Shown here one piece after another: positions 1 through 60,422 of a DNA stretch of 60,422 nucleotides (its first letter is position 1; the number at the start of each line of letters is the position of its first letter). The position numbers were made by a program, and so were the translations under genes. Under the pieces are notes generated by a model. The model did not search any database, had not been told where the DNA came from, and saw only the letters and a program-made list of their open reading frames with translations. This stretch comes from Bacillus sp. SJS (GTDB lineage Bacteria; Bacillota; Bacilli; Bacillales; Bacillaceae): the NCBI RefSeq assembly GCF_000732485.2, contig NZ_JAQV02000001.1:1-60422 (forward strand), in the 5' to 3' direction.

Positions 1-10
1 TCCGTTATCA

Positions 11-2935
<2,925 letters not shown>

Positions 2936-3010
2936 TTTATTCAAGTAAGGCTGCTTTACTCGTGCAGCAATCGTTATCTAGTTTTGAAAGAGCAATCTTT
3001 CAACCACATA

Positions 3011-3125
<115 letters not shown>

Positions 3126-3131
3126 TACATG

Positions 3132-3169
3132 AAAAAAAGGCTTGCCCCTTAGGGGGTGGGTCTTTTTTT
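3132..3169 (+). terminator. rRNA operon terminator
   Basis: A 10-bp stem (GGCTTGCCCC with GGGGTGGGTC, some G-U pairs) preceded by A7 and followed by T7. It lies directly after the 5S gene. Confidence 0.9.
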
Positions 3170-3440
3170 GTTTGGGATTTGGGGTTGAGGGATACGCTTG
3201 GGATAGAGGGAGAAAGACGGGGTGGCGGATACGTGATTCGGGATACGCCAAGAGTAGAGGGAAGGAAAAGGAGGCGGAATACTCGATTCAGTTGAACTTA
3301 GTATTTATTAGTAGCTTAATGTTTGGCTGGACTTAGTTTTAACAGAGTGAGACTGGCGGACCGTACTGGATGGTGCTGGACTGGCTGCGGAAAGAGATCC
3401 AACGAATTGAGGCGGCTGCGATCTCTGTCGAACCCTCCCG

Positions 3441-3560
3441 AAAAGTCGATATCCGCTCATTTTAGTCGATAAATCGAAATAATCGCCGATATATCAAATT
3501 AATCGCCGATATATCTAAATTTCGGTCGATATCCGCTCCAGAATAGCCGATATCTTGCCA
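3441..3560. repeat. Phased tandem repeat, six units of 20-21 bp
   Basis: Six units each contain the core CGAT, at 3447, 3467, 3487, 3507, 3527 and 3548, so spacing is 20, 20, 20, 20 and 21. Units 3 and 4 share AATCGCCGATATATC; units 1 and 5 share TCGATATCCGCTC. The cores are palindromic or nearly so (GATATC, GATATATC). The period is close to two helical turns, which would put all cores on one face of the DNA. Function unknown. Confidence 0.85.
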
Positions 3561-3983
3561 CCTCCCCCCTTCCCGCATCAGAAACGAGCGTATTCCTCTC
3601 CATTCTCGCCGCCAATTTCTTCTCTCCGCGTCGTAATGCTCCCCAATTCATCAGTTTTGAACAATAACAGGCGAGTTTTAATAAAAAAATCCACTACCTT
3701 AATCCTCTACTCTCCAAAAGATGCTTCTGCTAAAGCCAATCTCCCGAGAAATCGGTATCCACCTTCAAAATTCCTCATCTGCCATCAAATATATCCAGCC
3801 TCCCACCGCCTGCAGTTAATCTAGTTTAAATGCAATGATAAAGTTTTCGTGTGAATATCCTCCGATCTGCCACCTCCCCAACAAAAACAGCAAGTTTAAC
3901 TTTTATAGACATACACAGTTGGGCGAAAGCCTTCATACATTAAGGGCAGAGGGCAAAGGTGAACCTGTAAAATTCTGAAAGTT

Positions 3984-4013
3984 GTATACAAATCGCCGCC
4001 GCTGGCCAAAATA
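3984..4013 (+). promoter_or_regulatory. Sigma-F-type promoter of csfB
   Basis: GTATA (3984-3988), 15-bp spacer, then GGCCAAAATA (4004-4013). This fits the sigma-F pattern GYWTA-N15-GGNNANANT. csfB is a sigma-F gene in B. subtilis. The predicted start of transcription, near 4020, rules out the ATG at 4019 as the translation start. Confidence 0.75.
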
Positions 4014-4033
4014 GCAGTATGGAGGTGGAGGGA

Positions 4034-4237
4034 ATGATTGGTAAACTGTCTGGAATTTCAAAGGAAGAAACGTGTATTATTTGCGACACGTGCAAACCTG
4101 ATGGAATTCATCTCTATACGAGCTTTATATGTACGGACTGTGAAAGGGAAATGGTGTCGACTGATGCAGCGGAGCCGAAGTATAATTTTTTCGTAAAAAA
4201 ACTAAAGAGCGTAAAGGCACCGCCTATGTATTCTTAA
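4034..4237 (+). CDS. csfB: Anti-sigma factor Gin (CsfB)
   Basis: Small 67-residue protein of the Gin/CsfB family. In B. subtilis it binds and inhibits sigma-G (and sigma-E) so that late compartment-specific genes are not switched on too early. Two CxxC pairs (C14/C17 and C33/C36) would bind zinc, and the C-terminal block VKKLKSVKAPPMYS is typical of the family. The start at 4034 is chosen because GGAGGTGG at 4021-4028 lies just upstream and the earlier ATG overlaps it. The gene stands alone between a sigma-F-type promoter and a terminator. The xpaC and yaaN genes that follow it in B. subtilis are absent here. Confidence 0.93.
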   Translation: MIGKLSGISKEETCIICDTCKPDGIHLYTSFICTDCEREMVSTDAAEPKYNFFVKKLKSVKAPPMYS

Positions 4238-4238
4238 T

Positions 4239-4258
4239 GACCTGAAAGGGTCTTTTTT
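4239..4258 (+). terminator. Terminator of csfB
   Basis: Short stem GACC/GGTC around a small loop, followed by T6. It begins just after the csfB stop codon. Confidence 0.65.
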
Positions 4259-4323
4259 CTTTTTGCTGATTTAGTGGGTTTTGATGGGCAGATGGAATCG
4301 TTGCTGAAGTGAGGAACAAATAT

Positions 4324-4332
4324 TGGTATAAT
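4324..4332 (+). promoter_or_regulatory. Extended -10 sigma-A promoter of the yaaO-tmk genes
   Basis: TGGTATAAT, a TGN-TATAAT extended -10 with a perfect hexamer. No good -35 is seen at 17 bp (TTGCTG at 4301 is 20 bp away). Transcription would start near 4339, which excludes the in-frame GTG at 4309. Confidence 0.7.
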
Positions 4333-4362
4333 GGAAGTATCGCATTAAAAGGATGGGACCTA

Positions 4363-5790
4363 GTGCTTATGTATACTCCATTGTTTTCTTCGCTATTGAA
4401 GCATCAAGAGAAAAACCCGGTATCTTTTCACGTGCCTGGCCATAAAAATGGTTTGCTGCTGCCGGAAGAGGCATCACATTTTTTTAAAAATGTGATGAAG
4501 CTTGATGTAACGGAATTGTCAGGACTGGATGATTTACATGACCCGCATGGAGTGATTGATGAGGCCCAGTCACTCGCTGCATCCTTTTATGGAGCAGAGA
4601 AGACATTTTTTCTTGTAAATGGTTCGACATCCGGTAATCTTGCGATGATTTTGTCATGCTGCAGGGAAGGGGATACCGTTCTAGTTCAGCGGAACAGCCA
4701 CAAATCCATTATGAATGCATTGGAGCTTGCTAAAGCAGATCCGGTCTTTTTCAGTCCTAAAATAGATGAAGCGCTGCATGTTCCTTCTTACGTTGAGGAA
4801 GACCGCATAGCTGAAGCCATTGAAGCTTATCCTCATGCAAAGGCGCTTATTATAACAAATCCTAATTATTACGGGGTAACGGCGGATCTCACGCGTATCA
4901 TCCGCCTTGCCCATTCTTACAGCATTCCTGTTCTGGTTGACGAAGCACATGGTGCCCATTACGGAATAGGTGCTCCTTTTCCCGAATCTGCATTAAAAGC
5001 CGGCGCGGACGCGGTTGTTCAATCCGCTCACAAAACGCTGCCTGCTATGACGATGGGCTCCTTTTTACACGTGAACAGCAGGCTTGTTTCCTTTAGGAGA
5101 GTAGCAAAATTGTTGTCTATGCTGCAAACGAGCAGTCCATCCTATCCAATTATGGCCTCGCTGGATCTTGCCAGGGCTTTTGCCCAGGAAATAAAGGATT
5201 CCGGAAGAGCAGGAGAACTTGCGCTTGAAGCTTCAAAAATAAAAGAGTATTTCAATTCTATTGAGGGAATTAAAGCAATAGGTACAGAGGATCCAAATGC
5301 TATTCAGGATCCTATAAAGCTGGCCATTGTTTCTGAAACCGGGCTTTCTGGCTTTGATCTTCAGGAACGCTTTGAGCGTCATGGAATATACGGAGAACTT
5401 GCAGATGAGCGCAATTTCCTTTTGATTGCTGGACTGGGGAAAAGCAGCTTTCGTCACCCAGGTCTTGAAAAAGAATTTTCGTCCATGACGAATCCTGCGA
5501 AAACAAAACTCCCGATTACATTCCCGTCCCTGCCTGCGTCCAAGCTTTCTCTGACCTATGGCGAGATGGAGCAAACAGCCAAGGAAGAAGTGCATCTGCA
5601 CGAAGCGGATGGCAGGGTGATGGCAGAGGCGGTCATTCCGTATCCGCCGGGGATTCCGCTCCTATTGGCAGGAGAAAGAATAAGCGAACAGCACATAGAA
5701 TGGATTCTTCAGATGAAGGATCGGGGAGCCCGGTTTCAGGGCCGACAGAACAGGAATTTTAATACTGTAGCTGTTTATAAGAAAGGTTGA
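4363..5790 (+). CDS. yaaO: Orn/Lys/Arg decarboxylase family PLP enzyme (YaaO-like)
   Basis: About 475 residues of the fold-type I, PLP-dependent Orn/Lys/Arg decarboxylase family. Visible marks are HVPGHKNG near the N-terminus, DEAHGAH from D193, and SAHKT, in which K224 should form the Schiff base with PLP. Members make polyamine precursors from basic amino acids, but the substrate of the YaaO branch is not settled, so the activity is a family prediction. The GTG at 4363 is preferred because GGATGGG lies just upstream; the ATG at 4369 is the alternative. The stop codon overlaps the upstream candidate start of tmk, so the two genes are probably co-transcribed. Confidence 0.88.
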
Positions 5791-5795
5791 GAAGA

Positions 5796-6425
5796 TTGAC
5801 AGGCTGTTTTATTACATTTGAAGGTCCTGAAGGGGCCGGCAAGACCACTATTTTAAAAGAAATTTATAAGAAGCTGCAGGAAAAAGGAATTGATCCGGTT
5901 GCTACCCGCGAGCCCGGGGGAATTAAAATCGCTGAACAAATCCGCAGAGTTATTTTAGATATAGAGAATACCGAAATGGATCCGCGAACAGAAGCTCTTC
6001 TGTATGCGGCTGCCAGGAGACAGCATCTGGTTGAAAAGGTACTGCCTGCTTTAAAAGAGGAGAAGGTTGTATTATGCGACCGCTTTATAGACAGCTCTCT
6101 TGCTTATCAGGGATATGCAAGAGGACTTGGCATGGAAGAAGTTCTTTCGATTAATCTGTTTGCCATTGAGGATGTTATGCCGGACTTGACGATTTATTTC
6201 AGCATTGACGCTGAGAAAGGGCTGAAAAGAGTCTATTCGGGCGAAAATAGAGAAATCAACCGGCTTGATAACGAGGATCTGAAGTTTCATGATCGCGTTC
6301 AAAAAGGGTATCACATCTTACTTGAGAAATATCCCGAGAGAATAAAATCAGTTAATGCGGACCAGACGCCTGAAGAGGTGGCAGAGGAAGTATGGCTTTT
6401 GATTCAAAATAAATTGTCTCTATAA
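5796..6425 (+). CDS. tmk: Thymidylate kinase
   Basis: Phosphorylates dTMP to dTDP with ATP, a required step of dTTP synthesis in the cytoplasm. The P-loop GPEGAGKT spans residues 10-17, and the DR motif with its following segment ([13 protein letters not shown]) lies near residue 95. Length of 209 residues is normal. The start is taken as TTG at 5796, nine bases after AGAAAGG; TTG at 5787 is possible and would add three residues. It follows the YaaO-like gene without a gap and leads into darA. Confidence 0.96.
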
Positions 6426-6773
<348 letters not shown>

Positions 6774-6785
6774 GGAGAAGCGAAA

Positions 6786-7226
6786 ATGAAAATTAATCAG
6801 GATATTCGCATTGCTGCCGATAAACAGAACATCCGTCATCAGGAGGCTCCCTCATCCGCCGGAAGCTTTCGAAATGCCGTTTTAAAAGAAAGTGGCCAGA
6901 TGAAGGTAAGTCAGCTAAATCAAATGATTGCGGAGCTTGAGGCAGCAGGAAGCCGCTTATCCCGTTCAAGAAATTTTCAGGACTTGGCGAAGGTTAAAGG
7001 ACTCGTGAAAAAAATTGTCCAGGAAGCTGTCGATTACGGTATGCAGCTAAAGGAATCAAAAAGCTGGGATTATCAAGGAAACAGCCGCTCTCATAAATTG
7101 ATTGAACAAATTGATGACAAGCTTATCGTGTTAACGGAAGATCTTGTGAAGAAAGAAAAGACTGCCATCGACATCCTTGGAACCGTTGGAGAAATTAAGG
7201 GGATGCTGGTTAATTTATATATTTAG
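6786..7226 (+). CDS. yaaR: DUF327 protein YaaR
   Basis: 146-residue, mostly helical, highly charged protein of the YaaR/DUF327 family. The body from about residue 35 is rich in K, E and L, consistent with helical bundles; no membrane segment or catalytic motif is visible. The function is not known to me. The gene is kept between darA and holB across Bacillaceae, so a role tied to replication or its control is possible but is only an inference. AAGGAG precedes the ATG. Confidence 0.88.
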   Translation: MKINQDIRIAADKQNIRHQEAPSSAGSFRNAVLKESGQMKVSQLNQMIAELEAAGSRLSRSRNFQDLAKVKGLVKKIVQEAVDYGMQLKESKSWDYQGNSRSHKLIEQIDDKLIVLTEDLVKKEKTAIDILGTVGEIKGMLVNLYI

Positions 7227-7238
7227 CGAGTGATATAG

Positions 7239-8231
7239 ATGAACAGAACGTGGACAGAGCTCGAGGCTTATCAGCCGAGGGTATTGAAGCTATTGGAAAA
7301 AAGCATTGGCAAAAACAGGCTGGCGCATGCTTATTTATTTGAGGGAAAAAAAGGAACCGGAAAGAAAGAAACGGCCCTTCTTCTTGCCAAGAGCTTCTTT
7401 TGTACAGAACGTATGGATGCAGAGCCATGCGGTGAATGCAGCAGCTGCCGGAGAATTAATTCAGGAAACCATCCTGATCTTCATGTAATCGAACCGGACG
7501 GTCTTTCCATAAAGAAACATCAGATTCAAAGTCTTCAGGAAGAATTCTCGAAAAAAGGATTGGAATCTTCAAAGAAGTTTTATATGATTTCGCATGCGGA
7601 TAAAATGACTACGAACGCAGCGAACAGCCTTCTGAAATTTTTAGAGGAACCAGGAAAAGATACCATTGCGGTTTTAACGACTGAGCAGGTTCATATGATT
7701 CTGAACACGATTCAATCACGGTGCCAAATTCTTCCCTTTAGCCCGCTTCCTTCATCAATTATTCGTCTTGAGCTTGAAAAACAGGACGTTATAGGATATA
7801 TGGCTGCTGCTGCTTCCCAAATGACGAACAACCTGGACGACGCTATCGAATTAAGTCGAAATGATTGGTTTGCAGAAGCTAGAGCGATAGTGATAAAATT
7901 GTATGAAGCCTTAACGGTAAGAAGAGAACAAGCAATGGTGTTCGTGCAGACTCAGTGGATGCCGTTTTTTTCTGAGAAAGAGCTTCAGGATCAAGGATTG
8001 GATTTGTTATTATTTTTATATAAAGACCTTCTCTCCATTCAATTGGGGATGGAAGATGCCGTAATTTATATAGATATGAAGGAAACCTTGAAGAAGGAAG
8101 CCCTTCAGACAGGTCAGCAACGTATAACAGAGAAGGTATTGAGCATATTGGAGACCAAGCGGAAGCTTCATTCAAATGCAAATCCGCAGCTTTTGATGGA
8201 GCAGCTGGTTTTAACGTTGCAGGAGGGATAA
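7239..8231 (+). CDS. holB: DNA polymerase III subunit delta'
   Basis: Clamp-loader subunit that, with DnaX and delta, opens the sliding clamp and loads it on DNA. Visible are a P-loop-like segment EGKKGTGKKET near residue 27, a zinc module with CGECSSC in the first hundred residues, and NSLLKFLEEPG, a hallmark of the clamp-loader AAA+ fold. Length of 330 residues is normal. The ribosome binding site is weak (GAGTGATATAG). It overlaps no neighbour but lies only 12 bases from yaaR and 2 from ricT. Confidence 0.95.
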   Translation: MNRTWTELEAYQPRVLKLLEKSIGKNRLAHAYLFEGKKGTGKKETALLLAKSFFCTERMDAEPCGECSSCRRINSGNHPDLHVIEPDGLSIKKHQIQSLQEEFSKKGLESSKKFYMISHADKMTTNAANSLLKFLEEPGKDTIAVLTTEQVHMILNTIQSRCQILPFSPLPSSIIRLELEKQDVIGYMAAAASQMTNNLDDAIELSRNDWFAEARAIVIKLYEALTVRREQAMVFVQTQWMPFFSEKELQDQGLDLLLFLYKDLLSIQLGMEDAVIYIDMKETLKKEALQTGQQRITEKVLSILETKRKLHSNANPQLLMEQLVLTLQEG

Positions 8232-8233
8232 CT

Positions 8234-9061
8234 TTGTATGATGTAGTAGGTGTCCGGTTTAAGAAAGCCGGCAAAATATATTATTTCGACCCGAACGGGT
8301 TTGATATAGATGAGAACGATTGTGTCATCGTTGAGACAGTTCGAGGAGTAGAGTTCGGCAAGATCGTGGTTGCCAGTAAAAAAGTGGACGAGCATGATGT
8401 AGTGCTCCCTCTTAAAAAGGTGCTCCGTGTTGCAGATCAAAGAGACAGGATGCTTGTCGAAGAAAATCATGAAGCGGCCCTGAAGGCGTATGAAACCTGC
8501 CAGCAAAAGGTAGGGGAACACGGGCTTGATATGAAGCTTGTGGATGTAGAGTATACATTTGACCGCAATAAGGTCATTTTCTATTTCACTGCTGATGGAC
8601 GGGTCGATTTCAGGGAGCTGGTTAAGGATTTAGCTTCTATTTTTAAAACAAGAATTGAGCTTCGCCAAATTGGGGTTCGCGATGAGGCTAAAATGCTCGG
8701 AGGCATAGGTCCATGCGGAAGAATGCTATGCTGTTCGACATTTCTCGGAGACTTTGAGCCCGTCAGCATTAAGATGGCAAAGGATCAAAACCTTTCTCTT
8801 AATCCGACCAAAATTTCAGGTTTGTGCGGCCGTCTTATGTGCTGCCTGAAATATGAGAATGATGAATATGAATCCGCAAAAGAACTTCTGCCCGATCTTG
8901 GGGAAACGATCAGAACCCCGTCTGGAACAGGCAAGGTTGTCGGATTGAATATTTTAGAGCGGATCCTGCAGGTTCAGCTGAAGGAAAGAGACGGAGTGGT
9001 CGAGTTCAGCTGGGAGGAATTGCAGCAGGAAGGCGCCGTTTCGATGCAATCCACAGAATGA
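8234..9061 (+). CDS. ricT: Regulatory iron-sulfur protein RicT (YaaT, PSP1 domain)
   Basis: 275-residue PSP1-domain protein. In B. subtilis RicT acts with RicA and RicF in a complex that holds Fe-S clusters, promotes mRNA maturation with RNase Y, and supports sporulation, competence and biofilm formation. The cysteine groups CGRMLCC and LCGRLMCC around residues 160-210 match the cluster ligands. The TTG start at 8234 is set by AGGAGGG at 8221-8227 and by the family N-terminus YDVVGVRFK. The binding site overlaps the end of holB. Confidence 0.95.
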
Positions 9062-9071
9062 GGTGGAAAGA

Positions 9072-9437
9072 TTGGAGAAAAAAGAAATCTTCGAATCTGT
9101 GACCAGTTTGGAAGAACAAATTGGTTCCCTATACAATCAGCTAGGCGATTTAAAACAGCATATAGCAGAATTGATTGAAGAAAATCAGGCCTTATCTTTG
9201 GAAAATCAGAATTTAAGAAGACGGCTTGAGCTTTCTTCTTCAGAGGATGTCAGTCTTCGTTCTGATGAAAAAAAGGGACAGGTTCACCATGATGATGACA
9301 ATGTGGACATAAGTGAAGGGTATGATAACCTTGCGAGGCTTTATCAGGAAGGCTTTCATATCTGCAATGTTCACTACGGAAGTCTGAGAAAAGACGGAGA
9401 TTGCCTTTTCTGTTTGTCATTTCTTAATAAAAAGTAG
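9072..9437 (+). CDS. yabA: Replication initiation control protein YabA
   Basis: 121-residue negative regulator of DNA replication initiation that bridges DnaA and the clamp DnaN. Residues about 5-55 form a leucine-rich coiled coil for tetramer formation. The C-terminus has a zinc site made of HICNVH and CLFC. The start is taken as TTG at 9072, matching the family start (M-D-KKELF in B. subtilis), with AGGTGG at 9061-9066; GTG at 9063 would overlap that site. The last base of the stop codon falls within the terminator stem. Confidence 0.95.
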
Positions 9438-9465
9438 CCTCCCTTTTATTTGGGGGCTTTTTTTA
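9436..9465 (+). terminator. Terminator after yabA
   Basis: Stem AGCCTCC / GGGGGCT followed by T7. It overlaps the yabA stop codon and ends the yaaO/tmk-yabA group. Confidence 0.85.
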
Positions 9466-9495
9466 TCGGTCAATTTCTGAAGAAAGGATAAAGTG

Positions 9496-10242
9496 ATGAA
9501 TTTGGAATTAATAGGCGATGAGAGGCTGGATTACTTATTGGCAGAAAACCTCCGGATTATCCAAAGTCCGAGTGTCTTTGCTTTTTCGCTGGATGCCGTA
9601 CTGCTCGCCAAATTTGCATATATGCCGATCCAGAAGGGAAATGTACTGGATTTATGTACAGGAAACGCGGTCGTTCCGCTGCTTTTAAGCACCCGTTCAA
9701 AAGCACAAATTACAGGAGTGGAAATTCAGGAACGGCTTTATAATATGGGGAAAAGAAGCGTGGAGTACAATGCGCTTTCCCATCAGATTGACATGATCCA
9801 TGGAGATTTAAAGGATATGCCTTCTGTACTGGGGCATCAAAAGTATGATGTGATAACATGCAATCCGCCATATTTCAAGACTCCTCAAAAAAGGGAGCAG
9901 AATGAAAATGAACATTTGGCGATTGCCAGACATGAAATTCACTGTACACTTGAGGATGTTGTGCGCGTAAGCAGCCAGCTCGTCAGACCGGGGGGGAAGG
10001 TTGCCTTCGTTCACCGGCCGGGCCGTCTGCTTGAGATTACCGAGTGGATGAAGCACTATAAGATTGAGCCAAAGCGCATACAATTTGTTTACCCGAAAAA
10101 GGGCAGGGAAGCGAACACTCTTTTAATAGAAGGAACTAAGAACGGACAGCCGGATTTAAAGATCCTGCCGCCTCTGTTTGTATACGATGAAAACAACGAA
10201 TATACAAAGGAAGTCAGGACCATCCTTTATGGAGAAGAATAG
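9496..10242 (+). CDS. yabB: tRNA1(Val) adenine-N6 methyltransferase (TrmN6 family, YabB)
   Basis: 248-residue SAM-dependent methyltransferase. It shows the SAM motif [15 protein letters not shown] and the N6-adenine signature NPPYF. By family it methylates adenosine 37 of a tRNA; the exact tRNA in Bacillaceae is not certain. The ATG at 9496 sits 7 bases after AGAAAGGA; the adjacent GTG at 9493 is less well placed. The end overlaps yazA by 14 bases. Confidence 0.88.
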
Positions 10243-10588
10243 CCATTGCTTTTATGTACTTGAATGCCGCGATGGAAGCTTTTATGGAGGATACACCAAT
10301 CACCTTGAGCAGCGGCTCAAAAAGCATAATGATGGGAAGGGTGCGAAATATACGAGAGCGCGCAGGCCGGTTGTGCTTCTCTATGCTGCTTGCTTTGAAA
10401 CGAAAAATGAAGCGATGAGTGCCGAATACCACTTTAAAAAATTGACAAGAAAACGCAAGGAAAAATACCTGGAAGAGCATCTTCCAATCTGGAAAAGGAT
10501 GAATGAGCATGCAGACACAGCAGAGCTTCAAGGAGAATACGGAAACGGGGATCCTTTATCTGGTTCCGACGCCCATCGGAAATCTTGA
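10229..10588 (+). CDS. yazA: GIY-YIG nuclease superfamily protein (YazA/UPF0213)
   Basis: 119-residue protein with an N-terminal GIY-YIG domain: the [16 protein letters not shown] segment at residues about 8-23 carries the YVL...YGG core, and [10 protein letters not shown] follows near residue 42. It resembles the UvrC nuclease fold, but small single-domain members such as this have no well-established role. The start inside the end of yabB matches the family N-terminus MEKN. The 3' end overlaps rsmI by 86 bases, an unusually long overlap; the last ~25 residues are polar and not conserved as far as I can tell. Confidence 0.85.
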
Positions 10589-11387
10589 AGATATGACATA
10601 CAGGGCCATTCGCATATTAAAGGAAGCCGATTTGATTGCTGCTGAGGACACGAGGCAATCCAAGAAACTGTGCAACCATTTTGAAATTAATACACCGCTG
10701 ACAAGCTATCATGAGCATAATAAAGAAAGCAGCGGATATAAAATTATCGACTATTTAAAAGAGGGAAAAACCATAGCCCTAGTAAGCGATGCGGGGATGC
10801 CAACCATTTCGGATCCGGGAAGCGAGCTTGTGGAAGCAGCGTTGGAAGAAAATCTTACAGTTGTTCCGCTTCCTGGGGCAAATGCTGCCCTAACTGCACT
10901 TATTGCATCCGGACTGACACCGCAGCCATTTTTCTTTTATGGGTTTTTAAATCGCCAGAAAAAAGAAAAGAAGAAAGAGCTTGAGTTATTGAAATTGCGT
11001 CAGGAAACGATGATCTTTTATGAATCACCACACAGGCTGAAAGATACGCTCACTTTAATGGAAGAAATTCTTGGAAATCGGAAGGTTGTCCTGTCAAGAG
11101 AGCTGACAAAGAAGTTTGAAGAGTTTGTAAGAGGTACCCTTGCTGAAGCGAATGAATGGGCAAAAGCCAACGAGATCCGTGGGGAATTCTGCCTTATTTT
11201 AGAAGGTGCATTCAATGACGATGTACAGCCGGAGGAAGATTTGTGGTGGAATGGATTAGGTATAATTACCCATATTGAACATTATATTGAAAAAGGAATT
11301 TCTTCAAAGGAAGCTATAAAAACAGTAGCTTTAGATAGAGGACTGCCTAAAAGGGAAGTATATAACGAGTATCATAAGGAGGAGTAA
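10503..11387 (+). CDS. rsmI: 16S rRNA 2'-O-ribose C1402 methyltransferase
   Basis: Methylates the ribose of C1402 in the decoding centre of 16S rRNA, using SAM. It belongs to the tetrapyrrole-methylase fold: [16 protein letters not shown] near residue 20, [10 protein letters not shown], and [12 protein letters not shown] are diagnostic. Length of 294 residues is normal. Starts at 10503 and 10509 are both possible; the latter has better spacing from AAAAGGA. Its start lies within yazA, implying translational coupling. Confidence 0.95.
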
Positions 11388-11404
11388 GCTCTTTTTATGA
11401 ATAA

Positions 11405-11434
11405 GAAAAAAGTCCCTGTTATAGGGACTTTTTT
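11405..11434. terminator. Bidirectional terminator between rsmI and abrB
   Basis: AGTCCCT / AGGGACT stem with a six-base loop, flanked by A6 and T6. The symmetric A and T runs let it serve rsmI on the plus strand and abrB on the minus strand. Confidence 0.9.
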
Positions 11435-11437
11435 ATA

Positions 11438-11719
11438 TTACTTAGATTGGAATTGGTTTTGGATTTCTTGGATCAGCTGCTCAGCGCCTTCTTTGCTTAG
11501 CACCAATTTGCCGTTAGCCAATGTCATGTTGTCATCAGAAACTTCACCAGTAACGTGGCAAGTCATGTTTGGCTTGTATTTTTTAAGAATGATTCTTTCA
11601 TCATCCACGTAGATTTCAAGAGCGTCTTTTTCTGCAATTCCTAGTGTACGGCGCAATTCAATCGGAATCACCACGCGGCCTAGTTCATCAACTTTACGTA
11701 CAATACCTGTAGATTTCAT
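11438..11719 (-). CDS. abrB: Transition-state regulator AbrB
   Basis: 93-residue DNA-binding protein that represses stationary-phase genes (antibiotics, biofilm, competence, spoVG, sigH) during growth. The swapped-hairpin DNA-binding domain is residues 1-53, with STGIVRKVDELGRVVIP intact; the C-terminus mediates tetramer formation and keeps the single cysteine of CHVTGEV. The start is the ATG before KSTG, with GGGAGGAG upstream; longer frames are not supported. It is the only minus-strand gene in the window. Its promoter and Spo0A boxes are visible upstream. Confidence 0.97.
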   Translation of the reverse strand: MKSTGIVRKVDELGRVVIPIELRRTLGIAEKDALEIYVDDERIILKKYKPNMTCHVTGEVSDDNMTLANGKLVLSKEGAEQLIQEIQNQFQSK

Positions 11720-11767
11720 TGAATGTTCTCCTCCCGTTTTTGCTATATATGCTATTTTTCTATTAAC

Positions 11768-11784
11768 TTCGTCATTATTCGACA
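11768..11784 (-). promoter_or_regulatory. Tandem Spo0A boxes at the abrB promoter
   Basis: Read on the minus strand: TGTCGAA (11778-11784), three bases, then TGACGAA (11768-11774). Both fit the 0A-box TGNCGAA. The pair sits just downstream of the predicted transcription start, the same arrangement by which Spo0A~P represses abrB in B. subtilis. Confidence 0.9.
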
Positions 11785-11802
11785 AAATTTATTTGCTTCA
11801 TA

Positions 11803-11831
11803 AGCATAACAGTGTTTCCAAATTACGTCAA
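11803..11831 (-). promoter_or_regulatory. Sigma-A promoter of abrB
   Basis: On the minus strand TTGACG (11831-11826), 17-bp spacer, TATGCT (11808-11803). Transcription should start near 11796, just upstream of the Spo0A boxes. Confidence 0.8.
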
Positions 11832-11999
11832 TAATTTTGTTTCCAATAATTATTAAGCATTTTAGAAAAAGACTGCAAAGCTTGTTCTGATAAGGTTTGT
11901 ATTTAAATAAATACCCTAGAAAATAGGAAATTAAACCTAATTCAACCAGTGAAACATTATAGCGGTAATAGCTTTCTAGTTACCTAATTATAAACATCC

Positions 12000-12011
12000 T
12001 TCGACAAAATT
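12000..12011 (-). promoter_or_regulatory. Third Spo0A-type box between abrB and metS
   Basis: The minus strand carries AATTTTGTCGAA, identical over 12 bases to the distal abrB operator at 11778-11789. It lies about 170 bp upstream of the abrB promoter and 97 bp upstream of the metS -35. Whether Spo0A binds it is an inference. Confidence 0.5.
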
Positions 12012-12107
12012 CAACATAATTTTGCTAAATCCAGCATTTGGATGGTTTGCAATATTATATAATTCACTGGATGATGCATTTTTTTGTCCATACTGCGGTA
12101 TATTTTC

Positions 12108-12135
12108 TTGATATTGAAGGCTAAGATGGTATCAT
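12108..12135 (+). promoter_or_regulatory. Sigma-A promoter of metS
   Basis: TTGATA (12108-12113), 16-bp spacer, TATCAT (12130-12135). The leader to the start codon is about 80 bases and contains a UUCG hairpin. No T-box or S-box features were found. Confidence 0.65.
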
Positions 12136-12144
12136 AAAGAGTAG

Positions 12145-14196
<2,052 letters not shown>

Positions 14197-14221
14197 TTTT
14201 GACAAGCATACAATTTGTCGT

Positions 14222-14267
14222 AAGAGGTGTTCCACGTGTAACATTTTGGTGGAACGCCTCTTTTTTT
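14222..14267 (+). terminator. Terminator after metS
   Basis: Fourteen-base arms AAGAGGTGTTCCAC and GTGGAACGCCTCTT (one G-U type pair) followed by T7. Confidence 0.92.
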
Positions 14268-14359
14268 GTTTAGAATTGTTGATGAAAGAAGAGCTTTTTT
14301 GTTAAAAAAGGCAGAGAAGAGTATGATAAAAAAAGCAAGACAGAAAGGGGTATATAAAC

Positions 14360-15127
14360 ATGTTATTCGATACGCACGCACACTTAAACGCGGTACAGTA
14401 TAAAGAAGATCTTGAGGAAGTTATTGATCGGGCAAAAGCAGAAGGCGTTGAAAAAATTGTAGTGGTTGGATTTGACACAGATACCATCACGAGAGCAATG
14501 GAGCTGACAGATCAATATGATTTTATCTATGCAGCAGTCGGATGGCATCCTGTAGATGCGATTGATATGACGGATCAGGACCTTGAATGGATTAAGGAAC
14601 TTGCCTCCCACCCTAAAGTGGTAGCTATTGGGGAAATGGGTTTGGACTATCATTGGGACAAATCTCCAAAAGAAGTTCAAAAAGAAGTTTTCAGGAAGCA
14701 AATTGCATTAGCGAAAGAAGTAAAGCTCCCAATCATTATTCATAATCGTGATGCTACGGCAGATGTGGTTGAAATATTGAGAGAAGAAGGAGCAGAAGAG
14801 GTTGGCGGAATCATGCACTGTTTCACAGGAAGCGCAGAAGTTGCAAAAGAGTGTATGGATATGAATTTTTATATTTCGTTTGGAGGTCCCGTTACGTTTA
14901 AAAATGCAAAAAAACCGAAGGAAGTGGCTGCAGAGATTCCGCTGGACCGATTGCTGATCGAAACAGACTGTCCATATCTTACTCCTCATCCTTTCAGAGG
15001 AAAACGAAATGAACCGGGCTATGTGAAATATGTGGCTGAACAGATTGCGGAACTCAGAGGAATGACTTACGAAGAGGTAGCTCAGATTACCACCAAAAAT
15101 GCAAAAAAATGTTTCGGCATTTCCTGA
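14360..15127 (+). CDS. yabD: TatD family metal-dependent DNase
   Basis: 255-residue TIM-barrel hydrolase of the TatD family; members are metal-dependent exonucleases acting on DNA or RNA. Metal-binding motifs are visible: DTHAHL at residues 4-9, GEMGLDYHW near 90, IIHNRDA near 128, MHCFTG near 153 and ETDCPYL near 204. AGAAAGGGG lies upstream of the ATG. Its cellular substrate in Bacillus is not established. A hairpin TGACAG/CTGTCA overlaps its stop codon but has no T-run. Confidence 0.93.
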   Translation: MLFDTHAHLNAVQYKEDLEEVIDRAKAEGVEKIVVVGFDTDTITRAMELTDQYDFIYAAVGWHPVDAIDMTDQDLEWIKELASHPKVVAIGEMGLDYHWDKSPKEVQKEVFRKQIALAKEVKLPIIIHNRDATADVVEILREEGAEEVGGIMHCFTGSAEVAKECMDMNFYISFGGPVTFKNAKKPKEVAAEIPLDRLLIETDCPYLTPHPFRGKRNEPGYVKYVAEQIAELRGMTYEEVAQITTKNAKKCFGIS

Positions 15128-15304
15128 CAGAAATCCCTGTCAAATGGTGGGGAAGCTTGTCCGGCATGTCGTAAATGTAAAAAAGTTCTACCGTTTTGGG
15201 CCTGTGCATAGGATAACCTTGTCGACAAGTTTTCCTTCCCATTTCACTATTTTCTTAGCATAATAGGGACTGCGGCTAGAAAATATAGAAAAATGTGGTG
15301 AGGG

Positions 15305-15333
15305 TTGACAGTCTGAGTGATACTCTATATAAT
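15305..15333 (+). promoter_or_regulatory. Consensus sigma-A promoter of yabE
   Basis: TTGACA (15305-15310), 17-bp spacer, TATAAT (15328-15333), a perfect match to consensus. An inverted repeat GAGTGAT-N10-ATCACTC (15315-15338) overlaps the spacer and -10. Confidence 0.9.
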
Positions 15334-15363
15334 CACTCGGAGGATAAGGAGGCGTTTTTCATA

Positions 15364-16596
15364 GTGATAGAAAACTTGAAAAAGCTGTTTTCCGAAAAGA
15401 TGAGTAAAAATAAACTCATCCTCTCCGCTACTAGTTTGCTAGTAATGGGAACAGGCACTGCTTTCGGTACATATGAGGGAACGAAAGACGAAATTACTGT
15501 TTCTGTGAACGGAAATGAGGAGACGATTAGAACGCACGCAGACACCGTAGGAGATTTATTTTCAGAATTAGATATAGATGTGCGCGATCAAGACCAGCTT
15601 TCCCATTCGGAGAACACAAAATTAAACAGCACCATGAAAGTTGTCTACGAAGCAGCCAAACCGGTCAGGCTTTCAGACAACGGAAAAGATCAAACTCTGT
15701 GGACTACAGCTGATACTGTGGACGAAATGCTGAAAGAAGAAGGCATTAAATTATCCAGCCACGACAAGGTCAGTCCGTCCCCGGATACAAAGCTTACGGA
15801 TCAGCTATCCCTCTCAATTAACCGAGCTTTTCAGCTGTCCATGAATGTAGGCGGCAAAGAGAAAAAGGTTTGGACCACTTCGACTACGGTCGCTGACTTT
15901 TTAAAGAACCAGAAAATTAAACTCAATCCATCAGATAAAGTTGAGCCAAGATTAGAGGATACGTTGCAGGCAAACAGCGCTGTAACTGTAAAACGCGTAG
16001 AAAAAGTCACCGATGTAGTGGAAGAACCGCTTGATTTCGCTGTTGTGAAGAAAAACGACAGTAATTTAGAACGCGGAAAGCAAAACGTAGTTGAAGAAGG
16101 CGAACAAGGATCCAAGAAAGTCCACTTCGCAGTGGTGAAGGAAAACGGGAAGGTCATCTCCCGCAGGCTTGTGAAAGAGGAAACGGTTAAAGAGAGCAAG
16201 GACCGCATTGTGGCTATCGGCACAAAAGCCAAGAAAGCTGCAATAGTCTCAAAACCGGCTTCATCTGCACCCAGGGCAATTGCTTCCAGAAACAATGACT
16301 CGGTTTCGAAAGAAATGTATGTGACGTCTACTGCCTATACGGCAAGCTGCAGCGGATGTTCTGGACGTACGGCTACAGGCGTTAATTTGAAGGCAAATCC
16401 TAATGCTAAGGTAATTGCTGTTGACCCTGATGTCATCCCGCTTGGAACGAAAGTCTATGTTGAAGGCTATGGCTATGCTGTAGCAGCCGATACAGGTTCA
16501 GCGATTAACGGGAATAAGATTGATGTATTTTTCCCGGATCAATCTTCGGCAATCAAATGGGGCAGCAAACGGGTTAAAATTAAAATCCTCGACTAA
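15364..16596 (+). CDS. yabE: YabE-type cell-wall protein (DUF348, G5 and 3D domains)
   Basis: About 410 residues. An N-terminal membrane anchor or signal segment (LILSATSLLVMGTGTAFGTY) is followed by three ~55-residue DUF348 repeats, a G5 domain around residues 230-290, and a C-terminal 3D domain with the three aspartates in VDPDVIPLGTKVYVEG, AADTGSAI and GNKIDVFF. The layout matches resuscitation-promoting-factor-like muralytic proteins that remodel peptidoglycan outside the cell. GTG at 15364 is the start, since AAGGAGG is at 15346-15352; an in-frame start at 15295 precedes the promoter. Confidence 0.93.
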   Translation: MIENLKKLFSEKMSKNKLILSATSLLVMGTGTAFGTYEGTKDEITVSVNGNEETIRTHADTVGDLFSELDIDVRDQDQLSHSENTKLNSTMKVVYEAAKPVRLSDNGKDQTLWTTADTVDEMLKEEGIKLSSHDKVSPSPDTKLTDQLSLSINRAFQLSMNVGGKEKKVWTTSTTVADFLKNQKIKLNPSDKVEPRLEDTLQANSAVTVKRVEKVTDVVEEPLDFAVVKKNDSNLERGKQNVVEEGEQGSKKVHFAVVKENGKVISRRLVKEETVKESKDRIVAIGTKAKKAAIVSKPASSAPRAIASRNNDSVSKEMYVTSTAYTASCSGCSGRTATGVNLKANPNAKVIAVDPDVIPLGTKVYVEGYGYAVAADTGSAINGNKIDVFFPDQSSAIKWGSKRVKIKILD

Positions 16597-16633
16597 TACC
16601 TGCCTGCTTTTCTGGCCGACACAAAAAGATCGA

Positions 16634-16662
16634 ACAGAGGGATGATTCCCTCTGTTTTTTTA
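16634..16662 (+). terminator. Terminator after yabE
   Basis: ACAGAGGGA / TCCCTCTGT stem with a four-base loop and T7. Confidence 0.92.
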
Positions 16663-16748
16663 TGCCTTCTTCAGCGTGCACGAGAGGAATTCAAGTGTTA
16701 TTAAACGGAAGGTTTTTGGAAGGCTTATGTTTACGAAGAAACTTGCGT

Positions 16749-16754
16749 TATAAT
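16749..16754 (+). promoter_or_regulatory. Probable -10 of rnmV-ksgA
   Basis: Perfect TATAAT with only a weak -35 candidate (TTATGT at 16725-16730, 18-bp spacing). It lies 68 bases before rnmV. Confidence 0.5.
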
Positions 16755-16821
16755 AACGATATTCAGCTTTACTATTTAGACGAAATGAAATTTCTGAAAG
16801 TTTCATTAGTTGGAGGAAAAA

Positions 16822-18262
<1,441 letters not shown>

Positions 18263-18281
18263 GTCTGATCCATATTAGTTT

Positions 18282-18317
18282 AAAACCCCCGGATAGCGCG
18301 TAACGGGGGTTTTCTTT
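18282..18317 (+). terminator. Terminator after ksgA
   Basis: AAAACCCCCG / CGGGGGTTTT perfect 10-bp stem with a 12-base loop and a short T-rich tail. The repeat array starts 14 bases later. Confidence 0.85.
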
Positions 18318-18750
18318 GTTTCATGCCCTTCCACCGTCTCTCAGGGAGGACTGCACGATGCAGGTCAGTTCTGCGTTGCGGCAGGACGGCGCGCTTATAG
18401 CAGAACCTCCATACTAGAAGCCGCCTGCGCTTTTCTTGGTGTCCAGCTCCGGGCGCTGTGCCGCAGGGCCATTTCACCCCCTCGGTCGAGGCAAAGAACG
18501 CCTCTCGGTCGGGGGCTCCAATGTCCCAGTCGGCACGTGCAAGCGCCCTCCGCTTTTCTATGGTGTCCAGCTCCGGGCGCTAGCCCTTCGGCCGCTTCAC
18601 CGGTTCAGTCAAAGTCAAAGAGCGACTTTGCCAGTCCCGGCTCCATCGTCTCTCACAGAGGCCTGCACGATGAAGGCCCGTTCAGCGTTGCGACAGGACG
18701 TCGCGCATTTAGCTGAACAACATAACTTGGGCGCCCCTCGGTCGAGAGCT

Positions 18751-18840
18751 CCACCGTCTTTCACGGAGGCCTGCACGATGCAGGTCAGTTCTGCGTTGCG
18801 GCAGGACGCCGCGCTTTTAGCAGAACCTCCTTACTAGAAG
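18751..18840 (+). repeat. Repeat module A (reference copy A3)
   Basis: 90-bp module. Predicted pairs: CCGT/ACGG hairpin at the left; GGAGG (18765-18769) with CCTCC (18826-18830) as outer stem; CCTGCA-CGA-TGCAGG (18770-18784); TTCTGC (18789-18794) with GCAGAA (18820-18825); and GCGGC-AGGAC-GCCGC (18798-18812) inside it. The result is a compact branched fold. Copies A1, A4 and 33813-33902 are nearly identical; A2 differs but keeps both inner stems by paired changes. Confidence 0.8.
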
Positions 18841-18938
18841 CGCCCTGCGCTTTTCTTGGTGTCCAGCTCCGGGCGCTAGCCCTTCGGCCGCTTCACCGGT
18901 TCAGTCAAAGTCAAAAAGCGACTTTGACAGTCCCGGCT
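18841..18938 (+). repeat. Repeat module B (reference copy B3)
   Basis: 98-bp module. AGCGCCC (18839-18845) pairs with GGGCGCT (18871-18877) around the conserved GGTGTCCAGCTCC; next a small GCC-N4-GGC hairpin; then CAAAGTC (18906-18912) with GACTTTG (18920-18926) around an A-rich seven-base loop. In other copies the first stem is CCGCC/GGCGG and the last is GAGGC/GCCTC, so structure rather than sequence is kept. Confidence 0.8.
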
Positions 18939-19170
18939 CCACCGTCTCTCACGAAGGCCTGCACGATGCAGGTCAGTTCTGCGTTGCGGCAGGACGCCGC
19001 GCTTTTAGCAGAACCTCCTTACTAGAAGCCGCCTCCGCTTTTCTTGGTGTCCAGCTCCGGCGGCTAGCCCTTCGGCCGCTTCACCGGTTCAGTCAAAGTC
19101 AAAGAGCGACTTTGCCAGTCCCGGCTCCACCGTCTCTCAGGGCTGAGCAAGCCGCCTCCGCTTTTCTTTT

Positions 19171-19198
19171 CACAATTTCCTTTTTCATACATAGGCTA
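19171..19198 (+). promoter_or_regulatory. Sigma-K-type promoter of yabG
   Basis: CACA (19171-19174, MACM pattern) and CATAGGCTA (19190-19198, CATANNNTA), with 16 bp after the AC. yabG is sigma-K dependent in B. subtilis. The site begins five bases after the repeat array ends. Confidence 0.7.
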
Positions 19199-19252
19199 AA
19201 AAAGGATCCATATGCAGGTATGTTCCAAAATCCCCCGTTTTGGAGTGAGAAT

Positions 19253-20140
19253 ATGTCATTTACTATAGGAGATGTCGTTGCGCGCAAATCGTATCATTTG
19301 GATATGCTCTTTCGGGTTATAGATTTGAAGCAGGGGCAGAGCGGCGAGGTGATTGCAGTTCTTTATGGTGAGGAATTCCGTCTTATTGCGGATTCGCCTT
19401 GTTCCGATCTGGTGGTGATCAGTGATCGTGAACTCAATCAGCGCCATGTCCAGCAAAAAGAGAAGCTCGATCAATCGCTGTATCTTTTGGAACAGGATTA
19501 TCAGCTTTTGAAAGAAAAAAGGGAATATTATGCCACGGCTAGCTATAGTCATCAGGAGGATTTTTTTCACGTGCCCGGCAAGGTTCTTCATTTAGATGGA
19601 GATCCCGTTTATCTTCAGAAATGCCTTTCTTTGTACGAAAAAATAGGTGTACCTGTTCACGGTGTTCATTGCCTGGAAAAGGAGATGCCAGAGAAGGTTA
19701 CAGGGCTTCTGGCTCAATACCGTCCAGATATCCTGGTCATTACAGGCCATGATGCATATTCAAAGCATAAAGGAAGCATGAGTGATTTGGAGGCTTACAG
19801 GCATTCAAAGCATTTTGTGGAGGCTGTTTTGAATGCGAGAAGCCGGATTCCGAATCTGGATCAGCTTGTTATATTTGCAGGAGCCTGCCAATCCCATTTT
19901 GAATCGCTGATTCGGGCCGGGGCGAACTTTGCAAGCTCGCCATCCAGGGTGAATATTCATGCTCTTGATCCGGTTTATATTGTAGCCAAGATTAGTTTCA
20001 CACCGTTTATAGAGAGAATTAATGTGTGGGATGTCCTTCGCAATACGCTTACCCGTGAGAAGGGTCTGGGAGGCGTTGAGACAAAGGGAGTGCTTCGTAC
20101 AGGAATGCCCTACAAACGTATTCAAACTGTTCAGGAGTAG
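19253..20140 (+). CDS. yabG: Sporulation-specific protease YabG
   Basis: 295-residue cysteine-type protease made late in the mother cell; in B. subtilis it processes several coat proteins before transglutaminase cross-linking. The segments DILVITGHDAYSK and LVIFAGACQSHFESLIRAGANFASSP carry the likely catalytic His and Cys. The family N-terminus (IGDMVARKSY-like) fixes the start at ATG 19253 with TGGAGTGAG upstream; a longer frame would begin within the repeat array. Single gene with its own promoter and terminator. Confidence 0.95.
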   Translation: MSFTIGDVVARKSYHLDMLFRVIDLKQGQSGEVIAVLYGEEFRLIADSPCSDLVVISDRELNQRHVQQKEKLDQSLYLLEQDYQLLKEKREYYATASYSHQEDFFHVPGKVLHLDGDPVYLQKCLSLYEKIGVPVHGVHCLEKEMPEKVTGLLAQYRPDILVITGHDAYSKHKGSMSDLEAYRHSKHFVEAVLNARSRIPNLDQLVIFAGACQSHFESLIRAGANFASSPSRVNIHALDPVYIVAKISFTPFIERINVWDVLRNTLTREKGLGGVETKGVLRTGMPYKRIQTVQE

Positions 20141-20167
20141 GAGCCGCTTTTTTAGGCGGTTTTTTTG
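20141..20167 (+). terminator. Terminator after yabG
   Basis: GCCGC / GCGGT stem, T-rich loop, T7 tail. Confidence 0.8.
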
Positions 20168-20332
20168 TTTTCCATATTTCCGGCTAAAAGATCGGTGTAT
20201 CACTCAGCTCGATAGCATACCCAATCCCATATGTTTATATGAAAAGATAAAGTCAGAAAAAATTTACATAAAAGGGGATGCTTCGGTACATAATAGGTGC
20301 GAAGGTTAGAAAATATTGTAGAAATAATTTTG

Positions 20333-20361
20333 TTGACAATGTTGTTGAGCCTCTGTATAAT
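20333..20361 (+). promoter_or_regulatory. Strong sigma-A promoter of veg
   Basis: TTGACA (20333-20338), 17-bp spacer, TATAAT (20356-20361), with an A/T-rich upstream stretch that could act as an UP element. The veg promoter is known as very strong in B. subtilis. Confidence 0.92.
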
Positions 20362-20423
20362 TTAAATTTTGTTTGACTTTAGAGTGCTAAAGAGGTATAA
20401 TTGTCTACAGTGAGGTGGATGCA

Positions 20424-20693
20424 ATGGCGAAGACTTTAACCGATATCAAAAACGTGTTGGATTTGAATCTGGGCAAAAGATTGACATTGAAGGCAAATGG
20501 AGGACGCAGAAAGACCGTAGAGCGATCTGGGGTTCTGGCTGAGACCTATCCGTCCGTCTTTATCGTAGAATTGGATCAAGATGAGAATGCATTTGAAAGA
20601 GTTTCCTACAGCTATGCAGATGTTCTCACCGAAACTGTACAATTAACATTTTTTGAAGATGCATCAGGAGCATTAGCTATAAGCGGGCAGTAG
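20424..20693 (+). CDS. veg: Veg protein
   Basis: 89-residue protein of the Veg family (DUF1021), highly expressed in vegetative cells. In B. subtilis it stimulates biofilm gene expression by opposing SinR and may affect spore outgrowth. The block [21 protein letters not shown] and the downstream [12 protein letters not shown] are typical; the fold is a small beta barrel. ATG at 20424 matches the family start and has GAGGTGG upstream; GTG at 20415 overlaps that site. Confidence 0.95.
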
Positions 20694-20780
20694 ACATTTG
20701 TTTGCTGCTTTTTTCATGTCGAAAAACGGCGGCTTTTTTTATTTTACCGGTTTTCACCTTTTTTTACATATATTCAAGCT

Positions 20781-20809
20781 GCCTGTCTTCATTAAGTGTG
20801 CACATACTA
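20781..20809 (+). promoter_or_regulatory. Sigma-G-type promoter of sspF
   Basis: GCCTG (20781-20785) and CATACTA (20803-20809), 17-bp spacing. The -10 fits CATNHTA fully; the -35 matches GHATR at four of five positions. Confidence 0.6.
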
Positions 20810-20868
20810 AAAGGGTCCCGGCAAACTCGTCCCGGACACGTTAAAGCACACATGAGGGGGTTCGTTTC

Positions 20869-21051
20869 ATGGGCAGACGAAAAGGGATCATGACGGAAAG
20901 TTTTAAGTATGAGCTTGCAAAGGATTTAGGCTTTTACGATACCGTAATGAAAGAAGGCTGGGGCGGAATCCGCTCAAGGGATGCCGGCAATATGACAAAA
21001 AGAGCAGTTGAACTTGCTCAAGAGCATATGGCTTCTCACACTTCACGATAA
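20869..21051 (+). CDS. sspF: Small acid-soluble spore protein SspF
   Basis: 60-residue alpha/beta-type small acid-soluble protein that coats and protects spore DNA. The order [39 protein letters not shown] follows B. subtilis SspF closely. A GAGGGGG site lies 10 bases before the ATG. The sigma-G-type promoter upstream fits expression in the forespore. It has its own terminator. Confidence 0.95.
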
Positions 21052-21055
21052 AGAA

Positions 21056-21086
21056 AGGGCAGTCTCTTCACGAGGCTGCTCTTTTT
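21056..21086 (+). terminator. Terminator after sspF
   Basis: GCAGTCTC / GAGGCTGC stem with a five-base loop and a T5 tail. Confidence 0.88.
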
Positions 21087-21175
21087 CGTTGTTTGGAAAT
21101 TCGGGAAAAGCAGGGTGCCTCGCACTTAGCAGAATTTCATTCGCTTGCACTATTGTTCTTATTCCCGGCACTTTT

Positions 21176-21184
21176 TGCTATGAT
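21176..21184 (+). promoter_or_regulatory. Extended -10 promoter of the alcohol dehydrogenase gene
   Basis: TGCTATGAT, a TGN extended -10. No clear -35 at normal spacing. Confidence 0.55.
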
Positions 21185-21217
21185 ACATTCATGATGATTT
21201 TTTAGGAGGAAGAGTAC

Positions 21218-22384
21218 GTGATTTCTTTTTTACAGCATAATCCAACAAAGCTTTGGTTTGGAGAAGGACAAATCCGTCAATTGAAGAGCGAGCTCGGAGG
21301 CACTGGCAAAAACGTGCTGATCGTATACGGCGGGGGAAGCATTAAAAAGAATGGTGTATATGATGCAGTTCTTAACGAATTACATAAAGCGGATGCACAT
21401 GTATTTGAACTGTCAGGAGTGGAACCGAATCCGCGTCTTACTACAGTAAAGGCAGGAATTGAGCTTTGCCGCAAAGAGGATATTGATTTGCTTTTGGCCG
21501 TTGGAGGCGGAAGTGTTATTGATTGTGTGAAGGCTATTTCCATTGGTGTTTATTATGAAGGGGACGTATGGGACGTCATATCGAGAAAAGGAGCACCGGA
21601 TCGGGCCCTTCCTTTCGGTACGGTTTTGACATTGGCAGCGACAGGATCGGAAATGAATAATATTTCCGTCATTACGGATTGGGAGAAAAATGAGAAGCGG
21701 GGCTGGGGAAGTCCGCTTGTATTCCCGCAATTCTCGATTTTGGATCCAACTTTTACTTTTTCCGTTCCGTGTGATCAAACGGTTTACGGAATCGTGGATA
21801 TCATGTCCCACGCACTAGAACAATATTTCCACCGAACAGAGAATACCCCAATGATTGACCGGTTTATTGAGTCGCTGCTGATTACGGTTATGGAAGCAGG
21901 AACGGAACTGGTTCAGGATCTTCATAATTTCAAACTGCGGGAGACGGTGATGTATGCCGGCACAACTGCATTCAATGAGACGCTGTCAAACGGGACAGAT
22001 GGCGGGGATTGGGGTTCGCATCAAATTGAACATGCCGTTTCAGCTGTCTATGATATTCCCCACGGAGGCGGGCTTGCGATTCTTTTTCCAAACTGGATGA
22101 GCTATTGTTCTGAAATTGATCCTTCCAGGATGAAAAAACTGGCGGTGAATGTGTTTAAGATTTCCCCTGAAGGAAAAAGTGAATTAGAGACGGCTAAAGA
22201 AGGTATTGCAGCGCTGAGAAGCTTTTGGAATTCAATTGGCGCACCAAGCAGACTGGCTGATTATGGCATTGATGATTCAAAGCTTGATCAGCTTGTTGAA
22301 AAATCATTCATGAAGGATGAAGTCGGAACCTATAAGGTCCTGAATAAACAGGATGTCAGGGAAATTCTTTTACGCAGCATGTAA
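21218..22384 (+). CDS. Iron-containing alcohol dehydrogenase (YugJ/YugK-like)
   Basis: 388-residue group III alcohol dehydrogenase, closest in my reading to the NADH-dependent butanol dehydrogenases YugJ and YugK. The cofactor-binding GGGS segments ([16 protein letters not shown]), [10 protein letters not shown] and the metal-binding [12 protein letters not shown] and [19 protein letters not shown] are intact. It should interconvert aldehydes and alcohols in the cytoplasm; the substrate is unknown. GTG start at 21218 with AGGAGGA upstream. B. subtilis has no gene between sspF and ispE, so this is a local insertion, although its base composition is not unusual. Confidence 0.92.
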
Positions 22385-22449
22385 AAGCTCCCGAGGCTTG
22401 GCGTACATGAAAACCATGTCGAAAAACAGCAATATTTATCTTCTTTTTG

Positions 22450-22458
22450 TGGTACAAT
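22450..22458 (+). promoter_or_regulatory. Extended -10 promoter of ispE
   Basis: TGGTACAAT, a TGN extended -10, 41 bases before the ispE start. Confidence 0.5.
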
Positions 22459-22498
22459 GTGGATACAATTTCAGTTCGTTTTAGAAGCAGGTGAGAGT

Positions 22499-23371
22499 AT
22501 GCGAGTTCTAGAAAAAGCGCCGGCGAAGATTAATCTGTCGCTTGACGTTTTACATAAAAGAAAAGACGGGTTTCATGAAGTGGAAATGGTGATGACGACC
22601 ATTGATCTGGCAGACCGGATCGAGCTGATTGATATGGGGCCTAGAGGCGGCATATCCATCACCTCCCACAACCGGTTCGTTCCTGATGATCACCGGAACC
22701 TCGCTTATCAGGCCGCAAGTATATTGAAAGAACGCTTTGGCATTAAGCGGGGAGTGTCGATCGGGATTACCAAGGTCATTCCTGTAGCAGCAGGACTGGC
22801 AGGAGGCAGCAGTGATGCAGCAGCAGCTTTAAGAGGTCTGAACAGACTATGGAATCTGGGGCTGACTCTGGATGAACTGGCTGAAATCGGAGCGGAAATC
22901 GGCTCTGATGTATCCTTTTGCGTATACGGCGGAACAGCGGTTGCTACCGGACGCGGAGAAAAAATCCGCCACATTGAAGCACCTCCGCATTGCTGGGTGA
23001 TCCTGGCTAAGCCTACAGCAGGGGTATCAACTGCAGATGTTTACCGCGGTTTGAAGCTGGATGGCGTTAAGCATCCGCACACCGGCAGAATGGTAGGGGC
23101 TATTCAGGAAAAAAGCTATGAAGGCATTTGCGATAATCTTGGGAATGTTCTTGAATCCGTTACCCTGAAAATGCAGCCGGAAGTTGCGATGATTAAGGAT
23201 CAGATGAAACGGTTTGGCGCAGATGCTGTTTTGATGAGCGGAAGCGGGCCTACTGTGTTTGGTTTGGTTCAATATGAATCGAAGGTCCACCGGATTTACA
23301 ATGGGCTGAGAGGATTTTGCGATCAGGTATTTGCCGTAAGAATGCTTGGCGAGCGATGCGAACTTGATTAA
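22499..23371 (+). CDS. ispE: 4-diphosphocytidyl-2-C-methyl-D-erythritol kinase
   Basis: GHMP kinase of the MEP isoprenoid pathway; adds a phosphate to CDP-ME with ATP. Residues: [12 protein letters not shown] at the N-terminus, the ATP loop [15 protein letters not shown] near residue 95, and the C-terminal [10 protein letters not shown]. 290 residues. ATG at 22499 matches the family start; an in-frame ATG at 22457 overlaps the -10. It precedes purR by 56 bases. Confidence 0.96.
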
Positions 23372-23401
23372 AGACGTATATTAAGATATATTATCTTTAA
23401 C

Positions 23402-23414
23402 AATATTCGGATTT
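23402..23414 (-). promoter_or_regulatory. Candidate PurBox upstream of purR
   Basis: The minus strand reads AAATCCGAATATT, one mismatch from the PurR site AWWWCCGAACWWT. It lies 14 bases before the purR start, which would fit autoregulation as in B. subtilis. Only a single box is seen. Confidence 0.4.
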
Positions 23415-23427
23415 TGGGGGTTATTCC

Positions 23428-24258
23428 ATGAAGCTTCGTCGAAGCGGCAGACTCGTGGACATGACGAATTATATGCTTAATCATCCGCATTCGCTTGTCC
23501 CTCTTACCTACTTTTCGGAAAGATACCAGTCTGCAAAATCATCAATCAGTGAAGATTTAACCATTATTAAACAAACTTTTGAACAGCAGGGTGTCGGCTC
23601 TCTTCAAACGGTTCCGGGCGCAGCAGGCGGGGTGAAATTCGTACCGGGTATGCATATCGAAGAAGCAGGCGCAATCATTGACTCCATTAAAAAGAGAATG
23701 GCGGCTCCGGACCGTCTGCTTCCGGGCGGCTATCTTTATTTGACGGATATTCTTGGAGATCCATCCATCGTGAATAAGGTGGGAAGAATGTTTGCCTCTG
23801 TTTTTGCAGAGCGGAAAATTGATGTTGTGATGACCGTTGCGACAAAAGGAATTCCTCTTGCCTATGCAGTAGCGAACGACTTGAACGTTCCGGTGATCAT
23901 CGTTAGAAAAGACAGCAAGGTGACAGAGGGATCTACTGTCAGCATTAATTATGTTTCCGGGTCCTCCAAAAGAATCCAGACAATGGTGCTTGCGAAAAGA
24001 AGTTTGAAAGAAGGATCAAACGTTCTCATAATTGATGATTTTATGAAGGCCGGGGGAACGATTAACGGAATGGTGAGCCTGCTGGAGGAATTCCAGGCGA
24101 AAGTCGCGGGAATCGGCGTATTGGTTGAGACCAAGGGTGTCGAAGAGCGTTTAGTGGACGAGTATATTTCTCTTGTGAAACTGACCGGTGTTGATGTGAA
24201 GGGCAAACAAATTGAGCTTCAGGAAGGTAATTTTTTTGATGCTGCCAAGCGGCCGTAA
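23428..24258 (+). CDS. purR: Purine operon repressor
   Basis: 276-residue repressor with an N-terminal winged helix (residues about 1-74) and a C-terminal phosphoribosyltransferase-like domain. In B. subtilis it represses purine genes, and PRPP binding releases it. The PRPP motif VLIIDDFMKAGGT is at about residue 200. It lies next to ridA, and prs, which makes PRPP, is 3 kb downstream. Confidence 0.96.
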   Translation: MKLRRSGRLVDMTNYMLNHPHSLVPLTYFSERYQSAKSSISEDLTIIKQTFEQQGVGSLQTVPGAAGGVKFVPGMHIEEAGAIIDSIKKRMAAPDRLLPGGYLYLTDILGDPSIVNKVGRMFASVFAERKIDVVMTVATKGIPLAYAVANDLNVPVIIVRKDSKVTEGSTVSINYVSGSSKRIQTMVLAKRSLKEGSNVLIIDDFMKAGGTINGMVSLLEEFQAKVAGIGVLVETKGVEERLVDEYISLVKLTGVDVKGKQIELQEGNFFDAAKRP

Positions 24259-24293
24259 GGTTTTTTTGGCATTTTAAAAGGAGCTGAAGAACG

Positions 24294-24668
24294 ATGAAAA
24301 TCATTCAAACAAGTAAAGCGCCATCGGCAATCGGACCTTATTCTCAAGGGATGGCTGTGAACAATCTCGTTTTCACTTCCGGACAAATTCCGCTCAAAAC
24401 TGATGGTGAAATGGCGGAAGGCGGCGTGAGGGAGCAGACCCATCAGGTGTTTGCAAATTTACAGGCGGTTCTGGAACAGGCTGGGAGCTCACTTGAGCAG
24501 GTTGTGAAAGCAACTGTTTTCATTAAGGATATGAATGACTTCCCGGAAATCAACGATGTGTACGGGGAATATTTTCATACGCACAAGCCCGCAAGATCCT
24601 GTGTGGAAGTAGCGAGACTGCCAAAAGACGCACTTATTGAAATTGAATGCGTTGCCCTAACTAAATAA
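24294..24668 (+). CDS. ridA: RidA family enamine/imine deaminase (YabJ)
   Basis: 124-residue trimeric RidA/YjgF protein that hydrolyses reactive enamines and imines such as those released by PLP-dependent dehydratases. The signature [13 protein letters not shown] at the N-terminus and the catalytic arginine region [19 protein letters not shown] are present. AAGGAG precedes the ATG. It is the middle gene of the usual purR-yabJ-spoVG group. Confidence 0.95.
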
Positions 24669-24734
24669 TTTACCCAAGTCAATAAGAAAACTTTCCTACC
24701 TTTCCCTGTTTTTTCAAAAAAATTTTTTCAGAAT

Positions 24735-24761
24735 GCAGGAATTGAGAAATTTCCGTGGAAT
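24735..24761 (+). promoter_or_regulatory. Sigma-H promoter of spoVG
   Basis: GCAGGAATT (24735-24743) and GTGGAAT (24755-24761), with an 11-bp gap. Both elements fit the sigma-H patterns RNAGGAWWW and RNNGAAT exactly. spoVG is a classic sigma-H gene repressed by AbrB. Confidence 0.88.
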
Positions 24762-24805
24762 TCATACTGTAAAGTTTTTCATCCAGGGAAAAGGTGGTGA
24801 ACATA

Positions 24806-25105
24806 ATGGAAGTGACTGACGTAAGATTACGCCGCGTTAACACAGAAGGCAGAATGAGAGCGATTGCATCCATTACACTCGATCACGAATTTGTTGTACA
24901 TGACATTCGTGTAATCGATGGGAATAATGGGCTATTCGTAGCAATGCCAAGCAAAAGAACTCCAGACGGAGAATTCCGTGATATTGCCCATCCAATCAAT
25001 TCGGGTACACGCGGGAAAATTCAAGAAGCTGTTTTGACTGAATACCACAGGCTTGGAGAAATGGAAGAAGTTGAAGTTGAATTTGAAGAAGCAGGTGCTT
25101 CCTAA
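24806..25105 (+). CDS. spoVG: Stage V sporulation protein G (RNA-binding regulator)
   Basis: 99-residue SpoVG protein, which affects asymmetric septation and spore cortex formation and acts as a small nucleic-acid-binding regulator in other Firmicutes. Sequence from [10 protein letters not shown] through [21 protein letters not shown] is almost invariant in the family. ATG at 24806 follows AAGGTGGTGA. The C-terminus EFEEAGAS is as in B. subtilis. Confidence 0.97.
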
Positions 25106-25115
25106 AATATGTTCG

Positions 25116-25145
25116 CCCTTGTTACTGAGTAACAGGGGTTTAATT
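25116..25145 (+). terminator. Probable terminator after spoVG
   Basis: Ten-pair stem CCCTTGTTAC / GTAACAGGGG with loop TGA and a weak T-rich tail (TTTAATT). Confidence 0.65.
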
Positions 25146-25293
25146 ATGTCTAAAATGTGTCCCGTGCTTTAACAACCGCGGTTACTCCTCATCTGAGCGA
25201 ATCGATTGTGCCGTCCCTCCTTAAAGACCCCCTGATAAAGTCCTATCCTGATTTTTCTTCTATGAGAAATATTCGGCACTTTAGCATCCTGCC

Positions 25294-25322
25294 TTGAAAT
25301 GAAGCCATATTTAAGATATATT
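25294..25322 (+). promoter_or_regulatory. Sigma-A promoter of glmU
   Basis: TTGAAA (25294-25299), 17-bp spacer, TATATT (25317-25322). Otherwise 25140-25293 shows only a 10-bp palindrome, AACCGCGGTT, at 25174-25183. Confidence 0.65.
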
Positions 25323-25360
25323 TTTTAATGGATAAATAGGGATACTTGGGAGGCTTACAC

Positions 25361-26746
25361 ATGGAAAATCGTTTTGCAGTCATTCTAGCAGCTGGTCAAG
25401 GTACACGTATGAAATCCAAGCTTTATAAAGTTCTGCATCCTGTTTGCGGCAAACCAATGGTTCAGCACGTAGCGGATGAAATGTCCAAATTAAACCTTGA
25501 GAAAATGGTGACAATTATTGGGCATGGTGCAGAAATGGTAAAAGCACAGCTTGGAGAAAAAAGTGAATATGCTCTGCAAAGCGAGCAGCTTGGAACCGCT
25601 CATGCGGTCATGCAAGCTTCAAGCCAGCTCCAGGATCTTAATGGTACGACGATCGTAGTATGCGGAGATACACCGCTGATCACGTCTGAAACGATGGAGA
25701 ATCTTCTTTCCCATCACAGCGAAACAAACTCAAAAGCAACAATTCTGACGGTTAAAGCAGAGGATCCAGCCGGTTATGGCCGTATCGTCCGCAGCAGCTC
25801 GGGACTTGTTGAGAAAATTGTTGAGCATAAAGACGCTTCAGCAGAGGAACGGAAAATTGATGAGATCAATACCGGTACATACTGCTTTGATAACAAAATG
25901 CTGTTCGAAACGCTAAGCAAAGTTTCGAATGACAACGTACAAGGTGAATACTACTTGCCGGACGTGATTGAAATTCTTAAGAACGAGGGCCAGGTGGTTT
26001 CTGCCTATCAGACAGACTCATTTGAAGAATCACTCGGGGTGAATGACCGCGTAGCGCTTTCACAAGCAGAAAAATATATGAAGAAACGCATCAATACCTT
26101 CCATATGCGCAATGGGGTTACCTTGATCGATCCTGACCAGACTTACATTTCTGCAGATGCTGAGATTGGCAGAGATACCATGATTTATCCAGGGACGATA
26201 ATTAAAGGGAATGCTAAAATCGGAGAAGACTGCGAAATTGGCCCTAACACTGAGATTAAAGACAGTGTAATAGGAGATCAAACAGTGATCCGCCAATCAG
26301 TTGTTCATGATAGTGAAATTGGAAAGCTAGTCGCAGTGGGCCCGTTTGCGCATATTCGTCCGCAGTCCTCTGTTTCAGATGAAGTGAAGATCGGCAATTT
26401 TGTCGAAATCAAGAAAACATCTATGGGCAAAGGAAGCAAAGCCTCTCACCTGAGCTATATCGGCGATGCGGAAATCGGTTCAGACGTTAACCTCGGCTGC
26501 GGTTCGATTACAGTGAACTATGATGGGAAAAATAAGGCGTTAACAAAGGTGGAAGATGGGGCATTTATCGGATGCAATTCTAACTTGATTGCACCTGTAA
26601 CAGTTGGAAAAGGAGCCTATGTAGCAGCAGGCTCAACGATTACAGAAGATGTGCCGGGCCAAGCGCTATCGGTTGCACGCGCCAGACAAGTCAACAAAGA
26701 AGACTATGTCGGCCGTCTGAGCATGAATCAAAATTCTAATTCCTAA
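25361..26746 (+). CDS. glmU: Bifunctional GlcN-1-P acetyltransferase / GlcNAc-1-P uridylyltransferase
   Basis: Makes UDP-GlcNAc, the precursor of peptidoglycan and teichoic-acid linkage units. The N-terminal uridylyltransferase carries [11 protein letters not shown] at residues 10-20; the C-terminal half is a left-handed beta-helix of hexapeptide repeats from about residue 250, with the acetyltransferase active site around [11 protein letters not shown]. 461 residues. ATG at 25361 follows TGGGAGG. It is followed 18 bases later by prs. Confidence 0.97.
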
Positions 26747-26764
26747 TTGGAGGTTCACCACATT

Positions 26765-27718
26765 ATGTCAAATCAGTACGGTGATGCAAATTTAAAGATT
26801 TTCTCACTGAATTCAAATCCCGGTCTTGCGGAAGAAATAGCAAATGTTGTAGGCGTTCAGCTTGGAAAATGTTCTGTTACCCGTTTCAGCGACGGCGAAA
26901 TTCAAATCAACATTGAAGAAAGTATCCGCGGCTGTGACGTATACATTATTCAATCTACAAGCGGCCCTGTTAATGAACATCTTATGGAACTTCTGATCAT
27001 GATTGATGCATTAAAACGTGCCTCTGCTAAAACAATTAACATTGTTATGCCTTACTACGGATATGCCCGTCAGGACCGTAAAGCGCGCGCGCGAGAGCCG
27101 ATTACAGCGAAGCTTGTGGCAAATCTTCTTGAAACGGCAGGAGCGGACCGTGTCATCACGTTAGACTTGCATGCACCGCAGATTCAAGGATTCTTTGATA
27201 TTCTGATCGACCACTTAATGGGTGTTCCGATCCTTGGGGATTACTTCAGCAAGAAGGATCTTAAGGATATCGTAATCGTTTCCCCGGACCATGGCGGAGT
27301 TACACGTGCCCGTAAGCTGGCAGACCGTCTGAAAGCGCCCATTGCCATTATTGATAAACGCAGACCGCGCCCTAATGTGGTTGAGGTCATGAATATCGTC
27401 GGTAACATTGAAGGAAAGACAGCCATTCTGATTGATGACATTATTGATACAGCAGGGACAATTACACTTGCAGCGAATGCACTCGTTGAAAACGGAGCAT
27501 CAGAAGTGTATGCATGCTGTACGCACCCTGTTTTGTCAGGCCCTGCAATCGAGAGAATCCAGAATTCCAAGATTAAAGAGCTTGTTGTAACAAACTCCAT
27601 TGCGCTTACGGAAGATAAAAAAATTGATAAGGTGATTGAGCTTTCCGTAGCTCCGCTTATCGGTGAAGCCATCATCCGTATCCATGAAGAGCAATCTGTA
27701 AGTACACTGTTCGATTAA
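26765..27718 (+). CDS. prs: Ribose-phosphate pyrophosphokinase
   Basis: Makes PRPP from ribose 5-phosphate and ATP for nucleotide, histidine, tryptophan and NAD synthesis. The class I signature is clear: [14 protein letters not shown] near residue 135, [14 protein letters not shown], and the PRPP loop [11 protein letters not shown] near residue 225. 317 residues. ATG at 26765 follows TTGGAGG. It is the last gene of the glmU-prs pair. Confidence 0.97.
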
Positions 27719-27729
27719 TCGTTTCTTAT

Positions 27730-27755
27730 GTTTAGACCGGACGAATTGTGGGAAT
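27730..27755 (+). promoter_or_regulatory. Sigma-B-type promoter of ctc
   Basis: GTTTAG (27730-27735), 14-bp spacer, GGGAAT (27750-27755), close to the sigma-B pattern GTTTAA-N12-14-GGGWAW. ctc was the first known sigma-B gene in B. subtilis. Confidence 0.75.
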
Positions 27756-27799
27756 TGACTATAATAAGCAATTATCACGATGTTAGGAAGGTGTAAGAC

Positions 27800-28435
27800 A
27801 TGAGCACAACAATTAAAGCGAAAGAAAGAAAAGAATTTAAAAAATCCGCTACACGGGCAATACGATTGCAGGGCCATGTGCCTGGCATCATATATGGATT
27901 TAAAACGGATAACAAAGCAGTCTCTATTGACAGCATCGATCTTCTAAAAGTTTTGCGTGATGAAGGACGCAACGCGATCATTCAGCTTGATGTAGATGGC
28001 AAAAAGCATTCCGTAATGGTTAATGATATGCAGCGCGACACCATGAAGAACGAAATTCTGCATGCTGACTTTTTAGCTGTAAATATGAATTCCGAAGTGG
28101 ATGTAGAAGTTCCGCTAACCTTAACTGGCGAAGCGCAGGGCGTGAAAGACGGCGGAGTGCTGCAGCAGCCTCTTTACCAGATTTCCGTTACAGCAAAACC
28201 AAATGATATCCCGCAAACGATTGAGGTGGATATCTCAAACCTTGCTGTTAATGATACGCTGACTATATCCGACTTGAAGGATTCTAAAAAATACACAATC
28301 AATCATGAAGATGATGAGGTTATTGCTTCAATTCTTCCTCCTCAAGCAGAAGAAGAAATTGATTCTGGCGAAGAGCAGGAGCCTGGTGAGCCTGAAAACG
28401 CTGAAGGGCGTGAAGGGGAAGACGAGGCTGAATAA
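27800..28435 (+). CDS. ctc: General stress protein Ctc / 50S ribosomal protein L25
   Basis: 211-residue L25/TL5/Ctc family protein that binds 5S rRNA; in B. subtilis it joins ribosomes under stress. The N-terminal 95 residues form the L25 domain and the middle part the TL5-type C domain; the last ~30 residues are strongly acidic (EEEIDSGEEQEPGEP...). GGAAGGTG lies before the ATG. The promoter suggests sigma-B control. Confidence 0.95.
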   Translation: MSTTIKAKERKEFKKSATRAIRLQGHVPGIIYGFKTDNKAVSIDSIDLLKVLRDEGRNAIIQLDVDGKKHSVMVNDMQRDTMKNEILHADFLAVNMNSEVDVEVPLTLTGEAQGVKDGGVLQQPLYQISVTAKPNDIPQTIEVDISNLAVNDTLTISDLKDSKKYTINHEDDEVIASILPPQAEEEIDSGEEQEPGEPENAEGREGEDEAE

Positions 28436-28451
28436 AAGAATAATCATGCCG

Positions 28452-28490
28452 GGCTGGCCAAAACAGACTGTTTTGTGCCAGCCTCTTTTC
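28452..28490 (+). terminator. Terminator after ctc
   Basis: GGCTGGC and GCCAGCC arms with an inner AAAACA/TGTTTT stem, followed by TCTTTTCT. Confidence 0.82.
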
Positions 28491-28587
28491 TATGTGCCGA
28501 ATCTTTTTTATAATATAATGGAGAAATCAAGAAGAAAAATTGGCTGGAAGACATCCGCCGATTTTTATTTATAAAGGTGGGAATCAC

Positions 28588-29154
28588 TTGAAAGTTTTTG
28601 TTGGGCTCGGAAATCCGGGGAAACAATATGCAGAAACACGTCATAACGCTGGTTTTATGGTCATCGATGAATTGGCTCACCGTCTGTCCATTCAGCTTGA
28701 CCGCTCTAAATTCAATGGGGTGTATGGCATGGGTATGGCCGGCGGAACAAAGGTTTTACTGGTTAAGCCGCTTACATATATGAATTTATCAGGAGAATGC
28801 GTCCGCCCTCTTATGGATTTTTACGAGGTGCCAGATGAAGACATGGCGGTCATTTATGATGACCTTGATTTGCCGGCAGGAAAAATCAGGCTTCGCACAA
28901 AGGGCAGCGCAGGCGGTCATAATGGCATCAAGTCCATGATTCAGCACTTTGGTACACAGGAGTTCAACCGTGTACGGATCGGAATCGACCGTCCGCCAAG
29001 CGGGATGAAGGTGCCGGACTATGTGCTCGGTCAATTTTCAAAGGATGAACAGCCCCTGATTAAAGAAGCTGTAATCCGATCAGCTGATGCCTGCGCAGAA
29101 TGGCTGAACAAACCTTTTCTTCAGGTGATGAACGAGTTTAATCAGTCCAAGTAA
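28588..29154 (+). CDS. pth: Peptidyl-tRNA hydrolase
   Basis: Releases tRNA from dropped-off peptidyl-tRNAs (SpoVC in B. subtilis). The active-site His is in [15 protein letters not shown] (about residue 20); [10 protein letters not shown] and [11 protein letters not shown] are also present. 188 residues. TTG start at 28588 fits AAAGGTGGG at 28573-28581 and the family N-terminus; an in-frame ATG at 28540 is too far from any binding site. Confidence 0.96.
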
Positions 29155-29184
29155 GTATAATGGGTTCCTCAAGCGTTTATACTA
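29155..29184 (+). promoter_or_regulatory. Sigma-F-type promoter of fin
   Basis: GTATA (29155-29159), 15-bp spacer, GTTTATACTA (29175-29184). It has the same geometry as the csfB promoter, with one mismatch from GGNNANANT. It starts at the base after the pth stop codon. Confidence 0.65.
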
Positions 29185-29209
29185 TCTGTAAAAAGCTTTT
29201 GGAGGAACT

Positions 29210-29440
29210 ATGGGTTACCACTATTATTGCCGCCATTGCGGTACAAAAGTCGGCACATTGGAGAATGAGGCCATTCATAGCGGAGAATTAGGTTTTCACT
29301 ACTTAACCAGTGAAGAGAGACAGGAAATGATCCGCTACATGGCGAATGGAGATATAGAGATAAAAACGATTTGTGAGGATTGCCAGGAAGCGCTTGATCG
29401 AAATCCTGCTTTCCACCAGGTAGAAAAGTTCATACAATAA
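29210..29440 (+). CDS. fin: Anti-sigma-F factor Fin
   Basis: 76-residue zinc-finger-like protein (YabK). In B. subtilis Fin is made under sigma-F and then displaces sigma-F from RNA polymerase, helping the switch to sigma-[10 protein letters not shown] near residue 8 and CEDCQEAL near residue 57 give two CxxC pairs for zinc. TTGGAGG precedes the ATG. Confidence 0.95.
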
Positions 29441-29474
29441 AAAGCTTTGGCTTTTAGTCCCAAAGCGTTTTTCT
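29438..29474 (+). terminator. Terminator after fin
   Basis: GCTTTGG / CCAAAGC stem flanked by an A-run and T5. Overlaps the fin stop codon. Confidence 0.78.
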
Positions 29475-29521
29475 ATTTGTCCGCCTGTATGGAGACAAAT
29501 TTTTCGGAAGGAGGGAAAGGC

Positions 29522-32500
29522 ATGAAAAGTCTGCACTCGTTTTTTTATTCAAACGAAGATTTTAAAACCGTTGTTACCGGTCTGAAGGAAGGATTGAGAG
29601 AGCAGCTGCTGGCTGGGCTTTCCGGTTCGGCAAGGTCTCTATTCACATCCTCTTTATATATGGAAACAGGAGAATCCGTCCTCGTTGTCACACACAATCT
29701 CTACCAGGCTCAAAAGGTTTTTGAGGACTTGGCAAATTTAGCGGGCGGTAATGTTTTTCTCTATCCTGTTAATGAACTGATCGCTTCTGATATGGCGGTA
29801 GCCAGTCCGGAGCTGATGGCTCAGAGGATGGAAGTGCTGAATCATTTGGCATCTGGTAAAAAAGGCATTGTGGTTGCACCGGCCGCTGCATTGCGGAGAC
29901 TGCTTCCAGCCAAAAGCATGTGGAATGCAAGCCAGAAAACTCTTTCGGTCGGAGATGAACTGGATACGGATTCATTTTTCAGCTGGCTTTCCCAAATTGG
30001 CTATGAACGGACCAACATGGTTTCGGCACCGGGAGAATTCAGTGTTCGCGGGGGTATTATTGACCTTTATCCGCTGACGGAGGAAAATCCCGTCCGGATT
30101 GAACTGTTTGATATTGAAGTGGACTCCATCCGTTCATTTGACCTTGCAGATCAGCGTTCATTGAAAAAGATGAAGAGCATCGTGCTTGGTCCTGCGAAAG
30201 AAATCCTGCTGCAGCGTGAGCATCTTGAGCGCTGCGAACAGCAATTAGAAGCTGCTCTTTCCAAATCATTGAAAAAGCTGAAAAATGACCAGCAGAAGGA
30301 ATTGCTGCTCCAAAATGTCCAGTATGAGCTTGAAATGCTCCGGAATGGTCAGGTTACAGAGGAAATGCATAAATACCTTTCCTTCTTCTATGAAAAGCCT
30401 GCTAGTTTACTAGATTATTTTGATGGGACTGCAACCGTTGTAATGGATGAAATCAGCCGTATCCATGAGATGATGGAGCAGCTTGAATCGGAAGAAGCGG
30501 AATGGATTACGAGCATGCTTGAAAACGGGAAGATTGTCCATGATGTGAAAATTTCCCGCGAGCAGCCTCTGGCTCTTCCAGCCAATCCAATCGTATATCT
30601 TTCCTTGTTTTTAAGACACGTCCCTCATACAAGTCCTCAAAATATCTTAAACGTATCATGCAAGCAAATGCAGAATTTTCATGGCCAGATGAACGTCTTA
30701 AAGGGCGAGCTCGACCGATGGAACAAAGGAAAGTTCATCACTGTTTTTCTGGGAGCCAGTGCAGAGCGGGTGCAAAAGCTCGAGCAGGTGCTCCAGGACT
30801 ATGATATGTCAGCAACAATTATGAAAGATGGAGATCCTCTTAAACCTGGAAAGGCTTATATTTTAGAGGGGGATCTGCAAACGGGCTTTGAGCTTCCTTT
30901 GCAAAAAATTGCCGTCATTACAGAAGAAGAGCTGTTCAAAAAGCGCGCTAAGAAGCAGCCGAGACGCCAGAAGCTGTCCAATGCCGAGCGGATTAAGAGC
31001 TACTCCGAGCTTCAAACAGGTGATTATGTCGTGCACATTAATCATGGAATCGGAAAGTATTTAGGGATTGAGACGCTTGAAATCAACGGCAATCACAAGG
31101 ATTATCTTCATATCCGGTATCAGGGCTCTGACAAGCTTTACGTTCCGGTAGAGCAAATCGATCAGGTTCAAAAGTACGTTGGATCTGAAGGGAAAGAACC
31201 GAAAATTTATAAGCTTGGCGGAAATGACTGGCGCCGGGTGAAGAAAAAAGTGGAATCATCCGTTCAGGATATTGCGGATGATTTGATTAAGCTTTATGCG
31301 GAAAGGGAAGCAAGCAGAGGCTATGCCTTTTCTCCGGATGGAGAAATGCAGCGCGATTTCGAGGCAGCGTTCCCTTATCAGGAAACAGAGGATCAGATTC
31401 GTTCCATCCATGAAATTAAAATGGATATGGAGCGGGAACGCCCGATGGACCGGCTTCTTTGCGGAGATGTTGGCTACGGGAAAACGGAGGTAGCAATCCG
31501 GGCAGCATTCAAGGCTATTGCTGATGGAAAGCAGGTAGCACTCCTTGTTCCAACGACAATTCTAGCCCAGCAGCACTACGAAACCGTTCGCGAACGGTTT
31601 CAGGACTATCCTATGACTGTCGGTCTCCTAAGCAGATTCCGAACCCGCAAGGAAATGAATGAAACGACAAAAGGCCTGGAGAATGGAACGGTAGATCTTG
31701 TAATAGGAACCCACCGTCTTCTTTCTAAGGATGTTAAATATAAGAATCTGGGACTGCTCATAATTGATGAGGAGCAGCGCTTTGGTGTTACCCATAAGGA
31801 AAAAATCAAACAAATGAAAGCAAACGTAGATGTTTTGACGCTTACCGCGACTCCAATTCCAAGAACACTGCATATGTCGATGCTCGGAGTAAGGGATTTG
31901 TCGGTCATAGAGACGCCGCCGGAAAACCGCTATCCTGTGCAGACATATGTTGTGGAAAACAACGGAGGACTTGTCAGAGAATCCATTGAACGTGAGCTCT
32001 CGAGGGGCGGGCAGGTCTATGTTCTTTACAACCGCGTAGAGGACATCAGCCGCAAAGCCGATGAAATTTCAATGCTTGTTCCAGATGCAAGAGTCACGTA
32101 TGCACATGGGAAAATGACGGAAAACGAATTGGAATCCGTCATGCTTAACTTCCTTGAAGGCCAGTCAGACGTTTTGGTCAGTACCACGATTATTGAAACG
32201 GGCGTCGACATCCCGAACGTCAACACCCTTATTGTGTATGATGCAGATAAAATGGGACTATCCCAGCTCTATCAGCTAAGAGGGCGTGTCGGCCGATCAA
32301 GCAGGGTCGCATATGCTTACTTCACGTACCGGAAGGACAAAGTTCTTACAGAAGTTGCAGAAAAAAGGCTGCAGGCGATAAAAGAATTTACCGAGCTTGG
32401 ATCCGGATTTAAAATCGCCATGCGCGATTTATCCATTCGGGGTGCAGGAAACCTTCTTGGAGCACAGCAGCATGGCTTCATTGATTCTGTCGGATTTGAT

Positions 32501-33046
32501 TTATATTCCCAGATGCTGAAAGAGGCCATCGAAGAACGCAAAGGCGATGCACCGAAGGAAAAAGCATTTGAACCGGAAATTGATCTGGATCTGGATGCAT
32601 ACATTCCAGAGGCGTACATTTCAGATGGAAAACAGAAAATCGATATGTATAAACGCTTCAGAGGAATTGCCACAGAAGAAGATCTAGCAGAGCTGCAGGA
32701 AGAAATGACGGATCGCTTCGGCACGTATCCTTCCGAAGTAAGCTATCTCTTTAAAGTGGCTGAAGCGAAACTTCTTGCGATTCGTGAAAAAGTCGAAATC
32801 ATTAAAGAAGCGAAGGACGTTATTTACATGTCCATCAACGAGGAGGCCAGCCAGCGCGCAGATGGCCAAAAGCTGTTTGAATTAAGCAGCCAGTACGGCC
32901 GTAAAGTCGGTCTCGGAATGGACGCGAACAAATTGAAAATTTCTGTCCAGACAAAGGGCTTAAGTGCGGAAGAACGTTTATCTATTTTAATCGGCCTTCT
33001 TAAAGGACTAAAGCATGTGAAAAAGGAAGAAATTTCAGCCAGCTGA
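29522..33046 (+). CDS. mfd: Transcription-repair coupling factor
   Basis: 1174-residue ATP-dependent translocase that removes RNA polymerase stalled at DNA damage and recruits UvrA. In order: an N-terminal UvrB-like region, the RNA polymerase-interacting domain (SYSELQTGDYVVHINHGIGKYLG, about residue 500), and the helicase core with Walker A GDVGYGKTE (about 650), DEEQ box IDEEQRFGVTH, TATPIPRTLHMSM, and the TRG/motif VI region QLRGRVGRSSR; then the C-terminal TRCF domain. ATG at 29522 follows GGAGGGAAAGG. Confidence 0.97.
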   Translation: MKSLHSFFYSNEDFKTVVTGLKEGLREQLLAGLSGSARSLFTSSLYMETGESVLVVTHNLYQAQKVFEDLANLAGGNVFLYPVNELIASDMAVASPELMAQRMEVLNHLASGKKGIVVAPAAALRRLLPAKSMWNASQKTLSVGDELDTDSFFSWLSQIGYERTNMVSAPGEFSVRGGIIDLYPLTEENPVRIELFDIEVDSIRSFDLADQRSLKKMKSIVLGPAKEILLQREHLERCEQQLEAALSKSLKKLKNDQQKELLLQNVQYELEMLRNGQVTEEMHKYLSFFYEKPASLLDYFDGTATVVMDEISRIHEMMEQLESEEAEWITSMLENGKIVHDVKISREQPLALPANPIVYLSLFLRHVPHTSPQNILNVSCKQMQNFHGQMNVLKGELDRWNKGKFITVFLGASAERVQKLEQVLQDYDMSATIMKDGDPLKPGKAYILEGDLQTGFELPLQKIAVITEEELFKKRAKKQPRRQKLSNAERIKSYSELQTGDYVVHINHGIGKYLGIETLEINGNHKDYLHIRYQGSDKLYVPVEQIDQVQKYVGSEGKEPKIYKLGGNDWRRVKKKVESSVQDIADDLIKLYAEREASRGYAFSPDGEMQRDFEAAFPYQETEDQIRSIHEIKMDMERERPMDRLLCGDVGYGKTEVAIRAAFKAIADGKQVALLVPTTILAQQHYETVRERFQDYPMTVGLLSRFRTRKEMNETTKGLENGTVDLVIGTHRLLSKDVKYKNLGLLIIDEEQRFGVTHKEKIKQMKANVDVLTLTATPIPRTLHMSMLGVRDLSVIETPPENRYPVQTYVVENNGGLVRESIERELSRGGQVYVLYNRVEDISRKADEISMLVPDARVTYAHGKMTENELESVMLNFLEGQSDVLVSTTIIETGVDIPNVNTLIVYDADKMGLSQLYQLRGRVGRSSRVAYAYFTYRKDKVLTEVAEKRLQAIKEFTELGSGFKIAMRDLSIRGAGNLLGAQQHGFIDSVGFDLYSQMLKEAIEERKGDAPKEKAFEPEIDLDLDAYIPEAYISDGKQKIDMYKRFRGIATEEDLAELQEEMTDRFGTYPSEVSYLFKVAEAKLLAIREKVEIIKEAKDVIYMSINEEASQRADGQKLFELSSQYGRKVGLGMDANKLKISVQTKGLSAEERLSILIGLLKGLKHVKKEEISAS

Positions 33047-33075
33047 TTATCTGCTTATATTTTCATTTATTGTGT

Positions 33076-33104
33076 GTATATTACCTTTATTGTGAAGGAT
33101 ACTA
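33076..33104 (+). promoter_or_regulatory. Sigma-G-type promoter of spoVT
   Basis: GTATA (33076-33080), 17-bp spacer, GATACTA (33098-33104), one mismatch from CATNHTA. spoVT is a sigma-G gene in B. subtilis. Confidence 0.55.
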
Positions 33105-33184
33105 TTCTCAACAAGAGGTCACGGCTGCTAACATGGAGCCATTACCTGGTATCAATTCACAAGATGAAAGTGAGGCAGCAATAG

Positions 33185-33721
33185 ATGAAGGCAACTGGCA
33201 TTGTTCGTCGAATTGATGATTTAGGACGTGTGGTTATTCCGAAAGAAATCCGCAGAACACTCCGCATCCGCGAAGGGGATCCGCTGGAAATTTTCGTAGA
33301 CCGCGACGGCGAAGTCATTCTAAAGAAATATTCACCAATAAGTGAACTTGGAGATTTTGCAAGGGAATATGCAGACGCTCTTTACGACAGCATGGGCCAC
33401 CCGGTGCTGATTTGTGACAGAGACGCTTTCATCGCTGTTTCCGGAAGTTCAAAAAAGGAATACATGAACCGCAACATCAGCGAAGACATTGAACGCTCCA
33501 TGGAAGAAAGAAGCTCCATTCTAAAAACAGATGCAGGAGAGCTTCAGCTTCTTGAAGGGATTAAAGAAGAAGTCAAAGCCTATACCATTGGTCCAATCAT
33601 CGCAAATGGAGATCCAATCGGCGCAGTCGTTATCTTCTCAAAAGAAGGAACGCTTGGCGAAGTGGAGAAAAAAGCGGTAGAAACAGCAGCCGGCTTCCTT
33701 GCACGCCAAATGGAGAACTAG
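33185..33721 (+). CDS. spoVT: Stage V sporulation protein T (AbrB-type regulator)
   Basis: 178-residue forespore regulator that modulates sigma-G genes. The N-terminal ~50 residues are an AbrB-like swapped-hairpin DNA-binding domain (KATGIVRRIDDLGRVVIPKEIRR), and the rest is a GAF-like domain. The N-terminus closely parallels AbrB at 11438-11719, so the two regulators are paralogues in this domain. GTGAGG lies before the ATG. Confidence 0.97.
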   Translation: MKATGIVRRIDDLGRVVIPKEIRRTLRIREGDPLEIFVDRDGEVILKKYSPISELGDFAREYADALYDSMGHPVLICDRDAFIAVSGSSKKEYMNRNISEDIERSMEERSSILKTDAGELQLLEGIKEEVKAYTIGPIIANGDPIGAVVIFSKEGTLGEVEKKAVETAAGFLARQMEN

Positions 33722-33745
33722 GTTTCGATCTTATTATATGTATTA

Positions 33746-33773
33746 CAAAAAGGCAGCCTTTGGGCTGTCTTTT
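33746..33773 (+). terminator. Terminator after spoVT
   Basis: AGGCAGCC / GGGCTGTCT stem, four-base loop, T4 tail. Repeat locus 2 starts about eight bases later. Confidence 0.78.
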
Positions 33774-33780
33774 CCTGTAT

Positions 33781-34037
33781 CGAGAGGACGTCGCGCCTCT
33801 CGGTCGGGGGCTCCACCGTCTTTCACGGAGGCCTGCACGATGCAGGTCAGTTCTGCGTTGCGGCAGGACGCCGCGCTCTTAGCAGAACCTCCTTACTAGA
33901 AGCGCCCTGCGCATTTCATGGTGTCCAGCTCCGGGCGCTAGCCGTTCGGCCGCTTCGCCCCCTCGGTCGAGGCAAAAAACGCCTCTCCGTCGGGGGCTCC
34001 ACCGTCTTTCACGGCTAAGCAAGCGCCCTCCGCATTT
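33781..34037 (+). repeat. Modular repeat array, locus 2
   Basis: Same modules and orientation as at 18331-19166. Order: B tail with stem CGAGAGG/CCTCTCG (33781-33812), long A (33813-33902), B (33903-33998), short a (33999-34023), B start (34024-34037). It again fills the gap between a terminator and the next gene (spoVT to yabM), and stops just before the yabM promoter. Confidence 0.9.
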
Positions 34038-34041
34038 CATG

Positions 34042-34050
34042 TGATATAAT
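34042..34050 (+). promoter_or_regulatory. Extended -10 promoter of yabM
   Basis: TGATATAAT, TGN plus perfect TATAAT. It lies five bases after the repeat, so any -35 contact would fall inside the repeat's last fragment. Confidence 0.6.
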
Positions 34051-34083
34051 ATCTTCGTCAGTGAATTTGGAAGGAGAATGGGG

Positions 34084-35688
34084 ATGGCTGTGCCGTCTAG
34101 AAAGAGCGTTATTTGGCAGGGGGCTTTCGTTTTGACGATTGCCGGTTTGCTTACAAAAATTATGAGTGCTGCCTATCGGGTGCCTTATCAAAATATTGTT
34201 GGAGATATTGGATTTTACATATATCAGCAGGTTTATCCGTTTTACGGGATTTCTATTATGCTTGCTACATCAGGGTTTCCGATTATCGTTTCAAAGCTGT
34301 TCGCTGAATATGGCGAGGGGCACAATCCTGCTGATTTAAGGAAAATTTGGAAAGTCAGCAGTTTATTTCTTGTGTTTACCGGTCTTTTATCATTTTCTCT
34401 TTTGTATGCCGGTTCCGGATGGATTGCGGGCATTATGGGAGATATGCATCTTAAACCGTTAATTGAAATTATTTCATTTTCATTTTTGCTCGTTCCTTTC
34501 GTATCCGTGCTAAGGGGCTATTTTCAAGGGATGCATCATATGTTTCCGACGGCTCTTTCCCAAGTAGTTGAACAGGCATTTCGTGTGGTGACAATTATAG
34601 GGGTTGCCTATATTTTGCTGAAAAATGGACGCAACTTTTATGAAGCAGGGCAAGGCGCGCTCTTTGGGTCTCTTACCGGAGGGGCTGCTGCTTTGATTGT
34701 TCTTGCTGTTTACTGGTTCCGCAGGGATCACAGAGAGTTAAATGGTCCTTTGATTCCTTCCGTAATTAAGACTTGGGATTTATTAAAAGACCTTATCCTG
34801 TTTACTTTTACCATATGTGTCAGCAGTCTTTTGCTGATTTTAATTCAGCTTGTTGACGCATTTCAGCTGTTTTCAATGCTGGTCAATAAAGGAATGGATC
34901 CGACTGCTGCTAAAACAGCTAAAGGAATCTATGACCGGGGCCAGCCTCTTATTCAGCTGGGAACTGTTGTCGCGACCTCCCTGTCATTGTCGCTTGTGCC
35001 CTTGATTTCCAGTGCGAAGCGCAGGAATGATGAGAAATTTATAAAAGATAAAATTAATTTATCGATTAAGGTTTGTTTGGCTGTTGGAGCGGGTGCTACA
35101 GCAGGGCTGATTGGGATCGTCGAGGAAACGAATATTATGCTTTTCCGTAACAACTATGGATCAGATATTTTAGGTATTTTGAGCTTGTCCATCCTGTTTA
35201 CATCTTTATCCATGACTATTGCAGCTATCCTTCAAGGTTTGAATCAGACCATTTATCCTGCTATATCCGTAATTGCAGGTGTCATCATAAAAATCACCTT
35301 AAACATTGTCCTGATCCCCCGTTACGAAGCGGATGGGGCCGCTGTTGCAACCGTCGCGGCGTTCTTCGTTGTTGCGGTGATGAATATATATTTTCTCAGA
35401 AAAAAACAGTACAAGCTTCATGAGTACAGAAGTATTATCAAGATTGTTTTCTCCGCTGTCCTCATGCTTGCCGTTTTGAGAGGCTACATGGCAGGGTTTG
35501 AGTGGGTGCTTGGGAGAAACAGGGCTCTTGCTTCTATTGAGGCCATAACGGCAGTCGCAGTTGGCGGCGCTGTCTATATGTTTGCTGTCATCAAATTAAA
35601 TGTTTTTAACAGCGACGAACTGGATATTGTTCCATTCGGCACAAAAATCCGGCTGTGGTCGCAGAAGAAAAGGGACGTGAAAAAATGA
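34084..35688 (+). CDS. yabM: MviN/MATE-like polysaccharide exporter family protein YabM
   Basis: 534-residue integral membrane protein with about 14 predicted transmembrane segments, of the MOP superfamily (SpoVB/YkvU/YabM branch). Relatives flip lipid-linked cell-wall or polysaccharide precursors; B. subtilis YabM (AmJ's non-homologous counterpart MurJ is YtgP) has no proven substrate. The start GFYIYQQVYPFYGISIM region is typical. ATG at 34084 is placed 7 bases after AAGGAG; ATG at 34078 is too close. Its stop overlaps the yabN start (ATGA). Confidence 0.9.
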   Translation: MAVPSRKSVIWQGAFVLTIAGLLTKIMSAAYRVPYQNIVGDIGFYIYQQVYPFYGISIMLATSGFPIIVSKLFAEYGEGHNPADLRKIWKVSSLFLVFTGLLSFSLLYAGSGWIAGIMGDMHLKPLIEIISFSFLLVPFVSVLRGYFQGMHHMFPTALSQVVEQAFRVVTIIGVAYILLKNGRNFYEAGQGALFGSLTGGAAALIVLAVYWFRRDHRELNGPLIPSVIKTWDLLKDLILFTFTICVSSLLLILIQLVDAFQLFSMLVNKGMDPTAAKTAKGIYDRGQPLIQLGTVVATSLSLSLVPLISSAKRRNDEKFIKDKINLSIKVCLAVGAGATAGLIGIVEETNIMLFRNNYGSDILGILSLSILFTSLSMTIAAILQGLNQTIYPAISVIAGVIIKITLNIVLIPRYEADGAAVATVAAFFVVAVMNIYFLRKKQYKLHEYRSIIKIVFSAVLMLAVLRGYMAGFEWVLGRNRALASIEAITAVAVGGAVYMFAVIKLNVFNSDELDIVPFGTKIRLWSQKKRDVKK

Positions 35689-37148
35689 ACACCATTCATA
35701 TAGCCGGACTTGGCGCTGGCGACATCAACCAGCTTCCGCTTGGGATCTACCGTCTTCTTCAATCCTCAAACCGGATTTATACAAGAACGATGGACCATCC
35801 TGTTCTGGAAGAACTGAAGAATGAAATCGCGATAGCCGGCTCGTTTGATGAAATGTACATGCAGCATTCGAGGTTCGAGGATGTATATGAAGAAATTGCT
35901 GAATTCCTGATCAAGGAGGCAGCTAGCGGAGATGTCGTTTATACGGTTCCCGGGCATCCGATGGTTGCTGAAAAAACGGTTCAAATTTTGCTTGAGGAAT
36001 CGAAGCGAAATTCATTCCAGGTACGTGTCGCAGGAGGACAGAGCTTTTTGGACGCGACGTTCGCATCGCTGAACATTGATCCAATTGACGGCTTTCAAAT
36101 GGTGGATGCTTTGACTTTGAAAAGGGGAGAATTGCAATTCACCCAGCATATCGTTTTATGTCAGGTATATGATCAGATGGTGGCGTCTGAGGTCAAGCTC
36201 ACTCTTATGGAAGAGCTGCCTTTTGATTATGAGGTATACATCGTTACAGCTGCAGGAAGCAGGCAGGAAGAAATTCTTAAAGTACCGCTATATGAACTGG
36301 ACCGGGTTTCCGCTGTCTCCAACCTTACGAGCCTGTATATTCCGCCTGTTCAGGATGAGAAGCTTCTTTATCACAGGTTCGATGCGTTCAGAGACATCAT
36401 TGCTTCGCTCCGCGGACCTGGAGGATGTCCCTGGGATCAGAAGCAGACCTTCCAATCGCTGAAAAAGTACTTGATTGAGGAGTGCTATGAGCTCCTCGAT
36501 GCGATTGAGTCTGAGGACATTGACCATATGATTGAGGAAATGGGAGACGTTCTTCTTCAAGTTGTCCTGCAGGCACAAATTGGTGAAGACGAAGGGCTGT
36601 TTTCCATCGATGAAGTTATCCGGTCAATCTCTGAAAAAATGGTGCGGAGGCACCCTCATGTCTTTGGCGACATCGAAGCAGATACGGCAGAAGAAGTGCT
36701 TGTAAACTGGGAAGAGATTAAGAAAGCGGAAGGGAAGACAGCTCCAGAATCATTGCTTGATTCCGTTCCTGGGGCTTTGCCAGCTCTTTCAAAGGCGTAT
36801 CAAATTCAGAAAAAGGCTGCGAAAGCAGGGTTTGACTGGGATAAGGCAGAAGATGCGTGGCTTAAGGTAAAGGAAGAGATCCTGGAGTTTGAAGAAGAGC
36901 TTAAACAAAATCCCGGTGAAGATGATAAAGCACTTCTCAAGGAGTTTGGGGATGTCTTATTTGCCCTGGTGAACATTGGACGATTCCTTCAAATTGAACC
37001 GGAAGAGGCGCTGTCCTCAACAAATCAAAAATTCACTTCTCGTTTTAAATATATAGAGAAGAAAGCGAAAGAAAATGGCGAAGTTCTAGAAGAGTTGACG
37101 CTTGAAAAAATGGACACCTACTGGGATGAAGCAAAAGGATTGGAATAG
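35685..37148 (+). CDS. yabN: YabN: tetrapyrrole methylase-like plus MazG nucleotide pyrophosphohydrolase
   Basis: 487-residue fusion. Residues 1-220 are a SAM-dependent tetrapyrrole-methylase-like domain (IHIAGLGAGDINQLPLG, VPGHPMVAE); residues about 240-480 are MazG, which hydrolyses nucleoside triphosphates to monophosphates. MazG metal ligands are in KKYLIEECYELLDAIE and IEEMGDVLLQVV. The role of the methylase half is unknown. ATG overlaps the yabM stop, and rqcP follows after 22 bases. Confidence 0.94.
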   Translation: MNTIHIAGLGAGDINQLPLGIYRLLQSSNRIYTRTMDHPVLEELKNEIAIAGSFDEMYMQHSRFEDVYEEIAEFLIKEAASGDVVYTVPGHPMVAEKTVQILLEESKRNSFQVRVAGGQSFLDATFASLNIDPIDGFQMVDALTLKRGELQFTQHIVLCQVYDQMVASEVKLTLMEELPFDYEVYIVTAAGSRQEEILKVPLYELDRVSAVSNLTSLYIPPVQDEKLLYHRFDAFRDIIASLRGPGGCPWDQKQTFQSLKKYLIEECYELLDAIESEDIDHMIEEMGDVLLQVVLQAQIGEDEGLFSIDEVIRSISEKMVRRHPHVFGDIEADTAEEVLVNWEEIKKAEGKTAPESLLDSVPGALPALSKAYQIQKKAAKAGFDWDKAEDAWLKVKEEILEFEEELKQNPGEDDKALLKEFGDVLFALVNIGRFLQIEPEEALSSTNQKFTSRFKYIEKKAKENGEVLEELTLEKMDTYWDEAKGLE

Positions 37149-37170
37149 ACAGAAAGAAGGGGTTATGAAC

Positions 37171-37434
37171 ATGAGACTAGATAAATTTCTGAAGGTATCC
37201 AGACTGATTAAACGCCGCACGCTGGCAAAGGAAGTTGCCGATCAGGGCCGTATTGAAATCAATGGAACACCCGCAAAAGCAAGCTCTAATGTAAAAGAAG
37301 GGGATGAAATGGTCATCCGCTTCGGCCAAAAGCGTGTAACGGTCCGCATCGACCATTTAAAAGAAACCACTAAAAAAGAAGATGCAGCAGAAATGTATAC
37401 GATTATTAAAGAAGAAAAACTGGGCGAGAACTGA
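37171..37434 (+). CDS. rqcP: Ribosome-associated quality control protein RqcP (YabO)
   Basis: 87-residue S4-domain (Hsp15-like) RNA-binding protein. In B. subtilis RqcP binds stalled 50S subunits and helps RqcH add C-terminal alanine tails. MRLDKFLKVSRLIKRRTLAKEVADQGRIEINGTP-type start is diagnostic (residues 1-34). ATG at 37171 is eight bases from AAGAAGGGG; ATG at 37165 is less well spaced. Confidence 0.95.
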   Translation: MRLDKFLKVSRLIKRRTLAKEVADQGRIEINGTPAKASSNVKEGDEMVIRFGQKRVTVRIDHLKETTKKEDAAEMYTIIKEEKLGEN

Positions 37435-37517
37435 ATCTGCTTGAAGGGGCTTGTTCTTTTTCTCCCGTTTTACTCATAGATATAAGCAAAACGATATGAG
37501 AAGCGGGGGTACAGAGG

Positions 37518-37823
37518 ATGAATTACTATCAGCAAAATCAGCCTCAGACAAATACAGTACCGGAAAACCATGATCTTGTCATGAAAGGCAGAAAACTCCT
37601 GGAGATTACAGGCGTTAAAGAAGTAGAAAGCTTTGATAACGAAGAGTTTCTGCTGGATACGGTTATGGGGGCGCTTGCGGTCCGCGGTGAAAATCTGCAG
37701 ATGCAAAATCTTGATGTGGACAAAGGAATTGTGTCCATTAAGGGCCGGATTCTGGACATTGTTTACCTGGACGAACAGCATGCGGAGAAAGCTAAAGGAT
37801 TCTTTAGCAAATTATTTAAATGA
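37518..37823 (+). CDS. yabP: Sporulation protein YabP
   Basis: 101-residue YabP/YqfC family protein. In B. subtilis yabP and yabQ are sigma-E genes; yabQ is needed for the cortex, and yabP has no strong phenotype. Core LLEITGVKEVESFDNEEFLLDTVMGALAVRGENL. No membrane segments. The binding site GCGGGGG lies in a possible hairpin (37462-37509). The stop overlaps the yabQ start. I did not find a convincing sigma-E promoter. Confidence 0.94.
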   Translation: MNYYQQNQPQTNTVPENHDLVMKGRKLLEITGVKEVESFDNEEFLLDTVMGALAVRGENLQMQNLDVDKGIVSIKGRILDIVYLDEQHAEKAKGFFSKLFK

Positions 37824-38455
37824 CGCTAACGGTTCAGTTTTATACCATGTTTGCCATGGCAGGAATGGGAGCATGGCTTGGAGCAGCCCTGGATACATAT
37901 AGAAGATTTCTAGTCCGTTCCAAAAGGGCAGGCTGGATTGTATTCTTCAATGATCTGGTATTTTGGCTGCTCCAAAGTGTTCTCTTTTTTTACGTGCTGC
38001 TTCTTGTAAATGAGGGGGAACTGAGAATTTATATGTTCCTCGCCATTTTATGCGGTTTTGCTGCTTATCAAAGCCTGCTAAAGGGTATATACCTGGCAGT
38101 CCTGAATTTTCTGATCCGATCCTTCCTCTTTATCTTTAAGCTTTTAATGGGTGTCGCACATTTTGTTCTGATAAAACCCATTAAGGGAATCATCACACTA
38201 TTTGCCGTTGTCATCACCGGTTTGCTGAATCTTTTTTGGAAAATATTAAAATGGGCGTTTCTTTTTATCTGGGGAGCCGTTAAAATCGTATTAGCACCTT
38301 TAAGATGGGCCATGCTGCTCATCTGGAACATGATGCCCGGTTTTTTGAAAACATTTTTTTCGCGAATCTTTTCAAAATTGGAAGGAATTGCGAATCAAGC
38401 CAAGAACTTATTGATTAGTGCGTGGAAATCGATTAAACGAATCACTGGAAAGTGA
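37820..38455 (+). CDS. yabQ: Spore cortex biosynthesis protein YabQ
   Basis: 211-residue membrane protein with about five hydrophobic segments in the first ~165 residues (for example AMAGMGAWLGAALDTY, VFWLLQSVLFFYVLLLV, IYMFLAILCGFAAY) and a basic tail. In B. subtilis it sits in the outer forespore membrane and is needed for cortex formation. ATG overlaps the yabP stop (ATGA), so expression is coupled. Confidence 0.93.
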   Translation: MTLTVQFYTMFAMAGMGAWLGAALDTYRRFLVRSKRAGWIVFFNDLVFWLLQSVLFFYVLLLVNEGELRIYMFLAILCGFAAYQSLLKGIYLAVLNFLIRSFLFIFKLLMGVAHFVLIKPIKGIITLFAVVITGLLNLFWKILKWAFLFIWGAVKIVLAPLRWAMLLIWNMMPGFLKTFFSRIFSKLEGIANQAKNLLISAWKSIKRITGK

Positions 38456-38467
38456 GGGAATGTATAA

Positions 38468-38842
38468 ATGTCAGCAGAAAAAAGCCATAAAGTAACGCAG
38501 CTTCAGTCCCAATATATGCAGCAGCAGGAGCGCAATGATCAAATTCTAAAGCGCAGAAAAAGAGGTCTTTTTCGCCGTTTAACCGTCTTTGGAGCCATCG
38601 TCGCTTTATTCGCGATTTTCATTATTACTGGAATGATCAATCAGTCAGCAGCCCTTTCAGAGCAAGCCGAGCAGAAGGACAAGCTAACGAGTGAGCTGAA
38701 GGATTTGAAAAAAGAACAAAGTATGCTTCAGGAGGAAATTGGCAAACTGAACGACGATGACTATATTGCAGAACTGGCGAGAAGGGATTATTTCCTCTCC
38801 GGAGAGAATGAAATTATTTTTAGTTCACCGGACAAAAAATAG
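38468..38842 (+). CDS. divIC: Cell division protein DivIC
   Basis: 124-residue bitopic membrane protein of the divisome, forming a complex with FtsL and DivIB. A short basic N-terminus (to about residue 35) is followed by one membrane span (LTVFGAIVALFAIFIITGMI), a coiled coil rich in E, K and L, and the conserved end DDDYIAELARRDYFLSGENE. Spacing and length match the family. Confidence 0.95.
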   Translation: MSAEKSHKVTQLQSQYMQQQERNDQILKRRKRGLFRRLTVFGAIVALFAIFIITGMINQSAALSEQAEQKDKLTSELKDLKKEQSMLQEEIGKLNDDDYIAELARRDYFLSGENEIIFSSPDKK

Positions 38843-38848
38843 CCTTTA

Positions 38849-38878
38849 TTGACACTATGATTTTGGTTTAGGTATAAT
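38849..38878 (+). promoter_or_regulatory. Sigma-A promoter of yabR
   Basis: TTGACA (38849-38854), 18-bp spacer, TATAAT (38873-38878). Confidence 0.82.
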
Positions 38879-38926
38879 TAAAGAAATGATGATTTTTTTA
38901 TCAGTTTAAGGAGGAGCATTTTTTTT

Positions 38927-39385
38927 ATGTCCATTGAAGTTGGCAGCAAGTTACAAGGTAAAGTAACTGGTATTACGAATTTCGGAGCTTTTGTTGAGCT
39001 ACCGGGAGGTTCCACGGGTCTAGTTCACATAAGCGAAGTAGCCGATAATTACGTGAAAGACATTAATGACCATCTTAAAGTTGGCGACATGGTTGAAGTA
39101 AAAGTCATCAACGTTGAAAAAGATGGAAAGATCGGTCTATCGATTAAGAAAGCAATCGACCGTCCAGATCGTCCTGAACGTCCTGAGCGTCCTCGTCAGG
39201 ATCGCCCGCGTACAGACCGGCCGCACCGAGGTGGCGGAGGCGGAGCAGGAAGAAACGAATTCCGTCCTAAAGAGAATTTTGAACAAAAAATGAGCCGCTT
39301 CCTTAAAGACAGTGAAGACCGGTTATCTTCTCTTAAAAGGAATACAGAATCAAAACGCGGCGGACGCGGAGCAAAAAGAGGCTAA
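38927..39385 (+). CDS. yabR: S1 RNA-binding domain protein YabR
   Basis: 152 residues. Residues 1-75 are an S1/OB domain (GSKLQGKVTGITNFGAFVEL, GLVHISEVADNYV, KDGKIGLSIKKA), followed by a low-complexity linker of R-P-E/D repeats and glycines (about 80-110) and a basic tail. It resembles polynucleotide phosphorylase-type S1 modules; the role in Bacillus is not defined. AAGGAGGAGC lies before the ATG. Confidence 0.93.
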   Translation: MSIEVGSKLQGKVTGITNFGAFVELPGGSTGLVHISEVADNYVKDINDHLKVGDMVEVKVINVEKDGKIGLSIKKAIDRPDRPERPERPRQDRPRTDRPHRGGGGGAGRNEFRPKENFEQKMSRFLKDSEDRLSSLKRNTESKRGGRGAKRG

Positions 39386-39405
39386 CTTGCTGCTGTCAAT
39401 ATAGA

Positions 39406-39433
39406 TAAAAACACTCCTTTGGGGTGTTTTTTT
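39406..39433 (+). terminator. Terminator after yabR
   Basis: AACACTCC / GGGGTGTT stem, three-base loop, T7. Confidence 0.9.
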
Positions 39434-39506
39434 GTTTTTTATTAGATGACTGAGCAGAAGATAACCCAGTCATTTAATGGTTTCTTGAAAAAAATTAAAT
39501 TTAGTA

Positions 39507-39535
39507 TTGACTCATAACCCAAAGCTTTGTATTAT
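39507..39535 (+). promoter_or_regulatory. Promoter of the tRNA-Met/tRNA-Glu pair
   Basis: TTGACT (39507-39512), 17-bp spacer, TATTAT (39530-39535), about 80 bases before the first tRNA. Confidence 0.72.
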
Positions 39536-39615
39536 AGAACTTGTGCTTCATAGGACAGCAAGCCTGTTTGAAAGAAGTACAGCCCGCACGGCCATGGCAG
39601 GTCGCGCATTTATAT

Positions 39616-39692
39616 GGCGGTGTAGCTCAGCTGGCTAGAGCGTACGGTTCATACCCGTGAGGTCGGGGGTTCGATCCCCTCCGCCGCTACCA
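39616..39692 (+). tRNA. tRNA-Met (CAT), elongator type
   Basis: 77-nt cloverleaf with acceptor GGCGGTG/CGCCGCT, anticodon CAT at 39650-39652, T loop GTTCGATC, and encoded CCA. The anticodon stem lacks the three G-C pairs of initiator tRNA and the first pair is G-U rather than a mismatch, so it is the elongator type. Confidence 0.93.
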
Positions 39693-39713
39693 ATTTTTAA
39701 AACAGAATTATGA

Positions 39714-39785
39714 GGCCCGTTGGTCAAGCGGTTAAGACACCGCCCTTTCACGGCGGTAACACGGGTTCGAATCCCGTACGGGTCA
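39714..39785 (+). tRNA. tRNA-Glu (TTC)
   Basis: 72-nt cloverleaf with acceptor GGCCCGT/ACGGGTC and anticodon TTC at 39747-39749. The bases after the discriminator A are TCA, so the CCA end is not encoded and must be added after RNase Z cleavage. It lies 21 bases after tRNA-Met. Confidence 0.94.
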
Positions 39786-39794
39786 TCAATCATT

Positions 39795-39823
39795 GAAAAA
39801 CTTCCATTAGGGAAGTTTTTTTG
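39795..39823 (+). terminator. Terminator after the tRNA pair
   Basis: AAAAACTTCC / GGGAAGTTTTT stem with a small loop, ending in T7. Confidence 0.9.
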
Positions 39824-40250
39824 TCTATATAAGAAAGTAATTTTTAAATTGCGTGGCGGCAGATTTTCGCTGCAGGATGCTCCAATCAGCATAACTCAAA
39901 ATTGTTCAAAGCACCTATATAATAAAAGCCTTCCAGAATCCCACACGTTGTCCCCGGGGCTTCAATCAGTCATTTCTTCTCAGCTGTACGCTTCTCTGCT
40001 TAATTTCTTCGTTTACCTCCTAATGCGATCTATTGATTTTGGGACCGGACCGCCGGACCAGAAGCTAAAATCAATAGGCAAATTAAACAAATTCAAAATT
40101 TATACCAAATAATTTTCAGTCTTTTCTACACGTTCATCGAAATGACGTCAGCAATCTTCTTTTTCTTTTGTAAATGCTGGGGGATTCGCTCTAAATCATG
40201 AAGGAGCAAGCTTAAACCGTCGAACGCTTTCTTGGTCAAGCACCCTTGTT
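39824..40250. other. Non-coding region upstream of spoIIE
   Basis: About 430 bases with no credible gene. It contains the hairpin at 40030-40077. A possible Spo0A-like box CGTCGAA is at 40218-40224. The rest shows nothing I can name. Confidence 0.6.
40030..40077. repeat. Orphan 11-bp inverted repeat
   Basis: CTATTGATTTT (40030-40040) and AAAATCAATAG (40067-40077) are perfect complements. The 26-base middle is GC-rich and contains CCGG-ACCG-CCGG, so the hairpin may be longer. There is no T-run after it on the plus strand. Confidence 0.75.
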
Positions 40251-40283
40251 TTGACAAAATCTATTTTTTCCGTCCGCTATAAT
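40251..40283 (+). promoter_or_regulatory. Spo0A-activated type promoter of spoIIE (21-bp spacer)
   Basis: TTGACA (40251-40256) and TATAAT (40278-40283), both perfect but 21 bp apart. In B. subtilis spoIIE and spoIIG have this unusual spacing and need Spo0A~P. TGACAAA at 40252-40258 and CGTCGAA at 40218-40224 are each one base from TGNCGAA. Confidence 0.85.
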
Positions 40284-40315
40284 TACCTCAACAAACCGAT
40301 TTGGGGGTATGTATA

Positions 40316-42802
40316 GTGCAAAAAGCTGAAAGAAGATTAATGGAACCGATTAGCGGAGCAGCGATTGAAAAAACGCAGCATGCAATTCAAAGATCTACGA
40401 AAAAAGCGGGTGCTTACTTTCAATCCATTCTGTTTCATAAAGGACTTCTATATATGTTCATCGGATTTTTACTTGGACGAGCTGTTATCCTAACTGAAAT
40501 TCTCCCGTTTGCCCTTCCGTTCTTTGGAGTACTCTTCTTAATGAAAAAAGATAAAGCGCTGATCGGAGCTTTATCGCTGGCGGCCGGAGGGCTGACAATC
40601 TCACTGGAAACATCCCTCATCATTACGTGCCACCTGCTGTTCTTCTTATTTTTGCAAAAGGCCGGTGCCTTTATATTTAAGGACCGGGTCCGGACACTGC
40701 CTTTCATCATCCTGCTCGCGGTAGCGGGAACAAGGATTGCCTCCACCTTCGTATTATACGGAACGATTTCTTCCTATGATGCGATGATGGCCGGAGTAGA
40801 AGCCGGATTGGCCTTTATCCTTACTCTCATTTTTCTTCAAAGCATTCCGCTCATATCGAGTCCGCGGTATAAGCAGTCACTGAAATCAGAGGAAATCATT
40901 TGTCTGATGATTCTCATTGCTTCGGTAATGACCGGTTTAACCGGGGTCTCTTATATGGACTTCAAAGCAGAGCACGTTTTTTCCAGATACATGGTCCTGT
41001 TATTTGCCTTTATTGGAGGATCAAGCATCGGCTGTACCGTTGGGGTAGTCACCGGCCTGATCTTGAGTCTCGCCAATGTAGGAAACCTGTATCAAATGAG
41101 TCTGCTGGCATTTTCAGGTTTACTCGGCGGGCTGTTAAAGGAAGGCCAGAAAATCGGGGCAGCAGCTGGCCTGCTCATCGGATCCATGCTGCTGTCCCTG
41201 TATGGGGGCGGCACGTCCGACTTCATGGCCACTATGGTGGAATCCACGGCAGCAATCGTTTTGTTTTTCCTTACACCGAAAGGAATAACAGCCAGTCTTG
41301 CAAAGCATATTCCTGGAACAAATGAGCATGCGATGGAACAGCAGCTGTACGCTACGAGAATAAGAGATGTCACCGCGCATCGGGTGGATCAGTTCTCTGG
41401 TGTATTTGAGGCTCTGTCCCAAAGTTTTAATGCCTTCTATGAAAAGGGAGAGGCAGACTCGGCAAGAGAAACGGATTTATTTTTAAGTACGATTACAGAG
41501 AAAACCTGTCATCATTGCTATAAAAAAGAAAGGTGCTGGGTCAATAATTTTCAAGACACCTATGATCTTATGACACAGGTGACGAATGAGACGAGTGCGA
41601 ACACGTACTCGGTTAATCGGAAACTGAAGAAGGAATTTCATGCACATTGCTCCAAGGCGACTCAGGTAGAAGTGGCCATAGAACAGGAGCTTAATGAGTT
41701 CAAAGCGAACCAGAAATTGAATAAGCAAGTCCAGGAGAGCCGCAGACTCGTAGCTGAACAGCTGCTTGGCGTTTCCAAAGTGATGGAGGACTTTTCCCGG
41801 GAAATCAGACGTGAAAGGGAAAATCACTTTTTACTGGAAGAGCAGATCTTAGAAGCTCTCCAGAATTTCGGAGTGGAAATCGGTCATGTTGAAATATACA
41901 GCTTGGAGCAGGGGAATGTAGACATGGAAATGTCGATCCCGTTTTGCCAGGGCCATGGCGAATGCGAAAAAATCATTGCTCCAATGCTTTCAGATATATT
42001 GGAAGAGCAGGTCATAGTGAAGCACGAGGAGTGCGGCCTGTATCCAAACGGATTTTGTCATGTATCATTCGGTTCAGCCAAGAGCTTTAAAGTAGATATC
42101 GGAGCAGCACATGCTGCAAAAGGAGGCGGGCTTGTTTCAGGAGACAGCTATTCCATGATTGATTTGGGGGTTGGAAAATATGCCATTGCCATAAGCGACG
42201 GAATGGGAAATGGAGCGAGAGCACAGTTTGAAAGCAACGAAACGATTAAGCTCCTTGAAAAAATCCTGCAATCGGGGATCGATGAAAAGGTGGCGATTAA
42301 AACCGTCAACTCGATTCTATCTCTTCGAACGACAGATGAAGTGTACTCAACACTTGATTTGGCTATTGTAGATTTGCAGGATGCCACGTGTAAATTCCTT
42401 AAGATCGGTTCAACGCCAAGCTTTATCAAACGGGGGGATAAAGTCATAAAAATACAGGCGAGCAATTTGCCGATTGGAATTATCGAAGACTTTGAAGTGG
42501 ATGTGGTAGGTGAGCAGCTTAAAGCAGGGGATTTGCTTATTATGATGAGCGACGGGATTTTTGAAGGACCTAAACATGTAGAGAATCATGAAATTTGGAT
42601 GAAGAGAAAAGTATCGGAGCTGGAAACAAATGACCCTCAGGAGGTGGCGGATTTAATTATGGAAGAGGTCATTAGGACCCGTTCCGGAAAAATCGATGAT
42701 GATATGACCATCATCGCTGCGAAGATTGAACACAACACTCCTAAATGGGCGGCGATTTCTACAAACCGCTATTTTCAAAAGAAAAAACAGAGTGTTTCAT
42801 AA
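40316..42802 (+). CDS. spoIIE: Stage II sporulation protein E (PP2C phosphatase)
   Basis: 828-residue protein that dephosphorylates SpoIIAA to free sigma-F in the forespore, and also acts in polar septum formation with FtsZ. Residues about 40-320 hold ten hydrophobic segments; a central FtsZ-interaction region follows, with CHHCYKKERCW; the last ~240 residues are a PP2C phosphatase with the metal-binding AISDGMGNG and MMSDGIFEG, and DDMTIIAAK. GTG at 40316 lies seven bases after GGGGGT and matches the family start. Confidence 0.97.
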   Translation: MQKAERRLMEPISGAAIEKTQHAIQRSTKKAGAYFQSILFHKGLLYMFIGFLLGRAVILTEILPFALPFFGVLFLMKKDKALIGALSLAAGGLTISLETSLIITCHLLFFLFLQKAGAFIFKDRVRTLPFIILLAVAGTRIASTFVLYGTISSYDAMMAGVEAGLAFILTLIFLQSIPLISSPRYKQSLKSEEIICLMILIASVMTGLTGVSYMDFKAEHVFSRYMVLLFAFIGGSSIGCTVGVVTGLILSLANVGNLYQMSLLAFSGLLGGLLKEGQKIGAAAGLLIGSMLLSLYGGGTSDFMATMVESTAAIVLFFLTPKGITASLAKHIPGTNEHAMEQQLYATRIRDVTAHRVDQFSGVFEALSQSFNAFYEKGEADSARETDLFLSTITEKTCHHCYKKERCWVNNFQDTYDLMTQVTNETSANTYSVNRKLKKEFHAHCSKATQVEVAIEQELNEFKANQKLNKQVQESRRLVAEQLLGVSKVMEDFSREIRRERENHFLLEEQILEALQNFGVEIGHVEIYSLEQGNVDMEMSIPFCQGHGECEKIIAPMLSDILEEQVIVKHEECGLYPNGFCHVSFGSAKSFKVDIGAAHAAKGGGLVSGDSYSMIDLGVGKYAIAISDGMGNGARAQFESNETIKLLEKILQSGIDEKVAIKTVNSILSLRTTDEVYSTLDLAIVDLQDATCKFLKIGSTPSFIKRGDKVIKIQASNLPIGIIEDFEVDVVGEQLKAGDLLIMMSDGIFEGPKHVENHEIWMKRKVSELETNDPQEVADLIMEEVIRTRSGKIDDDMTIIAAKIEHNTPKWAAISTNRYFQKKKQSVS

Positions 42803-42875
42803 AGGAAAAGCAGTAGAACCGTGAATTCCACTTCATGATCATACAGAATAAAAATTTAATAGTATGAAAATTGTA

Positions 42876-42915
42876 CTCCTGTGGCAAGGCTGATAGATAT
42901 CAGACCTTACAGGAG
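42876..42915 (+). promoter_or_regulatory. Hairpin covering the yabS ribosome binding site
   Basis: Three consecutive stems: CTCCTGT (42876-42882) with ACAGGAG (42909-42915), AAGG with CCTT (42886-42889, 42905-42908), and CTGATA with TATCAG (42890-42895, 42898-42903). The 3' arm contains the AGGAG of the yabS binding site. There are 17 pairs with one 3-base and one 1-base bulge. Confidence 0.8.
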
Positions 42916-42924
42916 GGGAAAGCA

Positions 42925-43632
42925 ATGAATCGAGGACGAATTAAACAGATCCTTCTCATCACTGACGGATGTTCCAATCATGGAGAGGACCCGGTCGCAA
43001 TGGCAGCGTATGCCAACGAGCAAGGGATCACAGTGAACGTAATTGGGGTGGTAGATGAAAAGGTTATTGATGAAGCCGCTATGAGAGAGATTGAGAGCAT
43101 TGCAGCTTCCGGAGGCGGTGTCAGCCAGACCGTCTACACTCAAGTGCTGTCTCAAACGGTACAAATGGTCACAAGGAAAGCGATGACGCAAACCATCCAG
43201 GGGGTCGTCAACAAAGAGCTTCAGCAAATTCTGGGGAAAAAGGTTTCAATGGAAGAGCTGCCGCCTGATAAAAGGGGGGAAGTGATGGAGGTAGTGGACG
43301 AGCTGGGAGAAACCATGCATTTAGAAATGGTCATCATGGTCGATGTAAGTGCAAGCATGACACCGAAGCTCCCTACTGTGAAAGAGGCGCTGCTGGATCT
43401 GTCCATCAGCCTGAATTCCCGGATTGGCGAAAATGAGTTCTCTGTGTGTGTATTTCCTGGGAAACGTGCGGATGTGGAGACCGTCATAGACTGGACACCT
43501 CGGCTGGAGTCCATATCCTCTATATTTTCCAAGCTTTCTGCTGGGGGGCTTACCCCAACGGGACCTGCAATTCGCGAGGGTGCCGCTCTTATCAGCAAAA
43601 AAAAGAGGAAGCCGGAAAGACCTGCTGGATGA
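42925..43632 (+). CDS. yabS: vWA-domain protein YabS
   Basis: 235 residues as read. A von Willebrand A-type domain occupies the C-terminal half, with the metal-site motifs DVSAS and TPTGPA. The N-terminus is MNRGRIKQILLITDGCSNHGEDP. The function is unknown; in B. subtilis it is expressed in sporulation next to the kinase gene yabT. AGGAGGGG precedes the ATG but is buried in a hairpin. The coding end passes an A8 tract (43597-43604); with seven As the protein would run 10 residues longer and end at 43663 inside yabT, so a frameshift is suspected. Confidence 0.88.
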   Translation: MNRGRIKQILLITDGCSNHGEDPVAMAAYANEQGITVNVIGVVDEKVIDEAAMREIESIAASGGGVSQTVYTQVLSQTVQMVTRKAMTQTIQGVVNKELQQILGKKVSMEELPPDKRGEVMEVVDELGETMHLEMVIMVDVSASMTPKLPTVKEALLDLSISLNSRIGENEFSVCVFPGKRADVETVIDWTPRLESISSIFSKLSAGGLTPTGPAIREGAALISKKKRKPERPAG

Positions 43633-43646
43633 TGAGGGGTATCGCT

Positions 43647-44663
43647 ATGAAGGTGGCCGATAAAATACTTCCCGGTACGAAAATTAAGGGAAAGTGGCAT
43701 CAGAACGAATACACCGTGATCAAGTCTCTCGGAAAAGGAGCGAACGGGGCGGTCTATTTAGTTCAGAGAAGCAGCGGACTTGCGGCGTTAAAACTGAGTG
43801 ACAACAGCATGTCTATCACGTCTGAAGTGAATGTGCTGAAACACTTTTCAAAGGTCCAGGGGAAAAACCTTGGGCCTCATTTATTTGATACGGACGACTG
43901 GGATCAGGGAGGGGGAAGCCCCGTTCCTTCTTTTTACGTGATGGAATACATAAAAGGTGTTCCCTTTTTGGATTTTGTGAAGGCAAGGGGTGCTGAATGG
44001 GTGCCTGTCCTCATGCTCCAGCTTCTTGGCAGCTTGTCGAATCTGCATGAAGCCGGCTGGGTTTTCGGAGATCTTAAACCGGAAAATCTTATTGTAACGG
44101 ATTCGCCTGTTACGGTTAAGATTATTGATGTAGGCGGAACAACAGGAATAGGCAGATCCATTAAAGAGTACACAGAATTTTTCGACAGAGGGTACTGGGG
44201 AATGGGATCACGAAAAGCGGATCCCGGCTATGATCTTTTTGCCGCAGCCATGATTGCGGTCAATGCCGGCTGCGGGGGAAGGTTTCTTAAAAACAGTGAG
44301 GGAGAAAAACTTTTATTTGAGAAAATTGACAGCGTACCGCTTCTTTATAAACAGCGGAGTGTTTTAAGGAAGGCATTAAAAGGACAATATGCCAAAGCGG
44401 AAGAGATGAAGAAAGAACTGCTTCAATGTCTGGCGGAACCGGAAAAAAGGCAAACGTCTTCAAAGGGGAGAAACAGCAGATCCGGGCAAAAAACGGCATC
44501 TCCTCCGCCAAAAAGGCATTCAGCCCAAAAGAAGCCCGTTGCGAAAAGGAAAAGGAGCAGCGGCGGCAGTCATTCGAGCAGCGGCTGGATGGATACCTTT
44601 ATTGTCGTAAGCGGAGTCTTTATATTGTATGCTCTCTACATCTATCATTTCCTGCTGCCGTAA
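43647..44663 (+). CDS. yabT: Hanks-type Ser/Thr kinase YabT
   Basis: 338-residue protein kinase. In B. subtilis YabT is DNA-activated, acts in the forespore and phosphorylates RecA, AbrB and others. The glycine loop LGKGANGAVYLV (about residue 29), the catalytic FGDLKPENL and the DFG-position IDVGG are seen; the usual HRD is FGD, as in B. subtilis YabT. Next come a basic, S/K/R-rich tail likely to bind DNA (about 275-315) and one C-terminal membrane span. GAGGGG is seven bases before ATG 43647. Confidence 0.94.
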   Translation: MKVADKILPGTKIKGKWHQNEYTVIKSLGKGANGAVYLVQRSSGLAALKLSDNSMSITSEVNVLKHFSKVQGKNLGPHLFDTDDWDQGGGSPVPSFYVMEYIKGVPFLDFVKARGAEWVPVLMLQLLGSLSNLHEAGWVFGDLKPENLIVTDSPVTVKIIDVGGTTGIGRSIKEYTEFFDRGYWGMGSRKADPGYDLFAAAMIAVNAGCGGRFLKNSEGEKLLFEKIDSVPLLYKQRSVLRKALKGQYAKAEEMKKELLQCLAEPEKRQTSSKGRNSRSGQKTASPPPKRHSAQKKPVAKRKRSSGGSHSSSGWMDTFIVVSGVFILYALYIYHFLLP

Positions 44664-44764
44664 AAATGGTGATTTTGTGAACAAACGGTCTGAATTTTGC
44701 GGAAATCAGGATAATAATGGTACGATATCCTTAGTCCGAAATTGTCAGTAAATGAGGGAGAGAC

Positions 44765-46189
44765 GTGGTACCCTTTATTCAATTTATACAAAAGCATAAG
44801 CTGATCGAACCCTCTTCAACCATCTTGGCAGGCGTATCAGGCGGTCCTGACTCGCTTAGTCTGCTGCACATGCTCCTCCGCATCCGTAAAGAATGGGAAT
44901 TGAATCTTGTTGTTCTGCATGTAGACCACATGTTCAGGGGAAAAGAATCTGAAGAAGAGATGGAATTTGTCCGATCCTTTTGCATGGAGCATGATGTACC
45001 GTTCGAATGCTGCCAGGCAGATGCAGGAGCATATGCCATAACCCATCAAATGAGTGCGCAGGAAGCAGCAAGGGCATGCCGCTATCAGTTTTTTGAAAAA
45101 ATGATGAATCAATACCAGGCATCAGCCTTAGCGCTGGGCCATCACGGAGACGATCAGGTTGAAACCATATTAATGAGGCTGGTCCGCGGCGGCAAAGGTA
45201 CGGCACTTGCCGGAATACAGCCCAAACGGGAGTTTGCCGGCGGATTCATTATACGGCCCCTTCTCGGCATGACTCGGCAGGAAATCCTGGATTATTGCGC
45301 TAAGGAAAGATTGGCCCCCCGATTTGATCCGAGCAATGAAAAAGACACTTATACACGAAACAGGTTCCGAAAGAGGATCCTTCCTTTTCTGAAAGAAGAA
45401 AACCCTCAAGTGCATGAAAAGTTCCAGGCATTCAGCGAAAACTTAACAGAAGACGAGCGGTATTTGCAGGAATTAACGGAGCATGAGATGAATACAGTAT
45501 GGAGAAGAGGAGACGGTTTTGCAGAGCTTGAAATCGATCTGCTGAAAAGGTTGCCTTTACCTTTACAAAGAAGAGGGATTCAACTAATATTAAACTATCT
45601 TTACAAAAGTGTTCCGTCTTCATTATCATCCATACATACAGAAAGCGTTCTATCTTTGCTTTCCCAATCTCACCCTTCCGGATCTCTCCATCTTCCAAAT
45701 GGTTTAAAGGCCGTTAAATCCTATAACCTCTGCATGTTTACTTTTGAACAAGCAGAACCGGAACCGTACCACCTGGAATTGCCAATTCCGGGCGAGGCTA
45801 TGCTTCCCTCAGGAGGCCGTATAGAAGCGAAGCTGATTACTGAGAGTCCAGGTGCTGACAGGGGAAAGAACAGCCTTCTTATAAAGCGGGAAAAAGTCCT
45901 GCTGCCGCTTTCAGTCCGTTCCAGGAAAAATGGGGACAAACTGAAACTCAAAGGCATGAATGGCACAAAAAAAGTCAAAGATATATTTATTGACAAGAAG
46001 ATCGCAATTGAAGCCAGGAATCAGTGGCCGGTTCTTGAAGACGCAAATGGAACGATTTTGTGGCTGCCGGGTCTGACGAAATCAGCCTGGGAGGAAAATG
46101 ATTGGTCTGAGGGCGAATTCATTTTTTTACAATATCATCAACAAGGATCTTCTAGGGGGCAAAACACACATGATGAAACAGGATATTGA
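44765..46189 (+). CDS. tilS: tRNA(Ile)-lysidine synthase
   Basis: Converts C34 of tRNA-Ile(CAU) to lysidine with ATP and lysine, so it reads AUA and is charged with isoleucine. The PP-loop SGGPDS is at residues 25-30; [11 protein letters not shown] and [12 protein letters not shown] are typical of the N-terminal domain. 474 residues with the C-terminal tRNA-binding part. GTG start at 44765 with GAGGGAGA upstream. The end overlaps hprT by 20 bases, and both are essential in B. subtilis. Confidence 0.95.
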
Positions 46190-46718
46190 AAAAATCTTGG
46201 TTACAGAAGAAGAAATACAGGCAAAAGTTAAAGAATTGGGAACACTGTTAACTGAAGAGTACAAAGAAACCTTTCCTTTAGCTATTGGAGTATTAAAAGG
46301 TGCACTGCCTTTTATGACAGATCTTCTTAAGCACATCGATACATATTTGGAAATGGATTTTATGGATGTTTCAAGCTACGGTTCATCAACTGTATCCTCA
46401 GGGGAAGTAAAGATCTTAAAGGATCTGAACACTTCTGTCGAAGGCCGTGACATCCTTATCATAGAAGATATTATCGACAGTGGTTTAACATTAAGCTATC
46501 TTGTGGAATTATTCAGGTATCGGAAAGCCAAGTCCATCAAAATTGTCACTCTTTTGGATAAGCCGAGCGGAAGAAAAGCGGACATCCAGGCTGACTATGT
46601 TGGATTTGAAGTGCCGGATGCCTTTGTTGTAGGATACGGGCTCGATTATATTGAGCGCTACCGTAATCTTCCTTACGTCGGCGTTTTGAAACCCCGCGTT
46701 TATCAAAACACCAACTGA
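46170..46718 (+). CDS. hpt: Hypoxanthine phosphoribosyltransferase
   Basis: Salvages hypoxanthine (and guanine) to IMP/GMP with PRPP (HprT). The PRPP-binding motif [14 protein letters not shown] is near residue 100. 182 residues. ATG at 46170 or the next codon at 46173; AGGGGGC lies upstream. In B. subtilis HprT with TilS is linked to activation of ftsH transcription, and the order tilS-hprT-ftsH is kept here. Confidence 0.95.
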
Positions 46719-46747
46719 GGATTAAGGCCTGAATAAATGGCGCCATA

Positions 46748-46776
46748 TTGTTTGTATTGGCATGATTTTCTATGAT
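46748..46776 (+). promoter_or_regulatory. Promoter of ftsH
   Basis: TTGTTT (46748-46753), 17-bp spacer, TATGAT (46771-46776). Confidence 0.55.
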
Positions 46777-46817
46777 ACTATTTAAACTAATTGTGTCTAC
46801 TGTGGAGGAGGTAAGGA

Positions 46818-48755
46818 ATGAAACGGATCTTCCGAAATACGATCTTTTATTTACTCATATTTTTGGTTGTGATCGGAATCGTTAGTACCTTTAACGGTCA
46901 AAATCCGAAAACAGAACCATTGACTTACACCAATTTCGTTTCGAAATTAGAAGCGGGAGACGTTAAGCAAATAACGGCAAAACCCGTGCGCGGTGTTTTT
47001 GAAGTAAAAGGACAGCTTAAAGGCGCTAAGAAAGACGAGTACTTTTTGACTCATGTTCCAAGCGAGTCAATTGATAAGATTACAGCAGCTGCAAAATCAA
47101 GCCAGACGGAATTTCAGCCTGCTGAAGAAACAAGCGGATGGGTGACTTTTTTCACCTCCATTATTCCATTTGTTATCATCTTCATTCTTTTCTTCTTCCT
47201 GCTTAACCAGGCTCAGGGCGGCGGAAGCCGTGTCATGAACTTCGGCAAAAGCAAAGCGAAGCTGTACAGCGAAGAAAAGAAAAAGGTTAAATTTAAAGAT
47301 GTGGCAGGAGCAGATGAAGAAAAGCAGGAGCTTGTGGAGGTCGTTGATTTCCTTAAAGATCCACGTAAATTCTCTGAACTCGGTGCAAGAATTCCTAAAG
47401 GTGTTCTCCTTGTGGGACCTCCGGGTACAGGTAAAACGCTTCTTGCACGTGCAGTAGCGGGAGAAGCCGGAGTGCCGTTTTTCTCCATAAGCGGTTCAGA
47501 CTTCGTTGAAATGTTCGTTGGGGTCGGTGCATCACGTGTACGTGACCTGTTTGAAAATGCAAAAAAGAACGCACCATGTATTATCTTTATTGATGAAATT
47601 GATGCAGTTGGACGCCAGCGCGGAGCCGGTCTTGGCGGAGGCCATGATGAGCGCGAGCAAACGCTGAACCAATTGCTTGTAGAAATGGATGGTTTCAGTG
47701 CCAATGAAGGAATTATCATTGTCGCCGCTACCAACCGTGCTGATATTCTTGACCCGGCACTTCTTCGTCCGGGACGTTTTGACCGCCAGATTACAGTAGA
47801 CCGTCCGGATGTAAAAGGACGCGAAGCGGTGCTGAAGGTTCATTCCCGCAATAAGCCTCTTGACAACTCTGTTGATTTGAAAGCTATTGCTATGAGAACA
47901 CCAGGCTTCTCCGGAGCAGATCTTGAGAACCTGCTTAACGAGGCGGCACTTGTTGCTGCACGTACAAACAAGAAGAAAATCGACATGCTCGACATTGATG
48001 AAGCGACTGACCGGGTAATCGCAGGACCTGCGAAGAAAAGCCGTGTTATTTCTGAAAAAGAACGCAACATTGTCGCATACCATGAAGGCGGACATACCAT
48101 TATCGGACATGTGCTTGATGAGGCTGAAATGGTACATAAAGTAACCATCGTCCCCCGCGGCCAGGCAGGCGGTTATGCCGTTATGCTTCCTAAGGAAGAC
48201 CGTTACTTTATGACAAAACCAGAGCTTCTTGATAAAATTACCGGCCTTCTTGGAGGACGCGTGGCAGAGGAAATCGTATTCGGCGAAGTCAGCACAGGTG
48301 CTTCAAATGACTTCCAAAGAGCGACTGGCATCGCCCGCCGTATGGTTACAGAATTCGGTATGTCTGATAAGCTTGGACCGCTTCAGTTTGGCCAGTCCCA
48401 AGGACAAGTGTTCTTAGGCCGCGATATTAACAATGAGCCAAACTATAGTGATGCCATCGCTCATGAAATCGATATAGAGATTCAAAACTTTATTAAAGTG
48501 AGTTATGAGCGTGCAAAAACCATTCTTACAGAAAACCGAGATAAGCTTGAGCTTGTAGCGAAAACACTTCTTGAAGTAGAAACGCTTGATGCCAAGCAAA
48601 TTGATCATCTGATGAAACACGGCAAGCTTCCAGATCGGATCGAGGATCTTGAAGATACAAGTGATGCTTCAGATGTAAAAATTAACATTCAGAGAAAGAC
48701 AGAAGAACCATCTCCATTAGATGAACCTGGACGTCCGGACCTGAAAAAAGACTGA
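46818..48755 (+). CDS. ftsH: ATP-dependent zinc metalloprotease FtsH
   Basis: 645-residue membrane-bound AAA+ protease that removes misassembled membrane proteins and regulators such as Spo0E. Two membrane spans flank a short external domain (about residues 7-25 and 113-133). Walker A GPPGTGKT is at 200-207, Walker [12 protein letters not shown] follows near 260, and the zinc site HEGGH is at 422-426. AGGAGG lies before the ATG. Monocistronic, with promoter and terminator. Confidence 0.97.
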
Positions 48756-48765
48756 ATCCATTAAT

Positions 48766-48798
48766 AAGACCGCATTCTTCCGGGAATGCGGTCTTTTG
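48766..48798 (+). terminator. Terminator after ftsH
   Basis: AAGACCGCATTC / GAATGCGGTCTT perfect 12-bp stem with a short T tail. Confidence 0.93.
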
Positions 48799-48827
48799 TA
48801 TGAAACGAGCGAAGAGAATGGAGCACG

Positions 48828-48856
48828 TTGCCGTCTTGTTTTACATGTTTTATGAT
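48828..48856 (+). promoter_or_regulatory. Promoter of coaX-hslO
   Basis: TTGCCG (48828-48833), 17-bp spacer, TATGAT (48851-48856). Confidence 0.55.
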
Positions 48857-48916
48857 ATGATGGTGGCGGAATGTTTTACAAAGACTTAGAGAAACTATAT
48901 AGAGTGGTGAAAATCG

Positions 48917-49681
48917 TTGATTTTAGTATTGGATGTCGGGAATACAAATACAGTTATTGGTGTATATGAAAAAGAAGAGCTGAACTATCATTGGCGGATT
49001 GAAACAAGCCGTAATAAAACAGAAGATGAGTTTGGCATGCTGTTCACATCGCTTTTTGAGCATGTTGGAATTTCCTTTAAGGATTTTGAGGGAATCATCA
49101 TTTCTTCTGTAGTTCCTCCTATCATGTTCTCACTTGAACGTATGTGCAAAAAGTACTTTGATATCAAACCCCAGGTTGTCGGACCGGGCATCAAAACCGG
49201 TTTGAATATTAAATATGAAAACCCGAGAGAAGTAGGGGCAGACCGGATTGTAAATGCGGTAGCGGGAATCCACCTCTACGGAAGTCCGCTGATCATCGTT
49301 GATTTCGGTACAGCTACTACTTATTGCTATATAAACGAGGATAAACAATATATGGGCGGAGCAATTGCGCCGGGAGTAAATATCTCAACGGAAGCGCTAT
49401 ATTCGAGAGCAGCCAAGCTTCCGAGGATTGAAATTGCAAGGCCTGAAACGATCATTGGCAAAAATACAGTGAGTGCGATGCAATCCGGTATTTTATTTGG
49501 CTATGTCGGCCAAGTCGAAGGAATTGTCAGAAGAATGAAGGAGGAAACCGGCCAGAATCCAAAGGTCATCGGTACTGGCGGTTTAGCAGGTCTAATTGCG
49601 AATGAATCCAATACGATTGATATCGTGGATCCTTTCTTAACCTTAAAAGGGCTGCAGCTTATTTACGACAGAAATCAATAA
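48917..49681 (+). CDS. coaX: Type III pantothenate kinase
   Basis: First step of CoA synthesis; phosphorylates pantothenate. Type III enzymes use the ASKHA fold: [12 protein letters not shown] at residues 6-17, [12 protein letters not shown], and [12 protein letters not shown] start at 48917 follows GAGTGGTGA; it matches MLLVIDVGNTNT of B. subtilis. 254 residues. hslO follows after 41 bases. Confidence 0.96.
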
Positions 49682-49722
49682 TTCACATACAGGAGCAGGA
49701 TCCTGAAGGGAGCATATAGTTC

Positions 49723-50598
49723 ATGGATTACTTAGTAAAGGCATTGGCATATGATGGACAAGTCCGCGCATATGCCGTTAAATCAACCGATACCGTCGCA
49801 GAGGGCCAGAGAAGACATCAAACGTGGCCAACCGCTTCAGCTGCGCTGGGCAGAACACTTACAGCTGGCATCATGCTTGGAACGATGCTGAAAGGCAATG
49901 ATAAACTAACAATCAAAGTGGAAGGGAACGGTCCGCTTGGTCCGATTCTTGTTGATGCGAATGCTAAAGGGGAAGTAAGAGGGTATGTTACCCACCCGCA
50001 GACTCACTTTGATTTGAATAAATTCGGTAAGCTTGATGTAGCCCGTGCTGTTGGTACAGAGGGAATGCTGACCGTTGTGAAGGATCTTGGCATGAGAGAG
50101 CACTTTACAGGACAGGTGCCGATTGTATCCGGAGAACTTGGCGAGGATTTCACGTATTATCTTGTTTCATCCGAACAGGTACCATCTTCTGTAGGAGTCG
50201 GTGTGCTTGTGAATCCGGATAATACAATTCTTGCATCTGGGGGATTTGTTGTTCAGCTCTTGCCGGGAGCAGAAGAAGAAACGATTACGGACATTGAAGA
50301 GCGGCTGACTGCGATGGAGCCGATTTCTAAGCTTATCGAAAAAGGCTTGTCTCCAGAGCAAATCCTGGATGTGGTCTTAGGAGAAGGAAATGTAAAAATC
50401 CTTGAAACGCTGCCGGTATCCTTTAAATGCCAGTGTTCAAAAGAGCGATTTGGTTCAGCAATTATCAGTCTAGGCACGAAAGAGATCGATGAAATGATTG
50501 AGGAAGACGGCCAGGCGGAAGCTCAGTGCCATTTCTGCAACGAAATCTATATTTTTTCTAAAGAAGAGCTGGAAGAACTGAAAGCAGAATCTAAATAA
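49723..50598 (+). CDS. hslO: Redox-regulated chaperone Hsp33
   Basis: Holdase chaperone that becomes active when its zinc centre is oxidised. The zinc ligands CQC and CHFC are present near residues 237 and 270. The N-terminal domain shows MGTMLKG-type features. 291 residues. GAAGGGAG precedes the ATG. It is followed 23 bases later by a PpiC-type protein gene, so protein-folding functions group here. Confidence 0.96.
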
Positions 50599-50621
50599 TA
50601 CCGCAGCCAGGGAGTGGGGAA

Positions 50622-51497
50622 ATGAATAAAAGAGCCCTGTGGTTCGTAATTATTGGACTTGCTCTATTGAATCTTGCAACTTTCTTATTTTTTATGTCAA
50701 AAGAATCAGCTCCGGATGAATCTTCAGAAACCGTTGCAAAAATTGGAAAAACAGAAGTAACGAGGGAAGAATGGCTTGCACAGCTTGAAAACCGGTTCGG
50801 AAAAGAAACCCTCGAACAAATGGTGAACAGCCGTGTTGTAGAAGAGCTTTCGAAGAAATATAACATCACCGTTAAGGATGAAACCATCGACCGTGAGCTT
50901 GATATGTTTAAGGCTTCCTCTAATGTGACGGAGAGTGAAGGCTTGGAAAATGAAAAGGAATGGGGGAAACAGATTCGCTACAGTATTTTGCTTGAGGAGC
51001 TGTTAACGAGAGATGTGAATGTTTCCGAAGCAGCAATGAAGACCTATTATAGCGAAAATAAAGCTCAGTATGTGTTCGATGATGCCTATCACCTTTCGCA
51101 CATTGCGGTGAAAAGTGAGAAGCAGGCGGAAGAAGTGATTAAAGAGCTGAAAGCAGGATCCAGTTTTCAAGCTCTTGCCGAGGAGCATGCGTCTGCTCCG
51201 GAACATCAGGGAGACCTTGGTTTCATTACTGAAGACCAGACATCCGTTCCCAAGGCTTACAGAAAAGCGGCTGCTTCCATGGGAGCCGGGGAATATAGCA
51301 AACAGCCGGTAAAGACAGATAAGGGATACGCTGTTTTATTTTTGAATGAGAAAATAAACGGCCGGACCTATTCATACAATGAGGTAAAAGAGCAGATCCG
51401 CCGCCAGCTTGCGCTTGAGCAGATGGAAGGGGAGGTCTCGGTCAAACCTCTGTGGGAAGAAGCAAAAGCAGAATGGTTTTATGGGCAAAAAGATTGA
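50622..51497 (+). CDS. yacD: PpiC-type peptidyl-prolyl isomerase YacD
   Basis: 291 residues with one N-terminal membrane or signal segment (WFVIIGLALLNLATFLFFM) and no lipobox cysteine, so probably anchored with the body outside. The parvulin domain is at about residues 150-245 (AYHLSHIAVKSEKQAEEVI, GDLGFITEDQ). It resembles PrsA and SurA-like foldases for exported proteins. Its clients are unknown. GGAGTGGGG precedes the ATG. Confidence 0.9.
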   Translation: MNKRALWFVIIGLALLNLATFLFFMSKESAPDESSETVAKIGKTEVTREEWLAQLENRFGKETLEQMVNSRVVEELSKKYNITVKDETIDRELDMFKASSNVTESEGLENEKEWGKQIRYSILLEELLTRDVNVSEAAMKTYYSENKAQYVFDDAYHLSHIAVKSEKQAEEVIKELKAGSSFQALAEEHASAPEHQGDLGFITEDQTSVPKAYRKAAASMGAGEYSKQPVKTDKGYAVLFLNEKINGRTYSYNEVKEQIRRQLALEQMEGEVSVKPLWEEAKAEWFYGQKD

Positions 51498-51522
51498 CAA
51501 TTCCGAATTGTATTGGTAACTT
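51494..51522 (+). promoter_or_regulatory. Promoter of cysK
   Basis: TTGACA (51494-51499), 17-bp spacer, TAACTT (51517-51522). The -35 overlaps the yacD stop region. Confidence 0.6.
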
Positions 51523-51554
51523 TTAATAAAACCAATAAAAATACTCGGATTAGA
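51512..51554. promoter_or_regulatory. Candidate CymR operator at cysK
   Basis: ATTGGT (51512-51517) and ACCAAT (51531-51536) form an inverted repeat over the -10, and the A/T-rich CCAATAAAAATACTCGGATT at 51532-51551 resembles CymR sites upstream of B. subtilis cysteine genes as I recall them. CymR represses cysK when cysteine is plentiful. Assignment is tentative. Confidence 0.4.
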
Positions 51555-51564
51555 GGTGCTTTCA

Positions 51565-52482
51565 ATGCGTGTGGCAAATTCTATTCATGAACTGATTGGG
51601 GAAACCCCCATTGTAAAGTTGAATAAACTAGTTGAAGACGACTATGCAGATGTCTATTTAAAGCTTGAATTTATGAATCCCGGCAGCAGTGTAAAAGACC
51701 GTATTGCCCTTGCTATGATTGAAGCGGCAGAAAAGAACGGCAGTCTTAAGCCCGGCGACACGCTAATCGAGCCGACCAGCGGGAATACCGGAATCGGTCT
51801 GGCAATGGTTGCAGCGGCAAAAGGAATCAATGCGATTCTTGTTATGCCGGATACGATGAGCATGGAGCGCAGAAACCTGCTTCGGGCTTATGGAGCGGAG
51901 CTTGTCCTGACTCCGGGAGCAGAAGGAATGGGCGGTGCGATCCGCAAGGCAGAAGAGCTATCCAAGGAACACGGATACTTCATGCCGCAGCAATTCAAAA
52001 ACGAAGCGAACCCTGAGGTTCACCGTCTGACAACAGGACCGGAAATTGTCCGTCAAATGGATCAGCTTGATGCATTTATCTCAGGCATCGGGACAGGCGG
52101 AACGATCACGGGTGCCGGTGAAGTGTTAAAAGAGAATTTCCCTGGAATTAAGATTTACGCAGTGGAGCCGGCCGATTCTCCTGTTCTATCCGGAGGAAAA
52201 CCAGGTCCCCACAAAATTCAGGGAATCGGAGCAGGATTTGTCCCGGACATCCTGAACACAGAGCTGTACGAAGAGATTATTCCGGTAAAGAATGAAGATG
52301 CTTTTGAATATGCGCGCCTTGCTGCGAAAACAGAGGGTGTCCTTGGAGGAATCTCCTCCGGTGCCGCGATCTATGCCGCGCTTAAGGTTGCGAAAGAGCT
52401 GGGCAAAGGCAAAAAGGTTCTAGCGATCATTCCTAGTAATGGAGAACGTTACTTGAGCACACCGCTTTACCAATTTGAATAG
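51565..52482 (+). CDS. cysK: Cysteine synthase A
   Basis: O-acetylserine sulfhydrylase; PLP enzyme making cysteine from O-acetylserine and sulfide. The PLP lysine is K44 in [14 protein letters not shown] and [10 protein letters not shown] bind phosphate and substrate. 305 residues. In B. subtilis CysK also modulates the regulator CymR. ATG at 51565 follows AGAGGTG. Confidence 0.97.
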
Positions 52483-52488
52483 AAAAAT

Positions 52489-52517
52489 AAAAACAGTCCT
52501 CGGACTGTTTTTATTTT
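52489..52517 (+). terminator. Terminator after cysK
   Basis: AAACAGTCC / GGACTGTTT stem with a two-base loop and T-rich tail. A further inverted repeat, GGTTCC-TCAGC-GGAACC, lies at 52546-52562 before pabB, without a T-run. Confidence 0.9.
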
Positions 52518-52655
52518 TGTCCCGGAAGACTTGTATAAGATCATTGGTTCCTCAGCGGAACCTCATTCCCGCTTTTTAGCAGCAAAATTTCCATGTAGCA
52601 GAATTTAGCCGTCATCAAGTAAAATATCGTTATATGCCAAATAGGAGTGTGCCCC

Positions 52656-54050
52656 ATGCCAAAAACGGTTTACTATCCTTTTTACAAAAAAATAAAACGA
52701 GTAAATGACTTTTTTCATACATATAAAAGCCTTTCAGCTGGTGAGAAGCATCACGCACTGCTTGAAAGCGGCAGAGGAGGCCGATACAGCATAGCCGGAT
52801 TGTCTCCGCGCTCTGTCATTTCCGCGAAAGACCATGAAATCGTGCTCACAGAAGACGGTAAGCAGCAAACTTTCAAAGAGGAGGATGCGCTTGTCTGGCT
52901 TCAGGAGTGGATGGCTGGCGTTCATGTCGAAAGGAATCCGGAGCTTCCGGACTTTCAAAGCGGAGCGATTGGCTTCATCAGCTATGATGCGGTTCGGCAT
53001 TTTGAGAAGCTCCAGGAAAAAGGAGAAGATGATCTCCAAACACCTGATTTTTTCTGGATGATCTTCCATGAGCTTGCGATATTGGATCATGAAGCTGACG
53101 AAGTGTACCTGATTGTGCTGGAGGACAGTTCGGTACCAGAGCAGGCGCGGCTGAAACTTGCTGAGCTTGAGGACAGGTGGCTTAACCCGCCTTCATACGA
53201 AGAACGGACACAGCCTACTCAGGCGGGGAGCGAGCCTAAGCTCCATTTCAGCCCGGATCAATTCAAGGAAGCCGTGATAAAGATAAAGGATTACATTGCG
53301 GCAGGGGATGTGTTCCAGGTCAATTTATCGACAAGACAAGCTGCAGCTCTTCATGACCATCCCATCCGGATATATGAAAAATTAAGAGAGATCAATCCGT
53401 CTCCGTATATGAGCTATCTGGAAACACCGGACTTTCAAATCGTGTCTGCCTCGCCTGAGCTGTTAGTTAAAAAAAGCGGGACGATTCTTAGTACAAGACC
53501 GATTGCCGGAACGAGATCGCGTGGAAAGGATGATGAAGAGGATGTAAAGCTTGCTGCCGAGCTCATTGATAACGAAAAGGAACGGGCAGAACATGTCATG
53601 CTGGTCGACCTGGAACGGAACGACCTGGGCCGCGTGTGCAAATATGGAACAGTGGAAGTTAATGAATTCATGGCAATTGAAAGATACTCCCATGTGATGC
53701 ACATTGTTTCAAACGTTCAAGGAGAATTAGCAGATGGAAAAAATTTTTCCGATATTATCAGGGCCGTATTCCCGGGTGGGACAATAACAGGCGCCCCAAA
53801 GGTTCGGACGATGGAAATCATTGAGGAGCTTGAACCGAAACGGCGCGGAATTTATACAGGATCTATCGGATGGATTGATTTTAATGGCGATTTGGAGTTG
53901 AATATAGTTATCAGAACTCTTTTTGCCCAAAATGGAACGGGTTATATTCAGGCAGGTGCCGGTATTGTGATTGACTCGAATCCAGACTATGAGTATAAGG
54001 AGTCTTTGAAAAAGGCGGCCGCTGTCTTAAAAGCGGCAGAGCAGAGTTAA
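52656..54050 (+). CDS. pabB: Aminodeoxychorismate synthase component I
   Basis: With PabA, turns chorismate and glutamine into 4-amino-4-deoxychorismate for folate. The chorismate-binding core is in the second half: GDVFQVNLSTR, PSPYMSYLE, STRPIAGTRSRGKD, ERAEHVMLVDLERNDLGRVC-type residues and the VFPGGTITGAPKVR block. 464 residues. ATG at 52656 is nine bases from TAGGAG; a GTG at 52647 overlaps that site. First gene of the folate operon. Confidence 0.95.
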   Translation: MPKTVYYPFYKKIKRVNDFFHTYKSLSAGEKHHALLESGRGGRYSIAGLSPRSVISAKDHEIVLTEDGKQQTFKEEDALVWLQEWMAGVHVERNPELPDFQSGAIGFISYDAVRHFEKLQEKGEDDLQTPDFFWMIFHELAILDHEADEVYLIVLEDSSVPEQARLKLAELEDRWLNPPSYEERTQPTQAGSEPKLHFSPDQFKEAVIKIKDYIAAGDVFQVNLSTRQAAALHDHPIRIYEKLREINPSPYMSYLETPDFQIVSASPELLVKKSGTILSTRPIAGTRSRGKDDEEDVKLAAELIDNEKERAEHVMLVDLERNDLGRVCKYGTVEVNEFMAIERYSHVMHIVSNVQGELADGKNFSDIIRAVFPGGTITGAPKVRTMEIIEELEPKRRGIYTGSIGWIDFNGDLELNIVIRTLFAQNGTGYIQAGAGIVIDSNPDYEYKESLKKAAAVLKAAEQS

Positions 54051-54083
54051 GCCCTGAGCTAAAGAAAGGATGAGGTGAGCAGA

Positions 54084-54674
54084 GTGATTTTAATGATTGA
54101 TAATTACGATTCATTTACGTACAACCTGGTACAGTATTTGGGAGAGCTTGGAGAGGAATTGATGGTGAGGCGCAATGATGAAATCACCATTCAGGAAATT
54201 CGTGAGCTGAATCCGGAATTTTTAATGATATCCCCCGGACCATGCAGCCCGAATGAAGCAGGGATCAGCCTGGAAGCCATTCGTGAATTTGCAGGCGAAA
54301 TTCCTATTTTTGGAGTATGCCTTGGCCATCAGTCGATCGCCCAGGTATTCGGCGGGGACGTTGTAAGAGCTGAACGGCTCATGCACGGAAAAGTATCCGA
54401 GATTCAGCATGATGGGCAAACGATTTTCAGCGGAATTGAAACGCCATTTCTTGCTACCAGGTATCATTCACTTATTGTGAAGAACGAAACCCTTCCGGAC
54501 TGCTTTATCGTTTCCGCAAAAACAGAGCAGAATGAAATTATGGCCATCCGCCATAAAGAGCTTCCGATTGAAGGGGTGCAGTTCCATCCGGAGTCCATCA
54601 TGACATCCGCAGGAAAAAAGCTGCTCAAAAATTTCATACAAACCTACAAGAAAGCGGAAGAGAGCATCTTGTAA
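54084..54674 (+). CDS. pabA: Aminodeoxychorismate/anthranilate synthase glutaminase subunit
   Basis: Class I glutamine amidotransferase giving ammonia to PabB and, in B. subtilis, also to TrpE. Catalytic Cys in GVCLGHQS (about residue 79) and the His-Glu pair in VQFHPES. 196 residues. GTG at 54084 matches the family start [11 protein letters not shown] and has AGGTGAG upstream; GTG at 54075 overlaps that site. The stop overlaps pabC by one base. Confidence 0.95.
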
Positions 54675-55531
54675 TGTTTATTTATCTTAATTCCAAAATG
54701 ATAAGGGCCGAAGAGGCGAGCATCTCCCTCTTCGACCATGGATATATGTACGGCCTTGGGATCTTTGAGACATTCCGTGCCTACCAAGGCCATTCTTTTT
54801 TATTAAAAGACCATCTGGACCGGCTGCATGCCTCCCTGTCCGTGCTCGGAATCAAAGCATCTTTGACGGCCGGGCAGGTTCACGGAATGGTTGAGGAACT
54901 GCTCACTGCCAACCATATAAAAGATGGGAATGCAGCAGTGAGGCTGACGGTTTCAGCAGGTAATGGAGGCCCGGGATTTTTAGATCAGGTTTTTGATGAA
55001 CCGGTCATCTCCTGTTTTTTAAGGCCGATTGCTGCCCCGGCTGACCAAAAACAGGGGCAAGTGCTCACATTAAGAAGGAATACGCCTGAAGGAACATTCA
55101 GGATGAAGTCGAGCCACTACATGAACAATTTTCTGGCCAAAAAAGAGCTGAACGGCAAGCCGGATACAGAGGGCATTTTTCTGACGAAAGAAGATAACGT
55201 ATGCGAAGGCATTGTTTCCAATTTGTTCTGGGTGAAGAAAGGAACCGTCTTCACTCCGTCACCTGAAACGGGCGCATTGGATGGGGTTACCCGGAAATTC
55301 GTTCTTGCCTTATGTAAAAAAATGAATGTTCCATACAAAGAAGGCTTTTTTCCGCTGGATGATCTGCTTTCCTCGGAAGAAGCGTTCATGACCAACTCTG
55401 TGCAGGAATTGATTCCGTTCTCTAAAATTGATATCCAATCATTTGCAGGGAAGGATGGGGCGGTTATACAGAAACTACAAGAAGAGTATTCAAAATATCG
55501 CCATGCTCTTTGGTCACGAGATGAGCTGTAA
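54674..55531 (+). CDS. pabC: Aminodeoxychorismate lyase
   Basis: PLP fold-type IV enzyme releasing pyruvate and 4-aminobenzoate from aminodeoxychorismate. FDHGYMYGLGIFETFRAY near residue 20, the PLP lysine in FRMKSSHYMNN (about residue 144), and EGIVSNLFW are typical. 285 residues. A D-amino-acid or branched-chain aminotransferase is the alternative by fold, but its place in the operon supports PabC. Confidence 0.93.
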   Translation: MFIYLNSKMIRAEEASISLFDHGYMYGLGIFETFRAYQGHSFLLKDHLDRLHASLSVLGIKASLTAGQVHGMVEELLTANHIKDGNAAVRLTVSAGNGGPGFLDQVFDEPVISCFLRPIAAPADQKQGQVLTLRRNTPEGTFRMKSSHYMNNFLAKKELNGKPDTEGIFLTKEDNVCEGIVSNLFWVKKGTVFTPSPETGALDGVTRKFVLALCKKMNVPYKEGFFPLDDLLSSEEAFMTNSVQELIPFSKIDIQSFAGKDGAVIQKLQEEYSKYRHALWSRDEL

Positions 55532-55544
55532 AGGATGAGGTTTG

Positions 55545-56402
55545 ATGGGGTTAACGACACTAGTGAAGCAGTCCGGGATGGATTGCCGCGGCTACACATT
55601 AAATTACAATGAAAAGACCCTGATCATGGGGATTTTAAATATTACACCCGATTCATTTTCCGACGGCGGGAAATATAATTCGCTTGATCAGGCAATTGTG
55701 CGTGCGAGAGCGCTTGTTGAGGACGGGGCAGACATCATTGATATAGGCGGGGAATCGACAAGACCCGGAGCAGAGTTTGTTCCTGAAGAGGTAGAGATGG
55801 AACGTGTGATTCCGGTTATTGAACGATTAGCTAAAGAAGTGGATGCACCTATTTCGGTAGACACCTACAAAGCGGCTGTGGCAAGAGAGGCACTCAAAGC
55901 GGGAGCTCACATTGTGAATGATATATGGGGGGCTAAGGCAGAGCCGGCCATTGCAGCGGCAGCGGCGGAATTTGACGCCCCCATCATTCTTATGCACAAC
56001 AGAAAGGAACGCAATTACGAAAAGCTTATACCGGATATGATTACGGACTTAATGGAAAGTGTAGCCATTGCAGAGCTAGCCGGTGTTGAAAATAATAAAA
56101 TCATTCTAGACCCGGGAATAGGCTTTGCCAAAACTTTCGGTGACAACATGGAAGTGATGGGATCTTTAGAGGCCTTTACGAGCCTTGGGTATCCTGTACT
56201 GCTTGGAACATCAAGAAAAACGTTCATCGGAAAGATCTTGGACCTGCCTCCGGAGGAAAGAATGGAAGGAACCGGAGCCACTGTATGCCTTGGCATCCAA
56301 AAGGGCTGCGGCATTGTCCGGGTCCATGATGTAAAGGAAATAGCAAGGATGGCAAAAATGATGGATGCGATGATGGGGAAGGGGTGCCATGCCCATGGAT
56401 AA
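55545..56402 (+). CDS. folP: Dihydropteroate synthase
   Basis: Joins 4-aminobenzoate to dihydropterin pyrophosphate; target of sulfonamides (sul in B. subtilis). MGILNITPDSFSDGG and DIGGESTRPGA near residues 28-75 and the C-terminal SRKTFIG and RVHDV are intact. 285 residues. ATG at 55545 lies just after AAGGATGAGG. The last 8 bases overlap folB. Confidence 0.96.
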   Translation: MGLTTLVKQSGMDCRGYTLNYNEKTLIMGILNITPDSFSDGGKYNSLDQAIVRARALVEDGADIIDIGGESTRPGAEFVPEEVEMERVIPVIERLAKEVDAPISVDTYKAAVAREALKAGAHIVNDIWGAKAEPAIAAAAAEFDAPIILMHNRKERNYEKLIPDMITDLMESVAIAELAGVENNKIILDPGIGFAKTFGDNMEVMGSLEAFTSLGYPVLLGTSRKTFIGKILDLPPEERMEGTGATVCLGIQKGCGIVRVHDVKEIARMAKMMDAMMGKGCHAHG

Positions 56403-56757
56403 GATCTATGTATCCGGAATGGAATTTTACGGATATCATGGTGTGTATAAGGAAGAAAACAAGCTTGGCCAAAGATTCCGGGCAGATCTTACGATAGAAA
56501 AGGATCTGAAAAAAGCAGGGGAAACGGATAAGCTTGAACATACGGTGAATTACGCTGATCTTTATAAGATTTGCCAGCGAGTAATTGAAGGGGATCCGAA
56601 GAAGCTGGTGGAATCACTGGCCGAAAAAATCGCCTCAGAGATTCTGGCTGCATTTTCGGATATTCATTCTGTAACGATCAAACTGATTAAGCCTGACCCT
56701 CCTATACCCGGGCATTATGATCATGTGGCAGTGGAAATCACAAGAGGCAGATCATGA
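56395..56757 (+). CDS. folB: Dihydroneopterin aldolase
   Basis: Cleaves dihydroneopterin to 6-hydroxymethyl-dihydropterin and glycolaldehyde. GMEFYGYHGVYKEENKLGQRF near the N-terminus carries the catalytic Tyr and Glu; KPDPPIPGHYDHVAVEI at the end is typical. 120 residues. ATG at 56395 is better spaced from AAGGGGTG than that at 56389. The stop overlaps folK. Confidence 0.96.
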   Translation: MDKIYVSGMEFYGYHGVYKEENKLGQRFRADLTIEKDLKKAGETDKLEHTVNYADLYKICQRVIEGDPKKLVESLAEKIASEILAAFSDIHSVTIKLIKPDPPIPGHYDHVAVEITRGRS

Positions 56758-57281
56758 ATGCAATGGTCTACCTTGCCCTCGGTTCGAATATGGGGGACAG
56801 GGAATCGTATTTACTGGATGCCATAAAGCTCCTTAACGAAGAGCCGGAGATTGAGGTCACAAAGCTGTCGTCCATCTATGAAACAGATCCCGTCGGCTAT
56901 ACGGACCAGAGCGCTTTTTTAAATATGGCGGTGGAAATTTCCACCACATACACCCCGTGTGAATTACTTGATAAAACTCAGCATATTGAACAATCCCTGG
57001 GAAGAACAAGGGAAATCAGGTGGGGCCCGCGGACTTTAGACCTTGACATTTTATTGTATAATCATGAAAATATTGAAACAGAGCGGTTAATTGTTCCGCA
57101 CCCAAGATTGCCGGAACGTGCTTTTGTGTTAATACCTTTAAATGAAATCAATTCAAATGCTTTTATACCGGCGGTTAACAAGCCGGTTTCGGTCATCATA
57201 GAACAATTATCAGACAAAGAAGGGGTCAGACTATGGAAGCTGAGAAATGGGGAAGGCGGATTCGGGCCTACCGAAAGCTGA
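56754..57281 (+). CDS. folK: 6-hydroxymethyl-7,8-dihydropterin pyrophosphokinase
   Basis: Transfers pyrophosphate from ATP to hydroxymethyl-dihydropterin, giving the FolP substrate. ALGSNMGDR near residue 9, ETDPVGYTDQ, and the signature RWGPRTLDLDILLY (about residue 88) are present. 175 residues. Its start is within the folB stop (ATGA) and its end overlaps yazB by 49 bases. Confidence 0.96.
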   Translation: MNAMVYLALGSNMGDRESYLLDAIKLLNEEPEIEVTKLSSIYETDPVGYTDQSAFLNMAVEISTTYTPCELLDKTQHIEQSLGRTREIRWGPRTLDLDILLYNHENIETERLIVPHPRLPERAFVLIPLNEINSNAFIPAVNKPVSVIIEQLSDKEGVRLWKLRNGEGGFGPTES

Positions 57282-57439
57282 AGGGCTACACCCAGGAAAG
57301 TTTCGCGAAGGATCTTGGCATCTCGGTTTCAGTCCTTGGCGAAGTAGAGCGGGGCAACCGGATCCCAAGCCGTGATTTTGTGAAAGAAATGGCTGATACA
57401 CTGAAGGTTCCAGTTGAGGAACTATCACCTGAAGAATAA
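57233..57439 (+). CDS. yazB: Small helix-turn-helix protein YazB
   Basis: 68-residue XRE-family DNA-binding domain: RRIRAYRKLKGYTQESFAKDLGISVSVLGEVERGNRIPS is a classic HTH. No other domain. It is embedded between folK and dusB in Bacillaceae; whether it regulates the folate operon is unknown. AAGAAGGGG lies within folK, about 8 bases before the ATG. Confidence 0.9.
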   Translation: MEAEKWGRRIRAYRKLKGYTQESFAKDLGISVSVLGEVERGNRIPSRDFVKEMADTLKVPVEELSPEE

Positions 57440-57466
57440 AAGAATGAATGAAAGGAGGGAGAATGG

Positions 57467-58468
57467 ATGTTCAAAATTGGCGACATTCAGATGAAGAACC
57501 GTGTCGTCCTTGCCCCCATGGCCGGAGTATGCAATGCGGCCTTCCGTCTCACCGTCAAGGAGTTCGGTGCCGGCCTTGTTTGTGCGGAAATGGTCAGCGA
57601 TAAGGCTATTCTATATAACAATGCGAGAACAATGGGCATGCTTTTCATCGATGAGCGGGAAAAACCATTGAGTTTGCAGATTTTCGGCGGAAAAAAAGAT
57701 ACATTAGTAGAAGCTGCGAAGTTTGTTGATAAAAACACAACAGCCGATATTATTGATATTAACATGGGATGCCCGGTGCCGAAGATTACGAAATGCGACG
57801 CAGGAGCAAGGTGGCTGCTCGATCCGAACAAGATCTACGAAATGGTAGCCGCGGTTGTCGATGCCGTCGATAAGCCCGTTACGGTAAAAATGAGAATCGG
57901 CTGGGACAGCGATCATATCTTTGCTATTGAGAATGCGCAGGCTGTTGAACGTGCCGGCGGACAGGCTGTGGCCGTCCATGGGCGTACCCGTGTACAAATG
58001 TATGAAGGGCATGCGGACTGGGATATCATTAAACAGGTGAAAGAGTCGGTTCGTATCCCGGTTATCGGGAACGGAGACGTTGAAACACCGCAGGATGCAA
58101 AAAGAATGCTTGATACAACTGGAGTAGACGGTGTGATGATTGGCCGGGCTGCACTGGGAAATCCGTGGATGATTTACCGTACAGTTAATTACCTTGAAAC
58201 AGGTGAATTGGCAGAAGAACCGTCTGCTAGAGAAAAAATGGCTGTTTGCAAGCTCCACCTTGACCGACTGATTGAGCTGAAGGGCGAACACGTAGCGGTG
58301 AGGGAAATGCGTAAGCACGCTGCATGGTACCTGAAAGGCATTAGAGGCAATGCTAAAGTCCGCAACGGCGTCAATGTGTGTGATACTAGACAGGATATGG
58401 TTACATTGCTGGACGAATTTACAGAAGAAATAGAAGCTAAACAGGAAAATAGCGCTGAAGCTGTATAA
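57467..58468 (+). CDS. dusB: tRNA-dihydrouridine synthase
   Basis: FMN-dependent enzyme that reduces uridines in the tRNA D loop (YacF in B. subtilis). The TIM barrel starts with VVLAPMAGVCNAAFR; the active-site region is INMGCPVPKITKCDAGARWLL (Cys of GCP near residue 102), and HGRTRVQMYEG and GNGDVETPQDA follow. 333 residues. AAGGAGGG lies before the ATG. Confidence 0.94.
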   Translation: MFKIGDIQMKNRVVLAPMAGVCNAAFRLTVKEFGAGLVCAEMVSDKAILYNNARTMGMLFIDEREKPLSLQIFGGKKDTLVEAAKFVDKNTTADIIDINMGCPVPKITKCDAGARWLLDPNKIYEMVAAVVDAVDKPVTVKMRIGWDSDHIFAIENAQAVERAGGQAVAVHGRTRVQMYEGHADWDIIKQVKESVRIPVIGNGDVETPQDAKRMLDTTGVDGVMIGRAALGNPWMIYRTVNYLETGELAEEPSAREKMAVCKLHLDRLIELKGEHVAVREMRKHAAWYLKGIRGNAKVRNGVNVCDTRQDMVTLLDEFTEEIEAKQENSAEAV

Positions 58469-58506
58469 GGAATAAAGAGGCCGGCCCATAGCGGCCGCCC
58501 TTTTAA

Positions 58507-60030
<1,524 letters not shown>

Positions 60031-60040
60031 TAACATGCAG

Positions 60041-60076
60041 GAAAGCCGGATGAACTTTATCCGGCTTTCTTTTTAT
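60041..60076 (+). terminator. Terminator after lysS
   Basis: GAAAGCCGGAT / ATCCGGCTTTC perfect 11-bp stem, seven-base loop, T5 tail. Confidence 0.92.
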
Positions 60077-60092
60077 TTTTTGAAAAAAACTA

Positions 60093-60121
60093 TTGCGCTG
60101 GGCTGTCCAGGGTGGTATATT
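60093..60121 (+). promoter_or_regulatory. rRNA operon promoter P1
   Basis: TTGCGC (60093-60098), 17-bp spacer, TATATT (60116-60121). Tandem with P2, as in other Bacillus rrn operons. Confidence 0.65.
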
Positions 60122-60177
60122 AATATTCGTTGCTGCAAAACGCAGTTGCGAAACGGAAATTAAGATGAAAAAAGTTA

Positions 60178-60206
60178 TTGACATCATAATCTCTAAATGG
60201 TATTAT
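60178..60206 (+). promoter_or_regulatory. rRNA operon promoter P2
   Basis: TTGACA (60178-60183), 17-bp spacer, TATTAT (60201-60206). Confidence 0.85.
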
Positions 60207-60228
60207 AATAAAGCTTCACTTTTCCAAA

Positions 60229-60247
60229 TGATCTTTGAAAACTAAAC
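60229..60247 (+). promoter_or_regulatory. boxA-type antitermination site in the rRNA leader
   Basis: TGATCTTTGAAAACTAAAC, the boxA-like string found in Bacillus rRNA leaders and spacers, where Nus factors bind. Confidence 0.7.
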
Positions 60248-60300
60248 AAATTGAAGTGCCAACGTTAATTTAAGCAACAAACAAGAGCTAGTCAAACTAC

Positions 60301-60422
60301 TTTTTGGAGAGTTTGATCCTGGCTCAGGACGAACGCTGGCGGCGTGCCTAATACATGCAAGTCGAGCGGACCTCTTCGGAGGTCAGCGGCGGACGGGTGA
60401 GTAACACGTGGGCAACCTGCCT
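60301..60422 (+). rRNA. rrs: 16S ribosomal RNA, 5' end (partial)
   Basis: First ~122 bases of a 16S gene, cut by the window edge. AGAGTTTGATCCTGGCTCAG at 60308-60327 fixes the 5' end near 60301. Confidence 0.97.

Follow-up and report, generated by a model that had tools for sequence, protein, structure and literature searches.

What occupies the space between ksgA and yabG of Bacillus sp. SJS is the question raised by this locus, where about 840 nt of repeats with paired changes in their stems are found between the end of ksgA (18262) and the start of yabG (19253), both genes being named by reading of their translations. Coordinates refer to the window, which is the whole stretch of DNA that was analysed (60,422 nt), and the region 18328-19211 of the window shows direct repeats that are 188 and 167 nt long. 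The locus probably consists of tandem copies of a Bacillaceae mobile repeat that is neither coding nor autonomous.

The ksgA-yabG array and Bacillaceae-1

The sequence-only reading of this DNA had described two alternating modules, A and B, for which no named family was known. Read on the minus strand, both modules are instead parts of one composite element (Table 1). A search of Rfam, which that reading had suggested, identified module A (four of four copies, minus strand) as Bacillaceae-1 (RF01690) and gave no match for module B, for which the lack of a named family holds. Covariance-model scores of all five RF01690 matches in the window are above the gathering score of 35. A scan of the array to an E-value of 5 returned the A copies only, together with three matches far under their gathering scores, and since this permissive scan yields nothing else credible, module B is placed outside Rfam. 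The Bacillus sp. SJS genome (4,148,080 bases in 36 contigs) contains 27 Bacillaceae-1 matches.

Bacillaceae-1, to which module A belongs by score and structure, is a family of 67 nt filed as sRNA, whereas here it forms part of a longer and very likely mobile repeat. Its hairpin loops are of the UCCU type: the first is nearly invariant and the second is often UCGU, including in the copies of the window. It is a candidate structured RNA of Weinberg et al. 2010 (PMC2864571), the accessible part of which names it in a table row only, and eight Bacillaceae-1 structures of B. subtilis are given in the accessible part of the BSGatlas paper (PMC8208703). The literature search found no published function of Bacillaceae-1 and, with most subscription papers outside its reach, no published description of the composite; a full-text search with the exact end strings gave only unrelated papers among the matches listed. 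The bcr1 and stem-loop families of bacilli are also intergenic structured repeats, and the part of the paper that was accessible (PMC2267715) names no element with these ends. The A core is already known, and the novelty lies in the composite, how it turns over and the strand test described below.

Table 1. Features of the ksgA-yabG array and of the element's second locus in the window
Feature	Position	Strand	Score or basis
Terminator-like hairpin 3' of ksgA, immediately ahead of the array	18285..18320	+	by reading of sequence
Unit 1, A core 1 inside; truncated, without the GGAGCTGGACA end	18331..18434	-	sequence
A core 1, Bacillaceae-1 (RF01690)	18350..18416	-	55.9 bits
Unit 2, 118-nt unit, GTGCC/GGCAC helix type (B1 of the sequence-only reading)	18440..18557	-	
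Unit 3, long, two A cores	18564..18854	-	
A core 2, Bacillaceae-1, TTCAGC/GCTGAA type	18662..18728	-	57.4 bits
A core 3, Bacillaceae-1	18770..18836	-	75 bits
Unit 4, one A core	18860..19042	-	
A core 4, Bacillaceae-1	18958..19024	-	75 bits
Unit 5, canonical 118-nt unit with a leading G; one-rod fold	19048..19166	-	
Second, smaller locus of the same element	about 33780..34040	-	
Second-locus A core, Bacillaceae-1	33832..33898	-	75.8 bits

Structure and turnover of the composite element

The composite element has conserved ends, a rod-like unit of 118 nt, head-to-tail arrays and inner hairpin modules, Bacillaceae-1 among them, that are gained and lost. Its anatomy was obtained on the minus strand by reading 20 loci of the SJS genome and 33 of its 34 end sites. 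The element starts with GAAAAGCG, ends with GGAGCTRGACA and is closed by a GGCGC/GCGCC or a GCGGC/GCCGC stem; of the terminal inverted repeats expected in a MITE, what was observed is an inner GGCGC/GCGCC stem near the ends. The canonical unit, which is the simplest, is 118 nt long and forms a single rod, units of about 180 nt and more have a Bacillaceae-1 core inside, and further units have a CATAAG...CTTATG hairpin inside. Adjacent units are mostly separated by spacers of 5 or 6 nt, and a few copies share an extra 3' tail of approximately 50 nt. The pattern GGAGCTRGACA has 34 sites in the genome, at least three of which (C3, C5 and C16) look by reading like chance matches within coding DNA, and the reversed control pattern has one. 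A script located an AAAAGYG start upstream of 28 of the 33 inspected end sites, often at a distance of 116-119 or about 174-185 nt.

By reading, the Bacillaceae-1 core appears to be common to at least three different outer frames. Among the sequences listed, genome G296 shows a near-identical core (GGCATGC..GCATGC, loop GTCCT) in both frame I (GAAAAGTGG ... CTAGACA) and frame II (GAGACTCCTG ... GGAAAGCGAGC), and a third outer frame, CAGTGGGGG, is found in other genomes. Crude motifs assigned 139 cores to frame I (42), frame II (24) and frame III (18), with 55 unclassified.

Units are gained, lost and replaced within one species. In G308, a genome of the same species whose yabG differs at one of 448 bases, the left boundary of the ksgA-yabG array (the truncation of unit 1) is identical; this locus has fewer units there and two A cores rather than the four of SJS, and the second locus has four A cores rather than one. 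Indels of at least 15 nt, in or beside the arrays, are found in 16 of 20 orthologous loci, and those without such indels are L005, L006, L011 and L020. Among the clear cases, the difference is a single unit (122-125 nt) in L001, L007, L014, L021 and L022, and three units (362 nt) in L004. Furthermore, a 58-nt hairpin segment is missing from the SJS copy of L026/L330, the A core lies in the first unit of one genome and in the second unit of the other in L013/L337, and an entire unit is replaced in L042/L338. A mechanical count of indels of at least 15 nt gave 33 in 8,755 array columns versus 11 in 52,590 columns outside, seven of these 11 being at one locus. Because A cores served to retrieve the G308 loci, the sample consists of sites with a core in that genome; among the SJS loci compared, L042 has no core. 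Some of the array differences may be assembly collapse because the SJS genome is a draft.

In addition, one occupied site is empty in relatives. L027 (contig C9) has an insertion of approximately 240 nt in SJS, and the site is empty in G308, G305 and G307, shows a different repeat in G309 and is too divergent in G306. Since the site is empty in one genome of the same species and in two relatives, the comparison indicates that the element is very likely mobile. This clean insertion is one case and its A core does not look young (52.6 bits); recombination may therefore have brought it in from another strain. No target duplication was readable at the L027 insertion, where an A-run is located, and no consistent one was found when unit spacers and flanks were compared by eye.

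Among relatives, the ksgA-yabG region still has units in G309, only a right-end remnant in G305 and none in G306. In named genomes the gap was measurable in 77 of 80 loci, and the end motif, as an exact pattern, was found in three of the 77: Neobacillus bataviensis, Anoxybacillus tengchongensis and Peribacillus saganii. In the empty sites of Anoxybacillus the terminator region is replaced too, and boundaries are therefore inexact.

Other arrangements and repeats were observed around these two genes. In Metabacillus mangrovi (L050), tblastn and reading show yabG inverted between ksgA and veg, with ksgA and yabG tail to tail, and in G307 (L300) the sequence 5' of yabG looks the same. In Sutcliffiella deserti the gap between the two genes (1331 nt; about 1670-3000 of L104) contains another long hairpin repeat, GATCGC..TTTCCGCGGGGCGG..GGGGTCTCCC, in several copies. 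By reading, the gap in L095 shows a Bacillaceae-1-like hairpin pair within a CCATCAGTGGGGG/CCCCCACTGATGG inverted repeat, and the gap of Neobacillus drentensis (L113) shows a tandem repeat, GAGGACAAAGA..CTGTCCGCATGAG.

Covariation and the comparison of G-U and A-C pairs

The repeats with paired stem changes described in the sequence-only reading are present in the sequence, and across 60 A cores of 37 genomes the pairing exceeds chance. Module A shows the change from GCGGC/GCCGC to GCGAC/GTCGC and from TTCTGC/GCAGAA to TTCAGC/GCTGAA, and module B shows that from AGCGCCC/GGGCGCT to AGCCGCC/GGCGGCT and from CAAAGTC/GACTTTG to GAGGC/GCCTC. In the alignment of A cores, SJS contributes 24 and 36 other genomes contribute one apiece. 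Two-sided change was found in 16 of 17 pairs, 97.6% of the cells pair, and changes were two-sided in 258 cells and one-sided in five. The covariation score was 0.674; shuffles gave 0.203 +/- 0.012, and slid partners reached no more than 0.121. Four of five measures were above every shuffle, the shuffles ignoring kinship, and the fifth, further pair types, was not (32 versus 30.1; 111/500).

For the strand test, loci were scanned with a profile restricted to unpaired columns, to keep the scan from selecting stems; the Rfam model had supplied the loci, which for most genomes were the best-scoring ones. The scan, which was ungapped, yielded 139 cores (132 distinct) in 37 genomes and recovered 25 of the 27 SJS matches (24 distinct). 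It gave no core from the loci of G034, G048, G085, G018, G266 and G125, and in the alignments inspected the missed cores differ in length. The 132 cores comprise 2,244 pairs: 2,118 Watson-Crick, 17 G-T, 33 A-C and 76 other, 59 of the latter being in genomes G207 and G296. Counted by cell on the Rfam strand, there are 33 A-C versus 17 G-T (p 0.03), which is an excess of G-U on the complementary strand (the GGA strand, after the GGA of its first loop). Counted by genome-by-pair event, there are 16 G-U versus 21 A-C (p 0.51). Eight more cores taken from Rfam alignments (five from G125, two from G048 and one from G052; seven of them from genomes missed by the scan) comprise 136 pairs: 120 Watson-Crick, two G-U, five A-C and nine other.

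As a control, 61 of 880 pairs in 41 tRNAs that ARAGORN detected in the collected loci were G-T (Fisher p 2e-20 against the A cores), a G-U share of 6.9% versus 0.8% in A cores; the A-C count of the tRNAs is not comparable because ARAGORN records allowed pairs only. The outer stems of 24 distinct units from SJS, G308 and G305 swap sides (e.g. CG 9, GC 14), and their 480 cells include 459 Watson-Crick, six G-T, one A-C and four gaps.

G-U is tolerated in an RNA helix, so G-U intermediates would be expected often on a functional strand, and they are nearly absent on both. We infer that this pattern fits selection or copying of DNA hairpins better than a functional RNA made from one strand. The sequence-only reading had ascribed the compensatory changes to a folded RNA or hairpin DNA: covariation is indeed strong, and the rare and symmetric G-U and A-C pairs favour hairpin DNA, with RNA still compatible. 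The excess of G-U by cell on the GGA strand goes against a fully symmetric reading, and the A cores were obtained through the Rfam model, which possibly favours well-paired copies and counts against a DNA-level reading.

In a mobile repeat of this kind, pairing would be maintained at the DNA level, either by recognition of an extruded or single-stranded hairpin during movement, or by template switching in which one arm is copied from the other. Units might multiply in arrays by recombination or slippage, and new sites could be reached via a recombinase acting in trans. The very conserved loops need some ligand that the mobile-element reading does not supply, which counts against it. More broadly and only tentatively, a widespread mobile hairpin DNA may exist in Bacillaceae, in which helices are swapped as cassettes, Bacillaceae-1 being the most shared, and which is moved by a recombinase reading folded single strands. 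If such a cassette system is true, the "covarying RNA" signal would be a DNA signal.

Strand, distribution and alternative explanations

A different role, which we consider rather unlikely and for which the support is mixed, is that of a CsrA sponge: transcripts of the Bacillaceae-1 complement, with paired hairpins that have CAGGA(C/T)G loops, would bind and titrate CsrA. The CsrB repeat is CAGGA(U/A/C)G. According to the accessible part of the 2014 paper of Gardner and Eldai (PMC4333381), the discoverers of Bacillaceae-1 were unsure of its strand, and the proposal of a sponge came from motif matches, the reverse complement of Bacillaceae-1 matching the CsrA-binding motif. The likeness to sponges of the CsrB/RsmZ type consists of paired GGA-loop hairpins, here on the complement strand; unlike those sponges, the elements are dispersed intergenic repeats with no dedicated gene, the second GGA is often lost and G-U has no event-level signature. 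In favour of the sponge, at least 126 of the 132 cores retain GGA in the first hairpin; the second has it in at least 74 and lacks it in at least 48. In all four copies of the ksgA-yabG array the second loop is CGA, and unit 5, which has no A core, is also without GGA on that strand.

Among 299 genomes sampled from the order, at least 147 have RF01690 and 283 have csrA. This survey used stricter filters and about 16 scored candidates per genome, so its counts are minima and weak cases are lost. In favour of the sponge, RF01690 is present in 144 of 283 csrA-positive and three of 16 csrA-less genomes (Fisher p 0.018, uncorrected for kinship; seven of the 16 belong to one family and three are only 62-90% complete). 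Genus g25, where 10 of 13 genomes have no csrA match, shows RF01690 in two of three csrA-positive genomes, both rich in copies, and in none of the 10 csrA-negative ones. Against it, 139 csrA-positive genomes showed no RF01690 under the stricter filters, and the three csrA-less genomes with copies have 2, 10 and 6 matches, one of these genomes being 7% contaminated.

The Rfam strand is opposite to the fork direction in 17 of 21 clusters of G308 and 20 of 26 of G305, and antisense to both co-oriented neighbours at 13 of 17 and 12 of 17 loci, respectively; since the two genomes in part share orthologous loci, these loci are not independent. In G308, base 1 was taken as the origin, given the position of ksgA at about 58 kb, and half of the length as the terminus, ORF calls were mechanical, and gene and replication orientation are not separable, both genes being against the fork at one locus only (1701344). 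The GGA strand is thus co-directional with both flanking genes at those 13 G308 loci, which agrees with a sponge and would also fit a transcribed function, against the mobile-element reading; the G305 proportion gives p 0.14. The G-U excess of 33 to 17 on the GGA strand likewise agrees with a sponge, but it disappears when counted by event.

It is very unlikely that the Rfam strand of Bacillaceae-1 is a small RNA gene in its own right, the arrays being duplicated RNA genes: this reading accords with the sRNA type in Rfam and with the strong covariation, but the core is nested in larger repeats of several outer frames by reading, the Rfam strand has no G-U excess and is antisense to both neighbours at most G308 loci, and copies are gained and lost within the species.

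Also very unlikely is an element of the REP/BIME type moved by a RAYT (Y1) transposase, which shares hairpins, intergenic arrays and the replication strand bias, but the unit here is longer and modular with no linked Y1 transposase, the two Y1 genes of SJS are not flanked by element ends, the copy-rich G296 and G073 have no Y1 match, and Y1 locus L286 adjoins a different palindrome array. Six of 12 Y1 loci were scanned for ends, and a 9-nt end-like string was found in L289 and L285, in the latter within the coding start of the Y1 gene itself; no end-flanked Y1 gene was seen in the six, and RAYT mobilisation is unsupported. The search found no transposase linked to the element ends. Blastn with one B unit and one A unit gave no match in plasmids and blastn with the array gave none in phages, searches that short divergent copies could escape. 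At 1000-1340 of L286, the Y1 (RAYT-like) gene of SJS is located beside tandem TTTGTCTGAC..GTCTGACAAA palindromes, which are a candidate separate REP family.

Taking the array as a mobile repeat, the placement of Bacillaceae-1 within a composite of this kind alters what experiments should seek. The comparison of G-U and A-C pairs is a cheap test with which, in other families already catalogued, covariation of DNA hairpins could be told from that of RNA. Were the CsrA reading true instead, the repeats would spread CsrA sites into many intergenic regions.
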